Positions 1-64,000 of a stretch of 64,000 nucleotides of DNA are shown here, in pieces; position 1 is the stretch's first letter, and every line of letters starts with the position of its first letter. The stretch covers positions 157-64,156 of the forward strand of contig NZ_KB904540.1 of assembly GCF_000380085.1 (NCBI RefSeq). Direction: 5' to 3'. Under the pieces are notes generated by a model, which worked only from the letters and a program-made list of their open reading frames with translations, ran no database searches and was not told the DNA's origin. The DNA is from Streptococcus merionis DSM 19192 (GTDB lineage Bacteria; Bacillota; Bacilli; Lactobacillales; Streptococcaceae). The position numbers and the translations under genes were made by a program.

Positions 1-2522
1 AGTTCTGCGGTTGCGAGATAAGTAACTTCTCGTTCTAACTCATTAGCTAATTCTGTCGCTTTCTCATTTTTCAAGGCTCTCAGACGACCAATATCGGAAC
101 GCATAGCTTCTTGTCCTTTTTTGAGCACTTCTAAATACATCTGATACTCTTTGTTGTAAGTAGCGACAGCATCCTCTGCATCTTTGACATACTTATCTAT
201 TAACTTATCAAAACCACCTATTTCTTCATTGGCAACCTTTATAAGAGCTTCTCGCTCCTCCAATGCTTTCATCAACTCACGTGCCTTAGGTTTCTCAGCA
301 TACTCTGCAATCAGTTTTTCAAGTTTTTGAGCACCTTCTGCTTTTTTATCTAAGTTATTGACAAGCTGTTGAATTTTTTGGAAAGCAGGAGTTAATTCTT
401 GTTCAAAATAAAACCGCAGGTCATGCCCAAACTGACTCCCATAGTTAGTGCTAGGTGTTTGTTTTATATGTTTTTTAAAGAGTTCTTCAATTTTTAGATG
501 TCCTGAATATTTCTTCCGATACTCTGCTACTTGTCGTGTATAATCCTCTATTCTTAATTGATAACCAAAGTCAATTAAATCCTTATAAGTTTTTTCAATC
601 TTAGCAAATATATCCAAGCTAGGCTTAACAGCAAATTGCTTAAAATTATTAATCTGATCTTTTCCAAGTTTTGAAAAGTATTCCCACAAGCCATGTTGCT
701 CATTATAATCATCTGTATCAGGTGCTTTTGGAAGCTTTTCAACCTCAGCCAGTTCAGATTGCAATTCTTTAATCAATCCCTGACCAGCTTGTATCAGACC
801 TTGGAGATTCTCGTTTTTCGCCCGTTCTAGTATCTTAGCTGCTTCTTCTTTGGTCTTTTCTTCCAATTCAGTAGAGTAACCATTTTTCTGCTCTTGTGTC
901 AGATATTTAAAGTCTTTAATTTCTTTACGGACTTTCTCCGCAGCTTCAAAATCTGCTTTATCTTTTTTAGCGGCTTCTTCTACCTGTTTTAAGATATTTG
1001 TAATTTCATCTTTGGAAGATACTTTTTCAAGCTGACTTACATAAGAGTCCTTATTCTTCAAGTAGGCGGTTTGGTATACTTTTTGAGTTGCTTTCTCAAT
1101 CTCTTTTTGTAATTCTGCTTTTTGTTCTTGAACTAAAGCCTTATCGAATTGCCCAGGGATTTCTTTATATGCTCTTGTGAGCTTCGTTTCTTTCTTTAGC
1201 AATTCATTGTATTTCTTTTTTAAGCCTTCCGAAGCACTGGACTTATTGATTTTATCTGTCTCTGCTTTAATTGCTTTTTGGAGTTCTGTTTGATAGTCCG
1301 TGGAAAGCTTCTGCTTAGCTTTTTCAACATCGGTTAATTGAGAGCCGTTATTCTCTTTATGACCATTAGCATAATTAATAAAGCTAAGGAAAGCTTCTGC
1401 TAATTCCATATCAGTCACTCCAGATTTGTCAAGAGTTTCCTCTAAACTAGTTCCTGGAGAGTCACCTAGAGCATTTTTATAGCTACCATCAACTTCTGCT
1501 AATTCTTTTGCCTGCTCAAATAACTTTTTATACTCAGCAATCTTATCTTGATCAGCTGGTTTCTCTTTTTGGGGTTGTTCTTCTTTGTCTGAACTTCCTG
1601 AATCATCGCCTTGTGGCTGCTCTTGGTCTGGATTGGCTGGTGCATCGCCTTGTGGTTGGTCTTTTTCTGATGGTACTGTTTCTTTCTTATCTTTTTCTAA
1701 TTTTTGCTTCTCTACTTCTCTTTCAAACTCTTCTGGAATAGTCTTATAGAGCTCTACTAATGATGTTACCTTACCTATTCTATGAATGTATGTTTTCTTG
1801 AGTTCTTCACTGGCAGAAGAATGTCCATTAATTTTCTCCTCTAGTTCCTTTAATCCTTTTGAACTAGCTTCTCTATAATCTTTCTGTATATAATCACTGA
1901 AATTCTTTTTACCTTCTGATTCTTGTCCTCTAGCCTTGACGATAGAGTCAACATATCCAGCCATAGCAACAGATAAGTCAGTATTATCTTTGTTGCTTGA
2001 AGCAAAAACATTATCTAAGTTCTTTGATGAGTCTAAATTTTTTGTGGTACCATATTGCTCATAGTCCACATCGCGCAATTCCTGAACCCTCTGATACAAG
2101 TATTGAAGAAAAAGCTTTTGACTCTCTTCTCTCAGTTCCTTGTCTGTCTTTTCTCTCCCTGCTGATCTCGCCTCTGCCACTGGTAAAGGCTCTGCTGGCT
2201 CTTGAGTGAGTGTGACAGTCTCAGGCTCTTTCGGTAGGTCAGCTTCTTTAGGCTCTTGGTTTTCCGTTGTGGTCGGTTCTTCTACTGGGATGATTTCAGA
2301 TGTTGGAGACAGCTCTTCTTTTACTGCTACCTCATCTGACAAAGTTGAATCCGCTTCCATTTTGTCACTTGAAGACATGACCACTTCACTTGCTGAGGGC
2401 TGTTCCATCGTCGTTGCAAGGGCGGTAGAATTAGCACTAAAAACGACCATAGCAACCGCTATCGAGCCAACACCGCACTTTAACTTTCTAATCGAGTATC
2501 TTAAATCTCTCTGGCTTTTCAT
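1..2522 (-). CDS. YSIRK-type cell-surface protein, C-terminus beyond left edge
   Basis: The minus-strand frame is open from an ATG at 2520-2522 to base 3, giving at least 840 residues; the C-terminus, where a sortase signal would lie, is outside the window. The start is set by GAGGAAAAAAGTC just upstream. Residues 1-35 form a YSIRK-type signal peptide (YSIRKLKCGVGSIAVAMVVF) ending near ALA. Residues about 40-110 are Pro/Glu/Thr-rich. A second acidic stretch near residues 280-320 carries two related copies of a PxxDQxQPQGD unit. The rest is strongly charged Lys/Glu/Leu helix. Two segments near residues 480-510 and 535-570 (LTQEQKNGYSTELEEKTKEE in the second) resemble GA albumin-binding modules, by pattern only. 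YSIRK proteins are usually secreted at the septum and anchored by sortase A. No known adhesin is recognised. Sure of a surface protein, unsure of the ligand. Confidence 0.85.
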   Translation of the reverse strand, partial: MKSQRDLRYSIRKLKCGVGSIAVAMVVFSANSTALATTMEQPSASEVVMSSSDKMEADSTLSDEVAVKEELSPTSEIIPVEEPTTTENQEPKEADLPKEPETVTLTQEPAEPLPVAEARSAGREKTDKELREESQKLFLQYLYQRVQELRDVDYEQYGTTKNLDSSKNLDNVFASSNKDNTDLSVAMAGYVDSIVKARGQESEGKKNFSDYIQKDYREASSKGLKELEEKINGHSSASEELKKTYIHRIGKVTSLVELYKTIPEEFEREVEKQKLEKDKKETVPSEKDQPQGDAPANPDQEQPQGDDSGSSDKEEQPQKEKPADQDKIAEYKKLFEQAKELAEVDGSYKNALGDSPGTSLEETLDKSGVTDMELAEAFLSFINYANGHKENNGSQLTDVEKAKQKLSTDYQTELQKAIKAETDKINKSSASEGLKKKYNELLKKETKLTRAYKEIPGQFDKALVQEQKAELQKEIEKATQKVYQTAYLKNKDSYVSQLEKVSSKDEITNILKQVEEAAKKDKADFEAAEKVRKEIKDFKYLTQEQKNGYSTELEEKTKEEAAKILERAKNENLQGLIQAGQGLIKELQSELAEVEKLPKAPDTDDYNEQHGLWEYFSKLGKDQINNFKQFAVKPSLDIFAKIEKTYKDLIDFGYQLRIEDYTRQVAEYRKKYSGHLKIEELFKKHIKQTPSTNYGSQFGHDLRFYFEQELTPAFQKIQQLVNNLDKKAEGAQKLEKLIAEYAEKPKARELMKALEEREALIKVANEEIGGFDKLIDKYVKDAEDAVATYNKEYQMYLEVLKKGQEAMRSDIGRLRALKNEKATELANELEREVTYLATAE

Positions 2523-2782
2523 GACTTTTTTCCTCATTTCATCGTACTGTATATCCCATAAATTTAGATTATGGAGCAAGCAAAAAAATCTCACATATAT
2601 GAGTTCTTTTTCTATAATATCAGGTTACCACCGCAATCTTTTGTTAATCTGTGGTTTGTGTACATTTTTTATGTTTTTTTAGAAATTCATCTGATGATTA
2701 ACGATAGATTGGCTCTTATCAGTGCATCACGCTTGATTCTCTCAATATAAATGATGGATTTTGCTACACCGATAGCTTTTCC

Positions 2783-2818
2783 AAAAAAGAACGCCATAGG
2801 GCAGAGCACTATGACGTT
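2783..2818 (-). terminator. Rho-independent terminator after the C69 dipeptidase
   Basis: On the minus strand AACGTCATAG pairs with CTATGGCGTT across a 9-base loop (one G-U pair) and is followed by CTTTTTT. It lies about 40 bases past the dipeptidase stop. Apart from this hairpin, the 330-base gap 2523-2855 shows only AT-rich DNA upstream of the surface-protein gene. Confidence 0.8.
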
Positions 2819-2855
2819 TAAGCTATAAAAAAGATAAAACTGCTTTCATTAAAAA

Positions 2856-4466
2856 TTAGGCTTTTTTCTTTCTTAGAATCAGGAAACCTAAGCCCGCTGC
2901 GACAATGGCTATGAGACCAAGATAGAGCCCTATATTGTTTTGAGTTTTAGGGGTGGTAGATTTTTCTGATTCTGCACTTGTTTTAGAAGCTAATTTTTCT
3001 TGATCTGGAAGTCGTTTTTCCAAGTCCATCTCTATTTCTTTAAGACGGTTAAAAGTCTTTTCAGCTCGTTCAAGCGAGGTCTCATCAGCTTTTTTGACAG
3101 CTTCTTCTGTTGAAAGGCCAATGATTTCTCGATTGAGCACCTCTTGTTCGTTTCTCCAGGTACTTTCGAGTTTTTTCATTTCATCGATAACTTCTGTTCC
3201 AAACAAATCGGGATGTGCTGATACCATATCATTGATATGAGACACCGTCCAGTACCAAGAATCAGGATTGTACTTGGTACTAGTTTCTTGGTAAGCTTTA
3301 TAGGTCTTACTGATATTGCCAAAGTAAGGCAAGTAAGGAGCATTTCTTGGACTACCCATAGCTAGCCACATTACACCACCACCCAGCTCAGCAGGAAGGT
3401 CACTCTTAAGCTGGAATATGTGAGCTTCCATGACGTTCGGATTTGAAATAGGATAAGCATAACCCTCCACGGCATCTTTGGACTTCGGTTTGCCTTTACC
3501 ATCAAGCTCCATCTGATCCAGCGGCTTCAAATCAAGCCCTTCAAAACGGTTCCGTTGTAAGGCCATGGCGTCTTCCAAGGTCAATTTTTTATCCGTTGAT
3601 TGCAAAAGCTCATAGTTCTCATCTTCATAAGTAACCTTGGAATCAGGATCTAAGGATTTGATGCCAGAATAAACGCGGGATCTATTGGCATCTGATAAGT
3701 CTGGATTGTAGGACAAGGCAATGTGGAACTTGCCATCGACTTCCTTGTAGGTTTTAGCTTCTTTGGCTAGCGCCTCAACCTTGCTTGAGGCAATGACATT
3801 GGTCGTATCTGAAAAGTCTACATGACCTAAAAAGAAAGTATTTGGAAAGACTGCAAATTTATCGTCTGGAAATTTGATGGCAACGTATTCGTGTCCAGAC
3901 AAAATCTCCATATACCAGACACCATCTTTGTCAGCCAGAACTACAATATTTCCTTCGGCTGAGCCTTTTTCGGTCACAATTTTGGCTAGGAGTTCCACCC
4001 CTTCTTTAGCCGTTTTAACATGGGGCAAAATGACACTGGCCATGGAGGATTCTGCAAGCCCATCTTTAACATAGGGATCTCGTTTTAAAATGGCATCGTT
4101 AGCCGAAGCCGAAACGGTTGCAGAAATCGATACACCATGCTCATTGAAACCAGCTTCATCGTATACACCTTGCTCTGGCGTCACATCTGGCACAGCGGTA
4201 TATTTGTAGGAGTGGGCAGGCAGAGGATACTCAAAGCCATTGGACTTGTCGACCCACTTAGCGCCCTCTTTGTTTTCCTTGGCCTCATAGACCACAAAGG
4301 TCTTATTGTGATTGGGTTCTAAGTCTTCCGTTCGTCCATAAAGGGTGGAGCCATCAGCAGTCAAATCCTTGCCGATAATAAACCCTGTACAGGCCAAAAC
4401 TGGTGTTTGGAAGCTGATAGATAGTAAAACCCCCAGCAACCCAAGTGCTATTTTCTTAGATTTCAT
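2856..4466 (-). CDS. pepD: Secreted or surface C69-family dipeptidase
   Basis: 536 residues, peptidase family C69 (N-terminal nucleophile hydrolase). An upstream ATG at 4496 is in frame, but AAAAAGGAGGATATT sits right before the ATG at 4466, so the shorter form is chosen. A signal peptide (MKSKKIALGLLGVLLSISF) is followed by VLACTGFIIGKD; in C69 enzymes the Cys exposed after processing is the nucleophile, matching ACTGF. GRTED and the later SWYWTVSHIND region fit the family. The C-terminus has a Lys/Glu-rich helix (about 440-500), a hydrophobic segment and an RKKKA tail, the layout of a sortase substrate, but the expected LPxTG is TPKTQ. The protein may therefore be membrane-anchored and not wall-linked. 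It is expected to split dipeptides outside the cell. It stands alone, with its own terminator. Confidence 0.85.
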   Translation of the reverse strand: MKSKKIALGLLGVLLSISFQTPVLACTGFIIGKDLTADGSTLYGRTEDLEPNHNKTFVVYEAKENKEGAKWVDKSNGFEYPLPAHSYKYTAVPDVTPEQGVYDEAGFNEHGVSISATVSASANDAILKRDPYVKDGLAESSMASVILPHVKTAKEGVELLAKIVTEKGSAEGNIVVLADKDGVWYMEILSGHEYVAIKFPDDKFAVFPNTFFLGHVDFSDTTNVIASSKVEALAKEAKTYKEVDGKFHIALSYNPDLSDANRSRVYSGIKSLDPDSKVTYEDENYELLQSTDKKLTLEDAMALQRNRFEGLDLKPLDQMELDGKGKPKSKDAVEGYAYPISNPNVMEAHIFQLKSDLPAELGGGVMWLAMGSPRNAPYLPYFGNISKTYKAYQETSTKYNPDSWYWTVSHINDMVSAHPDLFGTEVIDEMKKLESTWRNEQEVLNREIIGLSTEEAVKKADETSLERAEKTFNRLKEIEMDLEKRLPDQEKLASKTSAESEKSTTPKTQNNIGLYLGLIAIVAAGLGFLILRKKKA

Positions 4467-4569
4467 AATATCCTCCTTTTTGGATAGCGTTTTCAAGTTT
4501 ATTATAACCCTTGAAGCTATTAAAAAACGAGAATTGCATCACAGAGCATTTGTGAAAACCATACCATTT

Positions 4570-5742
4570 CTAGCCATTCTTACTCAGATAAATCATACTT
4601 CCTAGGCTAAAAATCGCAATGCCTAAGCCAATCATTGCAAAACTGATGAGTTGGATCGTATTTGGCATAAGGGTCATAAAGAGAGTGCCAAAAGGCATGA
4701 AAAGAATGGCTAGAGTGAAGATGGTGCTAAAGACACGACCCAGATAGTCATTGGGTACACGCGTTTGAACCTGACTGAAAAAGTGGATATTAAAAATTGT
4801 CAGGAAAAGTTCAAAGAAGAAATGACCAGATTGGGCTAGAAAGACTGGTATAGGCAGAGCCAGTAAAATCAAACTCACTCCACAAAGACAAAGGCTCACT
4901 AAGAGAGCGTTCATGGTATTAGGAACTTTGCGCGCTATCAGCGCACCTGCTATAGCACCGCCAGCCCCAAGACTGAGTAAAGTCGCATAACTGCCTGCTT
5001 GAGCGTAAAGTTTATCTGTGAAAGGAAGCAGGTAGTTGAGAGCAGCCATAAAGGTATTGACTAGCGATGCGACCATGAGCAAGAAAAAGACTTCTTTTTC
5101 TCGAAAAATAAATCGCGCGCCGTCAACGATATCTCCTAAAATAGTTTGAAATGTCAAGCCAGCCTTTCCCTGATTGGGTTGTTCTTCTTCCACCTTCATG
5201 GCAAATACCAGTAAAAATGATAAGACAAAGCTAATGCCATCTAATACCAAAGTCGCTTGGAGACTGGCTAGTTTTAAAACAGCGTAAGACAAGATAGGGG
5301 CTGAGACGCTAATGATTTTTAAGGCAACTTCAAGGTTAGCGTTGAAAGTGACTAGCTCCTCCTTAGTCACAACTGCTGTGGTAAACGATTTATTGGCAGG
5401 ACTGGAAAAAGCCGAAGAAATCGCCAAAACTGCATTGACCCCGATCAGGGCATAGAGCATGAGACGCTCCTGCGAGATGAAGGCAACACCAAAGCAAAGC
5501 ATAGCGCAGAGGGCATCTGTCCACAGCAAAATTTTCCGTCGTTTGAAACGGTCAGCAATGGCACCACCAAAAGGATTAAGCATAATCGCAATCAGCAAAT
5601 CTGTTAGCTGATAAAAACCTAGAAACTGCTGACCAAGCGTGCCAAGCGAGGCCATCCAAGCATTATTACCATAATCATAAAGGACATTTCCGATCTTATT
5701 AACCACACGGCTGCTGATTAGTTTAATGGCATTTGCATTCAT
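4570..5742 (-). CDS. MFS transporter, macrolide-efflux-like
   Basis: 390 residues with about 12 hydrophobic segments and the MFS loop GGAIADRFKRRKIL between segments 2 and 3 (residues about 58-72). The overall look is that of the MefA-like MFS group, but no substrate can be read from the sequence. The start is an ATG after TCTAGGAGGTTTTTT. The gene follows the Rgg-like regulator by 81 bases in the same direction, and that gap carries a promoter-like TATACT inside nested inverted repeats, so the regulator probably controls it. An export role (drug, peptide or metabolite) is inferred. Length is normal for the family and no damage is seen. Confidence 0.75.
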   Translation of the reverse strand: MNANAIKLISSRVVNKIGNVLYDYGNNAWMASLGTLGQQFLGFYQLTDLLIAIMLNPFGGAIADRFKRRKILLWTDALCAMLCFGVAFISQERLMLYALIGVNAVLAISSAFSSPANKSFTTAVVTKEELVTFNANLEVALKIISVSAPILSYAVLKLASLQATLVLDGISFVLSFLLVFAMKVEEEQPNQGKAGLTFQTILGDIVDGARFIFREKEVFFLLMVASLVNTFMAALNYLLPFTDKLYAQAGSYATLLSLGAGGAIAGALIARKVPNTMNALLVSLCLCGVSLILLALPIPVFLAQSGHFFFELFLTIFNIHFFSQVQTRVPNDYLGRVFSTIFTLAILFMPFGTLFMTLMPNTIQLISFAMIGLGIAIFSLGSMIYLSKNG

Positions 5743-5754
5743 AAAAAACCTCCT

Positions 5755-5788
5755 AGAATTTTCTTCTCTCTAGTATAGAGAAAATTCT
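5755..5788 (-). promoter_or_regulatory. Nested inverted repeats over the MFS promoter (candidate Rgg operator)
   Basis: AGAATTTTC at 5755-5763 is matched by GAAAATTCT at 5780-5788, and between them TCTCTA-GTA-TAGAGA (5767-5781) forms a second palindrome. The minus-strand -10 candidate TATACT lies inside. The MFS ribosome-binding site begins just downstream. A regulator dimer, or a hairpin in the mRNA, could act here. Confidence 0.45.
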
Positions 5789-5823
5789 TAGAAGGTCGAA
5801 TTTATTTGCAAATAAGAGAATTT

Positions 5824-6693
5824 TTAGCTATTGGACTTGGTAACCCACTTCTCATAATGCTCTCGGTAGTTGTTGGCTAAATGCTTGGAATCAATAGCAT
5901 CAAACATGGCAATGACTTGCTGCATTTGCGCAGTAGCCGAGAGATCTCCCTTGCTGTAGGCGTAAAAGCCATTCAGGTAGAGGAAAATCATGCGAGGATA
6001 GGTCTGAGTTTCATTGTCCAACAAGCTCTGTAACTCCTGACGGAAGCGCTCGGCTTGGCTAAACTCTCGTCGCTCAATGCTGGTCATATAAACATTGAGC
6101 AAGGTGAGGATAACTAAATTACGGTGGCGGCCGATGGCTTGATAGAAGGACTTATTTCTCAAAACTTCTGCGACCATGCGTGTGATTTGCTCCATATCAT
6201 AATAGACATAGAGGTTTCCGACTAGGATAATCTCATACATGCCCCACTCTTCGGTGCAAAACAGGTAATCAGATACCAAGGCCAAGTCCTCTGGCATCAT
6301 CTGCTCGGTCTCATCATACTGGCAAATAAAGCCCTGAACGAGGATCCGATTGAGCTTGGGATAGAGGGCATCTGGATTTTCTTCTAGTTTTTGCTGCTCC
6401 TGTTCTTGTAAGGCTTTGAAACCCTCAATATCACGTTCATAGTCATAAGGAATGAGCTTTGCCATGAATTCGACAAGGTCATTGTTTTTATTGTCATGGA
6501 CGACTGCCATAAAATCTGCCACGGTCAGCTGAAGTTTAGAGAGGGCGTAGAAAAATTTGCCCAGTGAAATATCCGACTCACCACGCTCAAATCGTGACAG
6601 CTGGGCAAGTGAAAGCTCATCTCCTGCAATTTGCTTGAGGGAGTAATTGCGGTTCTGTCGCAAACGACGAAAAACAGCACCATAATGCGTCAT
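5824..6693 (-). CDS. Rgg/GadR/MutR-family transcriptional regulator
   Basis: 289 residues. The N-terminal 60 residues form an XRE-type helix-turn-helix (FRRLRQNRNYSLKQIAGDEL, then LSRFERGESDISLGKF), the hallmark of Rgg-type regulators. The rest is all-helical and matches the TPR-like peptide-binding domain of that family in length and in its Tyr/Phe/Leu-rich pattern. Rgg proteins often sense short hydrophobic peptides, but no SHP-like ORF was found in the flanking gaps (38 and 81 bases), so the ligand is unknown. It lies between the ABC-F gene and the MFS gene, all in the same direction, and may be co-transcribed with the ABC-F gene. It probably regulates the MFS gene downstream. The family call is firm, the target is inferred. 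Confidence 0.85.
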   Translation of the reverse strand: MTHYGAVFRRLRQNRNYSLKQIAGDELSLAQLSRFERGESDISLGKFFYALSKLQLTVADFMAVVHDNKNNDLVEFMAKLIPYDYERDIEGFKALQEQEQQKLEENPDALYPKLNRILVQGFICQYDETEQMMPEDLALVSDYLFCTEEWGMYEIILVGNLYVYYDMEQITRMVAEVLRNKSFYQAIGRHRNLVILTLLNVYMTSIERREFSQAERFRQELQSLLDNETQTYPRMIFLYLNGFYAYSKGDLSATAQMQQVIAMFDAIDSKHLANNYREHYEKWVTKSNS

Positions 6694-6730
6694 AGAGTAT
6701 CCTTTCTAGGCATGTTAACCTCTGTCGCTG

Positions 6731-8650
6731 CTAGTCCACCAATTGCTCGCTCAGCTCTTCCCACTCGGTCAAAAGGGTCTCGGATTGGTTAGAAAGGCTG
6801 TCCAGTTCTTGTTGGAGGTCGATGAGCTGGCTTGCATCGTTGGTCTGGGTCATCTGCTCTTCTAAGTCTGCCACTTTGGCGTCAAGTATTTCTAGTTCGG
6901 CTTCGATTTGCTCAATGCGTCGCGTCAGTTTACGCTGCTCTCTCTGGGCATCCTTGCTGGCCTGATAGGACTTGCTGACTGGAGCTTCCTGTGAAGAGGA
7001 ATCTAGCTGGCTAGTGTTCTCTTGTGCGGCTGCTAGGCTGGCTGCCTGCTCTGCCTTTTTCCCGATATAATAATCATAGTCTCCCAGATAAAGAGTAGAG
7101 CCCGTCTCGGAGAGTTCCAAAACCTTAGTGGCTATGCGGTTGATGAAATAGCGGTCGTGGCTGACAAAGAGCAGGGTGCCGTCGTAGTCAATCAGGGCGT
7201 TTTCCAAGACTTCTTTGCTATCAATGTCTAGGTGATTGGTCGGCTCATCCAGAATCAGGAAATTCTTATCCTGCATGGACAATTTGGCTAGAAGCACCCG
7301 AGCACGCTCGCCACCAGACAGCATGCCGATTGATTTTTTGACATCATCGCCTGAGAAAAGAAAGGCACCGAGACGGTTTCGGATCTCAAGCTCAGGAGTG
7401 GTTCGAAAATCATTCCAGAGTTCATCAAGGACTGTGTTACTAGGTGTCAGGTCTGACTGGTTCTGGTCGTAGTAGCCGACATCAACGTTAGCACCCAATT
7501 TTGCCTCTCCCTTGATAAAGGGAATAGTGCCTAGCACGGACTTGAGAAAAGTAGTCTTGCCGATTCCATTTGGGCCAACGACAGCAATGGCCTCATACTT
7601 GCGCTGGTCGATATTGATTGGTGAAGCTAGGATTTCACCATCATAACCAATGGCCGCATCTTCAACAGTCAGAACGACATTGCCAGAAGTTTTGGCGGAT
7701 TTGAAGGTCATATTGGCAGATTTTTGACCGATTTGAGGCTTGTCTAAGCGTTCCATCTTCTCTAGCTGTTTACGTCTAGCTTGCGCTCGTTTGGTAGTCG
7801 AAGCCCGTACGAGATTGCGCTGGACAAAGTCCTCTAACTTCGCGATTTCCTTTTGCTGCTTGTCGTAGTTCTGAGCTTCAGTGGCTAGTTTTTGTGCCTT
7901 TAATTCTATGAATTGAGAATAATTGCCCACATAACGATCCAAACTTCGAGGAGTTAAATCCATGGTCAAAGTAGCAACCTTATCTAAGAAGTAACGGTCG
8001 TGGCTGACGATGATGAGAGCACCGCTATAATTGATCAGGTAATTTTCCAGCCAAGAGATGGTCTCAATATCCAGATGGTTGGTCGGCTCGTCTAAAACCA
8101 AGAGTTCTGGCTTTTCGAGAAGCATCTTGGCCAGAGCCAAGCGGGTATTTTGCCCACCAGAGAGCTCAGCAATCGGCCTGTCCCACATGGATCGGTCAAA
8201 TTTAAAACCATTAAGCATCGCCCTAATATCCGCTTCATAGGTAAATCCACCAGCGAGACGAAATTCCTCTGACAGACGGTCGTAATCGAGCATGAGACGG
8301 TCTAAATCTTGACCAGTCAGCTCCGACATCTGATCCTCCATCTGTCGAAGACGACCTTCTGTCTGACGAAGGTCGTCAAAGACCGCCAACATCTCCTCAT
8401 AAATGGTCTTGCTAGACTCAAAACGGCTATCCTGAGCCAGATAACTGAGCGACAGATCCCGCTTTTTATTGAGACTTCCAGTGCTGGGTTCTTCTTCACC
8501 AACCAAAATTTTCAGCAAGGTGGACTTCCCTGCACCATTTCGGCCAACAAGAGCAATGCGGTCACGGTCATCCACTTGTAAATCAATATTTTCAAAGAGG
8601 ACGTCGCCCGCAAAGCTCCGTCCGATTTTATTGGCTTGTAAAATAATCAT
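6731..8650 (-). CDS. ABC-F ATPase, YdiF-like
   Basis: 639 residues with two ABC domains and no membrane segments, so a soluble ABC-F protein. Domain 1 has GRNGAGKST (about 37-45), signature LSGGQ and LLVLDEPTNHLD; domain 2 has GPNGIGKTT (about 355), LSGGE and LILDEPTNHLD. The inter-domain linker holds the basic helix RASTTKRAQARRKQLEKMER. Residues about 555-639 form a charged coiled coil. Length and N-terminus (MIILQANKIGRSF) resemble Bacillus YdiF. ABC-F proteins of this type bind the ribosomal E site and relieve stalling; some give antibiotic resistance, but nothing here indicates that. The ATG has no Shine-Dalgarno sequence and coincides with the predicted transcription start. The Rgg-like gene follows after 37 bases. 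Confidence 0.9.
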   Translation of the reverse strand: MIILQANKIGRSFAGDVLFENIDLQVDDRDRIALVGRNGAGKSTLLKILVGEEEPSTGSLNKKRDLSLSYLAQDSRFESSKTIYEEMLAVFDDLRQTEGRLRQMEDQMSELTGQDLDRLMLDYDRLSEEFRLAGGFTYEADIRAMLNGFKFDRSMWDRPIAELSGGQNTRLALAKMLLEKPELLVLDEPTNHLDIETISWLENYLINYSGALIIVSHDRYFLDKVATLTMDLTPRSLDRYVGNYSQFIELKAQKLATEAQNYDKQQKEIAKLEDFVQRNLVRASTTKRAQARRKQLEKMERLDKPQIGQKSANMTFKSAKTSGNVVLTVEDAAIGYDGEILASPINIDQRKYEAIAVVGPNGIGKTTFLKSVLGTIPFIKGEAKLGANVDVGYYDQNQSDLTPSNTVLDELWNDFRTTPELEIRNRLGAFLFSGDDVKKSIGMLSGGERARVLLAKLSMQDKNFLILDEPTNHLDIDSKEVLENALIDYDGTLLFVSHDRYFINRIATKVLELSETGSTLYLGDYDYYIGKKAEQAASLAAAQENTSQLDSSSQEAPVSKSYQASKDAQREQRKLTRRIEQIEAELEILDAKVADLEEQMTQTNDASQLIDLQQELDSLSNQSETLLTEWEELSEQLVD

Positions 8651-8656
8651 GTGTTT

Positions 8657-8662
8657 ATTATA
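8657..8662 (-). promoter_or_regulatory. Extended -10 of the ABC-F gene, predicted leaderless start
   Basis: On the minus strand CTGATATAAT gives an extended -10 (TGA then TATAAT). Its last base is 7 bases before the A of the ATG at 8650, so +1 would fall on the start codon. No purine-rich ribosome site lies between. Confidence 0.55.
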
Positions 8663-9004
8663 TCAGATTTCAAGCCAGAAAAAAACAGGTACAAGATCTG
8701 TAATCTCCTGTTGGATAGTCATTCTCTTAAAGTTCATCCTGTTTGTAATGTTAAGCCCAACTTCTCCATAATAATCTCCAAAAAGTACATAAAACTGTTG
8801 AGTATTAGAGGATTTTACATAGGTCTACCCAATATCATAATCAGTGTTCACACTCCTCCCTTTTAGGATATTTTTAGGAATAAAAGCAGGTATCGCTACT
8901 CGCCACTAAGTATCAATCCTCTTTTAATTACTTGCGTCCCTCTAAATCAAGGCCTCTACTGATAGTAAAAATCGTACATACTGATAACAACAGATATTTC
9001 CTAA

Positions 9005-9047
9005 TGAGAAAAGGACTGAGCCCTGTACAATACAGAACTCAATCCTT
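9005..9047 (-). terminator. Hairpin after the YheO/DauR-like regulator
   Basis: AAGGACTGAG (9011-9020) pairs with CTCAATCCTT (9038-9047) with one G-U pair, and CTGT/ACAG closes an inner loop. On the minus strand the stem is followed by TTCTC preceded by CCTT, a weak U-tract. The rest of the 558-base gap 8651-9208 shows no gene that I can support. Confidence 0.5.
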
Positions 9048-9208
9048 AGCTTAAAATATAAGGTCCAACTTTTGGGGGTCAGATCAAAAAAGCACTCCGT
9101 CTCGTTTCTTTTCGTTTAGTCAAAGTTGCCATTCGCAGCGGTTTAAGCCTGAAAACAACAAAGCAAGAAAAACTATTTTTTAGCTGTAGGCATCTGTTCC
9201 ACACTCTC

Positions 9209-9889
9209 TTATATTGTTTTTGATTGTTCCTCTTCTTGTTTAACTTGCTGAACATATTTATATATGCTTACTTCAGACATGTGGAAAACTTCTGCTATTC
9301 TTGAAACAGAATCCTTAAAATCAAAAAAGCCTTTTTGGTAGAGGGAACGAACAATCGCAACTTTTTCATCTTTTGTCATACGACTTTTACTAAGATCCTT
9401 ACCTTGTGTTTCCTTAATAATTGTATCTTCTATCAAGCTATCGGCAGACGCATAGAAATTCTCTACTACATTGTCTCCATTGTCCTGTTCTTTAATATTG
9501 AGTTCTTCATTCAGAACACCCAAACTACTTTCAAATAAATGTTTTAAGGTAATCAGCTTGCTCTTGTCCGCATTGATACAAATCATGCCAATCAACTGCC
9601 CTTTATCTTTCACAAAAAAACTAGATGAATATAACTCTTTTCCTGTTATAGTCTTAGTTCGATAATTGACCAAAAAGTCTTTTTCTAGGTACACCTTAGA
9701 TTTATAGACATCCAGTACAAAATCGGTAGCTGGTGCGCCAATTTCACGTCCAGATAAATTATTTTTTATATAAACCACGGAATTGTCTAAACCATTTGTA
9801 AAATCCTGCAAGACTAATTCAGTCTCTTTCCCGAATACAGTTGCCAAAAAATCTAGTAAAGGCAAATACTGTGTCAATCTCGAGTCCAT
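9209..9889 (-). CDS. YheO/DauR-type transcriptional regulator (PAS-like + HTH)
   Basis: 226 residues. Residues 1-120 (YLPLLDFLATVFGKETELVL, later GREIGAPATDFVLD and a KGQLIGMICINAD strand) fit the YheO-like PAS domain. Residues about 160-215 (MTKDEKVAIVRSLYQKGFFD, then VSRIAEVFHMSEVSIYKYV) fit the C-terminal helix-turn-helix paired with it in the DauR group, which in Pseudomonas regulates D-amino acid use. ATG follows GAGAGGAAAACG. It lies downstream of the amidotransferase-permease-RidA-lyase-dipeptidase operon but has its own promoter region, which shares a 32-base block (26 identities) with the operon promoter. I infer that it controls both itself and the operon. The ligand is unknown, plausibly an amino acid or peptide. 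Confidence 0.8.
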   Translation of the reverse strand: MDSRLTQYLPLLDFLATVFGKETELVLQDFTNGLDNSVVYIKNNLSGREIGAPATDFVLDVYKSKVYLEKDFLVNYRTKTITGKELYSSSFFVKDKGQLIGMICINADKSKLITLKHLFESSLGVLNEELNIKEQDNGDNVVENFYASADSLIEDTIIKETQGKDLSKSRMTKDEKVAIVRSLYQKGFFDFKDSVSRIAEVFHMSEVSIYKYVQQVKQEEEQSKTI

Positions 9890-9927
9890 CGTTTTCCTCT
9901 CCTCATTGAAAGATAGTTTCTATGAGT

Positions 9928-9959
9928 TGTTTTTATAATATTCTATAACACCATTCTAC
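9928..9959 (-). promoter_or_regulatory. Promoter/operator block of the regulator, shared with the operon at 15391
   Basis: Read on the plus strand, this 32-base block starts TTGTTTTTATAA and contains ACACCATT. It matches 26 of 32 positions of 15391-15422 without gaps and lies 39 bases before the regulator ATG. On the minus strand it includes TATAGA/TATTAT, so it covers the -10 region. Confidence 0.55.
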
Positions 9960-10104
9960 CACATTCCATACAAATAACAACTTTTTAAATCTCAAATTCC
10001 CGAACCTTTTAAAGTAACATTAAGAAATCAACTACGGTTTTCTCACAATAAATTGGTTACTAATTCGATGAAAAATATTTTATTTGTTAAAAACATTCGT
10101 TTTT

Positions 10105-11496
10105 TTAGCAAACAAGCTCTGCAATTGACTGAGCATAAATAGATGTTGCCCGTATAATATCTTCTACACGCATATGTTCGTCAACCTGATGCATGGTATC
10201 TTGAGCATCTGGAAACAGTGCTCCAAAGGCAACTCCTTTCTCTAATAAACGAGCATAGGTTGCACCACCAATAACCTGTTCATGTGCAGGAAAACCTGTC
10301 TGTGTGTGATAAATATTCAATAGGGTTTGGACTATAGGCTCTTCAGCTGCTACATAATGAGGGGCCTTACTATTGATGATTTCTATACCTACACCATATG
10401 AAGCCAACTCTTTTTTCAGGAACTTTTGTGTTTTTAGTGATAGTTCTACACCTTTTGGATAACGGATATTAGCACGAATAAAACCACCGCTTAGGGCATT
10501 AAAACTAACCAAACCTACATTGATCATCAAGGTACCCATCTTTTCATCCTGATGAAATAAGCCTAACTTTTCTGCATTATGATCCTCATGTAAAACTGTC
10601 CCCAACAACTCTAGCCAGCCTGGGCTTTCTACCCACGACGCTAAAAAACAAGCTAAAAAGGTAGCTGCATTCTTTCCTTTTTGAGGTGTTGATCCATGAG
10701 CTGAGACCCCTTTGACAATAAAGGTCACTGAGTTTTCCTCTTTTGTCCATAATCCATCCAACTCTTTCTCAGTCAAATAGCTTTCAAATGCGGAAATACA
10801 TGCCTCTGGAACTGGACCGGTTAATGTAGCAACTGCCTGCTCTGGAACCATATTTTCTCGCAGGCCTGCTTCGAAACAAGTCAGTTTTAGCTCTTCTTTT
10901 TCAGTTTGAACGGGAAGATGAAATACAAGAGATGCAACACCCTTTTCACCATTGACAATCGGAAAATAAGCATCTGGTACAAAACCATAAGTTGGCAAAG
11001 TCTCTTTCTGGCAATAGGTGTCTATACATTTCCAGTCACTTTCCTCATCTGTACCAATAATAATTTGAAGATGCTTCTTCGGTACAAACCCCATTTCTTT
11101 CAGCATACGAGTTGCAAAAAAAGTGCAGAATAATGGGCCTTTATCATCTAAAACACCCCTAGCATACAACTTTCCATCTTGATAAGTTGGAGTAAAGGGC
11201 GGACTAGTCCAACCTTCCCCCGTTGGCACGACGTCAACATGCCCCAAAATACCAAACGGCTCTAACCCCGGCTCTCCCCAGTCAATTCGCCCAACAAGAG
11301 AGTCAATCATCTTTGTCTTAAAGCCTGCTTCATCTGCTAGTGATAATATATGCTCTAAAGCCTGTTTAGGTCCAGGTCCAACTGGACAATCACTAGTGGC
11401 CTTATCGTCTTCTCGGACTGAGGGAATCACAAGGAGTGTCTCTAACTCACTTAGCAATTGTTCCTTTCGTTTTGTTACTTCTTCTAACCAATTCAT
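10105..11496 (-). CDS. M20-family (PepV-like) metallodipeptidase
   Basis: 463 residues from the ATG at 11496, which follows AAAAAGGAAACTAT; an in-frame upstream ATG at 11565 lacks such a site. Zinc-binding landmarks of M20 are visible: GHVDVVPTG (about residue 85), ARGVLDDKGP (about 115) and GTDEES (about 150), with PDAYFPIVNGEKG next. The order and wording resemble PepV/Sapep cytosolic dipeptidases. The dimerisation-type insert (VSAHGSTPQKGKNAA) is present. It should hydrolyse dipeptides, releasing amino acids. As the last gene of an operon with an amidotransferase-fold hydrolase, permease, RidA and C-S lyase, it may act on Cys-Gly-type or gamma-Glu-derived dipeptides; that part is inference. 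A 114-base gap separates it from the lyase gene. Confidence 0.85.
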   Translation of the reverse strand: MNWLEEVTKRKEQLLSELETLLVIPSVREDDKATSDCPVGPGPKQALEHILSLADEAGFKTKMIDSLVGRIDWGEPGLEPFGILGHVDVVPTGEGWTSPPFTPTYQDGKLYARGVLDDKGPLFCTFFATRMLKEMGFVPKKHLQIIIGTDEESDWKCIDTYCQKETLPTYGFVPDAYFPIVNGEKGVASLVFHLPVQTEKEELKLTCFEAGLRENMVPEQAVATLTGPVPEACISAFESYLTEKELDGLWTKEENSVTFIVKGVSAHGSTPQKGKNAATFLACFLASWVESPGWLELLGTVLHEDHNAEKLGLFHQDEKMGTLMINVGLVSFNALSGGFIRANIRYPKGVELSLKTQKFLKKELASYGVGIEIINSKAPHYVAAEEPIVQTLLNIYHTQTGFPAHEQVIGGATYARLLEKGVAFGALFPDAQDTMHQVDEHMRVEDIIRATSIYAQSIAELVC

Positions 11497-11610
11497 ATAG
11501 TTTCCTTTTTCTAATCCTTTGTTTTTTCTAGCGAAAAACAGCATGTGCCTTGACGTTTCCATCACACATACTGCTTTTCAGCGTAAAATAATAAGGAGGT
11601 CGTAATAGAT

Positions 11611-12750
11611 TTAATTACCTAATGCCTGTTCGAAATCATCAATAAGGTCTTCAATATTTTCAATCCCACAAGATAGACGTAGAAGTCCATCAACCACGCC
11701 TTGCTCAGCTCTTTCTTCTGGGCTGAGACAAGCATGAGACATAGTTGCAGGATGAGATAAGATAGACTCTACACCACCCAGACTGACCGCAAGAATCGGG
11801 ATTCGAACCTTACTAGTGAAATCAAGTAACTCTTCTTTCGTAGCCAATTCGAAGGAGAGAACAGCTCCTCCATTTTTAGCCTGCGACTGATGAATCGCAT
11901 GATTTGGGTGACTCTTTAATCCTGGATAATAGACCTTCTTAATTTTGGGATGAGCCTGTAGGTATTCTGCCATAGCTTGGGCATTAGAGACTGCATGAGC
12001 CATCCGAATCCCCATTGTTTTCATGCCACGCATGATTAGCCAGGCATCTTCCACCCCAAGAATTCCACCAAAGTTTTTCTGAAAAAGCTTAAGCTCGTTG
12101 TAGTAAAACTCATTATTTGTCGCAACAAGACCCGCTACCACATCACTGTGCCCATTGATGAATTTGGTGACGCTTTCCACCACAATATCAACACCTAACT
12201 CCAGCGGTTCCTGCGCTAGCGTTGTCATAAATGTATTATCGGCAACAGTAATCAGGTTATGCTCTTTTGCAATTGCAACGAGTCCTCTAATGTCGGTTAC
12301 TTTTAACAACGGGTTGGATGGGGTTTCTAAATAAATCATCTTCGTATTAGAGCGAATGGCATTACGAACTTCATTCAAATCTGCCATATCAACAAAGGAC
12401 ACATCAATTTGATATCTGTACAAGATTTTTGTGACAAATTGACAGGTTCCCCCATAGACTTCCCTCGGCACAATCAAATGGTCTTTTGTCTTTAAAAGCA
12501 TAATCACATTGGAAATCGCTGCCATGCCAGATGAAAAGCTGATGGCATACTTGGCATTTTCCAGAGTTCTAAAACCATCTTCTAGCGCGTCAATCGTAGG
12601 ATTTGAAAAGCGAGTATAAAGATACTGTTGAGAATCGCTATAGAGTTGCTTGTTGTGAAAAGTTGAGGTTTGGTAAATAGGGATAGATGCAGCTCCCGTG
12701 TGTTCATCTAACACCTGGTACCCATGTAATAATTTGGTGTTCTCTTTCAC
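11611..12750 (-). CDS. PLP-dependent Cys/Met metabolism enzyme (cystathionine lyase / C-S lyase type)
   Basis: 379 residues, full length for the Cys/Met-metabolism PLP family. Visible landmarks: YLYTRFSNPT near residue 43 (phosphate-side Tyr and Arg), SSGMAAI near 75, YLETPSNPLL near 142, ADNTF near 173, and ESVTKFINGHSDV near 197, whose Lys should carry PLP. C-terminal SLGGVESILSHPA and LRLSCGIEN are typical. The start is a GTG in TAGTG, overlapping the RidA stop by one base, with GGAGG just upstream, so translation is probably coupled. Beta- or gamma-elimination by such enzymes yields 2-aminoacrylate or 2-aminocrotonate, which RidA hydrolyses, so the gene order makes biochemical sense. Lyase, synthase and methionine gamma-lyase cannot be separated from sequence alone. 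Confidence 0.85.
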   Translation of the reverse strand: MKENTKLLHGYQVLDEHTGAASIPIYQTSTFHNKQLYSDSQQYLYTRFSNPTIDALEDGFRTLENAKYAISFSSGMAAISNVIMLLKTKDHLIVPREVYGGTCQFVTKILYRYQIDVSFVDMADLNEVRNAIRSNTKMIYLETPSNPLLKVTDIRGLVAIAKEHNLITVADNTFMTTLAQEPLELGVDIVVESVTKFINGHSDVVAGLVATNNEFYYNELKLFQKNFGGILGVEDAWLIMRGMKTMGIRMAHAVSNAQAMAEYLQAHPKIKKVYYPGLKSHPNHAIHQSQAKNGGAVLSFELATKEELLDFTSKVRIPILAVSLGGVESILSHPATMSHACLSPEERAEQGVVDGLLRLSCGIENIEDLIDDFEQALGN

Positions 12751-13130
12751 TATTTAACCTCCGCAACAGCCTCAATTTCTACTAAAGCACCCATCGGTAG
12801 AGAACCGACTGCAAAAGCAGTGCGAGCTGGATAATCTTCCTCAAAAAACGCCTGATAGACTTTATCAAAAGCTGCAAAGTCTTCAATATTTTTTAGATAA
12901 ACAGTCGTTTTGACAATACAACTCATAGAAGCACCATTGTCTTCTAAAATCGCTTTAATATTGTTCAAAGACTGTCCTACTTGCCATTCGATGTCTGCAT
13001 GATCAATCTGACCAGTTTCAACATTAATCGGTAATTGACCCGATGTAAAAATCAAATTCCCTGTCCTACTTGCCGAAGAATAACTCCCAACCGCTGGTGG
13101 AATACGTTCACTTGTTAGACGTGTTACCAT
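12750..13130 (-). CDS. ridA: RidA-family enamine/imine deaminase
   Basis: 126 residues, the usual length for RidA (YjgF/YER057c/UK114). GSYSSASRTGNLIFTSGQLP near the N-terminus, the AILEDNGASM region, and PARTAFAVGSLPMGALVEIE at the C-terminus, including the conserved Arg, match the family. RidA proteins hydrolyse reactive 2-aminoacrylate and related enamines made by PLP enzymes. It is placed directly before such an enzyme, with a one-base stop/start overlap, so it probably protects the cell from that product. The ATG follows AAAAGGAGTTAAC. It may be a second, operon-specific paralogue; only this copy is in the window. Confidence 0.9.
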   Translation of the reverse strand: MVTRLTSERIPPAVGSYSSASRTGNLIFTSGQLPINVETGQIDHADIEWQVGQSLNNIKAILEDNGASMSCIVKTTVYLKNIEDFAAFDKVYQAFFEEDYPARTAFAVGSLPMGALVEIEAVAEVK

Positions 13131-13165
13131 ATCATGTTAACTCCTTTTAAATTTATTAATTAATT

Positions 13166-14566
13166 TTAATTTGCTTCAAGTTTGAAAGATTTTATACGAT
13201 GTGCTTGCCAGAGCATCAAACCAAGTGGTAAAACAATATATCCAATTACCATGGCAATAATAGCAAATATGTTTGCGACAACAGTGCCATCTTCCGTAGT
13301 GATTGTGAATTGTGCTGACCAGCTAAATTTGTAAAGTAACAAGACAGTGAAAACAAGTGCCAGAGCTGGAGTTACAACATCTACAATAAAGCTCTTCTTA
13401 GCAGTAGACACTATATCTTCTTTTTGATATCCAAAGTAGAAGATCATTACTGCTGCCGGTACAATGATAAATTGAATAAAGCGGGAAATAGAACTGAGCA
13501 CTATAATGTTTCCCATATCATAGCGGAAAGCCATTGGTAACAAAATAGCAATACCAATCGTGACGAAGAATGCACGAATTGGGAAACCTGTTTCCGTTCG
13601 TTGCGAGAAGTAATCTGGAATTTGTTTTTGTAAAGCCATTGCTTCCAAAATGCGTGGCGTATGAAAGGATGCTGCTACATTGATACCAAACATGGATACC
13701 AAAGCTCCGCCTAAGATAATCGCACGAATAATTGGGTTTTCAAAAACAGATGCAAGCGCAACAACTTCAGTTGTAGAAACGATAGCCGCAGGATTAATCA
13801 TCATAGCCACACCGACAATCCCAATATAAACTGCTGCGACAATACCAATTGCTAAAGGAATAGCACGTGGAAGATTCTTTTCTGGCTCTTCCATATCTTG
13901 GGCACCACTTGCAACGCTTTCAAATCCTGTAAAAGCATAGAAAGCTGCAATAATCGCCATGACATAAGCTGGCATATCCATTTGAGAACCCAAAGCTTTA
14001 CCAGTTGAGTCTGTCAGCGTTTTGATGGTTGAAAATTCATTGACACCTGTAAAGACAACTAAACCGATACCAACTAAAATAGTTGTGACCAAAGCACCTA
14101 CTTTACAAATCGTAGACACATTATTGATAATGGTAAACAGGCGAGTTCCTAAGAGATTAATACCTAACAATACTGCCATCAAGATAACAAAACCAACTGT
14201 AACTAGCATTAAATTACCACTATCCATTTTGAAAATGCTCAGTACAGTTTTAACAACTGCTGTTCCCATCACACCCCATGCAATACTAGCTGCAATATAG
14301 CGGGTAATCCCAACATAAAATCCAATTTTTTCCCCAAAAGCAGCTTTTGCATAAGCATAAGAAGCCCCACCCTTGTCAACATACTTAGCGGCTGCAGCAA
14401 ACGTGACAGCTAAAATGGAAGCAAAAATTGCTGCTAAAAAATAAATTAATAACGCCTTATCTCCACTGCTAGCAACAACACCTCCCGGGGATAAAAAAAT
14501 CCCTGTTCCAATAATTGAGTTAATTGTCAATAAAACAATAGAATAAAATCCCAATTTTTTCTTCAT
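13166..14566 (-). CDS. APC-superfamily amino acid permease
   Basis: 466 residues with about 12 hydrophobic segments. The N-terminal SIIGTGIFLSPGGVVASSG is the conserved helix 1 of APC transporters (unwound GTGIF). AFYAFTGFESVASGAQDMEE PEKNLPRAIP, read across its break, matches the family signature after helix 6. It most resembles Lat/Gad-type permeases in layout. ATG follows CGAAGGAGTGAACC. Second gene of the operon, 18 bases after the amidotransferase gene. It should import an amino acid or gamma-glutamyl compound for the enzymes encoded around it; the substrate is inferred only from context. Confidence 0.85.
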   Translation of the reverse strand: MKKKLGFYSIVLLTINSIIGTGIFLSPGGVVASSGDKALLIYFLAAIFASILAVTFAAAAKYVDKGGASYAYAKAAFGEKIGFYVGITRYIAASIAWGVMGTAVVKTVLSIFKMDSGNLMLVTVGFVILMAVLLGINLLGTRLFTIINNVSTICKVGALVTTILVGIGLVVFTGVNEFSTIKTLTDSTGKALGSQMDMPAYVMAIIAAFYAFTGFESVASGAQDMEEPEKNLPRAIPLAIGIVAAVYIGIVGVAMMINPAAIVSTTEVVALASVFENPIIRAIILGGALVSMFGINVAASFHTPRILEAMALQKQIPDYFSQRTETGFPIRAFFVTIGIAILLPMAFRYDMGNIIVLSSISRFIQFIIVPAAVMIFYFGYQKEDIVSTAKKSFIVDVVTPALALVFTVLLLYKFSWSAQFTITTEDGTVVANIFAIIAMVIGYIVLPLGLMLWQAHRIKSFKLEAN

Positions 14567-14584
14567 GGTTCACTCCTTCGTATC

Positions 14585-15361
14585 CTATACAACTGCTTTA
14601 ACATCATTGATTTCAGCAACGGTATCACCCCTTGCTTCATTAATCAGAGCTTTAAACAACCTATTCATTTCTTTCCTGCTAAGGTAGAGCATCTCAGGGT
14701 GCCACTGCACTCCCACTAAGAAACGATAATTGACATGTTCAATCGCTTCAATTGCTGTATCGGCTGCACGCGCTACCACACGGAATTCCTCTGGTACATG
14801 ACGCATGACTTGATGATGGAAAGAGTTGACCATCATTTTTTCCTCACCAAAAATCTGGTACAAGAGTGAATCTCTCTCGATGCGGATGGAATGTGTTGGT
14901 AAATCTGGATAATGTTCCTGCCAATGTTTCAAAAATGGTTGATCAGCATAACTCAAATCCTGCCACAAGGTTCCCCCATGATAAACATTGATAATCTGCG
15001 CTCCACGACAAATTCCAAGAATAGGAATATTTTTCTCCTTAGCTTTTCTCAGTAAGGCAAAATCAAACTGGTCACGCGCTGGGAAAGTATCGCCTAATTT
15101 CGGACTTGGTTCTTCTCCATAGTTAAACGGACAAACATCATGTCCACCTGATAAAATCAAGGCATCGATACTATTGATATAACCATCTAATACCCTCTCT
15201 TCATCTGTGACGGGCAAAATCATTGGAATACCTCCGTTTTTGCTGACAGACAAAACATAGTCCTCATTTACGTAGCTGCGGTGATATCCTGGAAACATCC
15301 CGCCTTGGTCAATGATGATACTAGCCGAAATCCCAATTATCGGAACTTTAATGTGTGCCAT
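14585..15361 (-). CDS. Class I glutamine-amidotransferase-fold hydrolase (PuuD / gamma-Glu-GABA hydrolase type)
   Basis: 258 residues from the ATG at 15361, preceded by AAAAGGAGTCTTGAG; an in-frame start at 15418 would overlap the promoter and is rejected. The peptidase C26 triad is visible: nucleophile Cys in ILGICRGAQIINVYHGGTL, and His and Glu in VGVQWHPEML. LSGGHDVCPFNYGEEP near residue 75 is typical of the PuuD branch. Such enzymes cleave gamma-glutamyl bonds, for example in gamma-Glu-GABA. It is the first gene of the operon and lies under a TTGCAA/TATTAT promoter. With permease, C-S lyase, RidA and dipeptidase behind it, an attractive reading is removal of the gamma-Glu group from an imported sulfur compound; this is inference. 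Confidence 0.85.
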   Translation of the reverse strand: MAHIKVPIIGISASIIIDQGGMFPGYHRSYVNEDYVLSVSKNGGIPMILPVTDEERVLDGYINSIDALILSGGHDVCPFNYGEEPSPKLGDTFPARDQFDFALLRKAKEKNIPILGICRGAQIINVYHGGTLWQDLSYADQPFLKHWQEHYPDLPTHSIRIERDSLLYQIFGEEKMMVNSFHHQVMRHVPEEFRVVARAADTAIEAIEHVNYRFLVGVQWHPEMLYLSRKEMNRLFKALINEARGDTVAEINDVKAVV

Positions 15362-15390
15362 CTCAAGACTCCTTTTATAATATTTTTTAA

Positions 15391-15470
15391 TTGTTTTTAT
15401 AAAATTATAATACACCATTTTGTATCCGTTTGCAACATTTTTTTATAAAAAAATATAACTTTTTATAAAA
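15391..15470 (-). promoter_or_regulatory. Promoter and operator region of the hydrolase-permease-RidA-lyase operon
   Basis: The -35 TTGCAA (15430-15435) and -10 TATTAT (15407-15412) are 17 bases apart. Perfect TTTTATAAAA palindromes occur at 15395-15404, 15441-15450 and 15461-15470; the last two are exactly 20 bases apart. The block 15391-15422 matches the regulator's own promoter at 9928-9959. Confidence 0.65.
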
Positions 15471-15790
15471 CGAGCCTCTTTTTTAGATATTCGACAGAAA
15501 AAGCATAATATATAACTTATGTAGCAGGAAATTCTCTATACAACTTACTAAGAATTTTTGTAAGCACACAAAAACTCCAAGATGGTCTACGATAAAAAAC
15601 CCAAAAACTCAGTCTAAGGATAGCTATGGAATCCTTTCATACAATCACTAATCTTACCAGATGCTAAACTAGAGCCTACTAACCCCATCATAAAATAGAA
15701 TTTAGCGAAACTCTTCTGCTTTCATCAGTTTGAAGACTAAACACACGCATTTTGAGACCTAGTTTAAAGCAATAATCTCTCCAACATAAA

Positions 15791-15825
15791 ACCTCAGAAG
15801 CTCTTATTAATTGAACTTCTGAGGT
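15791..15825. terminator. Bidirectional hairpin
   Basis: ACCTCAGAAG (15791-15800) pairs perfectly with CTTCTGAGGT (15816-15825). ATTTTA follows on the plus strand and TTTTA on the minus strand. No gene is adjacent; the gap 15362-16189 otherwise holds the operon promoter and one more terminator. Confidence 0.55.
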
Positions 15826-15942
15826 ATTTTACACTTGATTAATCAAAAGAAGATAACTTCGTTTCAAAAAGAGATACTAAATAATCCTTTGTCTTTTAAA
15901 AGAAAAGTGTCTTAACTGTAAGTCATTTTATAAAGGCTACAC

Positions 15943-15976
15943 AAAAAAACAACGGACAATTATACCGTTGCTTTTT
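15943..15976. terminator. Terminator after the matrixin/membrane-protein pair
   Basis: CAACGG (15950-15955) pairs with CCGTTG (15965-15970). The minus-strand side runs into seven T, the plus-strand side into CTTTTT. It ends the transcript that reads 17284 to 16190. Confidence 0.7.
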
Positions 15977-16189
15977 CAAACTTGAAAGACTATTATTCCA
16001 TGATTTATAAGCATTCCACTTTAAAATGGTTTATCAAATATTCTGTTCCGAAAATCTCTATGGAAATAGCACAATATACTTATTTAAACGTGCAAATAAT
16101 CACAACGTTAGCTTTCTATCATCTATCCGCTACTACAATTGAAAAGGGGGGCAAAGTAAACACAGAACCTGTACCCTCCGATTAAAGCT

Positions 16190-16546
16190 CTAGGCTAGCC
16201 AGGCTTGATTTTGCCAGATGAACCAAAGAGCAAAAGCCAGAAGAGCTAGGAGAAATAGGGTGCGTAGAAGTCTAGATAGCCAACGCCAGACCATGATGAG
16301 GATAAGGCTAGCCACCAGCCAAGCCCAAGATGACGTTTCCATGAAGGCTAGAAATCTCTCAAAACTGTTGTCCGTCAAGCCTTGCAGCCATGTTGGGGCA
16401 TAAAGCTGATAAAGATTATCAAGCCCCGTCTGATGCGACAGTTGTGCCAAGCTCACCCTGATCCAGATAAAAAGACTAGAGTTGAGTAAGAAGATAAGGA
16501 CCTGTTGAGGATAGGTCAATATAAGAAATTTAATCGTTTTTAACAA
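16190..16546 (-). CDS. Small membrane protein, unknown function
   Basis: 118 residues, TTG start after AAAGGAGCTTTC. Hydrophobic segments at about 9-31, 72-88 and 92-113 suggest two to three membrane spans; the mid part (LSHQTGLDNLYQLYAPTWLQ) is likely outside. Trp- and Leu-rich, with no recognised motif. It follows the matrixin-like protease gene by 33 bases in the same direction and shares its terminator, so the two are probably made together. A role as partner, anchor or immunity factor for the protease is possible but nothing in the sequence proves it. Confidence 0.65.
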   Translation of the reverse strand: MLKTIKFLILTYPQQVLIFLLNSSLFIWIRVSLAQLSHQTGLDNLYQLYAPTWLQGLTDNSFERFLAFMETSSWAWLVASLILIMVWRWLSRLLRTLFLLALLAFALWFIWQNQAWLA

Positions 16547-16579
16547 GAAAGCTCCTTTGAATAGTTTCCAAAGCTGGTG

Positions 16580-17284
16580 TTACTGACTGTAGAGTGCCTG
16601 AACGGCTGTAATATCAGTTGGTTGAATGCCATGATAAGAACCCGCTGATGCCATAACAGAGGTTTCCGTATCTTGATGCCCAAGCCCAATGGCATGGCCT
16701 AGCTCATGCTCTGCTGTGTGCAAAATCCGCTCACTACTGTAACCATAGGCCTGATTTAACAGATAATAGCTATTTAGCTTAACGGTGACATTGACCATAC
16801 GATGGGTAAGTGGGTTTACAGTAGACTCCGCCACACCCGCAGCTGGCGTGTCAGGGGCAGCGTAATCCGTCGCAATAATGTCTGCTTCCTCTGCTGTCGA
16901 AACTTGTACAAAAGTAAAAACACCTGTTGAAGTCCAATTGGCAATGGCTTGCTCATAAGCAGTGACAAAGGTCGGGTCTGAAGACGCGATGTAGACCGTC
17001 GCTTGATTGGTCTCCCAACGGGCGCCCTCTGTCGTGTAGACAACATCTGTGGATAGTTTGGACAATTCCTGACCAAAGGGTTCTGCTTTAAAGCGCTCAA
17101 CTAAGCGAGTCAGGCCATGATTGACCTGCTGAGTTACTTCTGACTGGGCAAAGGCCTCTGTGTTTAAAACATAAACCACTGTGAGTAGGCTCAGAAAAGC
17201 CACTAGAACAGCGGTTGCTAGCTTGAAAGCAAAGCGAATCATTGCCCACAAGAGCCGAAAAGGCAATAGTAAAATCCGTCTCAT
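16580..17284 (-). CDS. Matrixin-like secreted/membrane zinc metalloprotease
   Basis: 234 residues from the ATG at 17284, seven bases after AGGAGG. An N-terminal hydrophobic anchor (about 10-40) is followed by a soluble domain. Near residue 195 HTAEHELGHAIGLGHQDTET carries the metzincin zinc motif HExxHxxGxxH, and SVMASAGSYHGIQPTDITAV supplies the Met-turn and the end of the matrixin domain. RWETNQATVYI fits the start of the catalytic domain. There is no clear Cys-switch pro-peptide. It should be an extracytoplasmic protease with active site outside the membrane. Substrate unknown. It is followed by a small membrane protein. Such bacterial matrixins are known in streptococci but little studied. 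Confidence 0.85.
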   Translation of the reverse strand: MRRILLLPFRLLWAMIRFAFKLATAVLVAFLSLLTVVYVLNTEAFAQSEVTQQVNHGLTRLVERFKAEPFGQELSKLSTDVVYTTEGARWETNQATVYIASSDPTFVTAYEQAIANWTSTGVFTFVQVSTAEEADIIATDYAAPDTPAAGVAESTVNPLTHRMVNVTVKLNSYYLLNQAYGYSSERILHTAEHELGHAIGLGHQDTETSVMASAGSYHGIQPTDITAVQALYSQ

Positions 17285-17497
17285 CACAAAACCTCCTTTC
17301 AACACAGCTTCAAGGGGATTTCTTTAGCTAACTCCGTTTAAAAATCTGTATTCACATGACTCAGGAAATCGTTTTTTGAAAAAACACTGACTCTATTAAA
17401 AAACGAACGATGCATCTCGTCTTAATCAAAGTGTGAGCCATGAATACAGGTTCTAAAGGTCTAGCAAGTCAAAGCTCAAAATCTTTAGCATAACAGA

Positions 17498-18271
17498 TTA
17501 GCTCAACCGCTCTTCTTCTTGAAAATCCACAGGCAACCATTTAAGAACGGACTCTATTTTCTTTTCCCAGTAGTACCAGTCATGCGTTCCAGGACTGGTG
17601 CTGTATTCCAAGTCAAAGCCCTTAGCCTTTAATGCTTTCACTGCTAAGTTATTTTGCTCAAAAATGTAATCCTGCTCTCCACACCAAGCCCAGAATTTAG
17701 TTTGTTTATCGGATAAAAGCGCTGAATCCAGCAAAGGGGTCGCTTGGTTTTGAAACTGCTCTATAGACCCAAAAATACCTTCCCAGTAGGCTTGATTCTC
17801 CAACCCTTCTGTCAGCATGCCATCAAAACTGAGAGCACCTGAAAGACTAGCTGCATGGCTGAAATGATTGGTTTCCAGTGCGATTTTAAAAGCGCCATAG
17901 CCACCCATGGAAAGGCCTGCGATAAAGGTTTTCTCACGTTTTTTGGTCATATTCGGGAAAAATCGCTGGAGTACCTTGGGTAATTCTGCTGTCAAGGCAT
18001 CAAAGTAGCGATAACCATATTTGGTATTGGTGTACCAGCCGTTGTTGACGTTTGGAAGCACGATGATTAGATTGGTCGAACGTACCAGGCGTTCCAAACG
18101 CGTCCGTTTCAGCCAAGAATTGTGATTCCCACCCATGCCATGAAGCAGGTAGAGAACTGGGATGTCCTTGTCATCGGGATTGTCCACTCGAGACAGGTCT
18201 GGGTAGATGACATTGACAGGATATTCCAAATCCAAAATATCAGAACGGTATTCAATATTAAAAACTGCCAT
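17498..18271 (-). CDS. estA: EstA-like esterase (esterase D family)
   Basis: 257 residues, alpha/beta hydrolase of the esterase D group. The oxyanion region [17 protein letters not shown] is near residue 42, the nucleophile elbow [10 protein letters not shown] near 119, an acidic residue in WCGEQDYIF near 190, and the His in [12 protein letters not shown] near 230. It matches lactic streptococcal tributyrin esterase EstA in length and in the [20 protein letters not shown] start. It hydrolyses short-chain acyl esters; no signal peptide, so cytosolic. ATG follows TAGGAGGGAAACTT. Placed downstream of the RNase J2 gene, a pairing also seen in pneumococcus (recalled, not checked). Confidence 0.85.
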
Positions 18272-18440
18272 AAGTTTCCCTCCTAATGTCAGTAATTGTC
18301 CAAATCTTTCTTCTGCAGATACAAACTCGAATTATATAGGGGCCGAAAGCAAAATTTGTCAGTCATTTTCCATTTTGCTTTCTCATGTCTAGGTTCAGGT
18401 ATTAACAGTCACTCCTCACAAGACTGACTAAGATTGTTAA

Positions 18441-18501
18441 GGGAGTTTGGGACAAACAACCATGAGAGAGTTCCCCATGGTTGTCTGTTTATCTCGCTCC
18501 C
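18441..18501 (-). terminator. Large hairpin after RNase J2 (GGGAC-type repeat)
   Basis: ACAACCATG (18456-18464) pairs with CATGGTTGT (18476-18484), and the outer GGGAG/CTCCC arms extend the stem. It lies between the RNase J2 stop and the esterase gene and belongs to a family of related hairpins in this window (see 20575 and 44014). Confidence 0.5.
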
Positions 18502-18559
18502 TGTCGGAGTTCTAAGTGGTGTAGCCACCACAATTAGTTTTTTTGAACTGCAAGGTGTA

Positions 18560-20221
18560 TCAACGGACTTCCATCAAGACTGGCAGTACCGTAGGACGAC
18601 GCTTGGTCTGGTCGAACAGGTATTTGCCCAAAGCATCTCGGACTTCGCCTTTGAGATCTCCCCAATCAAAGTCGTCTTGCGCCAAGTAATTCTCAACTGT
18701 CGTGTTGACCAAGTCAGCTGCTTCACTCAAGATATCTCTGCTCTTCTTGACATAGACAAAGCCACGCGTATGAACCCTAGCCTTGGCCACAATTTTCTTT
18801 TGCCTGCGGTTGATCGTCATAGCAACGATAAAAATTCCTTCTTCAGAAAGGAGCTTACGATCACGCAACACGACATTTCCCACATCACCAATGGCTTGGC
18901 CATCCAACAAGACATCGCCTGAGGCAACTGAACCTGTGTGAAGAAAAGCATCACCCTCATAAACCATGACATCTCCACGTTTCATGATATAGATATGCTC
19001 TGGCAAGATACCAACTTCTTGGGCAGCCTCAGCATGGGCGGCCAATTGACGGTACTCCCCTTGCGTTGGAAAGAGGTAGTTTGGGTTAAGAATGTTAATC
19101 ATCATCTGGAGATCACGGAAATTCCCGTGACCAGACACGCGCAAGTTATTGGTGATTGATTTGACTTCACCACCAGCACGGTAAATCAGATTTTCCACTC
19201 GAGCAACCATCGCCTCTTTAGAAACAGTCGGTGTCGTCGCAATGAAAACCGTATCCCCATCCTTAATTTGGACATAGCGGTGACGGCCAATTGCCATCTT
19301 ACGAAGGCCTTCTAATGGTTCTCCGATGCGGCCAGTCTCTAAAATGACTAGCTCATGATCTTCAAAACGCGGCAGATCTTTAGGCTTAATGATCAAACGT
19401 TCGTTGGAAACTTTCAGTTTTCCAAGCTTCATAGCTGTGCGCACAATGTTTTCCACATCGTATCCTGTCAAAAGGACATAGCGTCCTGTCTCATCAGCAG
19501 CATCGAAAACCTGCTGAATCCGAGACAAATTGCTGGCAACAGCTGCCACAATGACACGCCCGCTACAGTCTGACATGACGTGAGCGACCTCAGCTTCGAC
19601 CTCTCTTTCGCTGGCAATCTGAATCTTGCTATCAGCGTTAGCTGAATCACTCAGAAGAGCCAAAACGCCCTCACGTCCGATTTCAGCTAAACGCGCAAAG
19701 TCTGTCTGGTAACCATCTTCTGCCGCCTGATCAAACTTGAAATCACCTGTGTAGACAATATTTCCTGCCTTAGTCTTAAGCACAACTCCCAAACTCTCTG
19801 GAATAGAGTGAGTCGTCTTGAAGAAAGACACTTCTGTCACACCAAAATCAATTTCGGTTTCGGCGTTAATGATATGAAAATCGTTAAACTTCTTGGTCAA
19901 ATCGTAATTTTTCACGACCAATTTCGCCAATTCGATGGTTAACTCAGATCCAAAAACAGGCACTTTAACATTGGCCAAAAGATAGGGCAAAGCACCGATC
20001 GCATCAGCGTGTCCATGGGTCAGAAAAACCCCTGCTACTCGTTTTTTATTTTCAACCAGATAGTCCATATTAGGAATCACCAAGTCCACGCCAAGCTGGT
20101 CATTCTCAGGGTATTTCAACCCCGCATCCAAGACAAAAATCGTGTCTTCTATTTCAGCTAGGTAGAGATTTTTACCATTTTCACGAACCCCACCCAGAGC
20201 TATAATTTTTATGTTGTCCAT
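18560..20221 (-). CDS. rnjB: Ribonuclease J2
   Basis: 553 residues, beta-CASP metallo-beta-lactamase RNase. GGVRENGKNLYLAEIEDTIF and VLDAGLKYPEN open the lactamase domain. The metal motif reads THGHADAIGAL where active RNase J1 has HGHEDHIGG, a loss typical of streptococcal RNase J2. The beta-CASP part (about 210-370) holds VIVAAVASNLSRIQQV, and VSGHGNFRDLQMMI near 365 is the post-CASP lactamase motif. The C-terminal domain (about 450-553) mediates assembly. RNase J2 pairs with J1 in mRNA decay and processing and is weakly or not catalytic itself. Length is standard. Confidence 0.93.
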   Translation of the reverse strand: MDNIKIIALGGVRENGKNLYLAEIEDTIFVLDAGLKYPENDQLGVDLVIPNMDYLVENKKRVAGVFLTHGHADAIGALPYLLANVKVPVFGSELTIELAKLVVKNYDLTKKFNDFHIINAETEIDFGVTEVSFFKTTHSIPESLGVVLKTKAGNIVYTGDFKFDQAAEDGYQTDFARLAEIGREGVLALLSDSANADSKIQIASEREVEAEVAHVMSDCSGRVIVAAVASNLSRIQQVFDAADETGRYVLLTGYDVENIVRTAMKLGKLKVSNERLIIKPKDLPRFEDHELVILETGRIGEPLEGLRKMAIGRHRYVQIKDGDTVFIATTPTVSKEAMVARVENLIYRAGGEVKSITNNLRVSGHGNFRDLQMMINILNPNYLFPTQGEYRQLAAHAEAAQEVGILPEHIYIMKRGDVMVYEGDAFLHTGSVASGDVLLDGQAIGDVGNVVLRDRKLLSEEGIFIVAMTINRRQKKIVAKARVHTRGFVYVKKSRDILSEAADLVNTTVENYLAQDDFDWGDLKGEVRDALGKYLFDQTKRRPTVLPVLMEVR

Positions 20222-20574
20222 CTACTTATCCGTCTCCTTTTTTCGCTGCCATCAGAGCGATTATTTCTATTTTATGCTTAATAAATACCAAAACTGACCT
20301 TTTGATAGTTTCTGAGATAGTGTCGATGCAGGTAACTTCTAATGGAGTGTGCATTTTCACAGTCTCACATCTTAATTCAGAAGTGTTATTACTAGGGCAA
20401 AATAATTGCTTATCAGCACGCTTTAGTCATAACGTTAATATTTCTCAATGTAGCTAAAACGCTATCTTAGATTGTTATTGTGTATTATCAGGACAAAGCT
20501 AGCAAAACCTTGTCTCTTTTCACATATGTTCCTCGGTCGCCAAACGGTTTGACCAAGTCGATTGACTGTTTTGA

Positions 20575-20610
20575 GAGTGGGACAGACAGCCATGATGGTC
20601 TGTCTCACTC
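20575..20610. repeat. GGGAC-type hairpin repeat
   Basis: GAGTGGGACAGAC pairs with GTCTGTCTCACTC (one mismatch or G-U) around a short CCATGATGG core. The same GTGGGACA/TGTCTC layout occurs at 18441 and 44014, and degraded forms at 27288 and 33489. The rest of the gap 20222-20690 shows no gene. Confidence 0.6.
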
Positions 20611-20690
20611 CCCTATTATCCTTTATTATACCGTATTTCCCAAGGAAAAACAAAAATGGAGCTGCTGACAGCTGGTTTTAGAAGGAAAAT

Positions 20691-20727
20691 AAAACCTCTC
20701 CTATTTTGATAAACAGGAAGAGGTTTT
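20691..20727 (-). terminator. Terminator of the cellobiose PTS operon
   Basis: AAAACCTCT (20691-20699) pairs with AGAGGTTTT (20719-20727); inside, CCT/AGG adds to the stem. The minus strand continues TTTTATTTT. It lies just past the EIIC stop. Confidence 0.75.
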
Positions 20728-20749
20728 CTTATGACTTCTCAGAGATTAT

Positions 20750-22117
20750 CTAAGAAATGGAAGTTTCCATTGCTGAGCCTTGTTCTTCAGCATAAAGTTT
20801 TTTATCGTAAGCACGGATAAATGGATAGTAGACCAAAAAGGCTGCAAGTGCTGTGACAAAGGCTACTGGAACAGCTTTTATATCAGCAGTACCAAGGAAA
20901 GCACCGATACCAAGTGGTGTTGGCCATGGCACTTGAGCAATAACTGGACGAATCAAGCCCATAGCATTGACAAAGTAGTAAATTGTCGCAGAAGTCATTG
21001 GTGCTAAGATAAATGGAATGGCTAATGATGGATTATAGATAATAGGAATACCAAAGATAAGGGGTTCATTGATATTGAAGATCCCTGGAACAAGAGATGC
21101 TTTACCGATAGCGCTTAATTGTTCTGACTTAGCACGCGTTGCCAACCAAATACAAAGTCCTAATGTCGCACCAGAACCACCAGCAATGACAAACATGTTT
21201 GACCACTCACCTGCAACAGCAAAGTTAGCACCAGCCGCATTTTCAGCCATATTAGCTAATGCGATTGGATTAACAAAAGCAAAGACAATGTTTGCACCGT
21301 GGATACCAACAACCCAAAGAAGTTGTGTCAAGAGATAGATAATCATGATACCAAGCCATGAGTTTGTCAATCCAGAGACAAAACTAAATGGAATCGCAAT
21401 CACTTTAAAAATGTCTGTACCTAAGGCGATCAAAACACCATTGAGAATCAGCACAAAAAAAGCAATCACAAAACTTGGAATCAGAGCTGTAAAACCACGT
21501 GAAACGCCTTCTGGAACCGCATCTGGCATTTTGATAACCCAGTTGTTTTTCACACAGAGACGATAAAGCATTACCGCTACCACAGCCATGATAATAGCTG
21601 TAAAGATACCTGTCGTACCAAAGCGTGACACCCCATTGCTCATTGCCCAACCGTCAACAATAACTGCGCCTTCTTCTAGGTTTTGAACAGCTGTCATCAC
21701 ACCACCTTCAAAAACAAGTTGTGGAACAGTCATGATGAAGGCAAAGAGTGAAAGTAGGGCACCGTTAATCGGTGTCAAATTGAGGTCTTCTTCCTCTGCA
21801 TAAATTTTAGTTAATTCATATCCTAGTGCCAAACAGAAATAAAGCGACAAAACACCCATCGTGGCATAGTTTGCAATCATGTAGAGAGATGTGAACTTAT
21901 CAAAGGATGCTGCAAAGATATCGGCAACAAATGGCCAAAATGAGAATGCTAAAGGAATAATCGAGAATACCAAAAACATTGAACCAACAATGGTAAATGG
22001 TACCGCAGCCATACCTGCTGCTGTGATTGCACGAACTACCTTATACTGAGCCAATTTCCCCATTGGCCCCATAACGTGGTTCTCTAAAAAACCGAATAAT
22101 CCACCTTGATTTTCCAT
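20750..22117 (-). CDS. celD: PTS EIIC, lactose/cellobiose family
   Basis: 455 residues, starting at the ATG after GGAGGAGGTTATCCAC; an in-frame TTG at 22135 lies inside that ribosome site and is rejected. About ten membrane segments. VVGIHGANIVFAFVNPIALA (about 255-275) and SLVPGIFNINEPLIFGIPII (about 335-355) are hallmark stretches of the Lac-family EIIC; the latter holds the sugar-binding NEP. It moves and phosphorylates cellobiose or a related beta-glucoside with the EIIA and EIIB encoded upstream. Last gene of the locus, 185 bases after the small membrane protein gene, before a terminator. The order bglA-EIIB-regulator-EIIA-membrane protein-EIIC equals that of the pneumococcal cel locus. 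Confidence 0.9.
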   Translation of the reverse strand: MENQGGLFGFLENHVMGPMGKLAQYKVVRAITAAGMAAVPFTIVGSMFLVFSIIPLAFSFWPFVADIFAASFDKFTSLYMIANYATMGVLSLYFCLALGYELTKIYAEEEDLNLTPINGALLSLFAFIMTVPQLVFEGGVMTAVQNLEEGAVIVDGWAMSNGVSRFGTTGIFTAIIMAVVAVMLYRLCVKNNWVIKMPDAVPEGVSRGFTALIPSFVIAFFVLILNGVLIALGTDIFKVIAIPFSFVSGLTNSWLGIMIIYLLTQLLWVVGIHGANIVFAFVNPIALANMAENAAGANFAVAGEWSNMFVIAGGSGATLGLCIWLATRAKSEQLSAIGKASLVPGIFNINEPLIFGIPIIYNPSLAIPFILAPMTSATIYYFVNAMGLIRPVIAQVPWPTPLGIGAFLGTADIKAVPVAFVTALAAFLVYYPFIRAYDKKLYAEEQGSAMETSIS

Positions 22118-22301
22118 GTGGATAACCTCCTCCAAAATTTTTTATTTTATGTAACTGAATTTGAGCTAAATGCTCGATTTCGTTTCGTCTAGCTAAGTTG
22201 ATTTCATCGCAAAACTCCTAGCCGTTCTGGTCTAGGTACGTCAGTGTCATCAAAGATGACTGACCGCCATTTTCCAACACCTTTTTCAAGTCGCTCATGG
22301 C

Positions 22302-22820
22302 TTATACAAATTTTTCAAGTTGCTTGATGCGGTGGTAAGCCTTATCCTTATTATTCGCAATCAAGGCAATACGATGTAGGTTAGCATAGGCCAATACAAT
22401 ACCCACACTCCAAAGTCCAGTCAGGAATAACTTGGTTGCAATACTGTCTGAAAATACAGGAAACATCAGTCCCAACTGATCTGTCAGATAAATCCACCCT
22501 ATCAGAACCATTTGCAAGACAAACGCTACTTGGAAAAAGACTTTCGTCCAACTTAGATAAACAGTATCTGTTCCGTACATTCTTAGCTGTTCAGCTGCTG
22601 CTAAGACACTAAGAATAAGCATCACTATAGGGATAAGTCCATAAAAGCTCCACTCTAGAATCTGTGCCACCAGCCAATAGAGATTAGCGAAGAAAAATCC
22701 TGCAATGGAATATCTCATCATTAGATATCGGCTAAATTTTGTACTTTTTAAAGCAGCCTGCTTGCGTGCATCATGTGATGCTTTTTTTCTTTGTGATAGC
22801 ACTTGGCTTTGATTTCTCAT
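22302..22820 (-). CDS. Cellobiose-locus membrane protein, unknown function
   Basis: 172 residues. ATG at 22820 follows AGGAGTGCCC; a GTG six bases upstream lies too close to that site. The first 35 residues are basic (RKKASHDARKQAALKSTKFS), then about four hydrophobic segments (about 40-60, 63-82, 95-118, 130-155), and a basic tail. No known domain. It sits between EIIA and EIIC genes of the cellobiose PTS, eight bases after the former, and an equivalent small membrane gene is recalled at the same place in the pneumococcal locus. It may help EIIC assembly or sugar entry; this is a guess from position. Confidence 0.75.
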   Translation of the reverse strand: MRNQSQVLSQRKKASHDARKQAALKSTKFSRYLMMRYSIAGFFFANLYWLVAQILEWSFYGLIPIVMLILSVLAAAEQLRMYGTDTVYLSWTKVFFQVAFVLQMVLIGWIYLTDQLGLMFPVFSDSIATKLFLTGLWSVGIVLAYANLHRIALIANNKDKAYHRIKQLEKFV

Positions 22821-22828
22821 GGGCACTC

Positions 22829-23143
22829 CTATCCTACTTTTTTATACAGCTCCAACATCTCTAAGGCCACTTCACGCAGGGTCATGGTGGTCATCAAATG
22901 GTCTTGAGCATGAACCATAATGATTTCAATTTTGATTTCAGTGCCGCCTGCGTACTCCTGTAAAAGGCGTGTTTGGGCTTGATGGGCTAGAAGAATTTCA
23001 TCATTGGCTTCTTCTAATTTCTGCGCCGCATCTTCGTAGTTTCCCTCTCGCATAGCAGCGAAAGCTTCATGAATAACTGTTCGACCATTGCCGCTGTTTA
23101 AAATAATTTCAAATGCAGCAACTTGAACTTCTTCAGGATTCAT
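22829..23143 (-). CDS. celC: PTS EIIA, lactose/cellobiose family
   Basis: 104 residues, all-helical Lac-family EIIA. The phosphorylated His lies in IEIIMVHAQDHLMTTMTL (about residue 78), with the family's AFEIILNSGNGRTVIHEAF opening. It passes phosphate from HPr to EIIB. The ATG overlaps the regulator stop by 11 bases and follows AGGGGGAGTAAACG, so translation is coupled with celR. Cytosolic. Length is standard. Confidence 0.92.
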   Translation of the reverse strand: MNPEEVQVAAFEIILNSGNGRTVIHEAFAAMREGNYEDAAQKLEEANDEILLAHQAQTRLLQEYAGGTEIKIEIIMVHAQDHLMTTMTLREVALEMLELYKKVG

Positions 23144-25154
23144 CGTTTACTCCCCCTAATTCTGTTATAAAAATACGTTTAAACGTTTCAAAGTCTTGAG
23201 ATTGACTCAAGGCTTCCACAAGCTCAGGCCGATCAACGAGGTCAACAATCGCATTGGTGATGACCTTAAGGCCGTCATTATTTCTCTTGCTAATGGACGG
23301 CAGAAAAACGAGCTTGACTGCGTCAGATTCATCTCCCCAGCTAAGACCATTTGGTATGAGCGCAACGGCCACTTTTAACTCATCCGAAACTGGCTTAATG
23401 GGATGCGGAACAGCAATCATCTCACTAAAGAGCACTGAGCTGAGGCGTTCCCGCTGGGACATCATTTCATGCAGACGCATTTGAAATTTGTCGTCCTCGC
23501 GGTCACTTAGCTGCTCAACCATCTGACGCAATAGCGATTCTTTGTTCGCTCTCTCCGAATATTCAATGTAAAAATAGTTCGGTGAGAAGAAAGACTCGAA
23601 TAAAGTGGCTAAATTTTCTCCCGTTGTTCGCTGTTCATGCGATTGGTTTGCTTGCCGTGTTTTTTCAAACTGCTCAATTTTGTGTCTTATGTGGATCAGT
23701 TCATCTTCTTTCAGAAAGACTGACGTGGTAAAGACTGGAATGTTGAAAATAAGATTAGAAAGATCGATTGATGAGATGATAAAATCAATGCCTTTGAGTT
23801 TTTCATCTGTAATCTCATAGTAACCAATCACATCACTGATGGTCACGTATTGCCGCAGTTCATTTTCGATCCGACTTCTTAGCATTTGCGCCGAACCATA
23901 ACCTGTCGCACAAATGACTAAAACGTTAAATTTGAGCTGCTCCTTGAAGCGTTCTTGTGCAGCCATAAAGTGAAGCGCCACATAGGCGATTTCATCTTCT
24001 GATAGCGTGAAATCAACAAAAGATGGCATCGCATTTAGGGTCTTTTCAGCCAATTCAAAGGCTTGAGGATAATTAGCCTTTATATCTTCTAGTAACGGAT
24101 TATCCAAGGTAATGCCACTGCTACTTCTTAGATAAAGGGTCGCAAGATGGGTCAAAAGCCCTTCCATCAACTGAAAATCCTGTTGAACACTCAAGGCTTG
24201 GTCAGCAAAGATAAGCTCTAACGCTTGACTCAGTTCCTGCCGAATAGGTGACACCTGATCAGTATCATAGCTGTCACTTTCTAGCTTTCCTTTGGAAATC
24301 AGGTGAAGAGCGATGTAGGCTACTTCCTCTTCTGGAAAGTCTAGTTTTGTGGCCAGACTAATGCGATCCATGATCCTCCTTGCGACACGAATTTCTGTAT
24401 CGTGCTCTGGACCAACGACGTCATCGATAGACGAGATGCGAAATCCTTCCGCCAAGCGTCGAATAGCAAGCGCTAAATGAACGACGAGATTTTGAATCAC
24501 AAAATCTGATAGTTGTAAGCCTGCTTCTCGACACTCGTCCAAGACGATCACTGTCAAGGCTTCAAAATTGATTTTCCCATAAACCAGCTCTTCATCTACA
24601 TAATGGTAAAGTGTCTGAAAAAAACCATTGCTGAAGAAATAATCCATGATAAAGCGCCGAATTTGTTGTTCTTCGCCTTTGACGTAGACGCCTTTATTGG
24701 CTTTGCTTTCGATTGTTAGCTGGTAAGGTTCAAGCACTTTTCTGATCCTTTTAAAATCACTAGAAAGTGTTGAGCGACTGACAAACAGCTCTTCTGCCAA
24801 ATCATCAAAGTAGAGATTTTTTTGTTCCAATAAGAGTTTATTGAGAATGTAACTATGGCGATCGTTGATATCAGTCGTGTCCTGAGAGGCAAAGAGTGCA
24901 TCTGCTGAGCTAAATTGCTTGGCCAGTTTTTTGATCGATTCCTCATCTTCAAACTGCAACTGATACCCTTGCCCCTGCTTAGACACTAATGTAACACCTG
25001 AAAAGTCCTCTAGTTCCTGAGAGATGTTGCGCATATAGGTTCTGATGGTCCGATCAGAACATCCTAAAAGCTCTGCTAGTTCTAGACTTGTCGTAAAATC
25101 TTCCTTGTGTTTCAGCAAATGCTGAACAAGTATTTTTTCCTTGTTTGTAAGCAT
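23133..25154 (-). CDS. celR: CelR-type PRD transcriptional activator
   Basis: 673 residues. ATG at 25154 lies eight bases after GGAGG; the GTG at 25169 overlaps that site. N-terminal helix-turn-helix (LAELLGCSDRTIRTYMRNIS, about 30-50), a second HTH/Mga-like part (LAEELFVSRSTLSSDFKRI, about 115), two PRDs (about 200-300 and 310-410) with conserved His in VVHLALAIRR and YIALHLISKG, an EIIB-like domain with Cys in NVLVICATGYGSAQ (about 420), and an EIIA-like C-terminus with His in MIAVPHPIKPV (about 585). PTS phosphorylation of the PRDs and of the Cys/His tunes activity. It probably activates the bglA and EIIB promoters, each with a TTTTCC-N10-GGAAAA site. Confidence 0.9.
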   Translation of the reverse strand: MLTNKEKILVQHLLKHKEDFTTSLELAELLGCSDRTIRTYMRNISQELEDFSGVTLVSKQGQGYQLQFEDEESIKKLAKQFSSADALFASQDTTDINDRHSYILNKLLLEQKNLYFDDLAEELFVSRSTLSSDFKRIRKVLEPYQLTIESKANKGVYVKGEEQQIRRFIMDYFFSNGFFQTLYHYVDEELVYGKINFEALTVIVLDECREAGLQLSDFVIQNLVVHLALAIRRLAEGFRISSIDDVVGPEHDTEIRVARRIMDRISLATKLDFPEEEVAYIALHLISKGKLESDSYDTDQVSPIRQELSQALELIFADQALSVQQDFQLMEGLLTHLATLYLRSSSGITLDNPLLEDIKANYPQAFELAEKTLNAMPSFVDFTLSEDEIAYVALHFMAAQERFKEQLKFNVLVICATGYGSAQMLRSRIENELRQYVTISDVIGYYEITDEKLKGIDFIISSIDLSNLIFNIPVFTTSVFLKEDELIHIRHKIEQFEKTRQANQSHEQRTTGENLATLFESFFSPNYFYIEYSERANKESLLRQMVEQLSDREDDKFQMRLHEMMSQRERLSSVLFSEMIAVPHPIKPVSDELKVAVALIPNGLSWGDESDAVKLVFLPSISKRNNDGLKVITNAIVDLVDRPELVEALSQSQDFETFKRIFITELGGVNDES

Positions 25155-25211
25155 ATGATCTGCCTCCACTTCATTCAGTCAGATTTACAATACTATTTGT
25201 CAGGTCAAAAC

Positions 25212-25526
25212 TTAAATGTTTTCCAAAATCAGATTAGCCATTTTTTCAATTCCCATTGGAATTGGGATATAGGCTTGCGGTGGAATTTGTGCAATTTTAC
25301 GCCCCGCGCGCTCTGCCGCTTCTGAGAATTGTTTGTAGTACATTTTTGTCTGTGGGCTGACAAGGTAGAGGTCAAAATCTCCTTTTTCAATCGCCTTGCC
25401 ACCCTCATTTGCGTTAATCGCATCGACTTCAATATCATGACCTTTTGTCTTGAAATACTCCGTTGTTTTTTTCGCCATAAGAGATGAAGACATGCCTGCT
25501 GCACAGATAATTAATGCTTTTGCCAT
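25212..25526 (-). CDS. celB: PTS EIIB, lactose/cellobiose family
   Basis: 104 residues. MAKALIICAAGMSSSLMAKK carries the phosphorylated Cys8 and P-loop. PQAYIPIPMGIEKMANLILE closes the domain as in cellobiose EIIB. It takes phosphate from EIIA and gives it to the sugar during EIIC transport. First gene of the EIIB-celR-EIIA-membrane-EIIC operon, 57 bases ahead of celR, with a CelR-like site, a cre-like site and a -35/-10 pair upstream. ATG follows AAAGGAGCTATCACT. Confidence 0.92.
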   Translation of the reverse strand: MAKALIICAAGMSSSLMAKKTTEYFKTKGHDIEVDAINANEGGKAIEKGDFDLYLVSPQTKMYYKQFSEAAERAGRKIAQIPPQAYIPIPMGIEKMANLILENI

Positions 25527-25559
25527 AGTGATAGCTCCTTTTATTTATTTACTGATTCC

Positions 25560-25618
25560 AGTATAGGATAAAACGTTTTCATTGTGAAGTTAGCTTTTTT
25601 CCGTATTGATGCGGAAAA
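25560..25618 (-). promoter_or_regulatory. Promoter of the cellobiose PTS operon with cre-like and CelR-like sites
   Basis: -10 TATACT at 25560-25565 and -35 TTCACA at 25583-25588, 17 bases apart. A cre-like TGAAAACGTTTTAT (25568-25581, minus) fills the spacer. TTTTCC-N10-GGAAAA at 25597-25618 lies just upstream of the -35, where an activator would bind. Confidence 0.7.
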
Positions 25619-25804
25619 GTTTCCTTATTGATTTTTAGAAGCAAGTCAGTCACCGCTCTAATTCGCACATAAGCTGGTGCTAAAACCTGTAAAATTGTTT
25701 TTTCTACTAAGGCTAATTCTCAATCGTTTCAATACAGCCTAAATCGGCCTAATTATACTCAACTTCAAATGGTGAGACAAACATCTCTCCCTTAACAAGA
25801 CAAA

Positions 25805-27452
<1,648 letters not shown>

Positions 27453-27461
27453 ATCATCTTT

Positions 27462-27520
27462 ATTATATCTCTTTGAAAGCGCAAACAACATGGACACTTT
27501 TTCCACAGCGATACGGAAAA
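27462..27520 (-). promoter_or_regulatory. bglA promoter with cre-like and CelR-like sites
   Basis: -10 TATAAT at 27462-27467. A cre-like TGAAAGCGCAAACA (27474-27487, plus reading, one mismatch to consensus) covers the spacer. TTTTCC-N10-GGAAAA at 27499-27520 starts 32 bases above the -10 edge, the same distance as in the EIIB promoter. Confidence 0.7.
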
Positions 27521-27550
27521 AAAGAGGAGCGAGACTCTCTTGTCCGCTCC
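27518..27550 (-). terminator. Terminator overlapping the CelR-like site
   Basis: GGAGCG (27526-27531) pairs with CGCTCC (27545-27550), with GAC/GTC inside; the minus strand continues TCTTTTTTT. It ends the gene at 27557, and its U-tract shares bases with the GGAAAA half of the operator. Confidence 0.7.
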
Positions 27551-27556
27551 CATTTA

Positions 27557-27874
27557 TCAAAAATTGAAAAACTTACGTGCTGACGACACGGAAAAATCTG
27601 CTGGTGCCAAACCGTAAACCTCTGTCATCAACTCTTTAATCCGTTTATCAGAAACCTGACTTTCAACGACTACTGTATTATCAACGCCTCCTGTCTTTTT
27701 GAAGGCTTCCTTGATCCGCGAGTCTTCAAAATCTGGAATACTCTGCCTATCTTTAAAAGAGATAACATAATCCCAAACACCTCCCACTGGGCGTGTTGAA
27801 AATAAATTCTTAAAAATCATATAGCCGAAAAAAGCAACAACAGCAACTACTAATAAACCAAACATGGCATCCAT
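27557..27874 (-). CDS. Small membrane-anchored protein, unknown function
   Basis: 105 residues from an ATG nine bases after AGGAG (27874); an ATG at 27883 overlaps that site. One N-terminal hydrophobic segment (FGLLVVAVVAFFGYMIFKNL), then a soluble part of about 80 residues (VWDYVISFKDRQSIPDFEDS ... VYGLAPADF). No known motif. The soluble part probably faces the cytoplasm, given the positive residues after the segment (uncertain). It lies just upstream of the cellobiose locus, has its own terminator, and is 211 bases from the ABC transporter genes. It could be independent of both. Confidence 0.6.
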   Translation of the reverse strand: MDAMFGLLVVAVVAFFGYMIFKNLFSTRPVGGVWDYVISFKDRQSIPDFEDSRIKEAFKKTGGVDNTVVVESQVSDKRIKELMTEVYGLAPADFSVSSARKFFNF

Positions 27875-28094
27875 CTTAAACATCTCCTCTCAATCATATA
27901 ACAGTTACACCATTTGTAAAAAAATCGGCGGATCCGTAAAGCAAGGATAGCCCGGTTGGAGACAAACGGATAAAACCATTTCACACCTCAACACAGTCTA
28001 ACAAACTAATATATAAGAGTATCTTAACAAACTTATCAGCCATTGTCAATCGCAAAATTTTCCGCATCTCTTGACGCGGCAAGCCCTTCCTTTC

Positions 28095-28853
28095 TTACTC
28101 AAAAAACTGATAGTAATCCGCCAAGGTCATGCTGGCCTTCTCAGCAGTATTAAGGTCTTTGATAATCTGGCCGTCTTTCATCACAATCAGGCGATTACCA
28201 TACTTGAGGGCATCTTCCATATGATGGGTTATCATCAGAGCTGTCAGCTGATCTTCTGTGACGAAATTTTCCGTCAATGCCATGAGGGACTGACTAGTCT
28301 TAGGGTCAAGGGCTGCGGTATGTTCATCCAGCAGCAAAAGCTCTGGTCGTTTGATAGTGGCCATCAGTAAGCTCAGGGCCTGTCGTTGTCCGCCAGACAA
28401 AAGCCCTGTCGGCGTTTCCAAATGCTTTTCCAGTCCATTGCCAGTCCTTGCAAGTAGAGCAAGAAAGGTATCGCTGTGAGCTGCTAATTGGCGGGAAATC
28501 AAGCCGCGTCTCTCGCCACGATATTTGGCAATCAGCAAGTTTTCGCCTACCGTCATCCGAGGGGCAGTCCCCATTTTAGGGTCTTGAAAGACGCGGGCCA
28601 GATGTTTAGCCCGTTTTTCCGCTGACCAATTGGTCACATTTTCACCCAAGATGCGGACCTGACCACTGGTTAAGCGCAGAGTCCCTGCAATGGCGTTAAA
28701 GAGGGTGGATTTTCCAGCACCATTGCCACCTAAAATAGTGATAAAATCATGCTCACGAATGGTCAAATTGACACCGTCAAGTATCACTTTTTGTTCATTA
28801 AAGCCATTCTGGACAATCTTAGTGGCATCTATTAATTCGATTACTGCTGTCAT
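28095..28853 (-). CDS. ABC transporter ATP-binding protein, Trp-type (TrpZ-like)
   Basis: 252 residues, one ABC domain: Walker A GGNGAGKST (about 39-47), signature LSGGQRQAL (about 143), Walker B LLLLDEHTAALDP (about 165) where Glu is followed by His, not Pro, as in this subfamily. It powers import by the permease encoded upstream, whose stop overlaps its ATG by four bases (ATGA). The transporter is probably for tryptophan because of the UGG-type T-box ahead of the operon. Last gene of the operon. Cytosolic face of the membrane. Confidence 0.88.
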   Translation of the reverse strand: MTAVIELIDATKIVQNGFNEQKVILDGVNLTIREHDFITILGGNGAGKSTLFNAIAGTLRLTSGQVRILGENVTNWSAEKRAKHLARVFQDPKMGTAPRMTVGENLLIAKYRGERRGLISRQLAAHSDTFLALLARTGNGLEKHLETPTGLLSGGQRQALSLLMATIKRPELLLLDEHTAALDPKTSQSLMALTENFVTEDQLTALMITHHMEDALKYGNRLIVMKDGQIIKDLNTAEKASMTLADYYQFFE

Positions 28854-29713
28854 TTGCTCAAACTCACCCCCTTAAAGAATTTAGACTTCAACTCCGGAAT
28901 CATAAGGCAAACAGCCAAGATCAAGGCTGAATAAATACGGAGGTAGCTCGTGTTAAAGCCGAGACTGATAACAGCCAAGATCAGAAACTGATAGGCAATC
29001 GCCCCTACCGCAATCGTTATCAAACGCTCCAGCATGGTCAAGTTGGAAAACATCACCTCACCGATGATAAGACTAGCTAGACCAATAACAATAACCCCAA
29101 TTCCCCGAGACACGTCCGCATACCCCTCCTGCTGAGCAACAAGAGCGCCTGCCAAGGCTACGATACCATTTGATAAAACCAAACCCATCAGCTCCATCTT
29201 ATCTGTATTGATCCCAAACGATTGAGCCATATCACGGTTATCACCTGTTGCAATGTAAGCTTGCCCTAGGCGAGTGCCTAAAAAAGTAATCATAAGCCCA
29301 ATAACCAAAACAACAGCGATCAAACCGAGGACGAGTTCGTTAGTATCGGGTGCAAAGGGCAGATAATCCTGCGCTACCTTGTGGTTAAGCAGTCCAAGAT
29401 TCGCCCGCCCCATCACCATGAGAATAATGGAGTGACATGAGGTCATAACTAAAATTCCTGAAAGGAGCGTGGGAATTTTTCCTTTGGTGTAAAGAAGCCC
29501 TGACACAAAGCCTGCCAAACAGCCTGCCAAAATAGCCACCAAAGTTGCTAGAAAAGGATTGACTCCTCTGGTAATTAAAGTTACAGCCACTGCACCCCCC
29601 AGAGGAAAGGAACCCTCGGTCGTCATATCTGGAAAATTCAAAATCCGAAAGGTCATAAAGATTCCCAGACCTAAAATAGTCCAGAGAAGACCTTGTGAAA
29701 TAGTTGAGATCAT
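28850..29713 (-). CDS. ABC transporter permease, Trp-type (TrpY-like)
   Basis: 287 residues with about eight hydrophobic segments, of the branched-chain amino acid/ribose-like permease class (FRILNFPDMTTEGSFPLGGA near residue 25 is a conserved stretch). RLGQAYIATGDNRDMAQSFG near 168 is the cytosolic coupling loop. It forms the channel for the importer with the ATPase gene that overlaps its end. ATG start; the gap of 106 bases to the binding-protein gene is clear of other genes. Substrate is probably tryptophan, by the T-box. Confidence 0.88.
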   Translation of the reverse strand: MISTISQGLLWTILGLGIFMTFRILNFPDMTTEGSFPLGGAVAVTLITRGVNPFLATLVAILAGCLAGFVSGLLYTKGKIPTLLSGILVMTSCHSIILMVMGRANLGLLNHKVAQDYLPFAPDTNELVLGLIAVVLVIGLMITFLGTRLGQAYIATGDNRDMAQSFGINTDKMELMGLVLSNGIVALAGALVAQQEGYADVSRGIGVIVIGLASLIIGEVMFSNLTMLERLITIAVGAIAYQFLILAVISLGFNTSYLRIYSALILAVCLMIPELKSKFFKGVSLSK

Positions 29714-29819
29714 GTCTTACTCCTCTTTATAGTGATTCCGTCTAAAAATGATGTAAGTCCTCAATATTGGTTAAACACTGTGACAAGTCAAAATACTGTT
29801 TATAAACTGAACCGCTATG

Positions 29820-30827
29820 CTATTCAATAATTGTCGTTGCTTTTTCCAGCAAGCTAGCTGGAATCGTCAAGCCAAGCTCTTCGGCTACTTTTTTGTTAAC
29901 CACAATGGTTCCTTCGCTGAAGATTTCCACTGGTGTTTTCGCTGGGTCAGCTCCATTTAGAACTGCTGCGACCATTTTGCCAGTTGCCACCCCCAAATCA
30001 AATTGGCTGAGGGTGACAGAGGCGATCCCCCCTTCTTCTACCATGGTTTCAACACTGGTGTAGACTGGTTTTTTAGCCTCTTTGGCAGCTGATATTACCG
30101 TCGGAAAGGCTGATGCAATGGTGTTGTCCGTTGGTGTCCATACAGCATCTACTTTTGGCAACATAGCTGTGACCGTGGTCGCAATTTCATTGGTTGATGG
30201 CACAGCATAAGGGACTACAGTATAGTCAGCACGTTCTGCTGCTTCTGTGAAAGCCTCTACCTGAGACAGAGAATTATCTTCGCTGCTAGAGTAGAGCACA
30301 CCGATTGTTTTGGCGTCTGGTGTGATGGCCTGAATGAGCTCTACCGTGTCCGCAACAGGTGTCGCGTCCGATACACCTGTGATATTGCCACCAGGTTTTT
30401 TCAAGTCAGTCACAAGGTTAGCACCGACTGGATCGGTTACCGCTCCCATGATAACTGGAATATCCTTGGTCGCATTGGCCAAACCTTGAGCTGCTGGCGT
30501 TGCAATTCCGATGAGAGCTGCATTTTTGTCAGCGACCAGTTTCTCGCTCATCTTTTGAATCTGGCTTTGGTCCGCTTCAGCGTTCATAAAGTTGATGGTT
30601 AAATTATCACCTTTTTGATACCCCTCATCTGCCAAACCCTGCTCAATACCACGGTAAATTTCATCTAAAGATTCGTGAGTGACAAATTGTAAAACACCGA
30701 TAGTCTTGTGTTCTGAATTCGTCGCTTGGCTATTTCCCTTTGTTCCTGAAAGACTTGTAAAACCAAGATAGGCTACGACAAAAACCGCAAGTGCTGCTAG
30801 GACTGCCAATAATTTCTTGTTTTTCAT
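29820..30827 (-). CDS. ABC substrate-binding protein, Trp-type (TrpX-like)
   Basis: 335 residues, ABC_sub_bind family (TIGVLQFVTHESLDEIYRGI near residue 42; IPVIMGAVTDPVGANLV near 115; LGVATGKMVAAVL near 275). ATG at 30827 follows TTGGAGGAAAATCTT; the TTG at 30842 is inside that site. The N-terminal hydrophobic segment (LLAVLAALAVFVVAYLGF) has no lipobox Cys, so the protein is probably held by an uncleaved segment, unlike most Gram-positive binding proteins. First gene of the operon behind the T-box and a 300-base structured leader. It would capture tryptophan or a related aromatic compound outside the cell; the substrate call rests on the UGG specifier. Confidence 0.85.
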   Translation of the reverse strand: MKNKKLLAVLAALAVFVVAYLGFTSLSGTKGNSQATNSEHKTIGVLQFVTHESLDEIYRGIEQGLADEGYQKGDNLTINFMNAEADQSQIQKMSEKLVADKNAALIGIATPAAQGLANATKDIPVIMGAVTDPVGANLVTDLKKPGGNITGVSDATPVADTVELIQAITPDAKTIGVLYSSSEDNSLSQVEAFTEAAERADYTVVPYAVPSTNEIATTVTAMLPKVDAVWTPTDNTIASAFPTVISAAKEAKKPVYTSVETMVEEGGIASVTLSQFDLGVATGKMVAAVLNGADPAKTPVEIFSEGTIVVNKKVAEELGLTIPASLLEKATTIIE

Positions 30828-30910
30828 AAGATTTTCCTCCAAATATGACTTGTTTTTTGAATTTTAACACCAGAAACATCGTTCTCACATACGTTCGAAC
30901 TGCATTCACA

Positions 30911-31133
30911 CGCTTAGCTTGACCATTTCTGGTCAAACTCGCAAGTCTTGATTGGACTTGCTAAGCGTCTGACTAACTCCCTTGAAAAATAATATCGATT
31001 TTTCAAGATCACGTCGCAATGCCTAAGCTCTACGACGTTACCAAGTAACGTGTAATCACTAAGCTAGTTTGGATCATAGGCTTTGCTTAGGCAAACCTAT
31101 GTCAATGTTTCTAAGCTCCGCTCTAACGAGCTT
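30911..31133 (-). other. Array of perfect hairpins between T-box and trpX-like gene
   Basis: CGCTTAGC (30911-30918) pairs with GCTAAGCG (30960-30967) around two inner hairpins (TTGACCA/TGGTCAA and GCAAGTC/GACTTGC). CTTGAAAAAT pairs with ATTTTTCAAG (30981-31007). CGTTAC/GTAACG, ATAGG/CCTAT and AAGCTC/GAGCTT follow. TAAGC or GCTTA recurs six times. Function unknown. Confidence 0.6.
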
Positions 31134-31152
31134 ATTTCGCTAAAAACCATAG

Positions 31153-31407
31153 AAAAAACCCTCACTTTCCTTAAGGAAAGTGAGGGCGATAGGACCGCGG
31201 TGCCACCTCATTTGATGGCTATATCTAGAATCAGCCATCATCTCAATCTTGTCAAACAACAAGTTGCACGGTAAGGGGTGCGCACCGAATTCCTATGTGT
31301 TAGAATTCATTATAAGTATCAGCCCAATTTTCATACACAAACGCTACTTGTTCACAATCACCACAAGCTCCCTGAAAACATTTCTGTATTACTTTTCTGA
31401 TAGGGCT
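31153..31407 (-). promoter_or_regulatory. T-box riboswitch, tryptophan specifier (UGG)
   Basis: Minus-strand leader RNA. The T-box AGGTGGCACCGCGG lies at 31195-31208, followed by a terminator with a perfect 14-bp stem CCCTCACTTTCCTT/AAGGAAAGTGAGGG (31159-31186) and six U. In Stem I, GAAAATTGGGCT places UGG (31324-31326) before GC, the usual specifier setting. Uncharged tRNA-Trp would stabilise the antiterminator and turn on the ABC transporter genes. Confidence 0.88.
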
Positions 31408-31436
31408 ATTATAGGTTAGATTTTTATCTTTGTCAA
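31408..31436 (-). promoter_or_regulatory. Consensus promoter of the T-box/ABC transporter operon
   Basis: TTGACA (31431-31436) and TATAAT (31408-31413) on the minus strand, 17 bases apart: a perfect sigma-A promoter. Confidence 0.9.
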
Positions 31437-31485
31437 TCATTTTCTATTTATTTTTTTAAAAATAATCACTTTTTGCGAACGATGG

Positions 31486-33447
31486 CTAGAAGGAACCGCC
31501 ACCACCGCCTCCTCCACCTCCAGAAAAGCCGCCTGATGAGAAACCACCACCACTTCCTCCACTGCCGCCAGAGGAAACATTGAAATTGCTAGCTGCACGT
31601 GCACTACTGATATCCTGTGTAAAGCCACCAGTTCGCGCACTTAGATGCGGCATATAGCCCCGATAGACATAGGCGTTGAGATCAGGATTTGGAATTTGAA
31701 TGTTGTATTTCTTAAGAACGCGGCTAACTTCCTTGGCATAGCCAAACAAAGTAGCATAGACTAAAATACGATTCCACAGCACGATCGCTCCCAACTCTGT
31801 CTTGTCAAATCGGCCAATGTCGCGCAGCATGTTTTTAAAGGATTCCCAAAGTTGGTACTGTTCGAGACCTGCTTCCGTCAAGATGCCGTCGTGGATTAAT
31901 TGGCTCTTACTACTGTAGAGACCAACTAGCACAACAAAGGACACCGCTAAAATCAGCACTAGCATCCAGACATGGGTTTCAAAGAAAAATAGGAGACCGA
32001 AATAGGCGAGTAAGGTTAGCATAAAGACAATCGCAGTGAATCTACCGATTGCTCCCATGTCCTTCTTCTTATTGGCCGTTAGATTGCGATAATAGGGTTT
32101 GAGCCCGAGTTCATTTTTCTCATTTTCCACGACTTGTCGCAATTTCTTAAAGGCTGTGTTATAGGTTTTGACCAGCTGACGCCCACTTTCACGAATAGCT
32201 TTTTCCTGACTCTTTCGTTTCGTTTGAATGACATTTTGCTCTGCAGAGAAATCTTTGAAAAGATGTTCCATTGGAAGGGTTCTTTCTTTTCCAAAAGCCA
32301 TATCCAAAAAGACACGCTCGGATGGGCTGATGCCCCTGTCTGTTTTATAGGTCAATGTTGCTGAATTACCTTGCTCAGAAATACCGAGGTTTCCTCGGTC
32401 AATCAAATCAAGAATAGTTGCTTGCGAGATGTGGTCAAAATCAATCTTTGCCTTGTTAGATGATGCGGGGTTGACATCGCGTATATCAACATTATAAATG
32501 ATTCTAGCGACTAACATTGGTCGCAAATCACTTGGAGCCTCATAGAGGCGCGTATCTTTGAGCATCTTCGTCCGAAGGTCGATCTTATTTCGAAACCTTA
32601 TCCAGCGACTGCTATCAATGCCACAGGCAATCAGAGCAACCATAGGTAAAACTCCATAGACCGTGATTTTTACAAGATTCGAATAGCGTTTAATATTAGC
32701 TTCTGTTTGCTGGTAGCTGGCCAGATTATTTTCCGAATAAAAGGCTCCCGAATCTAGTCCAGATAAAATACCACTGTCCCAATACCCATGGAGTTCTAAC
32801 CTTTTCTCGCTCCCCAATCGGTTAAGGGTGATCTGATAATCTTGACCGTATTTAGTGACAGCCGCTGCTTCCTTCAGATAACCTGTATGAACAGCCATTT
32901 GACTGTCTTGATAGTCTGGCGCTGTAATGCGGATGCTGATATTGTTTAAGGGCACTTCCCAATCACTGATAGGCACCCAGTTAAGCTCAGCAATGTCCTG
33001 ATAAGGAAAGAGCATATTTTGAATCGGCCAGCTCACTTGAATTTTGACAACGTCACCATCTTTTACACGATTATAGATCTTCAGGCGGTAGCCATCACCT
33101 ATATTTTCAAAAGTGACCTTTCCAGACTCTTCCAACTCATCTGGATAACTTGTGCTAACTAATTGACCGTTCTTATAGACCCGATACTGGAGCTGACCTT
33201 CTATACCAAATCCATCAGGCATGTTACCTGCGGTTCCCAAACTCACATACTGGCCGTTATAGGTGTCCTCATACTTATAAACCAGCTCTTGCTCAAAAGT
33301 TGCTGAGTTATCTTCCTTGATTGTCAAATGTCCCTTGTACTGAGTGACCTCATAGGCTCTCGCTGATTGGACACCGCAAAAAAGCAGCAAAAACGAGAAA
33401 GTCATAGCTAGTATCATCGGAAAGATGGTTTTGTTGTGAGAAGTCAT
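31486..33447 (-). CDS. DUF2207 membrane protein with glycine-rich tail
   Basis: 653 residues. A signal peptide (MILAMTFSFLLLFCGVQSAR, ending ARA) precedes a large outer beta-rich domain (about 32-260) with YEDTYNGQYVSLG and WPIQNMLFPYQDIAELNWVP, characteristic of DUF2207. A membrane segment follows near 265-285, a cytosolic part to about 460, two closely spaced segments (VFMLTLLAYFGLLFFF and MLVLILAVSFVVLVGLY), and a C-terminal domain ending in a Gly/Ser tail (about 625-653) such as GGFSGGGGGGGGGSF. Function unknown across the family. It lies 84 bases after atpC in the same direction but is probably a separate unit. Confidence 0.85.
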   Translation of the reverse strand: MTSHNKTIFPMILAMTFSFLLLFCGVQSARAYEVTQYKGHLTIKEDNSATFEQELVYKYEDTYNGQYVSLGTAGNMPDGFGIEGQLQYRVYKNGQLVSTSYPDELEESGKVTFENIGDGYRLKIYNRVKDGDVVKIQVSWPIQNMLFPYQDIAELNWVPISDWEVPLNNISIRITAPDYQDSQMAVHTGYLKEAAAVTKYGQDYQITLNRLGSEKRLELHGYWDSGILSGLDSGAFYSENNLASYQQTEANIKRYSNLVKITVYGVLPMVALIACGIDSSRWIRFRNKIDLRTKMLKDTRLYEAPSDLRPMLVARIIYNVDIRDVNPASSNKAKIDFDHISQATILDLIDRGNLGISEQGNSATLTYKTDRGISPSERVFLDMAFGKERTLPMEHLFKDFSAEQNVIQTKRKSQEKAIRESGRQLVKTYNTAFKKLRQVVENEKNELGLKPYYRNLTANKKKDMGAIGRFTAIVFMLTLLAYFGLLFFFETHVWMLVLILAVSFVVLVGLYSSKSQLIHDGILTEAGLEQYQLWESFKNMLRDIGRFDKTELGAIVLWNRILVYATLFGYAKEVSRVLKKYNIQIPNPDLNAYVYRGYMPHLSARTGGFTQDISSARAASNFNVSSGGSGGSGGGFSSGGFSGGGGGGGGGSF

Positions 33448-33531
33448 TTAACACTTCCTCCGTCGGTCAAAAATATAGACTAATATAGCGGGACAGACAA
33501 GCATGATGGCTCACTTCATTTTTGGTTTATT

Positions 33532-33948
33532 CTAATGCTTGCTGACATGAATCCGATTGATGGCGCGTTGTAAAGCTACACGGGCACGACGGGCTTGGTC
33601 TGCTGAATGGGTTTCTTCAGCCTCCTGCAATTCCTGCTCAGCCACCATCTTAGCACGCTCAGCACGGCTAACATCAATGTCACGTTCGCGCTCAGCAGCA
33701 TCCGACACAATGGTAATCAGATCATTAGATACTTCCATAACACCGCCATTAACTGCAATCCAGTCCACATGGTTGACGTCATCAATCCGACGGACCTTGA
33801 TCTCAGCAATATCCAGCGGTGCAATGAGATTTGAATGCCCAGGGAAAATTCCCATCTCACCAACAGTTGTCTTACACTGGACATAGGTCGCATGGTGATC
33901 GTATCTGATGCCATCAGGAGTAACGATTTGAACGTTCATCTGCTTCAT
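33532..33948 (-). CDS. atpC: ATP synthase F1 epsilon subunit
   Basis: 138 residues. Beta-sandwich domain ([20 protein letters not shown] to [16 protein letters not shown]) followed by a two-helix domain (about 90-138). Epsilon links the rotor to the c-ring and inhibits ATPase activity. Last gene of the operon, ten bases after atpD. ATG after AGAGGTGACCTATGAAGC; a second ATG lies three codons in. Standard length. Confidence 0.95.
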
Positions 33949-33958
33949 AGGTCACCTC

Positions 33959-36260
<2,302 letters not shown>

Positions 36261-36297
36261 CACTCACACTCCTTTCTCGTTTCATAACTATTTCTAC

Positions 36298-37803
36298 TTA
36301 GTTGTAGGAAGATTCTTCCTTAAAGGTACGAATGGCCGCATCCAAAAGCGCTTCGTCTGGCAAATCCTTAGTCTGACGAATATGACTCAAAAGATCATCG
36401 TGACGCAGGTCAAAGTAGTCGTACAAGGCGCGCTCAAATTCTGCAATATCTTGTACCGGTACAGTGTCTAAGAAACCATGAGTCAAGCAATAGAGGATCA
36501 ACACCTGCTTTTCTACAGGAATTGGCGCATGTAACGGCTGTTTGAGGACCTCGATCGTGCGGCGACCACGATTAAGCTTAGCCTGAGTTGCTGCGTCTAA
36601 GTCAGATCCGAACTGCGTAAAGGCTTCGAGTTCACGATAAGAAGCCAAGTCAATCCGCAAGGTCCCAGCAACTTTTTTCATGGCCTTAATCTGAGCCGAT
36701 CCCCCAACACGAGACACCGAAGACCCTGCATCCACCGCAGGGCGTATACCAGAATTAAAGAGGTTGTCTTTAAGGAAAATTTGACCATCTGTAATGGATA
36801 TCACATTGGTTGCGATATAGGCAGAGATGTCACCAGCCTGCGTTTCAATAAATGGCAAGGCCGTAATCGAGCCTCCGCCCAGTTCGTCTGAAACTTTGGC
36901 TGAACGCTCCAATAGACGACTATGAAGGTAAAAGACATCTCCGGGATAAGCCTCGCGTCCTGGTGGACGACGTAGCAAGAGAGACAACTCACGGTAGGCG
37001 ACTGCCTGTTTGGATAAGTCATCATAAACGATGAGGACATGCTTGCCTTGATACATAAATTCCTCTGCCATAGCTACACCAGAATATGGAGCAAGGAAAA
37101 GCAAGGGCGAGGGTTGTGAAGCTGAAGCGGTCACAACAATCGTGTAATCCAAGGCTCCATAACGGCGCAAGGTTTCCACCTGAGTTCGAACAGTAGACTC
37201 TTTCTGACCGATCGCCACATAAATACAGATCATATTCTGATCTTTTTGGTTGAGAATCGCATCAATAGCAATAGAGGTCTTCCCAGTCTGGCGATCTCCA
37301 ATAACCAACTCCCGCTGGCCACGACCAATCGGAACTAGAGCATCAATAGCCTTGATCCCTGTTTGAAGAGGCTCTTTAACAGACTTACGCTGCATAACAC
37401 CAGGAGCCGGTGCTTCAATCGGACGCGTCCTCTTAGCCTTAATAGGCCCCAAACCATCAACTGGCTGGCCAAGAGGATTCACAACGCGGCCCACAAGGGC
37501 TTCACCGACAGGGACTTCCATGATTTTACCAGTTCTGGAAACAACATCCCCCTCACGAATACCAGCAAAATCACCGAGAATGATAATCCCGACATCATTA
37601 CTTTCCAAGTTTTGAGCCATCCCAAAAGAGCCATTACTAAAACGCAAAAGCTCTCCACTCATAGCATTGTCAAGCCCCTGCGCACGCGCAATCCCGTCAC
37701 CAACATAAGTAACGATACCTGTTTCAGTGACATTAAAACTTGGTGTAAATTGATCCAATTGCTGCTTGATCAAAGCAGAAATTTCTTGTGTGTTAATAGA
37801 CAA
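36298..37803 (-). CDS. atpA: ATP synthase F1 alpha subunit
   Basis: 501 residues. Walker [10 protein letters not shown] (about 169-177), [20 protein letters not shown] (about 265) and the Arg finger region [10 protein letters not shown] ... [20 protein letters not shown] (about 350-375) are present. Non-catalytic nucleotide-binding subunit of the F1 ring. Fifteen bases after atpH. Standard length and no damage. Confidence 0.97.
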
Positions 37804-37817
37804 AACGACACCACTTC

Positions 37818-38354
37818 CTATTTCATCTCATTTTGGACATTTTGCAATTGATGGCGAACGCTAGCATCAATCACCTTGTGATTGACCTCAACGATAAAAC
37901 CACCCAAAATCTCCGGCTTGATCTCTTCAATCACACGGCGAACTTTCAAGCCTAAAAGCCCTTCCGTCTTAGCAATCAACTGCAACTTTTGACTAGAAGT
38001 CAAAGGAACGACTGTTGATACTTTCATGTCATATTGCCCCATCGCAGCCTGCGAATGGTGAACCACCTCAGCGAGACTGACATAGACCAAATCGTACTCC
38101 TTTTTTAAAATAATTTGGTCAAAAAAGGTTGCCAGGATTGGCGACACTTCCTGTTGAAACAGGTGCAAGATGTTTTCCTTATCCTTCTCAGGAATCGTGT
38201 TGTTGGCAAAGAATTTTTCCAGGTGTTGCTGATCAAAAACGCTTAAAACCTGACCAACCTCTTTGAAAAAGCTTGCCAGGTTCCCTGAAGTTCTTGCTTC
38301 GCGGACCAAACGTTGAGAATAGGACAAGGCCTGCTCATATCGGTTTGCTTCCAT
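37818..38354 (-). CDS. atpH: ATP synthase F1 delta subunit
   Basis: 178 residues, helical N-terminal domain ([20 protein letters not shown], about 6-26) and C-terminal region with [12 protein letters not shown]-like [20 protein letters not shown] and [20 protein letters not shown], the conserved OSCP/delta ending. It joins F1 to the peripheral stalk. Its ATG is one base after the atpF stop, so translation is probably coupled. Confidence 0.95.
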
Positions 38355-38355
38355 C

Positions 38356-38856
38356 TTATTCTCCTAATTTCGCAATGTAGCGGTCAATCAATTCGCTCTG
38401 ACCAGCTGGGTCTAGCTCTTTCATCAAGATCTGCTGAGCCAACTCCAGTGACATTTCTGACACTTCGTCGCGCATAGAAGCCATTGCTTCTGCGCGGTTT
38501 CTGGCAGTATCACGTTCAGCTTTTGCTTTCATCTCATCAATCTGCTTTTCAGCATCAGAAACCATACGGTTTTTCATCGACTCGCCCGTTTGTTTAGCTT
38601 CTAGCAAAATCCCATCTGCTACTTTGCGGACTTCTGTTAGTGCTTCCTGACGCTGCTTGACCAAGTCTGTTGCTTCTGCCTTGGCTTTCTCAGCCCGTTC
38701 TATCTCACCAGTGATATAGGCTGCACGCTTTTCAAAAATACCTGTGATTTTTGACCAAGCAAAAAGGCGCAAAAGCACAAAAAGCAAGATGAAAGCCCCT
38801 GTCACAATGATAAAATGACCAAGCATATTACTCAATGCGGTTGCTCCAATAGTCAT
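38356..38856 (-). CDS. atpF: ATP synthase F0 b subunit
   Basis: 166 residues from MTIGATALSNMLGHFIIVTG, with AAAGGAAATAGAACT before the ATG at 38856; an in-frame GTG at 38883 is upstream of that site. One membrane segment (about 14-35) is followed by a long charged helix with Ala/Glu/Lys repeats (about 40-160), the peripheral stalk. The gap to atpB is 294 bases, far larger than usual, and holds a hairpin and a dispersed repeat. Confidence 0.94.
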   Translation of the reverse strand: MTIGATALSNMLGHFIIVTGAFILLFVLLRLFAWSKITGIFEKRAAYITGEIERAEKAKAEATDLVKQRQEALTEVRKVADGILLEAKQTGESMKNRMVSDAEKQIDEMKAKAERDTARNRAEAMASMRDEVSEMSLELAQQILMKELDPAGQSELIDRYIAKLGE

Positions 38857-38887
38857 AGTTCTATTTCCTTTCAATTCAATCACATAC

Positions 38888-38915
38888 GCTTCTCAAAAAT
38901 CTGACCTTGAGAAGC
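38888..38915 (-). promoter_or_regulatory. Perfect hairpin just upstream of atpF
   Basis: GCTTCTCAA (38888-38896) pairs with TTGAGAAGC (38907-38915) in the mRNA between atpB and atpF, 31 bases ahead of the atpF ATG. No U-tract follows, so processing or stability is likelier than termination. Confidence 0.45.
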
Positions 38916-38985
38916 TCTATTTACATCTCAACACCTTCATTCAAGACATTTTCGCTACTCATCTTCGTCTTTTAAAAATCCCCTC

Positions 38986-39090
38986 AGTATTCAAAGAAAA
39001 TCAAAAATAGACTAGGCGACGATATGCAGACAGCACTGGCGTACGGCAAGCTGAAATCAACGACGTATAGGTTTGATTTTCAAAGAGTAT
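38986..39090. repeat. Dispersed repeat between atpB and atpF
   Basis: Ends AGTATTCAAAGAAAATCAAA and TTTGATTTTCAAAGAGTAT are inverted; the core has AGGCGACGATATGCAGACAG and CTGGCGTACGGCAAGCTGAA. This is a common type of streptococcal intergenic repeat. Confidence 0.65.
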
Positions 39091-39150
39091 TCATCTCGAA
39101 AACGTTCTCTTGAGTCAAGTATCTTATCTTATAGATGGAGGCTTTGCTTT

Positions 39151-39873
39151 TTAAGACTCTTTTTCTGAATGGTGTTTAATCTTTTTACCTAGATACATAG
39201 ACGCCAAAAGGACAAAAACATAAGCCTGAAGGCAGGAGATAAAGACGGAGAAGGCAATCCACAAAAGACTTAGCAAGAAGCTAATCGGACCTGTCAAAAC
39301 ATTAACCTTAGACATCTGGATAATCAGGTCAATGACAACTTCACCCGCATAGATATTCCCAAATAAACGCAATCCCAATGATAAAAAGTTGGTAAATTCT
39401 TCCAGAACATTGAAGAAAGTCATGGCTGGCGGTGTGATGAATTCTTTAAAATACCCCTTAACCCCATTGATCTTGAGGGATTGGTAGTTGTTATAGAGCG
39501 TAATCATCAAGGACAAACCGAGAGCGTAGTACATATTAGCCGTCGGAGACATCCAGTAACTGAGCTCATGATGTCCTTCAATCTTAGCCACTAACCCTAA
39601 GTTATTAGCAACCAGCAAAAAGGTAAAGAGGGTAAAGTAAAAGAGCGAGTACTGTCTGGCGTAAGTTTGCCCTAAATTTGGTGCTGTGACACCAATGACA
39701 AAATCATAAACCCATTCAAGGACATTTTGTTTGCCTTTGGGTTTGAGTTGCATATCACGACTGGCCCAGAGCACCAAGAAAAACACCAAAAACACTGTCA
39801 AGAGTGTCATGGCCAAAATGGTCAGGTCAAAGGTGATTGGACCAAGTTCGAGCTGGGGAGTGTGTGATTCCAA
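39151..39873 (-). CDS. atpB: ATP synthase F0 a subunit
   Basis: 240 residues, TTG start six bases after GGAGG. Five to six membrane segments. SLGLRLFGNIYAGEVVIDLI (about 175) holds the essential Arg of the proton half-channel, and LLSLLWIAFSVFISCLQAYV with FVLLASMYLG (about 205-230) is the conserved final helix. It passes protons to the c-ring. Second gene of the operon, 39 bases after atpE. Confidence 0.95.
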   Translation of the reverse strand: MESHTPQLELGPITFDLTILAMTLLTVFLVFFLVLWASRDMQLKPKGKQNVLEWVYDFVIGVTAPNLGQTYARQYSLFYFTLFTFLLVANNLGLVAKIEGHHELSYWMSPTANMYYALGLSLMITLYNNYQSLKINGVKGYFKEFITPPAMTFFNVLEEFTNFLSLGLRLFGNIYAGEVVIDLIIQMSKVNVLTGPISFLLSLLWIAFSVFISCLQAYVFVLLASMYLGKKIKHHSEKES

Positions 39874-39911
39874 TGGAGACCTCCTTTTCTTCCAAATTGG
39901 GCTTCATCAAC

Positions 39912-40112
39912 CTACTTGAGGACAAAGGCCATGGCTAAGGTGATAAAGTATGAACCCTCAATAAAGGCAACCCCAACGAAAAGTGTTGTGAAGAGCTTGT
40001 CATACATTTCAGGCTGACGTGCTGCTGCCGTGAAGAATCGACTCACCATGGTACCAACACCGATACCAACACCAAGTGTTGCTAGACCAAGCGCGAGAAT
40101 TCCTAAGTTCAT
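39912..40112 (-). CDS. atpE: ATP synthase F0 c subunit
   Basis: 66 residues from MNLGILALGLATLGVGIGVG; ATG at 40112 follows TTGGAGGAAAACATT, and the TTG at 40127 is part of that site. Two membrane helices joined by the polar loop AARQPEMYDK. The proton-binding carboxylate is Glu in GVAFIEGSYF (about 53). Streptococcal c subunits of this size head the operon, as here; no atpI gene is present. Confidence 0.95.
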   Translation of the reverse strand: MNLGILALGLATLGVGIGVGTMVSRFFTAAARQPEMYDKLFTTLFVGVAFIEGSYFITLAMAFVLK

Positions 40113-40138
40113 AATGTTTTCCTCCAAGTTTTAAAGTG

Positions 40139-40428
40139 ATACTCAAAGAAGCTCAAAAGCAGACCACAAAATACGGTCTTAAAAGCTAAATTTAGCTTCG
40201 TCTGACTAGAACCGTAGACATCTGGGTTTCCTTCGATCTCATCTGTGAAAACCTAGTCGTCTTGGTTGGGGCGATGAGGCTGGGCCAAGCACACAATCTC
40301 ATTTTTATGGATTGAATAGTTTGACGCAGCCATTTTTCATCGCTTTTCTAACGCTCTTAATATCTTGTGGGCTTAAAGTCCATCAAGAGGAGTTGAACGA
40401 TCTGTCCTTTTGATGTTCAAAGAGTATT
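40139..40428. repeat. Degenerate dispersed repeat in the atp leader
   Basis: Begins ATACTCAAAGAAGCTCAAAA and ends TGTTCAAAGAGTATT, so its ends resemble those of the repeats at 27245 and 38986; the interior is diverged. It fills most of the 330-base untranslated leader between the atp promoter and atpE. No gene is seen in 40500-40786. Confidence 0.4.
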
Positions 40429-40445
40429 AAAGTTTTTACTTCCCT

Positions 40446-40500
40446 AGTGTAGTCCTATTTTTAATCAATGTCAACCAAAATAAAGCAGAAAGCGCTTTAT
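40446..40500 (-). promoter_or_regulatory. atp operon promoter with upstream cre-like site
   Basis: TTGACA (40469-40474) and TACACT (40446-40451) on the minus strand, 17 bases apart. A cre-like GAAAGCGCTTT core (40487-40500) starts 13 bases above the -35, a position compatible with CcpA activation. Confidence 0.65.
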
Positions 40501-40786
40501 AACGGATGAATGACTATTCTGAATTTAGGAATGGCAAAAAGCAAGGCACTGACAGTAATCGTTTAGTTATGGCCTGCGTTTCATTATGTGTGAAACCTCT
40601 ATGAGCCGATAGAAATGATCATTTGTCAAGTGAAGATGCTTAAAAGGCAGACATATAAAAAGCCCTTTAGCAGCAGCTAAAAGACATGTTTTAAATCGTT
40701 TTTTATTTAGTTTCTTTTGAGTTATTTCATTCATTTACCAAGGTCAGGTCAGACTTTCATTTAACTGCAAAAGAGAAAATACCTTT

Positions 40787-42370
40787 TCACACATTTGCCT
40801 TAGCAGGCTTAATCTCATCCAGAAGTGTTATCACCTGATAAAGGTCGTATTCATTGATTTGATAGGGTGCTAGAGCGCGCACAATCGGCTTAGCATTGAA
40901 AGCGATTCCGATACCTGCTGCCTCAATCATAGGCAGGTCATTGGCCCCGTCACCCATGGCAATCGTCTCTGAAAGCTCAAGCTTATTCTCAGCTGCCCAA
41001 GCTTGCAACATGGCCACTTTAGTAGCTTTGGTCACCACTTCTCCCTCAGTTCGGCCAGTCAAAACACCGTCTCTCACTTCCAAACGGTTCGCCTTAACAT
41101 AATCAATCCCTAACTCTTTGGCGATAGGGTCAATATTTTCATGAAAACCACCTGAAACCAAACCAATCTTGTAGCCTCTAGCATGTAACTCATCAATCAA
41201 CTCCTTGGCCCCTCTAGTTAGGGTCATCTGCTTGACGACGGTATCAAAAATCGTCTCCGGAAGCCCCTTAAGCAGGGCAACTCGCTCCCTCAAGGCTTCC
41301 TCGTAATCCAAATCTCCCTGCATAGCAAGCTCAGTAATGGCCGCCATCTGCTCACCAACACCAGCTAAATCTCCCAGAATATCGATGGCCTCTTCCATCA
41401 CCAAGGTACTGTCAACATCCATCACCAAAAGACCTTGAACACCACGCACTTTATTCCCACGTTTACGCCTAAATTTCTGGAACTTCTCAATGATTCCTGC
41501 AATCGTCCCGCGTCTTGGGGTAAATGTCGGCTCATCTAATTTCTGATAAGAAGCATTCAGAATAGCCCCGATAATCAAAATTTGAGCAATTAAGATAAAC
41601 CAGACCATGACCAAAAGCAAAACGACATAAGACACCAGCTGGAAGTTTTCAAACTTATTCATGTACTGGCTCAAATAAAGAGAAACCAAGTTCGTTGTTG
41701 CTGTCAAAACAATCACTACAAAGAGCGTTCCCGGCAAGACATAACGGATTTTTTTGATTCTCACATTTGGCAAAATATAGTACAAAAGGAAGATGACAAA
41801 GATAAAACCAAGGTAAATCAGCGGTTGCGTCCAAGAAAGCATCCGTTGGAAAAAGTCTAAATCAATATCAATGTACCGGTGAATAAAATTGATAATCGTC
41901 TCACCAAAAAATCCAACTGAAATCAGTAAAAAGAGCATGACTTGAAGAACAAGACCAATCAAAATCCCAACTAATCGCCCAACAATCAGATCTCGGTGTT
42001 GCTCAACACCGTAAGCTTTGTTAAAGGCTTTTTGCAGGATAATCATGGACTGCGAAAAGGTCCACAAGGCTGTCGCAATGGAGATTCCCAACCATCCAGA
42101 TGATGGATTGGTCAGGATACTCTCAACGATACCACTGATATTTTCAAAGACTTCTTTAGGTAAGGTTGTCTGTAAAAAACCGAGAACATCATTCACATTG
42201 ATTTGTAAAAAGGGAAGAGCAGCACTGAGCAAAAACAACAATGGAAAAGCGGCAACCAAGAAATAGTAGGCGACTGCAATGCTAGACAAGTCAATATCTG
42301 CCCCTTGATAAAATCTGATAAAATACTGGACAAAGGGATAGTTGGTGATTTTCTGGACAAGTGCTTTCAT
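40787..42370 (-). CDS. Fusion: YihY/BrkB membrane protein + SerB phosphoserine phosphatase
   Basis: 527 residues in one uninterrupted frame. Residues 1-280 form a YihY/BrkB-type membrane domain with about six segments (SSIAVAYYFLVAAFPLLFLL near 30; ALWTFSQSMIILQKAFNKAY near 101-120). A basic linker (about 285-311, KFQKFRRKRGNKVRG) leads into a complete HAD-type SerB: nucleophile DVDST (318-322), SGG (406-408), Lys450 and GDGAND (473-478). SerB makes serine from phosphoserine. No strong ribosome site or ATG occurs at the joint, though weak GTG codons exist near 41440. The gene is nine bases after map, where pneumococcus has a stand-alone yihY-like gene (recalled). The fusion looks real but could be the loss of one stop codon. 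Confidence 0.85.
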   Translation of the reverse strand: MKALVQKITNYPFVQYFIRFYQGADIDLSSIAVAYYFLVAAFPLLFLLSAALPFLQINVNDVLGFLQTTLPKEVFENISGIVESILTNPSSGWLGISIATALWTFSQSMIILQKAFNKAYGVEQHRDLIVGRLVGILIGLVLQVMLFLLISVGFFGETIINFIHRYIDIDLDFFQRMLSWTQPLIYLGFIFVIFLLYYILPNVRIKKIRYVLPGTLFVVIVLTATTNLVSLYLSQYMNKFENFQLVSYVVLLLVMVWFILIAQILIIGAILNASYQKLDEPTFTPRRGTIAGIIEKFQKFRRKRGNKVRGVQGLLVMDVDSTLVMEEAIDILGDLAGVGEQMAAITELAMQGDLDYEEALRERVALLKGLPETIFDTVVKQMTLTRGAKELIDELHARGYKIGLVSGGFHENIDPIAKELGIDYVKANRLEVRDGVLTGRTEGEVVTKATKVAMLQAWAAENKLELSETIAMGDGANDLPMIEAAGIGIAFNAKPIVRALAPYQINEYDLYQVITLLDEIKPAKANV

Positions 42371-42379
42371 GACAATCTC

Positions 42380-43240
42380 CTAGTAAGTACCTTCTTCTCC
42401 TTGGCTAGTCAAAATAATTGGGCCACCTTTAGTGATGACAAATTGGTGTTCATACTGGCAAGATAGGCCACCGTCAATGGTTTTATGAGCCCAGCCCGTT
42501 TCCATATCCGTATCAATTTCCCAAGTTCCTGTATTGATCATCGGCTCGATGGTCAAGACCATGCCCTCACGTAAACGCAGACCACGGCCTGCTTTGCCAT
42601 AATGAGGTACCATCGGCTCCTCATGCATGGTTGGACCAACCCCGTGACCAACTAGATCACGAACGACACCGTAACCTTGTTTTTCTGCATGTTCCTGAAT
42701 CGCTGCACCGATGTCCCCAATACGATTGCCAACAACGGCCTTTTCAATCCCGATATAGAGGCATTCTTTGGTCACCTGCATGAGGTTTTTTACCTCGTCA
42801 GAGACTTGACCAACCTCATAAGCCCAGCAAGAATCCGCTAAGCCGCCACTGTATGATTGGGTGTGTTGCTTCATGGCACTCACATTGTCAAAGTCAAGTT
42901 TAGAAACATCAAGAACAGCCTTATCTAAAGGTTCTGATAAGACCATATCCACCTTGAGCAAGTCACCATCTTGGAGAATGTAGTGACGCGGAAAGGCATG
43001 GGCGACCTCGTCATTAAGGCCACAACAAGTCGCATAAGGATAGTCCATCACTTGACCGTCTACACCGATTTGCAAAGGCAGAACATTTTCTTCCTTACAA
43101 CGGCGACGAACGTACTCTTCTACCTCCCACAGGTCAAGCCCCGGTTTAATGAGGTCACGCAGACCAATATGAATGCTAGCAAGAAAGTCGCCAGCTCGGT
43201 CCATGGCTTCAATTTCACGCGCTGATTTAATGGTAATCAT
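42380..43240 (-). CDS. map: Methionine aminopeptidase type I
   Basis: 286 residues. Metal ligands are visible: DLLKVDMVL (about 97), ADSCWAYEVG (about 135), GHGVGPTMHEEP (about 200), TIEPMINTG (about 235) and YEHQFVIT (about 267). The stretch LDVSKLDFDNVSAMKQHTQS between the two Asp ligands is longer than in E. coli, as in other streptococcal enzymes. It removes the initiator Met from new proteins; essential. ATG starts three bases after the GNAT stop; the yihY-serB fusion follows after nine bases. Confidence 0.95.
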   Translation of the reverse strand: MITIKSAREIEAMDRAGDFLASIHIGLRDLIKPGLDLWEVEEYVRRRCKEENVLPLQIGVDGQVMDYPYATCCGLNDEVAHAFPRHYILQDGDLLKVDMVLSEPLDKAVLDVSKLDFDNVSAMKQHTQSYSGGLADSCWAYEVGQVSDEVKNLMQVTKECLYIGIEKAVVGNRIGDIGAAIQEHAEKQGYGVVRDLVGHGVGPTMHEEPMVPHYGKAGRGLRLREGMVLTIEPMINTGTWEIDTDMETGWAHKTIDGGLSCQYEHQFVITKGGPIILTSQGEEGTY

Positions 43241-43243
43241 CCC

Positions 43244-43807
43244 TTATCCCTCTTTCTTTTTGATCAAATCGTAATCTGTTTTACTTAACACATAATCGTT
43301 AAACGTTCGTACACGGTGGGAATGCCGATCACTCCCCTTATACTGCCTGAGCAACTGAAAACCCAATTTTTGAGCTAAGGCCTGACTCGCTTTATTTTCC
43401 ACATGCGTTTTAATGAAGAGCTGGCGCAGACCCAGCTGGTTAAAGGCTAAAAAGACCAAGCCCTCCAAAGCTTCCGTCCCCAGCCCCTGTTGCCAAAACT
43501 CACGGTGCAAGAAGTAACCAATCTCTGCTTGCCCTGATTTGGCCTTAATATTTTCCAAACGGATGGAGCCAATCATGCGCCCACAGTTCTTTTCTTCAAT
43601 GGCCCAAATGCCAAGAGGCTGGCGCATGAACCCCTCAACCATGACCTGTCGGCAGAGTTCTAAGCAATCGATAGCTGGGTGCAAAAAGGTCGTGTTGTCC
43701 TCATCTGACATGATGTCAAAAAAATCTTTTCCATCCTGATAGACAAAGGGCCGTAAAATCAAGCGATTTGTCTCAAATCGGGCCCACTTGGCTAATTGTT
43801 CCCACAT
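43244..43807 (-). CDS. GNAT N-acetyltransferase (RimJ/RimL-like)
   Basis: 187 residues. FETNRLILRPFVYQDGKDFF at the start, IEEKNCGRMIGSIRLENIKA, then AEIGYFLHREFWQQGLGTEA and LEGLVFLAFNQLGLRQLFIK: the acetyl-CoA loop is Q-Q-G-L-G-T and the motif order fits GNAT of the RimJ/L branch. ENKASQALAQKLGF is the conserved motif B. It probably acetylates a protein N-terminus or small amine; no target can be read. First gene of the GNAT-map-yihY/serB group. Confidence 0.85.
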   Translation of the reverse strand: MWEQLAKWARFETNRLILRPFVYQDGKDFFDIMSDEDNTTFLHPAIDCLELCRQVMVEGFMRQPLGIWAIEEKNCGRMIGSIRLENIKAKSGQAEIGYFLHREFWQQGLGTEALEGLVFLAFNQLGLRQLFIKTHVENKASQALAQKLGFQLLRQYKGSDRHSHRVRTFNDYVLSKTDYDLIKKKEG

Positions 43808-44013
43808 ATCAATCTCCTATGATAATCTCTCACCAGCCTGTTTGACAGGAATGAAATCAGCTCCAACCAGCTAAAAAGCTGTGTTTTTTACTAATGGTTA
43901 ACGTTGGAAAAGAGTAAAATTTCAGTGCTAAAGGCTGTCCAATCAGCCATCTGCAAAACGCATTAGCACAACAATTCAGCCTCTAACAAATCTTTCTGCT
44001 ATAAATACAAGAG

Positions 44014-44045
44014 AAGAGACTGGGACAAGAGTCCTGTCTCCTCTT
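44014..44045. terminator. GGGAC-type hairpin after murZ
   Basis: AAGAGACTGGGAC pairs with GTCCTGTCTCCTCTT around AAGA, with one bulge. It lies in the 480-base gap 43808-44286, which otherwise shows no gene. Minus-strand U-tract is weak (TTCTCTTGT). Confidence 0.5.
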
Positions 44046-44286
44046 AACTATTTGAGATAGAACCATTTGACGCAGTAGTTAGGAATAAGGCTTGCTGGCT
44101 AAGTCGATCGGATTTTTCCCTGCACAGGCCATTAGGACAGTCTTTCCCACTTTCTCCCTTGTGTAATGGCTAGCATCTTTTAAACAAGTGAGCGAATCTC
44201 AACTTTTAAAACCTTATCCTAATTTTTAGAACCTGTGCTTACAAACAAGATGCTTAGAGCATAAGATTTCTTTTTTTGAACATCAC

Positions 44287-45549
44287 CTAGTCTTCTTCAA
44301 TCAACTGAATATCAGCACCCAAGGCGCTTAGTTTTTCAATGATATTAGAGTAGCCACGAAGGATAAACTCCACATTAGAGATGATAGTCTCTCCCTGAGC
44401 CATCAAGCCCGCGATGACAAGCGCTGCTCCAGCACGGAGATCCGTTGCCTTAACCTCAGCCCCTTCAAGGCGCTTTCCACCTTGATAGGCAATGCGGTCG
44501 CCCTTAACCTCAATATCAGCTGACATGCGAGCTAATTCAGCCACATGGCCAATACGCTTTTCGTAAATGGTATCTTTGATCGTCGCTTGACCGTGTGCCT
44601 TTAACAAGAGTGGGGTCAAAGGCTGTTGCAAATCGGTTGCAAATCCTGGGTAGGGCGAGGTTTGGACATTGACCGCCTTGAGCGTTCCTTGTTCTTCCAC
44701 AAAGATGCTATCCTCAGAAACGGTCATACGAACTCCCATTTCCTCTAATTTAGCAATGAATGATTCCAAATGCTCGTAGAGGACATTCGTCACCCTGACC
44801 CCTTGGCCAACTGCCGCTGCCAGGGCAACATAGGTCCCAGCTTCAATGCGGTCTGGAATGACCTGATGGCGTGTTCCTGACAGACTTTCTACCCCTTCAA
44901 TGGTAATCACATCGGTACCTGCTCCACGGATACGAGCTCCCATATTATTGAGCAAAGTCGCGACATCAATGATTTCTGGTTCGCGGGCCGCATTTTCAAT
45001 AACCGTCCGACCTTTAGCCTTTACTGCCGCCAAAATCGTATTAATGGTCGCTCCCACAGATACTGTATCCATGTAAATAGTTGCTCCGTACAGTTGACCA
45101 TCTATAGCCTTCAAAGTCATGGTATCACCTTCATAGCTGATTTCTGCCCCCATAGCTTCAAAGGCCTTGAGGTGAAGGTCAATCGGACGAGGCCCCAAAT
45201 CACAGCCGCCAGGTAATCCAACCGTTGCCGTACCAAAACGTCCTAGCAAGGAACCGTAAAAATAATAGGAGGCGCGCAAACTATTGATTTTACCGTAAGG
45301 CATGGGCATAGACTTAAGACCACTCGGATCAATGGTCAGCGTCTCACCGTCTCTAGTCACGCTAACACCCATAATCTCAAGAATGGCAATCAAACTATCA
45401 ACATCAGAAATATTGGGTACACCATCCAAAGTCACAATACCATCTGCCAAAATTGCCGCTGGCATCAGGGCAACGACCGAATTTTTAGCACCAGAAATGG
45501 TAATTTCTCCGCTCAACGGACGATTCCCAGTTATCTTAATTTTCTTCAT
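44287..45549 (-). CDS. murZ: UDP-GlcNAc 1-carboxyvinyltransferase, MurZ/MurA2 type
   Basis: 420 residues. [20 protein letters not shown] at the start binds UDP-GlcNAc; the catalytic Cys lies in [20 protein letters not shown] (about 118). [34 protein letters not shown] and [16 protein letters not shown] are conserved. [10 protein letters not shown] and [20 protein letters not shown] are as in the second MurA of Gram-positives (pneumococcal MurZ). It commits UDP-GlcNAc to peptidoglycan; target of fosfomycin. Single gene, ATG start. Confidence 0.93.
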
Positions 45550-45661
45550 ACAAAAAACAATTCACTTTCACTACTGGATTAAAATACAGCACCCACTATT
45601 ATACCATATTTCGTTAAATTATCCAGCAACACTTTTTATTTTGAATTTTCGTAACCTTTTT

Positions 45662-46117
45662 CTAATCGTTGACATCTTTTGTCATTTCACCGTCAAAGAC
45701 CAGCAATCCTCGACATTTCCCGCAACGATAATTAGCCGTGTTGATCCGCCGTTTTCTGAAATACTGCATACCACAAGTTTGACAATGGTAGCGCTTATAA
45801 ATCTGACGATTAGGAAGCGCAGGTGCATAGCGAAGACCGTCTACTTGAGTTAGCAGCTGTTTGAAATCTTGATCTGTGTGACGATAGCCTTTTTTCTCAA
45901 AATAGAGATGGTAATGACAGAGCTCGTGGCGAACAATCTGGCGAAAGATCGCCAGACCATGCTCCTCATAGATTTTAGGATTAAAGTCCAGATGCCCATC
46001 TTTCGGAAAAAAGCGCCCGCCTGTTGAGCGAAGACGCTTATTCCAATGGGCTGTATGCTTGAAAGCCTTGCCGAAGTCTTCTAAAGAGACCTGCTTCACA
46101 TAATCAGTCAAGTTCAC
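45662..46117 (-). CDS. SprT-like protein
   Basis: 151 residues. [20 protein letters not shown] (about 66) holds the SprT zinc motif HExxH with a further His. A C-terminal zinc ribbon has CQTC (about 112) and CGKC (about 134). Bacterial SprT-like proteins are presumed metalloproteases; function unclear. Its start overlaps the tex stop by 14 bases, so the two are translationally linked. Confidence 0.9.
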
Positions 46118-48263
46118 GAGGCTTCACCAAACTAAGGCCGATACGACTGCGCTTGATATCGACCTCAGTCACCCAAACCGTTACAATATCCCCAACCGCT
46201 AAGATAGTGCTTGGGTGTGGCAATTGAGGCAGGCGCCCTGTTTTCTTATCACGCTTGCGCTCAACCATGCGAGAGATATGGATAAGTCCATCTTCGTGGA
46301 CACCGATATCGACAAAAGCTCCAAAATCAACAATATTACGGACAACGCCTTCTAGTTCCTGACCGATTTTAAGATCTTTCATATCCAAAACGTCCTGACG
46401 CAGGGCTGGCGCTGCAAAATCATCACGCAGATCACGTCCCGGCTTGAGCAGATCAGCCACAATATCCTTTAACGTAGCCTGACCAAGCCCCAAACTATCA
46501 GCTGTCACCGCTAAATCAAGGGCTTGTAGTTTGGCTTGAGCGGACTCATCTAACTCTGTAATCTCTAGTTGCTCGAGAAGGGCTTGAACAGCTGGGTAAG
46601 ACTCTGGGTGAACACCTGTATTATCCAAGAAGTTCTCCGCATTTGGAAGACGAAGAAAGCCAGCTGCCTGCTCAAAGGCCTTATCTCCTAGACGCGGCAC
46701 TTTTTTCAGCTCCTGACGGCTCCTAATCTCGCCATTCTCCTCGCGGTAGGCCACGATATTTTCTGAAATGGTCTTGTTAAGCCCAGCCACGTGAGACAAA
46801 AGTGCTGGACTTGCAGTATTGACATTGACACCAACTTGGTTAACCACAGTCTCAACGACAAAGTCTAGTTGCTCACTCAATTTCTTCTGGCTAACATCAT
46901 GCTGGTACTGACCAACACCAATGGATTTAGGATCGATTTTGACCAACTCAGCCAGCGGGTCTTGGAGACGACGGGCGATTGAAATAGCTGAGCGTTTCTC
47001 AACGGTTAATTCTGGAAATTCATGACGAGCCAGTTCAGAGGCAGAGTAGACTGATGCGCCGCTCTCATTGACAATGACATAAGAGACACCGGGATGATTC
47101 GGTAAGACTTCGGCCACAAAGGCTTCACTTTCACGACTGGCTGTCCCGTTACCAATGGCTATAATTTCCACCGCATATTGGTCAATCAGGAGTGATAACT
47201 CTTTCTTAGCTTCCTCAATCTGACTTGCTGAGGCCGGTTTGACCGGGTGGATAACCTGAGTGGTCAAGAGTTTTCCCGTCGCATCAACAACAGCTAGCTT
47301 GGCTCCTGTCCGAAAAGCTGGGTCAAAGCCAAGCACAGTTTTGCCCTTGAGCGGTGGCACCAGAAGTAGATTGCGCAAGTTTGTTGAAAAAAGCTGAATA
47401 GCACCATCTTCAGCAGTTTCCGTCAATTCAGACCGTACTCGGCGCTCCATGGCAGGGACGATTTTCTTTTTGATAGCATCTGTGACAGCGTCTTCGATAT
47501 AGTGATTGACCGCTTTGAAGCGAGCAAGGAAGAATCGCTGCATCTTGTCAAAATTGTGGCTAAAGCTAACTTTCAAGATTCCTAAACTCTCACCACGGTT
47601 AATCGCTAGAACGCGATACCCTTGGAGTTTGCTGACAGGCTCTGAAAAATCATAGTAAAGCTGGAAAACTTCCTTTTCGTCAGCTTTCTGATCTTTAACG
47701 CTAGCGTTTAGGCTTGAATTGGTCCAGATTTCATTATAAGTCCAAGCACGGAGCTTGGTGTCTTCTGCTAGACTTTCCGCCAAAATATCAACAGCACCTG
47801 ACAAGGCTTTTTCAACAGTTGGAAAGGCTTCTGAAATAAACTTTTCCGCTTGAGTTGAAAGGTCAGCCACATTTTGCAGGATCAAACGGGTCAAGTCCAA
47901 AAGACCTGCTTCACGCGCAATAGTCGCCTTAGTGCGGCGTTTTTCCTTATAGGGCAAGTAGAGTTCTTCGACATCAGCTAATTTTTCCGCTGCCTCAATG
48001 TTCGCACGGAGCTGGTCGGTCAGTTTCCCCAAAGATGCGATCTTAGCAAGAACGACTTCCTTTCGCTCTGCTAAAGCCGTCAGGCTCTTGTCCATGTCAA
48101 TAATAGCCTTGATAGCCACCTCATCGAGATCACCAGTCGCTTCCTTACGGTAGCGGGCAATAAAGGGAATGGTGTTTCCCTCAGCAGTCAAAGTCAACAC
48201 CGTATCAATCTGTTTGAGGCTCAAACCAAGCGCCTCGGTCATTTGTAAATATTTCTTATCCAT
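46104..48263 (-). CDS. tex: Tex-family RNA-binding protein
   Basis: 719 residues. Tex N-terminal domain ([20 protein letters not shown], about 32), YqgF/RNase H-like domain ([20 protein letters not shown], about 315), helix-hairpin-helix region ([20 protein letters not shown], about 482), and C-terminal S1 domain ([24 protein letters not shown], about 645-670, read across the break). Tex binds nucleic acid and affects transcription or stress and toxin expression in several bacteria. ATG start; promoter region faces the plus-strand genes across 430 bases. Confidence 0.93.
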
Positions 48264-48660
48264 AAAGTTTATTATACCATGATTCCGCTCGATATAGTGT
48301 GTTTAGTTTATCTTTTATCACGACAAACGCATGAAGAAATCATTTGTTGAAAAGTTGTGAAAATGATAAGCACCTACTTCATGGCAATCTATGAGAAAAC
48401 TGATGGAAGTTTATCTGAAATCCTTTAGTTTCGCATTTTCCAGTAACCGTATGAAGAAATTATTTTCTGCAATTATAGGCTTGAATTTACAGTATTTCAG
48501 AAATAATTTAGAAGAATTTTCTTTATGCCTTTCCTCACCAACGAAAAGTAACAGCTCCCGCTATTTTTCCTCAAATCTGGAGTGACAAAAGACTCCCATC
48601 CAAAATTCTTGTCAAGACCTTCTTAGAACGTTTATTCGAAAAATTTTAAGCCATTTAAGG

Positions 48661-48666
48661 TATAAT
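48661..48666 (+). promoter_or_regulatory. -10 box ahead of the YcgR/YcgQ-like cluster
   Basis: TATAAT at 48661-48666 lies 34 bases before the small ORF's ATG. The -35 (CGAAAA-like, 17 bases above) is weak. The rest of the gap 48264-48660 shows no gene. Confidence 0.45.
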
Positions 48667-48700
48667 GGACTTAAAATAACAGAAAGTAGGAGAAAAGACG

Positions 48701-48841
48701 ATGCCTGTAACCTATAAAAAACAAGATGAGTGGGACAAGCTCTTTGAACAATTTGCTTCCTTTGATGACTTAGAAAGCGTTCATTTTCCAGAGCCAGAGC
48801 CAAAGTCTAATTCTGATTCAAACTTCAGTGAGGAAGACTAA
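48701..48841 (+). CDS. 46-residue acidic protein, unknown function
   Basis: A short frame from ATG 48701 to TAA 48841 encodes MPVTYKKQDEWDKLFEQFAS followed by an acidic tail with PEPEP and ending SEED. TAGGAG stands ten bases before the ATG and a TATAAT box further up. The stop is three bases before the next ATG, so it is the first gene of the permease cluster. No membrane segment. No function is recognised; tight spacing argues that it is translated. Confidence 0.65.
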   Translation: MPVTYKKQDEWDKLFEQFASFDDLESVHFPEPEPKSNSDSNFSEED

Positions 48842-48844
48842 GCT

Positions 48845-49741
48845 ATGTTTTCCAATCTCCCTCCCAGCGTTCTTCAGACTGGCGCTATCTTCATGTCCAT
48901 CATGATTGAAGCGCTCCCCTTTGTCCTTCTTGGAAGTCTGATTTCTGGTGCCATTGAGGTCTATGTGACTCCCGATCGTGTCCATCACTACCTGCCTAAG
49001 AACCGATTTCTGCGCATTCTCTTTGGAACCTTTATCGGCTTCTTCTTTCCATCTTGCGAGTGTGGCATCGTACCGATTGTCAACCGCTTTTTGGAGAAAA
49101 AAGTCCCTGCCTACACGGCTATCCCTTTCTTGGCAACAGCACCTGTCATTAACCCTATTGTCCTTTTGGCGACTTTTACAGCCTTCGGCAATAGCTGGCG
49201 CTTCACTCTATTGCGAGCCTTGGGAGCAATCTTGGTTGCTTTGACATTAGGCCTCCTTCTTGGCTTTGTCAAGCATGACAGCATCATGCGTCCTGACCGA
49301 AAAACCGTCCACGAACATGACTTTTCTCAGTTGCATGGTTGGCGCAAGGTCTTTCAAAGTCTTATCCAAGCCATTGATGAGTTCTTCAATACAGGACGCT
49401 ACCTCGTCTTTGGCTGTCTCTTTGCCAGTATTGTCCAAGTCTACGTACCAACTCGTGTCCTCCTTAGCATCTCCACCAACCCGCTCATGGGGATTCTCCT
49501 TATGATGCTTCTAGCTTTCTTGCTGTCCTTGTGTAGCGAGGCAGATGCCTTTATCGCTGCTTCTTTGCTCTCTAGCTTTGGTATGGCGCCAGTCATGGCA
49601 TTCTTGGTTATTGGTCCCATCATTGATGTGAAAAACCTGATTATGATGACCAGCTACTTCAAGACCAAAGCCATTGCGCAGTTTATTGGCATTTCAAGTT
49701 TGGTGGTCATTCTTTACACACTCATGATTGGAGTTCTCTAA
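48845..49741 (+). CDS. YcgR/UPF0718 (ArsP-type) permease
   Basis: 298 residues with eight or so hydrophobic segments. FFPSCECGIVPIVNRFLEKK (about 60) with its Cys-Glu-Cys, FLATAPVINPIVLLATFTAF (about 95) and SLCSEADAFIAASL (about 228) are typical of the DUF318/ArsP-like permeases. Some relatives export organic arsenicals, most are uncharacterised. The gene overlaps the next by one base (TAATG). The conserved Cys suggest metal or sulfur chemistry, but this is inference. Confidence 0.85.
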   Translation: MFSNLPPSVLQTGAIFMSIMIEALPFVLLGSLISGAIEVYVTPDRVHHYLPKNRFLRILFGTFIGFFFPSCECGIVPIVNRFLEKKVPAYTAIPFLATAPVINPIVLLATFTAFGNSWRFTLLRALGAILVALTLGLLLGFVKHDSIMRPDRKTVHEHDFSQLHGWRKVFQSLIQAIDEFFNTGRYLVFGCLFASIVQVYVPTRVLLSISTNPLMGILLMMLLAFLLSLCSEADAFIAASLLSSFGMAPVMAFLVIGPIIDVKNLIMMTSYFKTKAIAQFIGISSLVVILYTLMIGVL

Positions 49742-50556
49742 TGTTACGCTTTTTGATTTTGTTCGGCTATTTCCAGCTCGGCATCTACCTCTACCTGTCT
49801 GGCAAATTAGATCAGTATATCAATTTGAAATACTCCTACTTGACCTATATTTCCATGGTGATTTCGCTGATTTTAGCTATCGTCCAGCTCATCGTCTGGG
49901 TGAAAAAGATGAAGACGCACAGCCATTTAACCAAATGGTCCGATAAGGTAGAAAGCTATGGTCTTCTCATCATTCCGCTCATTGTCGGCACCTTATTTCC
50001 AACAGTCACTCTAGATGCCAATACCGTGTCTGCTAAGGGCTACTCCTTCCCACTGGCCGTGGAGAATGACCCTGCCACTCAGGAGCAAGAAGGTACGACC
50101 ACCCAATACCTGCGCCCAGATACCTCGTCCTTCTTTACCAAATCCGCCTACACCGAGGAAATGCAAAAGGCCTTGGACAAGTATGTTAGCCAAGACCATA
50201 TCGAGGTGACTCGTGAAAATTACATGGAAGTCATGGAGATTATCTACGACTACCCTGATCAATTTGTCGGCAAGACCATCACCTTCACAGGCTTTGCCTA
50301 TCAGGATCCCGACAACGCCAGTAATCTCTTTCTGTTTCGCTTTGGGATTATTCACTGTATCGCCGACTCAGGTGTCTTTGGGCTCCTGCTGACCAATGTG
50401 CCTAAACAATATGACAATGACACTTGGCTCTCAGCCACTGGAAAAATCACGATCACTTACCACCAAAAGCTTAACCAATCCTTACCAACAGTAGAGATAG
50501 AAACCCTCACACCTATTGAAAAACCTGATAACCAATATGTTTATCGAGTGTTTTAA
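49741..50556 (+). CDS. YcgQ-like putative permease partner (TIGR03943 type)
   Basis: 271 residues. Two N-terminal membrane segments plus a third (LLIIPLIVGTLFPTVTLDAN, about 80), then an outer domain with VMEIIYDYPDQFVGKTITFT GFAY-like region and LFLFRFGIIHCIADSGVFGL (about 198-217). This architecture goes with a UPF0718 permease in many Firmicutes (YcgR/YcgQ), and the start codon here overlaps the permease stop. The pair probably forms one complex. Substrate unknown. Confidence 0.82.
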   Translation: MLRFLILFGYFQLGIYLYLSGKLDQYINLKYSYLTYISMVISLILAIVQLIVWVKKMKTHSHLTKWSDKVESYGLLIIPLIVGTLFPTVTLDANTVSAKGYSFPLAVENDPATQEQEGTTTQYLRPDTSSFFTKSAYTEEMQKALDKYVSQDHIEVTRENYMEVMEIIYDYPDQFVGKTITFTGFAYQDPDNASNLFLFRFGIIHCIADSGVFGLLLTNVPKQYDNDTWLSATGKITITYHQKLNQSLPTVEIETLTPIEKPDNQYVYRVF

Positions 50557-50626
50557 AAGCAAAGAGAGTGAATGACACACCTTAAATGATCAAACAACGC
50601 TCTCCTTATCTCACTTGTAAATACAA

Positions 50627-50699
50627 CTACTAAAAACTGCATGAAAGCAACGTTAGGTAAACGCCGCTTTCTTGCAGTTTTGTTGTTTTTAGAGTTTTT
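50627..50699 (+). repeat. 70-bp palindromic repeat, copy A
   Basis: CTACTAAAAACTGCATGAAA opens it; GAAAGC pairs with GCTTTC and ACTGC with GCAGT around an inner CGTT/AACG stem, and a TTTTGTTGTTTTTAG tail follows. It sits between convergent genes and can act as terminator for both. Copies B and C are at 55556 and 61737. Confidence 0.8.
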
Positions 50700-50740
50700 A
50701 TTGTCTGAAACAGGTGAGTAAAAGCCAATCAGCTACCTTT

Positions 50741-51676
50741 TTACTTGTTTACACTAGCCATTCTAAAATAGGTATAGGGCTTTCCTTTTATACTAATGCT
50801 CATTTGGTGTATATTTTCAGGTGTTGCGCACCCTGAAAAACCTCCGTCTCCAATTGCATGGATATCAGCACCAGTTTCTTTCATCATTAAGCTAATCATT
50901 CTAATAGTATCCATATCAGCACCTTCAACTGAACTATTCAAAAAAGTCATCGCTAACGTACCTGGTTTGTAACTATGAATATATTGAACTAACTCTTGGA
51001 TCATTGAAACACTAATACCATGCCTAGAACCTGGAGCAGGTAAATCAATACAATCTGCACCTGCATCTATCAATTCTTTTATGATAGCTTTATCATCTCG
51101 GTTTGCAATAGGATCTCCTAAAACAGGCTCTGTAATGCCATCCTCCCATTTACCTGCAAAAACAAATAACCGATCTCCATACTTCTCTTTAATCCACCTA
51201 GTTGCATTAATGACATCTCTTAAAGAAGTACCACTTCCTGGATTGCCACCAAGTACAATGAAATCCACTCCCATTTCATAGCATAGTTGAACATGTTCAG
51301 GAGTGCAGAGCATTCCTTCCCGTCTATAAATTTGTTTTTTTCCAACATCTGCCAAGTCATTCGTTAAACAGCCTAAATAGACTCCTATTGGTCTTTTACA
51401 TCTTTCCTTAAGTTCTTTGTAAGAAAGCCCCTGCATCCCAATATTATTGTCTAAAACGTCTAAGTCAAAGGTATTGAGCATAACCATATCTGCTCCGAAA
51501 GAAAACATCAACTCAGAATTTGTGACTCCTCTGACGAGTCCCTCACTTGCAAATAACAAATGTTGTCCCATAATGACTCTACCTTCTGACTTTAAAATAG
51601 ATTCTTTGAGCATCATGGGAGTCATTCCTTCAAAGTCGCTTGCAGACGCATTAATTAATCGTACCACTTCACTCAT
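50741..51676 (-). CDS. Uncharacterised TIM-barrel-like protein of a sugar operon
   Basis: 311 residues, ATG after AAGGAGAAATTAA. GADMVMLNTFDLDVLDNNIG (about 61), RPIGVYLGCLTNDL, CYEMGVDFIVLGGNPGSGTS (about 131-151), ADCIDLPAPGSRHGIS (about 208) and ETGADIHAIGDGGFSGCATP (about 268) look like successive barrel strands with Gly-rich phosphate-binding ends. I do not recognise the family with certainty. It is the last gene, 11 bases after the PTS EIIBC gene, in an operon with RpiB- and epimerase-like enzymes. A comparable unknown gene is recalled in the Listeria allose cassette. A role as aldolase, isomerase or epimerase on a sugar phosphate is plausible, not shown. Confidence 0.75.
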   Translation of the reverse strand: MSEVVRLINASASDFEGMTPMMLKESILKSEGRVIMGQHLLFASEGLVRGVTNSELMFSFGADMVMLNTFDLDVLDNNIGMQGLSYKELKERCKRPIGVYLGCLTNDLADVGKKQIYRREGMLCTPEHVQLCYEMGVDFIVLGGNPGSGTSLRDVINATRWIKEKYGDRLFVFAGKWEDGITEPVLGDPIANRDDKAIIKELIDAGADCIDLPAPGSRHGISVSMIQELVQYIHSYKPGTLAMTFLNSSVEGADMDTIRMISLMMKETGADIHAIGDGGFSGCATPENIHQMSISIKGKPYTYFRMASVNK

Positions 51677-51687
51677 TTAATTTCTCC

Positions 51688-53043
51688 TTAATCTTTATAC
51701 CCAAATAAGAAGGTCAATATTGCTGAACCTACAAAAGCTACTACCATAGAGACAATAAATGCTACAAAGCCTTCACCTACAAAAAGTGGAAATGACAATA
51801 TGCCGACAGGTCCCCCAGCGATTGCGGCTGCATTAGCAGATCCAGCAATTCCACCTGATAGAGCTCCCATCATTACCGCTATATAAAAAGGTTTTTTGTA
51901 TTTTAGATTTATACCATAGATTGCTGGCTCAGTAATTGAGAAAAATCCTGTTACTGCAGCAGAAAATGCAGTCTCTCTAATATCCTTATCTTTTGATCTT
52001 AGAGCAACACCTAATGCAGATCCAGCTTGAGCCCAGTTACTTGGGCCTGTAATTGCATTAATTGTATTTCTCCCATAAAGTGCGAGATTGATTTGCCCCA
52101 AGGGAATAATCCCCCAATGAAGCCCAAAAACAACCAATACTTGCCAAAGACCCCCTAATACTATTCCAGAGATTAATGGACTTAACTCATATAACCAAGA
52201 GTAGGCTTCCCCAAGAATATTTTGAAGTGTATTGGCAATAGGACCAATAACTATGAACATCAAGGGAACCGTGATAAAAAGTACGAGCAAAGGGGTTAAA
52301 ATATTTTTCACAACGGGATGGATATATTTTTCACATATAAATTCCACTTTTGCCATAAAATAAACTGTTAGGATAATAGGTATAACCGAAGAGCCATACC
52401 CTTGCGCAGGAAATAGCATTTTTATTCCTAAAAATTCTAATCCCTCTTCACTTTGAACACTAGATTGAATAACAGGGCTGACCATTGCCACAGCTGCAAC
52501 GACAGCTATAAAAGGATTACATTTAAATTTTTTTGCAGATGTATAGGCTAAATAAATCGGAAGGAACGAGTATACCGCATTATAAATCTCATTTAACACG
52601 ATATAAAAACCATCCGTTGATTTCAATCCTAAAAAGGTAGTTCCAATCATTAATAGAGCACGTATCATCCCACCTCCAATTAAAATTGGTAGTACCGGAG
52701 TAAATATACCTGTTACCAGATCTACAATACTATCTATAAATCTTCCTCTAACTTTTAAATCATCTTTTTCGACAGTATCAATTTTTTGACCTGAAATGCC
52801 GTAAAGTTCTTGAATGGCATTAAACACATTACCGACTTCATTTCCAATGACAACTTGATATTGTCCGCCACTCTCAACAACGTTCAACACCCCTTTGAGA
52901 TTTAACAAGGATTCCTTATCAGCTTTTTCTATATCAATCAGACGGAAACGCAAACGTGTAGCGCAATGTGCTAAGGATTTTATATTTCCTTCCCCGCCCA
53001 CATAACTAACGATTTCTTTTGCTAGAGTATTATACTTAGACAT
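51688..53043 (-). CDS. PTS EIIBC, glucose/sucrose superfamily
   Basis: 451 residues. EIIB at the N-terminus with the phosphorylated Cys in LAHCATRLRFRLID (about 27), then EIIC with about ten membrane segments (ILIGGGMIRALLMIG near 120; FGLHWGIIPLGQINLALYGR near 310; GFFSITEPAIYGINLKYKKP near 375, the substrate-site motif ITEP). There is no EIIA domain, so a separate EIIA must serve it. It would bring in a hexose as its 6-phosphate for the RpiB- and AlsE-like enzymes encoded upstream. ATG after AAGGAGGCTGAG. The sugar is inferred to be rare, allose-like, from those enzymes. Confidence 0.88.
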   Translation of the reverse strand: MSKYNTLAKEIVSYVGGEGNIKSLAHCATRLRFRLIDIEKADKESLLNLKGVLNVVESGGQYQVVIGNEVGNVFNAIQELYGISGQKIDTVEKDDLKVRGRFIDSIVDLVTGIFTPVLPILIGGGMIRALLMIGTTFLGLKSTDGFYIVLNEIYNAVYSFLPIYLAYTSAKKFKCNPFIAVVAAVAMVSPVIQSSVQSEEGLEFLGIKMLFPAQGYGSSVIPIILTVYFMAKVEFICEKYIHPVVKNILTPLLVLFITVPLMFIVIGPIANTLQNILGEAYSWLYELSPLISGIVLGGLWQVLVVFGLHWGIIPLGQINLALYGRNTINAITGPSNWAQAGSALGVALRSKDKDIRETAFSAAVTGFFSITEPAIYGINLKYKKPFYIAVMMGALSGGIAGSANAAAIAGGPVGILSFPLFVGEGFVAFIVSMVVAFVGSAILTFLFGYKD

Positions 53044-53063
53044 CTCAGCCTCCTTAAAATTTT

Positions 53064-53534
53064 TTATTTTGCTAATTTCTCAAATACTTCTAAATTTTGC
53101 TCTTCAATAGCCTTAATTTCGTTCACTCTCCGTTCGTGTCTGCCACCTTCAAAGGAAGCGCTAAGCCATTCCTTTACTATCATTTTAGCCAATTCCGAAC
53201 CGATAACTCTAGAGCCAAATGCTAAAATATTCGTATTATTATGTTCTCTAGATAATTTAGCTGAGTATGGTTCACTGCAAACAACTGCACGTATACCTTT
53301 TACTTTATTAGCTGCAATAGATATGCCAACACCAGTACCACAAATTAAAATCCCAAGATCATTCGAACCGCTTGAAACACTCTGTGCAACAAGCTTCCCA
53401 TATTTAGGATAGTCAGTCCGCTCAGCAGAGAATGGTCCAAAATCATCAACTTCATAGCCCAATTCCTTTAGAAACTCAGCTATAGTCAGTTTTAGTTCTA
53501 ATCCTACATGGTCACTTCCAATTGCAATTTTCAT
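53064..53534 (-). CDS. RpiB/LacAB-family sugar-phosphate isomerase
   Basis: 156 residues. MKIAIGSDHVGLELK opens the fold; ILICGTGVGISIAANKVKGI (about 65) holds the catalytic Cys and anion hole; SREHNNTNILAFGSRVIG (about 98) has the conserved His-Asn. RpiB enzymes interconvert ribose- and ribulose-5-phosphate; E. coli RpiB/AlsI also works on allose-6-phosphate. Lying between an AlsE-like epimerase and a hexose-type PTS, the latter reaction is the likelier one here. ATG after TTGGAGGAAACTAATA. Confidence 0.88.
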   Translation of the reverse strand: MKIAIGSDHVGLELKLTIAEFLKELGYEVDDFGPFSAERTDYPKYGKLVAQSVSSGSNDLGILICGTGVGISIAANKVKGIRAVVCSEPYSAKLSREHNNTNILAFGSRVIGSELAKMIVKEWLSASFEGGRHERRVNEIKAIEEQNLEVFEKLAK

Positions 53535-53552
53535 TATTAGTTTCCTCCAATG

Positions 53553-54203
53553 CTATAAATTTTTTAAATTATTGTATATTTCCCTATAGCTCCTCTCTTT
53601 GCCAAACAGTGCTGAAGTCCCAAGGACAAAGCCAGTAACCCCCTTTCGACTTAACTTTTCAATTTTCTCAGGAGAGATGGCACCATCAACCATCAACTGA
53701 TAACCGTATTGGGTGGATAATGTTAGCAATTCATCCATTTTCGTATCAACGAAATCGAGATATTTTTGACCAGCAAATCCCGGATTAACCGTCATTACCA
53801 TAATATAATCCACTAGAGGTAGTAATACTTTAATAGATTCCACAGAGGTTCCAGGATTGATTGCAATACCAACCTTTTTCCCTTTTTCTCTGATACGACC
53901 CAATGTCCGCGTGATTTGTTGGTCTGCTTCGACATGGACATAAATGATATCTGCTCCTAAATCAGCAAACTGATCAACATATCTTCCAGGATCTTGAATC
54001 ATCAAATGAACATCAACTAATTTTTTGGTTGATTTCCTAACCAATTCAAAGTCCTGTAACCCCATTCCAAAATTTGGAACAAAGTGCCCATCCATAATAT
54101 CCATATGGAAAATTTCAAAACCTGCCTCATCAAGATTATGAACCTCTTGTTCTAAATTAGAAAAATCGGCACACATCATAGATGGACAAAGTAATTTTTG
54201 CAT
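53553..54203 (-). CDS. Ribulose-phosphate 3-epimerase family, AlsE-like
   Basis: 216 residues from the ATG at 54203, right after AAGGAGGTCTTT; a longer frame to 54236 crosses that site. Metal and catalytic residues: HMDIMDGHFVPN (about 33), VDVHLMIQDP (about 64), MTVNPGFAGQKY (about 140) and MVDGAI (about 175). PSMMCADF at the start and VLGTSALF near the end resemble E. coli AlsE (allulose-6-phosphate epimerase) more than Rpe, which has a SAIF-type ending. It would turn allulose-6-phosphate into fructose-6-phosphate. First gene of the LacI-controlled operon. Confidence 0.85.
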   Translation of the reverse strand: MQKLLCPSMMCADFSNLEQEVHNLDEAGFEIFHMDIMDGHFVPNFGMGLQDFELVRKSTKKLVDVHLMIQDPGRYVDQFADLGADIIYVHVEADQQITRTLGRIREKGKKVGIAINPGTSVESIKVLLPLVDYIMVMTVNPGFAGQKYLDFVDTKMDELLTLSTQYGYQLMVDGAISPEKIEKLSRKGVTGFVLGTSALFGKERSYREIYNNLKNL

Positions 54204-54218
54204 AAAGACCTCCTTGTT

Positions 54219-54357
54219 GAGTAATCGTTTACTCATTCTTGAAAAATTTTTTCGCCTAAAAATTAGGCGATATTTGCGACGAGTAATCGTTTACTCATTC
54301 TTGAAAAAAATTTGAGGAAACGATATAATTAAGTATAAACTTGGGTAATCGTTTACC
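54219..54357. promoter_or_regulatory. Three LacI-type operators and divergent promoters
   Basis: GAGTAATCGTTTACTC occurs at 54219-54234 and 54281-54296, and GGTAATCGTTTACC at 54344-54357. On the plus strand TTGAAA (54301-54306) and TATAAT (54324-54329), 17 bases apart, form the regulator's promoter between operators 2 and 3. On the minus strand TATACT (54332-54337) is the operon's likely -10. A perfect TCGCCTAA/TTAGGCGA hairpin lies at 54252-54270. Confidence 0.8.
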
Positions 54358-54424
54358 TGATGTATCAATGATAACACTTTCATAAAAGATTGTCAATAAA
54401 AAATTTTTTTGAGGGGGATATTTT

Positions 54425-55432
54425 TTGAAAACGTATTCTATAAAAGATATTGCTAAGATGGCAGGGGTTTCTGTCGCGACCGTTTCAAGAGTGATTAATG
54501 ACAATGGTCGATTTTCCGAAGAAACCCGCAAAAAGGTATTAAAAACGATTGAAGAGACTGGTTATCAGGTCGATTCACGTGCTCAAACTCTAAGAACCAA
54601 TCGGTCTTACACTATCGGAATTATAGTGCCCGATATTACAAATTATTTTTTCGCGAAATTAATTGAAATCATTGAGGGACTACTCTATGAGCTAAATTAT
54701 TCAACTATTATTTGTAACACTGCTCGTGACTTTCAAAAAGAACAATCTTACTTAAAAACGCTTAGTAGAAAGGGTGTTGATGGTCTAATTATTATTTCAG
54801 GTGCTGATAAATTTAATAGTGATATCATTGAATTAAAGGAAATACCTTATATCTGTATTGATAGAGAACCACAAAATCCGAAAGAAACTGTTTTTATTGG
54901 TAGCAATCATTTTCAAGGGGCATACGATGCTACTTTAAAATTGGTATCAGCTGGTTCTAAACACCCAATATTCTTAACACATACCCATAGCTCTACCTCA
55001 TCTAGTAGGCGTTTTGAAGGATTTAAAGCAGCTTTGAGAGACACGGGAATATCCTATCAAAAATACAATCATTATTTTGAATTTAATGATAATCAAAATC
55101 ATTATGAAAAAAATTTAAAAGACTTTTTAAGAGCAAATTCTAAAATTGATGCTATTTTTGCGTTAAATGATCATATTGCGGCTCTTACTTATAATGTTAT
55201 TAAACAATTAAATATTCGGATTCCAGATGATATCATGATTATAGGCTTTGATGATATACCAAGTAATATCTTCTTGACTCCTCCACTCGCTTCTGTCGTT
55301 CAGGATATTCCCGAAATAGCTAAGATTAGTGTTGAAAAATTAAAAAGTCTCCTAAACAGCCCTAAGGAATTGGGTAAACATTATAAAATCCAGACGACCC
55401 TTGCAATAAGAGAGTCAATAAGAAAAGATTAA
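54425..55432 (+). CDS. LacI-family transcriptional regulator
   Basis: 335 residues, TTG start seven bases after GAGGGGG. The N-terminal HTH (IKDIAKMAGVSVATVSRVIN) and hinge (RAQTLRTNRSYTIGIIVPDI) are typical, followed by a periplasmic-binding-like sugar domain (FFAKLIEIIEGLLYELNYST; AIFALNDHIAALTYNVIKQL; IIGFDDIPSNIFLTPPLASV). It is divergent from the PTS operon and three matching palindromes lie between them, so it almost certainly represses that operon, and itself, until the sugar or its phosphate binds. The coding stretch is more AT-rich than neighbouring genes, which could mark transfer; this was judged by eye. Confidence 0.9.
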   Translation: MKTYSIKDIAKMAGVSVATVSRVINDNGRFSEETRKKVLKTIEETGYQVDSRAQTLRTNRSYTIGIIVPDITNYFFAKLIEIIEGLLYELNYSTIICNTARDFQKEQSYLKTLSRKGVDGLIIISGADKFNSDIIELKEIPYICIDREPQNPKETVFIGSNHFQGAYDATLKLVSAGSKHPIFLTHTHSSTSSSRRFEGFKAALRDTGISYQKYNHYFEFNDNQNHYEKNLKDFLRANSKIDAIFALNDHIAALTYNVIKQLNIRIPDDIMIIGFDDIPSNIFLTPPLASVVQDIPEIAKISVEKLKSLLNSPKELGKHYKIQTTLAIRESIRKD

Positions 55433-55555
55433 GTTATAGCAAAAACACGTCATACTGAATCTTTTATTCTATTCCTCAAACCCACTTGATAAATCGCTAA
55501 GTAGTCTTCAGGCTATTCATCTCGGCAAATAAGGTTGAAGTCCCGTGACCCTACC

Positions 55556-55626
55556 CTACTAAAAACTGCAAGAAAGCAACGTTAGGTAAACGCCGCTTTC
55601 ATGCAGCTTTGTTGTTTAGAGATTTT
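55556..55626 (+). repeat. 70-bp palindromic repeat, copy B
   Basis: Same unit as copy A, with the base change in the other arm (GCAAGAAAGC left, GCTTTCATGC right). It lies between the convergent LacI and P-loop genes. A further shared stretch, TAAAAGCC then TCAGCTAC, follows both A and B. The rest of the gap 55433-55877 shows no gene. Confidence 0.8.
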
Positions 55627-55877
55627 GCCATCTTATCCGTAAGACTAAAACCTATATAATAGGTAACTAAAAGCCAGTCAGCTACTGTAATTGAAAAGCT
55701 TTCGGTTACAAACTCTCTTTAATATTTACTTTGCAAGCTGGATTTCTAACTTTTATCCAATCCCTTTTGTAGACGAAAGTGCTCACCTATTCTCTCGGTT
55801 GAGAGTTATTGGCCTTGCTAAATGGCAAAAACAGCCCTAAATCTCTCGAATTGGATCCAAAAGGTTTTCAGGAATAA

Positions 55878-56486
55878 TTAGTCAGCTAAGCTTCTAAGAG
55901 CCTTCATAAGAGGTGTATAATCAACTTTATCATAATCTGTGACGTCCAATGTGTATAGTTTTCCTAGAGAAAAATGATTATACCGCCTGGCTTCGATAAT
56001 ATTATAAAAATCACCTTTACTGATGTGATTATCAGCAAGTTCACGATTATCTAAAACATCTCCATAATGGTAGTGTGTCATGATAAAACTCAGGTGCCTA
56101 TCTTTAGCAAGATCGCGCGCACGACGTCTGTTCCAAAGCGTTTCAAAATCAGCCGTCAAACGGATCGTAATTATTTCATAATTATGCTGTTCCGCTAATC
56201 CCTTTAGTTTTCCTTTTTGTTTAATGGAAAAGGGATATTCAGTCAAAATGAATTGCTTACCAACTGTCATATAAATATTCAAAGCTTGGTAGTAATAGAA
56301 CCAGACTTTTTCCTCTAATAAAGCTTTTTCTTCCAAGCTATTAAAACCCACACTTTCAGCCATGTCTTCCTTAAATTCGTCAGGAGACACGACATACATT
56401 TTTGGTAGTACCTCTCTAATGAGATTGACTAAATAGGTCTTTCCTGTTGCAGGAGGCCCTGCCAGAAGAATTAGATATTTTTTCAT
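55878..56486 (-). CDS. P-loop kinase-like protein of an UlaA-type PTS operon
   Basis: 202 residues. Walker A GPPATGKT (10-17) at the N-terminus, an Asp-rich DEFKEDM stretch (about 36), and a lid-like Arg-rich part LWNRRRARDLAKDRH (about 118). The fold is that of small nucleoside/sugar kinases or zeta-toxin-like kinases. The specific family is not recognised. It follows the class II aldolase gene by four bases, so a sugar-phosphate kinase that makes the aldolase's bisphosphate substrate is possible. Last gene of the operon. Confidence 0.75.
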   Translation of the reverse strand: MKKYLILLAGPPATGKTYLVNLIREVLPKMYVVSPDEFKEDMAESVGFNSLEEKALLEEKVWFYYYQALNIYMTVGKQFILTEYPFSIKQKGKLKGLAEQHNYEIITIRLTADFETLWNRRRARDLAKDRHLSFIMTHYHYGDVLDNRELADNHISKGDFYNIIEARRYNHFSLGKLYTLDVTDYDKVDYTPLMKALRSLAD

Positions 56487-56490
56487 AGTT

Positions 56491-57354
56491 TTATTTGTTA
56501 TTCAAAGACTCTTGTGTATTCATAAAGAGGCTAATTTTGTTTTTAACAATCTCTTTGACCTTCTGATTAGCTGGGATAACGTTGTATCGTAAGGATTTAT
56601 TAACAGCTGTTTCAGTAAAAGCATTCTTTGCTTCTTGTGTCCAGTTGACTAACAATTCCGTACCGACATTAAACTTACGGATACCGTTGTTAATGAGTTC
56701 TGGATAATCTTCTTCCTTAACACCTGTACCACCGTGGATAACCAACGGGACGTCAACAGCACTATGAATTTCTTTCAATAAAGGTACCTGAACATCTGTT
56801 TTCGATTTAAACTGACCGTGATTCGTCCCGATTCCAACCGCCAAAGCATCTACGCCGGTTTCACGAACAAAGACGATAGCATCTTCTGGGCGCGTGTAGA
56901 CTTTATCGCCTTCATCTACAGAAATCCCTTCTTCGGTACCACCGATCGTTCCTAATTCACCTTCAACCGACACCCCACGTGCATGCGCATATTCCACTAC
57001 TAAGCGTGTTTTTTCAATATTTTCTTTAAAAGGAAGGTTAGAACCGTCAAACATGATACTGGAGTAGCCTGCTGCAATGGCGTCCTTGATAGCTCCAAAG
57101 TCCCTAGCGTGATCCAAGTGAAGTGCTACATCAACCAAACTATTATTGGCCAACTCTTTGACAACAGCCACAACTACAGAGTAGCCGATATACTTAGCGG
57201 TATCAATACTGGTCTGAATTATAATGGGAGCTCCCATCTCCTCAGCTGCTCGAATCATATCTGGCAACATCTCTAAATTGTGCATATTGAAGGCACCAAT
57301 TGTCATGTTTAATCTTTCTGCAATATCGGTAACTTCTTTCATGGTTTTATACAT
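56491..57354 (-). CDS. Class II ketose-bisphosphate aldolase
   Basis: 287 residues. ALHLDHARDFGAIKDAIAAG (about 78) carries the zinc His and catalytic Asp; GVSVEGELGTIGGTEEG (about 128) the Glu; VIHGGTGVKEED (about 205) the second zinc His and phosphate site; GIRKFNVGTEL the C-terminal phosphate clamp. It resembles the FbaA/GatY/KbaY group, with tagatose- versus fructose-bisphosphate specificity unclear. In this operon it would cleave a ketose bisphosphate derived from the PTS substrate into triose phosphates. ATG 12 bases after the upstream stop. Confidence 0.88.
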   Translation of the reverse strand: MYKTMKEVTDIAERLNMTIGAFNMHNLEMLPDMIRAAEEMGAPIIIQTSIDTAKYIGYSVVVAVVKELANNSLVDVALHLDHARDFGAIKDAIAAGYSSIMFDGSNLPFKENIEKTRLVVEYAHARGVSVEGELGTIGGTEEGISVDEGDKVYTRPEDAIVFVRETGVDALAVGIGTNHGQFKSKTDVQVPLLKEIHSAVDVPLVIHGGTGVKEEDYPELINNGIRKFNVGTELLVNWTQEAKNAFTETAVNKSLRYNVIPANQKVKEIVKNKISLFMNTQESLNNK

Positions 57355-57366
57355 GGTATTAACTCC

Positions 57367-57762
57367 TTATCTAGACAATGTTAGTTTCTTGGCTATATTA
57401 CGCATATCATCCATCTTATTCATATAGTGTTCAATAGCGCTGTTATCTCTATCTTTAGCAGCTTGAGCTCTTTTTTGATTGTAAAGACTCATCAATTTTT
57501 TATAACCGTCACCCATACTCAGCTCTTTATCTAAACTAGCTTCCAAGGATTTAATAGCTTCATCAATTTCTTCTAGTTCAGCCTGCCAAATACCTACTTT
57601 TTCATAGGAGTTAGCAAGGTCATGGTCAGACTCAAGAGATGATTGCGCCTCCCTCTCAGCTTCAATCTTAGCGAGTAAATCTTGACGTTCTTCCTCAGTT
57701 AACAGAGGCTGAGTTTGCTCAGTCTTATTTGATTTCTCCTTCTTTTTAAAGAATGAAAACAT
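57367..57762 (-). CDS. Small helical cytosolic protein, unknown function
   Basis: 131 residues from MFSFFKKKEK; AAAGGAGAAAATCAG precedes the ATG at 57762. A basic start is followed by charged helices (LTEEERQDLLAKIEAEREAQ; LANSYEKVGIWQAELEEIDE; GYKKLMSLYNQKRAQAAKDR) that look TPR-like. No known family is recognised. It lies between the UlaA-type EIIC and the aldolase, so it probably belongs to the same pathway or regulates it. Confidence 0.7.
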   Translation of the reverse strand: MFSFFKKKEKSNKTEQTQPLLTEEERQDLLAKIEAEREAQSSLESDHDLANSYEKVGIWQAELEEIDEAIKSLEASLDKELSMGDGYKKLMSLYNQKRAQAAKDRDNSAIEHYMNKMDDMRNIAKKLTLSR

Positions 57763-57786
57763 CTGATTTTCTCCTTTCTGCAAAGA

Positions 57787-59076
57787 TTAGATAGATAATA
57801 TTTTAAAGATTGGACTTAAAAGCCAAGCATAAAGCAATGCTGCTACAACAGTATCAACGTCAGTTGCTGTCGCATTTATGAAACCTAATTGGTTAAAGGC
57901 TGCTACGAGAAGAGCTGGTAGTAATGTAATGAAGAACCCATGAGCAATGCCTCCAATTATAGCACCTCGGCGACCTCCAACAGCATTACCAAAGATACCC
58001 GCTGTACCTCCTGCAAAGAAGTTAGTCAGCATCCCTGGTAGAATAGTTGCTAGACCAAGCAGTGGAAGCGTCAACATCGCGATAACCGTACCGATAGTTG
58101 TAGTAATAAATCCGAGGATAACAGCATTAGGTGAGTATGGAAAGAATACAGGACAATCCAAAGCTGGAATAGCATCCGGAACCAACTTCATAGCGATACC
58201 ACGGAAAGCTGGAACAATTTCCGCCAAGAGCAAACGGACACCCGAAAGCAAGACATAAACACCAACCACAAACTGAATAGACTGCATGAAGGCATACATT
58301 ACATATTGTTGACTTCCTGTATCAACAGCATCAGGTCCAGCAAAAAGAGCTGTGATAATATATAACGGAACCATAACTACCATCACTGATAAATAAGTAT
58401 CTTGCAAAAAGTCAAAGGCTTTTGGCAGTTCGATATCTTCAATAGAGCGTTTATTTTCACCCTTTTCTCCAAATATTTTAGCAACACCCGCTTCAAAGAG
58501 ATAACCAATAGTACAAAAATGACCAAGCGCAATATCGTTTGAACCTGTTACTTTACGAATAATAGGCTGAGCAATGGCTGGCATGGCAACTGCAAAAGCG
58601 CCCCCTACGATACCACCAACAACAATCAAGACAAACCCTCTAAGGCCAGCAAAATATCCAAAGACAGTTGCCATAGTGGCCATCCAAAGAATCGCTTGAC
58701 CTGTCAAGAAAATATATTTCCACTGAGTAAAGCGAGCGAAAATAATATTAAAGATAAAGATAGCTAGGAAGGTTAAGGCAATATCACTTCCCAGACCTAA
58801 TTCATTCATAGCCTGACCATTAATAGCCTCAATAGAAGGAACAATCCCTTGCGTATGGAACCCTTTTTGGAAGATTTCACCAAAATATGTTAGACTACCT
58901 ACGATGATACTAGACCCAGCACTAAGAACTTGGAAACCTAGTAAGGTCTTCAGCGTTCCAGAAAGAACCTGACCGAACGATTTTTTCTGCAAGAGCAAAC
59001 CTAACATAGCGATTAAAGCTATGGTAATAGCTGCCTGAGTTAAAATGTTATTGATAATAAAATTAACAATGCCCAT
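57787..59076 (-). CDS. PTS EIIC, ascorbate (UlaA/SgaT) family
   Basis: 429 residues with about 11 hydrophobic segments. GFQVLSAGSSIIVGSLTYFG (about 47), FTQWKYIFLTGQAILWMATM (about 116), NDIALGHFCTIGYLFEAGVA (about 180) and LDCPVFFPYSPNAVILGFIT (about 303) fit the UlaA family. It moves the sugar and hands it to EIIB for phosphorylation. In known UlaA systems the sugar is L-ascorbate, but the UlaD/E/F/G enzymes are absent here and an aldolase is present, so the substrate is probably different. Confidence 0.88.
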   Translation of the reverse strand: MGIVNFIINNILTQAAITIALIAMLGLLLQKKSFGQVLSGTLKTLLGFQVLSAGSSIIVGSLTYFGEIFQKGFHTQGIVPSIEAINGQAMNELGLGSDIALTFLAIFIFNIIFARFTQWKYIFLTGQAILWMATMATVFGYFAGLRGFVLIVVGGIVGGAFAVAMPAIAQPIIRKVTGSNDIALGHFCTIGYLFEAGVAKIFGEKGENKRSIEDIELPKAFDFLQDTYLSVMVVMVPLYIITALFAGPDAVDTGSQQYVMYAFMQSIQFVVGVYVLLSGVRLLLAEIVPAFRGIAMKLVPDAIPALDCPVFFPYSPNAVILGFITTTIGTVIAMLTLPLLGLATILPGMLTNFFAGGTAGIFGNAVGGRRGAIIGGIAHGFFITLLPALLVAAFNQLGFINATATDVDTVVAALLYAWLLSPIFKILSI

Positions 59077-59091
59077 TTTCTAATCTCCTTT

Positions 59092-59400
59092 TTATATAAT
59101 ATTTTTTTCTTTTAAGACTGGGATTAGTTTGTCTTCAATCTCTGCTGAAGAGACAATATTTTTCAGATAAATAATAGCTGTTTTGCTTTCATCTATCGAA
59201 AAGGTAGCAAATTGTTTTTGGAAGTTTTGAGCTGTAATAATAATATCTGGCTGGACAGATGCAGCCGTGGAAATATCAACATGGTCTAATTTGGCATCTA
59301 CTTGATATTTGTTTAGGACATCTTCTGCTGCCATCTGTGCTGCAAAACTACTTCCAAGCCCAGCACCACAGACAAATAAAATATCTAACCTCTTACCCAT
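59092..59400 (-). CDS. PTS EIIB, ascorbate/galactitol type
   Basis: 102 residues. ILFVCGAGLGSSFAAQMAAE gives the phosphorylated Cys and P-loop; length fits the UlaB/GatB group. Its start overlaps the regulator stop (TAATG), and EIIC follows after 15 bases. It receives phosphate from the EIIA, probably the domain at the end of the regulator or a separate protein, since no stand-alone EIIA is in this operon. Confidence 0.9.
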   Translation of the reverse strand: MGKRLDILFVCGAGLGSSFAAQMAAEDVLNKYQVDAKLDHVDISTAASVQPDIIITAQNFQKQFATFSIDESKTAIIYLKNIVSSAEIEDKLIPVLKEKNII

Positions 59401-61484
59401 TAGTTTTCCTCCTTTGAATGGAATAAAATGTTTTTAACCGTTTCAATATCCCTTGCTTGGGACAATCGCTCAATCTTATCTGTATCTCTCATGAGATTGA
59501 CAAGACTTTTCATAACATTTAGATGTGAAAAAGCATCTACTGCCGATAGACAAAAAATAACACAAACCTCTTGATCTTCTTGATCTTCTGATTCAAATAG
59601 GACAGGTTCTTCAAAAATAGCCATACTCAACCCCAACTGCTTAGCTCCATCATCTGGTCTGGCATGAGCGAGAGCCAATCCTGGAGCAATGACAATATAG
59701 GGGCCATACTCTTCAACGCTTTCAATCATGGCATCAATATAGGCATCAGTAATAATATCTTGTTCTTTTAAGGGATTGCCGACATATTTGATAGCACCAC
59801 GCCACTCGGTCTTTTCTTGACAAATCATTATCTTATCATCTGTCAAAATATCTTCAATCATAGGTTGAACCTCTCTTTTATTTATCCTTAAATGGTTTTT
59901 TTGAAATAATGTTTGAACTTGCTCATAGGTGATTTTGTTGACTGGCCCCTCTTCTTCCATAATTTTTAAAATATCCATAAATAGCTGCGTAAAATCAGAA
60001 CTTTTGGCAGTGATAATTTGTTTATCCTTATGCAAATTCAAAAATTGTTGGACTCGTACCTTTGTATCCTCTTGAATAATGGAATCTAAAACCAACAAAG
60101 GCTTAGCTTGATAGTCAATCTCAATTGTTGAAAATACAAGATCAACATCTAGTTTTTGAATAATATCAATTTCACGTGAATTTAATATAGCCAAAATTTC
60201 TATGTTGAAAAATTCTTTCAAATTTTCTGCGAGTAGCTTACCAGTAGCAAGTCCTTGATTACAAACAACAACTGCTCGGTAAGTTCCGTAATTAGCTTGG
60301 TTTATTTCACTCAAAGCCGTTGAAAAATGGATCGTTAAAAACGCCACTTCATCATCAATAATCTCAAGCTGAAACAACTGGCTTAATTGCTTCGAAAACT
60401 CTTTAACAGCTAGGTAAATAACTCCATAACTGTGTTTAATACGATCTGTTAAGGGATTTGTTAACTGTATCCCATTTTTCACTCTAGCTGCCATACCAAT
60501 CATATGATTGTAAAGGGCTTTCTGAAGCTGTCTCTCCTTTTGACTGAAAGGGATTTTTGTTTTTTCTTCTACGAAATGAATCAACTGAATGACAAGCATC
60601 TGTAGTTGAAGCCAATTGTTAGGATTAGCAGCTTCCTGCATGTTAAAGGTCTTTAAAATAAAGGCAATATAATTCTTTTCAATCTTAGAAATCGACAACG
60701 AAAACTCGCGATTTATCTGTGTTAGATAGAGTTCTAACCACTCAGATAGCGAAATATCAACTACTTCACCTTGGTCCTCGTTGATATAATGACCAGAGGT
60801 CAAGCGTAACATCCAAATAGCTGTAAACAAATTGAAATAGGTACGGTAGAGACTAGCCTCACGTTTTGAAATCGTAAAATCAAAAATACCATCCAACTTG
60901 ACCAATATCTTTTCTGGCAGATAACGGTTTATAATTCGCGACTTTACTCCCTCAAGATGCTCGTGCGATTTTACCAATTCCTGACTGATAATGGTAAAAA
61001 GCATAACACGAATAGCTGACTCCTGCCCTTTAAACAACAGACCATCTTTAGGGTGACTTACTACATCAATCTGATACGGTTTTAAAAGCTGTCTGAACTG
61101 GCGCATATCTTCATCCATCGTTGACTTGGAAATTTGATAAAACCTTTCCTTTTTATAAAGAAAGACCTTCTCCTTTCCAAATGCTAAATCAAGTAGCATA
61201 TCCAAATGCCGTTCATCCCGATTTAAGAAATCAGTAGCGTCATCAATCTCTAGTTCCGTCTTCAACTGACATTCTTGCTCTACTGTTAAATGCAAAGTAA
61301 TACCTTGCGATCTCACAGAAAAAATTAAGGGAAAGCCTTTTTCAGCTAAGAACTCATTTATAGCCACAATATCATTTCGAATAGTCCTAGCACTGACGCT
61401 AAAGTCTGTCTCGAAGCGTTTTAAAGGAATGGGAAATTTAGAAGTCAGTAACTTATTGAGTATTAGAGTTGAACGTTCTTTCAT
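59400..61484 (-). CDS. BglG-type PRD regulator with EIIB- and EIIA-like domains
   Basis: 694 residues. N-terminal HTH (RFETDFSVSARTIRNDIVAI, about 22-42), a further HTH region, two PRDs (about 190-300 and 305-410), an EIIB-like part with Cys in AVVVCNQGLATGKLLAENL (about 410), and a Fru/Mtl-type EIIA at the end with His in APGLALAHARPDDGAKQLGL (about 598). It senses PTS phosphorylation and controls this operon. The EIIA part may also serve as the operon's phosphate donor. A cre-like TGAAAACGTTTTTA lies in its promoter. Confidence 0.9.
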   Translation of the reverse strand: MKERSTLILNKLLTSKFPIPLKRFETDFSVSARTIRNDIVAINEFLAEKGFPLIFSVRSQGITLHLTVEQECQLKTELEIDDATDFLNRDERHLDMLLDLAFGKEKVFLYKKERFYQISKSTMDEDMRQFRQLLKPYQIDVVSHPKDGLLFKGQESAIRVMLFTIISQELVKSHEHLEGVKSRIINRYLPEKILVKLDGIFDFTISKREASLYRTYFNLFTAIWMLRLTSGHYINEDQGEVVDISLSEWLELYLTQINREFSLSISKIEKNYIAFILKTFNMQEAANPNNWLQLQMLVIQLIHFVEEKTKIPFSQKERQLQKALYNHMIGMAARVKNGIQLTNPLTDRIKHSYGVIYLAVKEFSKQLSQLFQLEIIDDEVAFLTIHFSTALSEINQANYGTYRAVVVCNQGLATGKLLAENLKEFFNIEILAILNSREIDIIQKLDVDLVFSTIEIDYQAKPLLVLDSIIQEDTKVRVQQFLNLHKDKQIITAKSSDFTQLFMDILKIMEEEGPVNKITYEQVQTLFQKNHLRINKREVQPMIEDILTDDKIMICQEKTEWRGAIKYVGNPLKEQDIITDAYIDAMIESVEEYGPYIVIAPGLALAHARPDDGAKQLGLSMAIFEEPVLFESEDQEDQEVCVIFCLSAVDAFSHLNVMKSLVNLMRDTDKIERLSQARDIETVKNILFHSKEEN

Positions 61485-61511
61485 GGAATCTCCTTTCCTT
61501 ATATGTTTAGT

Positions 61512-61531
61512 ATAATATGAAAACGTTTTTA
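61512..61531 (-). promoter_or_regulatory. cre-like site at the PRD-regulator promoter
   Basis: TGAAAACGTTTTTA (61518-61531, plus reading; one mismatch to the cre consensus) directly precedes TATTATACT on the minus strand, so CcpA would block the promoter. The -35 is poor, fitting an activated promoter. Confidence 0.55.
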
Positions 61532-61736
61532 TAGATAGTAGATATTTTTTCCAAATATGATGGCAAAAAAGTAAGCATGTTAGAAAGACAACTTTAAATT
61601 CACCTAAATTATCAAGCTTAAGTAAAACTGCTTACTATCTCTAAAAAAGACAAAAACACCTCCATTATTGTAGATGCTTGCTCGTATTTTTACAAATCTT
61701 TGTTCCTCAAAATCACATAGCTTATCATAAATACAG

Positions 61737-61806
61737 CTACTAAAAACTGCAAGAAAGCCACGTTAGGTAAACGTCGCTTTCTTGCAGTTTTGTTGTTTAG
61801 AGATTA
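61737..61806 (+). repeat. 70-bp palindromic repeat, copy C
   Basis: Same unit as A and B with both arms perfectly complementary (ACTGCAAGAAAGC / GCTTTCTTGCAGT). It lies past the ROK gene stop and probably ends its transcript. The rest of the gap 61532-61851 shows no gene. Confidence 0.8.
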
Positions 61807-61851
61807 ATCCTTTTCTTTTGGGATTTTTCATGCAAACTATTTCTTAGTTAT

Positions 61852-62754
61852 TTACAAGGATTTTTCCATGAGCATCAACTGATAGATAGCTCCGATTAGG
61901 TTAGCTTCGCTACCAAAAGCGCAGACTTGTATATCAACAGGCGTCACCATGAATTGAAACGGCCCTAAACCGTTTAGAATGGATTGGTATTGTGCCTGAA
62001 TTTCCTCCAGTACAACCGACTGGGCGCTGATGCCACCGCCAATGACCACTCGCTTCATATCTAGCACTGCCTGAACATTATAAATTAAATAGGCGATATT
62101 TCGACAGAAATCTTGAAAAATAGGGTAAACTCTCTCATCTTTAGCATTGATCGCTTCAAAAACAGCTCTCCCATCCTTACGATTTTCAAGTCCCAATTTC
62201 TCGGCGACTCGTCCAATCATTCGCACAGCTGAGCCATTCATGCCAAGCATGTCCAGAGGTTGGAGAGTCTCGCTCGGTACAGCCATCAAACTCAATTCTC
62301 CCGCCTGAAAGTGTTGGCCTAACAGCAACTTCCCATCTGAAATAATGCCACCTCCAACACCTGTTCCCAAAATAAGAGCTAGACCATGGTTAACTCCCCT
62401 TAGATTTCCTTGCCAAAACTCCGCTAAAGCAGCAGCTTTTCCATCGTTTACGACCGTTGCAGGAAGACCAAATTTTTCCCAGATATGCTTTGAAAGATTT
62501 AACTCGTGTAAATAAGTTAAAGCACCTCCATAGTAAATGATACCAGCCTTTGTATCAATCTTGCCCGGACAACTCACCGCCACACCTCTAATTTGCTCAG
62601 CAAATGCAGCGATCAGTTGATCAACCACAACAAGAAAAGCTTCCAAGTTCTGAGGTGTCTCACAATGGTTCTTTTGTAATAATTTTCCGCTCTTATCAAA
62701 CAGAGCATACTTGATATGAGTTCCTCCTACATCAATGCTTAAGTAATGATTCAT
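61852..62754 (-). CDS. ROK-family sugar kinase
   Basis: 300 residues. DVGGTHIKYALFDKSGKLLQ near the start is the phosphate motif; VVNDGKAAALAEFW (about 101) holds the catalytic Asp; LGTGVGGGIISDGKLLLGQH (about 128) the second phosphate loop. The Cys-rich zinc motif (CxCGxxGC) of many ROK proteins is not present, and HFQAGELS replaces the usual HGxxGExG. It is close to streptococcal BglK-type kinases by layout but not clearly one. It lies in line with a Lac-family PTS and may phosphorylate a sugar released from its substrate. Confidence 0.82.
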   Translation of the reverse strand: MNHYLSIDVGGTHIKYALFDKSGKLLQKNHCETPQNLEAFLVVVDQLIAAFAEQIRGVAVSCPGKIDTKAGIIYYGGALTYLHELNLSKHIWEKFGLPATVVNDGKAAALAEFWQGNLRGVNHGLALILGTGVGGGIISDGKLLLGQHFQAGELSLMAVPSETLQPLDMLGMNGSAVRMIGRVAEKLGLENRKDGRAVFEAINAKDERVYPIFQDFCRNIAYLIYNVQAVLDMKRVVIGGGISAQSVVLEEIQAQYQSILNGLGPFQFMVTPVDIQVCAFGSEANLIGAIYQLMLMEKSL

Positions 62755-62881
62755 CGTTTTTTCCTCATTTCTTCAACAGCTGATCCATTCGTTCCAAGTC
62801 CACCTCGGGATAAAATATTATATCTAACTTTTTGGGAATACTTCAAGAATGGGGTGAAGTTTTTTTATTTGCTCTTCATAG

Positions 62882-63193
62882 TTATTGTTGCAATTGTTGG
62901 TGAATTTCAATGAATTCTTCAGCAATAATCTTGAAAGCTTCCGCACTCATTAGTTGGTCTTCAGCATGCATCAAAATGAGACTGAATGGAATATTTTCCT
63001 CATTTGCTTCTTTTTGAATTAATTCGGCATGAGCATGGTGACCAGTGACATAGTTTTCTTCGCCTTCTTTGATTAAAGAGTGAGCCGTGTCAAAATTGCC
63101 ATTCTTGGCTTCTTGAATTGCTTCGATATAGCATGAGCGAGCAGTCCCTACTGATGAGATAATCTGAAATGCAACTAATTCTAATCCGTCCAT
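62882..63193 (-). CDS. PTS EIIA, lactose/cellobiose family (second system)
   Basis: 103 residues, helical. The phosphorylated His lies in FSLILMHAEDQLMSAEAFKI (about 76), and VAFQIISSVGTARSCYIEAI is the conserved first helix. It serves the EIIB and EIIC encoded just upstream in transcription. Five bases separate it from the EIIB gene. A 127-base gap leads to the ROK gene. Confidence 0.9.
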   Translation of the reverse strand: MDGLELVAFQIISSVGTARSCYIEAIQEAKNGNFDTAHSLIKEGEENYVTGHHAHAELIQKEANEENIPFSLILMHAEDQLMSAEAFKIIAEEFIEIHQQLQQ

Positions 63194-63198
63194 TAATA

Positions 63199-63510
63199 TT
63201 AACCTCTATTCTTTTCTAATAATTCAAGGGCATGCTTGACAACATTTTTGCCGTTCATCATGCCATAATCTTGGATGTTGATGGCCTCAACAGGCTTGTC
63301 GGGAAATGCTTGTTGAACTTTATTCAGATTAAAACGAACTTGAGGTCCTAAAAAAACTACGTCAGCATCTTGTCCCTTTTCGTTGACTTCAGCAATTGGA
63401 TAAGCCACCACATCTAAGTCTAGATGAATGGTTTGTGCATATTCCTCCATTTTATTCATTAGTAAACTAGTTGACATTCCTGCTGAACAGACTAATACGA
63501 TTTTGGTCAT
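63199..63510 (-). CDS. PTS EIIB, lactose/cellobiose family (second system)
   Basis: 103 residues from MTKIVLVCSAGMSTSLLMNK (phosphorylated Cys8). ATG at 63510 follows AAAGGATGTACCAAT; the ATG at 63528 is upstream of that site. VFLGPQVRFNLNKVQQAFPD and the following PVEAINIQDYGMMNG fit the cellobiose EIIB pattern. Gap to the EIIC stop is 24 bases. Confidence 0.9.
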   Translation of the reverse strand: MTKIVLVCSAGMSTSLLMNKMEEYAQTIHLDLDVVAYPIAEVNEKGQDADVVFLGPQVRFNLNKVQQAFPDKPVEAINIQDYGMMNGKNVVKHALELLEKNRG

Positions 63511-63534
63511 ATTGGTACATCCTTTCAATGTTTT

Positions 63535-64000
63535 CTATGCTTTTTCTTCTTCTAATGCTTTTTTATCAGCAATGGCAAAAAATGGATACCAAATGATCGT
63601 ACTGATGATAATTACAAATAAAGCGATTAGAAGTAACTTCCATCCGCCTTGAAGTAGGGCGGTGACGATTCCAGTTGTTGTCCAAGGAAGGCTAATCATT
63701 GGATTAAATTCTGTAAAGTTCAATAACTTAATCAAAAGATAAGCTCCACCACCAATGAACAGCGGACTGATTAACATAGGAATAAAGAAGATGGGATTCA
63801 TCATAATCGGCATACCAAATACGAGTGGTTCATTAATGTTGAATAAACTTGGAACAACTGCTAATTTGAATAACTGCTTGTAGCGTTGCGATTGAGCACA
63901 AGACATGGAAGCAACTAATCCTAATGTTGTACCTTGACCACCAAAGCCATTTCCCAAAGTAAATCCAACAACCGCAAAAGTCAAAAATGGTAATGCAGTA
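63535..64000 (-). CDS. PTS EIIC, lactose/cellobiose family, N-terminus beyond right edge
   Basis: The frame is open to base 64000 and the visible 155 residues are the C-terminal third of a Lac-family EIIC. GFTLGNGFGGQGTTLGL and AVVPSLFNINEPLVFGMPIM (sugar-binding NEP) are followed by four hydrophobic segments and an acidic end. An apparent TTG start at 63984 is only a frame artefact of the edge. With EIIA and EIIB after it, this is a full PTS for a beta-glucoside-like sugar, different from the one at 20-27 kb. Confidence 0.9.
   Translation of the reverse strand, partial: TALPFLTFAVVGFTLGNGFGGQGTTLGLVASMSCAQSQRYKQLFKLAVVPSLFNINEPLVFGMPIMMNPIFFIPMLISPLFIGGGAYLLIKLLNFTEFNPMISLPWTTTGIVTALLQGGWKLLLIALFVIIISTIIWYPFFAIADKKALEEEKA

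Follow-up and report, generated by a model that had tools for sequence, protein, structure and literature searches.

What does a streptococcus gain from a gene block that brings a gamma-glutamyl hydrolase together with an amino-acid permease, a RidA protein, a PLP enzyme, a dipeptidase and a regulator? In Streptococcus merionis such a block occupies positions 9209-15361 on the minus strand of the analyzed stretch of 64,000 nucleotides (hereafter the window), in the order puuD-apc-ridA-lyase-pepV and YheO-type regulator. A sequence-only reading had named these six genes in this order and place. Our analysis agrees, as all six proteins exceed Pfam cut-offs (PF07722, PF13520, PF01042, PF01053, PF01546, and PF08348 with PF13309) and catalytic residues are conserved.

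The first gene, puuD (14585..15361), encodes a class I glutamine-amidotransferase-like gamma-glutamyl hydrolase (Peptidase_C26; PF07722, 236 bits), whose triad C118/H221/E223 is kept in all seven complete blocks described below. Because its match to the equivalog PRK11366 (112.8) misses the cut-off of 266, we file it only as PuuD-like. Then come an APC-superfamily amino-acid permease (13166..14566; PF13520, 137 bits), the enamine/imine deaminase RidA (12750..13130; TIGR00004, 139.4 above 106.25) and a Cys/Met-metabolism PLP enzyme with a GTG start, likely a C-S lyase (11611..12750; PF01053, 471 bits), whose closest PDB relative is the cystathionine beta-lyase 8jui. Invariant in 7/7 complete blocks are K196 of the lyase, which we take to be the PLP lysine, and R103 and E118 of RidA, presumably the canonical R105 and E120. 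Arg105 is described as important in RidA in the accessible part of PMC7221256. The fifth gene (10105..11499) encodes a pepV-like M20 metallodipeptidase that surpasses the curated models NF005591 (dipeptidase PepV) and PRK07318 (each 543 over 435), remains below TIGR01886 (484 of 632) and NF052477, the dedicated model of the Staphylococcus hominis Cys-Gly-3M3SH dipeptidase (388 of 1025), and matches PepV structure 1lfw. Its metal ligands, as we presume to assign them, are invariant in the seven complete blocks, and translation most likely starts at ATG 11499, preceded by AAAAAGG as judged by eye, rather than at GTG 11565 of the longer reading frame. The regulator (9209..9889) is of the YheO/DauR type with PAS_6 and HTH_22 domains (PF08348, 107 bits; PF13309, 63 bits).

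A four-gene core of the block is densely packed, with gaps of -4 to 35 bases. The one-base overlap between the ridA stop and the lyase start noticed in the earlier reading is present (TAGTG, 12752-12748), and the spacing at this junction varies among the seven complete blocks, between a 4-base overlap and a 3-base gap. All control elements given here lie on the minus strand. Consensus matching alone predicts a puuD promoter (TTGCAA-17-TATTAT, 15407..15435) and a regulator promoter (TTGTTA-16-TAGAAT with TG ahead of the -10, 9953..9980). Operator-like palindromes are situated 3' of the puuD -10 (15375..15412; 15375-15390 with 2 and 15397-15412 with 3 mismatches), upstream of its -35 (15443..15468; two overlapping sites, 3 mismatches each) and directly 3' of the regulator -10 (9933..9948; 14/16). 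With up to three mismatches, TTATAAAATTTTATAA occurs at six sites in the window, five of them in these two promoters (1.49 expected). Palindromes like TTATAAAATTTTATAA are present in the puuD promoters of all seven complete blocks, where the best matches sum to 6 mismatches as compared to a mean of 28.8 and a minimum of 21 in 300 shuffles. A genome-wide search with up to two mismatches was not distinctive (12 sites, 9 for the backward control), and the motif alone thus points to no further targets. The proposed matching promoter of the regulator also holds, as AATWTTATAAAAACAAYT with up to two mismatches occurs in the 64 kb only in the puuD promoter (15389-15406) and the regulator promoter (9925-9942), as compared to a mean of 0.05 in shuffles, although the pattern was built from these same two sites.

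A feature overlooked in the sequence-only reading is a terminator- or attenuator-like stem-loop between lyase and pepV (approximately 11530..11583), identified by its fold energy (-33 kcal/mol for 11500-11610, z -6.0). The other six complete blocks likewise have a stem-loop ahead of pepV (z -2.4 to -6.4), which makes a single five-gene transcript putative. Downstream of the regulator lies a terminator-like 17-pair stem with a T-rich tail (9011..9047). Terminator-like sites are no more common in the region than in shuffles (6 versus a mean of 6.6).

Absence of co-conservation had been named beforehand as an outcome that would refute the sequence-only reading; instead, the same six-gene order was found in seven genomes, including that of the window. 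Among 284 Streptococcus genomes, only eight encode the lyase at E <= 1e-140, which speaks against an operon common in the genus; six of these carry all six genes in order (the window's included), one a decayed block and one the lyase alone. The seventh complete block, with the same gene order, is that of Veillonella montpellierensis. That this contig is itself a streptococcal contaminant is disfavored by a BioY-like flanking gene (identified by eye) that was found in 0/147 Streptococcus genomes, a suggestive result as this search had no positive control. Insertion sites vary among carriers (we take the flanking genes, named by eye, to be leuS, tig, dnaX, birA, pepN, ABC-F, an arc set, murI and BioY), and a decayed block as well as single-gene remnants were also found; the differing sites suggest that the block spreads as a unit and decays. 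In a search for relatives, the best 80 of 209 were examined as loci and include two complete blocks (L035, L036). A plasmid origin was considered and rejected, as positions 9000-15600 have no near match among 72,556 plasmid records. The least conserved gene is pepV, with 43-53% identity for most block pairs as compared to 71-80% for the lyase.

Several other candidate associations were discarded. PuuD-family matches occur in 147/147 genomes and, among the matches listed, all but four are 37-44% identical. In G110, the surroundings of a puuD of higher identity (54%) comprise, as named by eye, an arc-like set together with an M20 peptidase (33% to pepV) and an unrelated aminotransferase, which we judged a coincidence. 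The remaining block genes are all missing from the vicinity of a Liquorilactobacillus aquaticus lyase (69%). We likewise rejected glutathione auxotrophy as an explanation for carrying the block, since carriage does not track glutathione synthesis. As for GshAB among the six complete streptococcal carriers, two have a match over the cut-off (G000, G838) and one a partial match below it (G850), and no GshAB match was present in G130, G070 and G860.

Gene neighborhoods elsewhere make the block look like two joined modules, PuuD-APC and RidA-lyase-YheO. Close relatives of the APC permease outside the block adjoin puuD in 4/4 cases, three of them from one genus. Our sample of PuuD regions comprised 11 regions (from 26 of 398 genomes as listed, without the window's; the L201 puuD frame was lost to the ORF filter). 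Looser PuuD-APC pairs were found in L118, L193, L194 and L195, and the pair in L193 is followed by a gene with matches to L-cysteine desulfidase structures (PDB 9fsl, E 6e-40). Pairs in L247, L248 and L249 have neither lyase nor RidA nearby, the L246 region is too short to tell, and two further PuuD regions (L229, L230) have no APC gene adjoining puuD. PuuD-APC pairs without lyase or RidA, together with close lyases that stand alone, indicate that coupling of the two modules is optional.

For the second module we surveyed YheO regulators, which gave 59 matches in 54/295 genomes; 58 regions were used, leaving out the window's own, several of them clipped by contig ends, and genes were assigned to kinds by their similarity to a single annotated representative of each. 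RidA is encoded near 23/58 regulators and in 0/27 control loci, the latter being a convenience set (L192-L202 and L219-L234, with L215-L218 omitted as block carriers) rather than a random one. In nine of the 58 Lactobacillales regions, a relative of the lyase occurs together with an SDF-family symporter and a CoA-disulfide-reductase-like enzyme (seven with RidA), 26 contain none of the sought genes, and at least two streptococci (G106, G120) have the regulator only. We take the SDF symporter to be of the cystine type; its NCBIfam matches are limited to glutamate/dicarboxylate models, far below cut-off. Several Lactobacillales clusters (L125, L126, L131, L140, L143, L146, L148) share a related lyase (469-491 bits), RidA and a YheO-type regulator with the block but differ in their SDF symporter and CoA-disulfide-reductase-like enzyme, and PuuD, APC and PepV are unmatched within 5.5 kb of the regulator.

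We propose, with about even confidence, that the block is a catabolic operon, spread by horizontal transfer, whose substrate is a cysteine-type sulfur compound with a gamma-glutamyl group, i.e., gamma-Glu-Cys, glutathione or an S-substituted form. Briefly, the APC permease would import the compound and the PuuD-type enzyme, judged by family and catalytic triad, would strip the gamma-glutamyl group. Where Cys-Gly remains, the M20 dipeptidase might take off glycine, which is the least certain step. The PLP enzyme would then, as expected from its family, catalyze C-S beta-elimination to a thiol or H2S and 2-aminoacrylate, which RidA, whose key residues are in place, would convert to pyruvate and ammonia. 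The YheO regulator may sense the compound or a product and would act at the TTATAAAATTTTATAA-like operators that surround the puuD promoter as well as, in the window, at the one in its own promoter. Gains would be sulfur, glutamate, pyruvate and ammonia. Speaking against this proposal, the lyase surpasses no curated specificity cut-off of the models listed, and carriage of the block does not follow glutathione synthesis. The functional chain of the sequence-only reading is supported in part: the genes travel together, PuuD and permease are a recurrent pair, and RidA often neighbors YheO regulators and PLP enzymes that form 2-aminoacrylate, but coupling is optional and the pepV step is the weakest. 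The role of pepV as a needed step is putative, with its high divergence and the upstream stem-loop counting against it. A PF03458 'Glycine transporter' gene 3' of the regulator in two of the seven blocks (G850, G860; 3 and 18 bases away) fits glycine release; as this gene is widespread (43/118 streptococci, and on another contig in the window's genome), the adjacency may be chance. A second Cys/Met enzyme (36%) elsewhere in the genome, beside a PatB/MalY-like neighbor (by eye), makes a purely biosynthetic role of the lyase less likely. More tentatively, and with doubts prevailing, the block could be a self-contained mobile module that degrades glutathione or glutathione S-conjugates by cutting the gamma-Glu, Gly and C-S bonds and detoxifying 2-aminoacrylate, under a regulator from a Lactobacillales group that frequently controls PLP enzymes producing 2-aminoacrylate and may detect this chemistry.

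Alternatively, the lyase could act on cystine or cystathionine, with PuuD-APC-PepV as a separate gamma-glutamyl or peptide salvage route that is just co-regulated. In keeping with this alternative are PuuD-APC pairs that lack the rest, lyases that stand by themselves or are joined by an SDF symporter and a disulfide reductase, and the stem-loop that sets pepV apart. However, the block has neither an SDF symporter nor a disulfide reductase of its own, and its tight four-gene core is intact in seven genomes, so that we consider two merely co-regulated routes fairly unlikely. We also find it unlikely, and slightly more so, that the substrates are other gamma-glutamyl dipeptides (e.g., gamma-Glu-Met) and that the PLP enzyme is a gamma-lyase yielding 2-aminocrotonate (2-oxobutyrate), which RidA would clear too. 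The lyase does match the models of cystathionine beta-lyase (PRK08064, 503 of 627), gamma-lyase (PRK07671, 450 of 594) and methionine gamma-lyase (384), none above cut-off, and PuuD-APC needs no adjoining sulfur enzyme. Yet the structures nearest to the lyase are those of cystathionine beta-lyase and of enzymes of the CGL/CGS type, with lower scores for methionine gamma-lyases, and the sole enzyme observed after PuuD-APC elsewhere is the L-cysteine desulfidase relative.

The regulator type opens a further option, as DauR responds to a D-amino acid and 11/58 Lactobacillales YheO regions encode a D-serine ammonia-lyase, ten of them with RidA. Catabolism of D-amino acids or D-serine-like compounds is nevertheless very improbable for a block that lacks D-serine ammonia-lyase, whose lyase belongs to the Cys/Met family and whose regulators form, with those of the remnants, one clade (100/100) apart from the D-serine ones, in trees that carry long-branch warnings. 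Least credible is a polyamine or GABA route with PuuD acting on gamma-Glu-GABA: it has the family name and the PRK11366 match in its favor, but that match misses its cut-off, puuA-, puuB- and puuC-like genes are absent from the six, and the lyase and RidA would be left without a function.

Our preferred reading, catabolism of a gamma-glutamyl cysteine-type compound, has partial counterparts in known systems. We take PMC4433059 to be Niehaus et al. 2015. Gene clusters of RidA with cystathionine beta-lyase and cysteine desulfhydrase are known (PMC4433059, as far as its accessible part goes), and like the block they encode RidA next to a 2-aminoacrylate-forming C-S PLP enzyme; the S. merionis block adds the gamma-glutamyl hydrolase, APC permease, dipeptidase and YheO regulator, and the main text of that paper contains none of the words 'gamma-glutamyl', 'dipeptidase' and 'YheO'. 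The Cys-Gly-3M3SH thioalcohol pathway of S. hominis likewise comprises import, peptide bond removal and a C-S beta-lyase, but it uses DtpT peptide import and a PatB-type lyase, and 'RidA' is absent from the accessible part of its description (PMC7385124). The glutathione import locus of Staphylococcus aureus with ggt is also a dedicated locus for nutrient sulfur from a gamma-glutamyl compound; where the block has APC permease and PuuD, it uses an ABC transporter and a gamma-glutamyl transpeptidase, and the beginning of the abstract mentions neither a lyase nor RidA (PMC10355420). A literature search for this gene set, with subscription journals thinly covered, returned none among the matches listed.

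If our proposal is true, a few streptococci and a Veillonella would have exchanged a gamma-glutamyl sulfur scavenging route in one piece. YheO regulators of lactic acid bacteria would gain a role in controlling 2-aminoacrylate-releasing PLP enzymes with RidA alongside, and a function would be suggested for the PuuD-APC gene pairs of other Firmicutes. The block may also bear on the release of thiols or H2S from host-associated bacteria.

The six genes that the sequence-only reading had placed at 9209-15361, namely puuD, apc (an APC-superfamily permease), ridA, a likely C-S lyase of the Cys/Met-metabolism PLP enzymes, pepV (an M20 dipeptidase) and a YheO-type regulator in transcription order, all lie there on the minus strand and match the expected Pfam families above cut-off, and ridA and the lyase gene do overlap by one base in the window. 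The gaps measure 18 bases between puuD and apc, 35 between apc and ridA, 111 between lyase and pepV, and 215 between pepV and the regulator. Residues to which we assign a catalytic role from family knowledge do not vary among the seven complete blocks (PuuD C118/H221/E223, RidA R103/E118, lyase K196, PepV H87/D119/E152/E153/D176/H437). The assignments to RidA, the YheO regulator and M20/PepV-like peptidases hold; neither the window PuuD nor the window lyase reaches its curated equivalog cut-off, so "PuuD-like" and "C-S-lyase-like" state only how these proteins would work. Near the block, a small secreted-looking protein (16580-17305) carries a zinc-protease-like motif, HELGHAIGLGH. Elsewhere in the same genome (L120:7445-9695), another Cys/Met-family enzyme is paired with a protein that by eye is PatB/MalY-like; this separate pair is perhaps the biosynthetic one.

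In a lyase-based scan of species genomes, the whole block was present at two loci among the best 80 of 209 lyase relatives, one (L035) in Veillonella montpellierensis and the other (L036) in Streptococcus sp. S784/96/1, which is genome G130. The lyase family (E <= 1e-140) occurs in 8 of 284 Streptococcus genomes, and the proposed co-conservation of all six genes was borne out in six of these eight, whose blocks are complete and keep the gene order (the window's genome, G130, G070, G838, G850 and G860). The block of genome G882 (L218:2848-7975) is decaying, with fragmented puuD, apc, ridA and pepV frames and open lyase and regulator frames. Streptococcus G043 retains the lyase alone, and two streptococci reached via the regulator search (G106, G120) have only a close regulator. 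The copies in G070, G882, G043, G106 and G120 lie near a gene that we take, by eye, to be leuS, and the neighbours differ among the window, G130, G838, G850 and G860.

Palindromes resembling TTATAAAATTTTATAA lie at all seven puuD promoters, perfect in G070, Veillonella, G850 and G860 and with two mismatches in the best copies of the window, G130 and G838. Best-match mismatches sum to 6 over the seven promoters, compared with a mean of 28.8 and a minimum of 21 in 300 shuffles, a post hoc test as the consensus derives from the same promoters. Despite this, recurrence of the exact palindrome in four genomes, 45 to 54 bases upstream of the start codon, is a strong signal. The window's regulator promoter has a two-mismatch copy directly after the -10 (9933-9948); across the genome the motif does not stand out (12 sites versus 9 in the control). 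Between lyase and pepV, every one of the seven complete blocks has sequence that folds into a stem-loop (z: window -6.0, G130 -2.8, Veillonella -5.2, G070 -2.4, G838 -2.4, G850 -6.4, G860 -3.5), often, by eye, with a U-rich stretch at its end or after it. It likely causes partial termination or mRNA processing, and less PepV may therefore be produced. Among the block genes, pepV also shows the lowest conservation (43-53% identity for most pairs, up to 78%).

The window lyase is more similar to that of Veillonella (80%) than to that of G130 (76%). Between Veillonella and G860, identity reaches 88-93% for apc, ridA, lyase and regulator, 80% for puuD and 78% for pepV, and the two are joined in both the lyase and the regulator tree, which carry long-branch warnings. 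G+C content of block and flank is 39.1/43.0% in the window, 34.3/40.3% in G860, 38.8/35.9% in G130 and 32.3/30.8% in Veillonella, and almost equal in G070, G838 and G850; it thus backs transfer for some blocks only. A flank gene of the Veillonella contig, by eye BioY-like, had no match in 147 streptococci in a search run without a positive control. Together, the complete, decayed and single-gene copies and the site pattern suggest that one unit has been spreading and decaying.

The block looks like a union of two modules, PuuD-APC and RidA-lyase-YheO, and parts of it recur elsewhere. The block's APC family (E <= 1e-80) is found in 5 of 279 genomes of the window's class, the window's and four others, and in all four a PuuD relative (263-285 bits) adjoins the APC gene; as three of them are of one genus, these represent about two independent cases. 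Neither lyase nor RidA lies near the pair in L247-L249, and L246 is a 3.5-kb contig too short to show either. Looser pairs occur at L118, L193, L194 and L195 (the last two from one genus), and in a set of 11 PuuD regions 3 have the pair (at L201 the puuD frame was lost to the ORF filter); two other PuuD regions, L229 and L230, lack it. At L193:8710-12094, in a genome of the window's phylum that is only distantly related, the gene after puuD and apc matches PF03313 as well as structures of L-cysteine desulfidase (PDB 9fsl, E 6e-40).

A PAS_6 match occurs in 54 of 295 Lactobacillales genomes. RidA lies within 5.5 kb of the YheO regulator in 23 of 58 Lactobacillales regions and in none of 27 control loci, which were loci of convenience. 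Classed by similarity to one annotated member of each kind (CoA-disulfide reductase 544, above 458; D-serine ammonia-lyase 632, above 246; SDF 305 bits), nine of the 58 regions combine a lyase relative scoring 469-491 bits with both a CoA-disulfide-reductase-like enzyme and an SDF-family symporter, D-serine ammonia-lyase occurs in 11, and all of the genes sought are missing from 26. Block lyases group in the tree with lone lyases of other Lactobacillales and not with symporter-cluster lyases, so the link is one of kinship and shared partners, not direct descent. Seven loci with lyase, RidA, CoA-disulfide-reductase-like enzyme, SDF symporter and YheO regulator (L125, L126, L131, L140, L143, L146, L148) look like a gene cluster for breaking down cystine; the reductase-like enzyme might deal with the persulfide there. 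Ten Lactobacillales loci (L161, L164, L167, L168, L171, L172, L175, L139, L144, L152) join YheO regulator and RidA to D-serine ammonia-lyase and a PTS_EIIC_2-type membrane protein, which would be unusual as a D-serine transporter. Streptococcus G013 (L174:3934-7645) has a PatB-family C-S lyase, RidA, an SDF symporter and a divergent YheO regulator, another solution to the same problem.

We found no description of this six-gene set in the literature searched, which lay mostly outside subscription journals and was in part limited to the matches listed. Two papers report that RidA accelerates pyruvate release in a cysteine desulfhydrase reaction (PMC7221256) and that its gene clusters with cystathionine beta-lyase (PMC4433059). 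Two streptococci, G850 and G860, carry PF03458 "Glycine transporter" genes 3 and 18 bases after the block regulator (L216:11523-12179, plus strand; L217:5082-5735, minus strand), 64% identical to each other and with differing neighbours, possibly a seventh block member; since 43 of 118 streptococci have such a gene, this adjacency should not be leaned on. We infer a cysteine-type compound as the substrate, given that a desulfidase gene accompanies the PuuD-APC pair in L193, that related Lactobacillales clusters include a disulfide reductase, and that the PF03458 gene directly follows the regulator in two of the blocks. The compound would be imported and relieved of gamma-Glu, the dipeptide optionally cleaved, and C-S beta-elimination followed by clean-up through RidA, a chain that fits the gene set and its gene associations.
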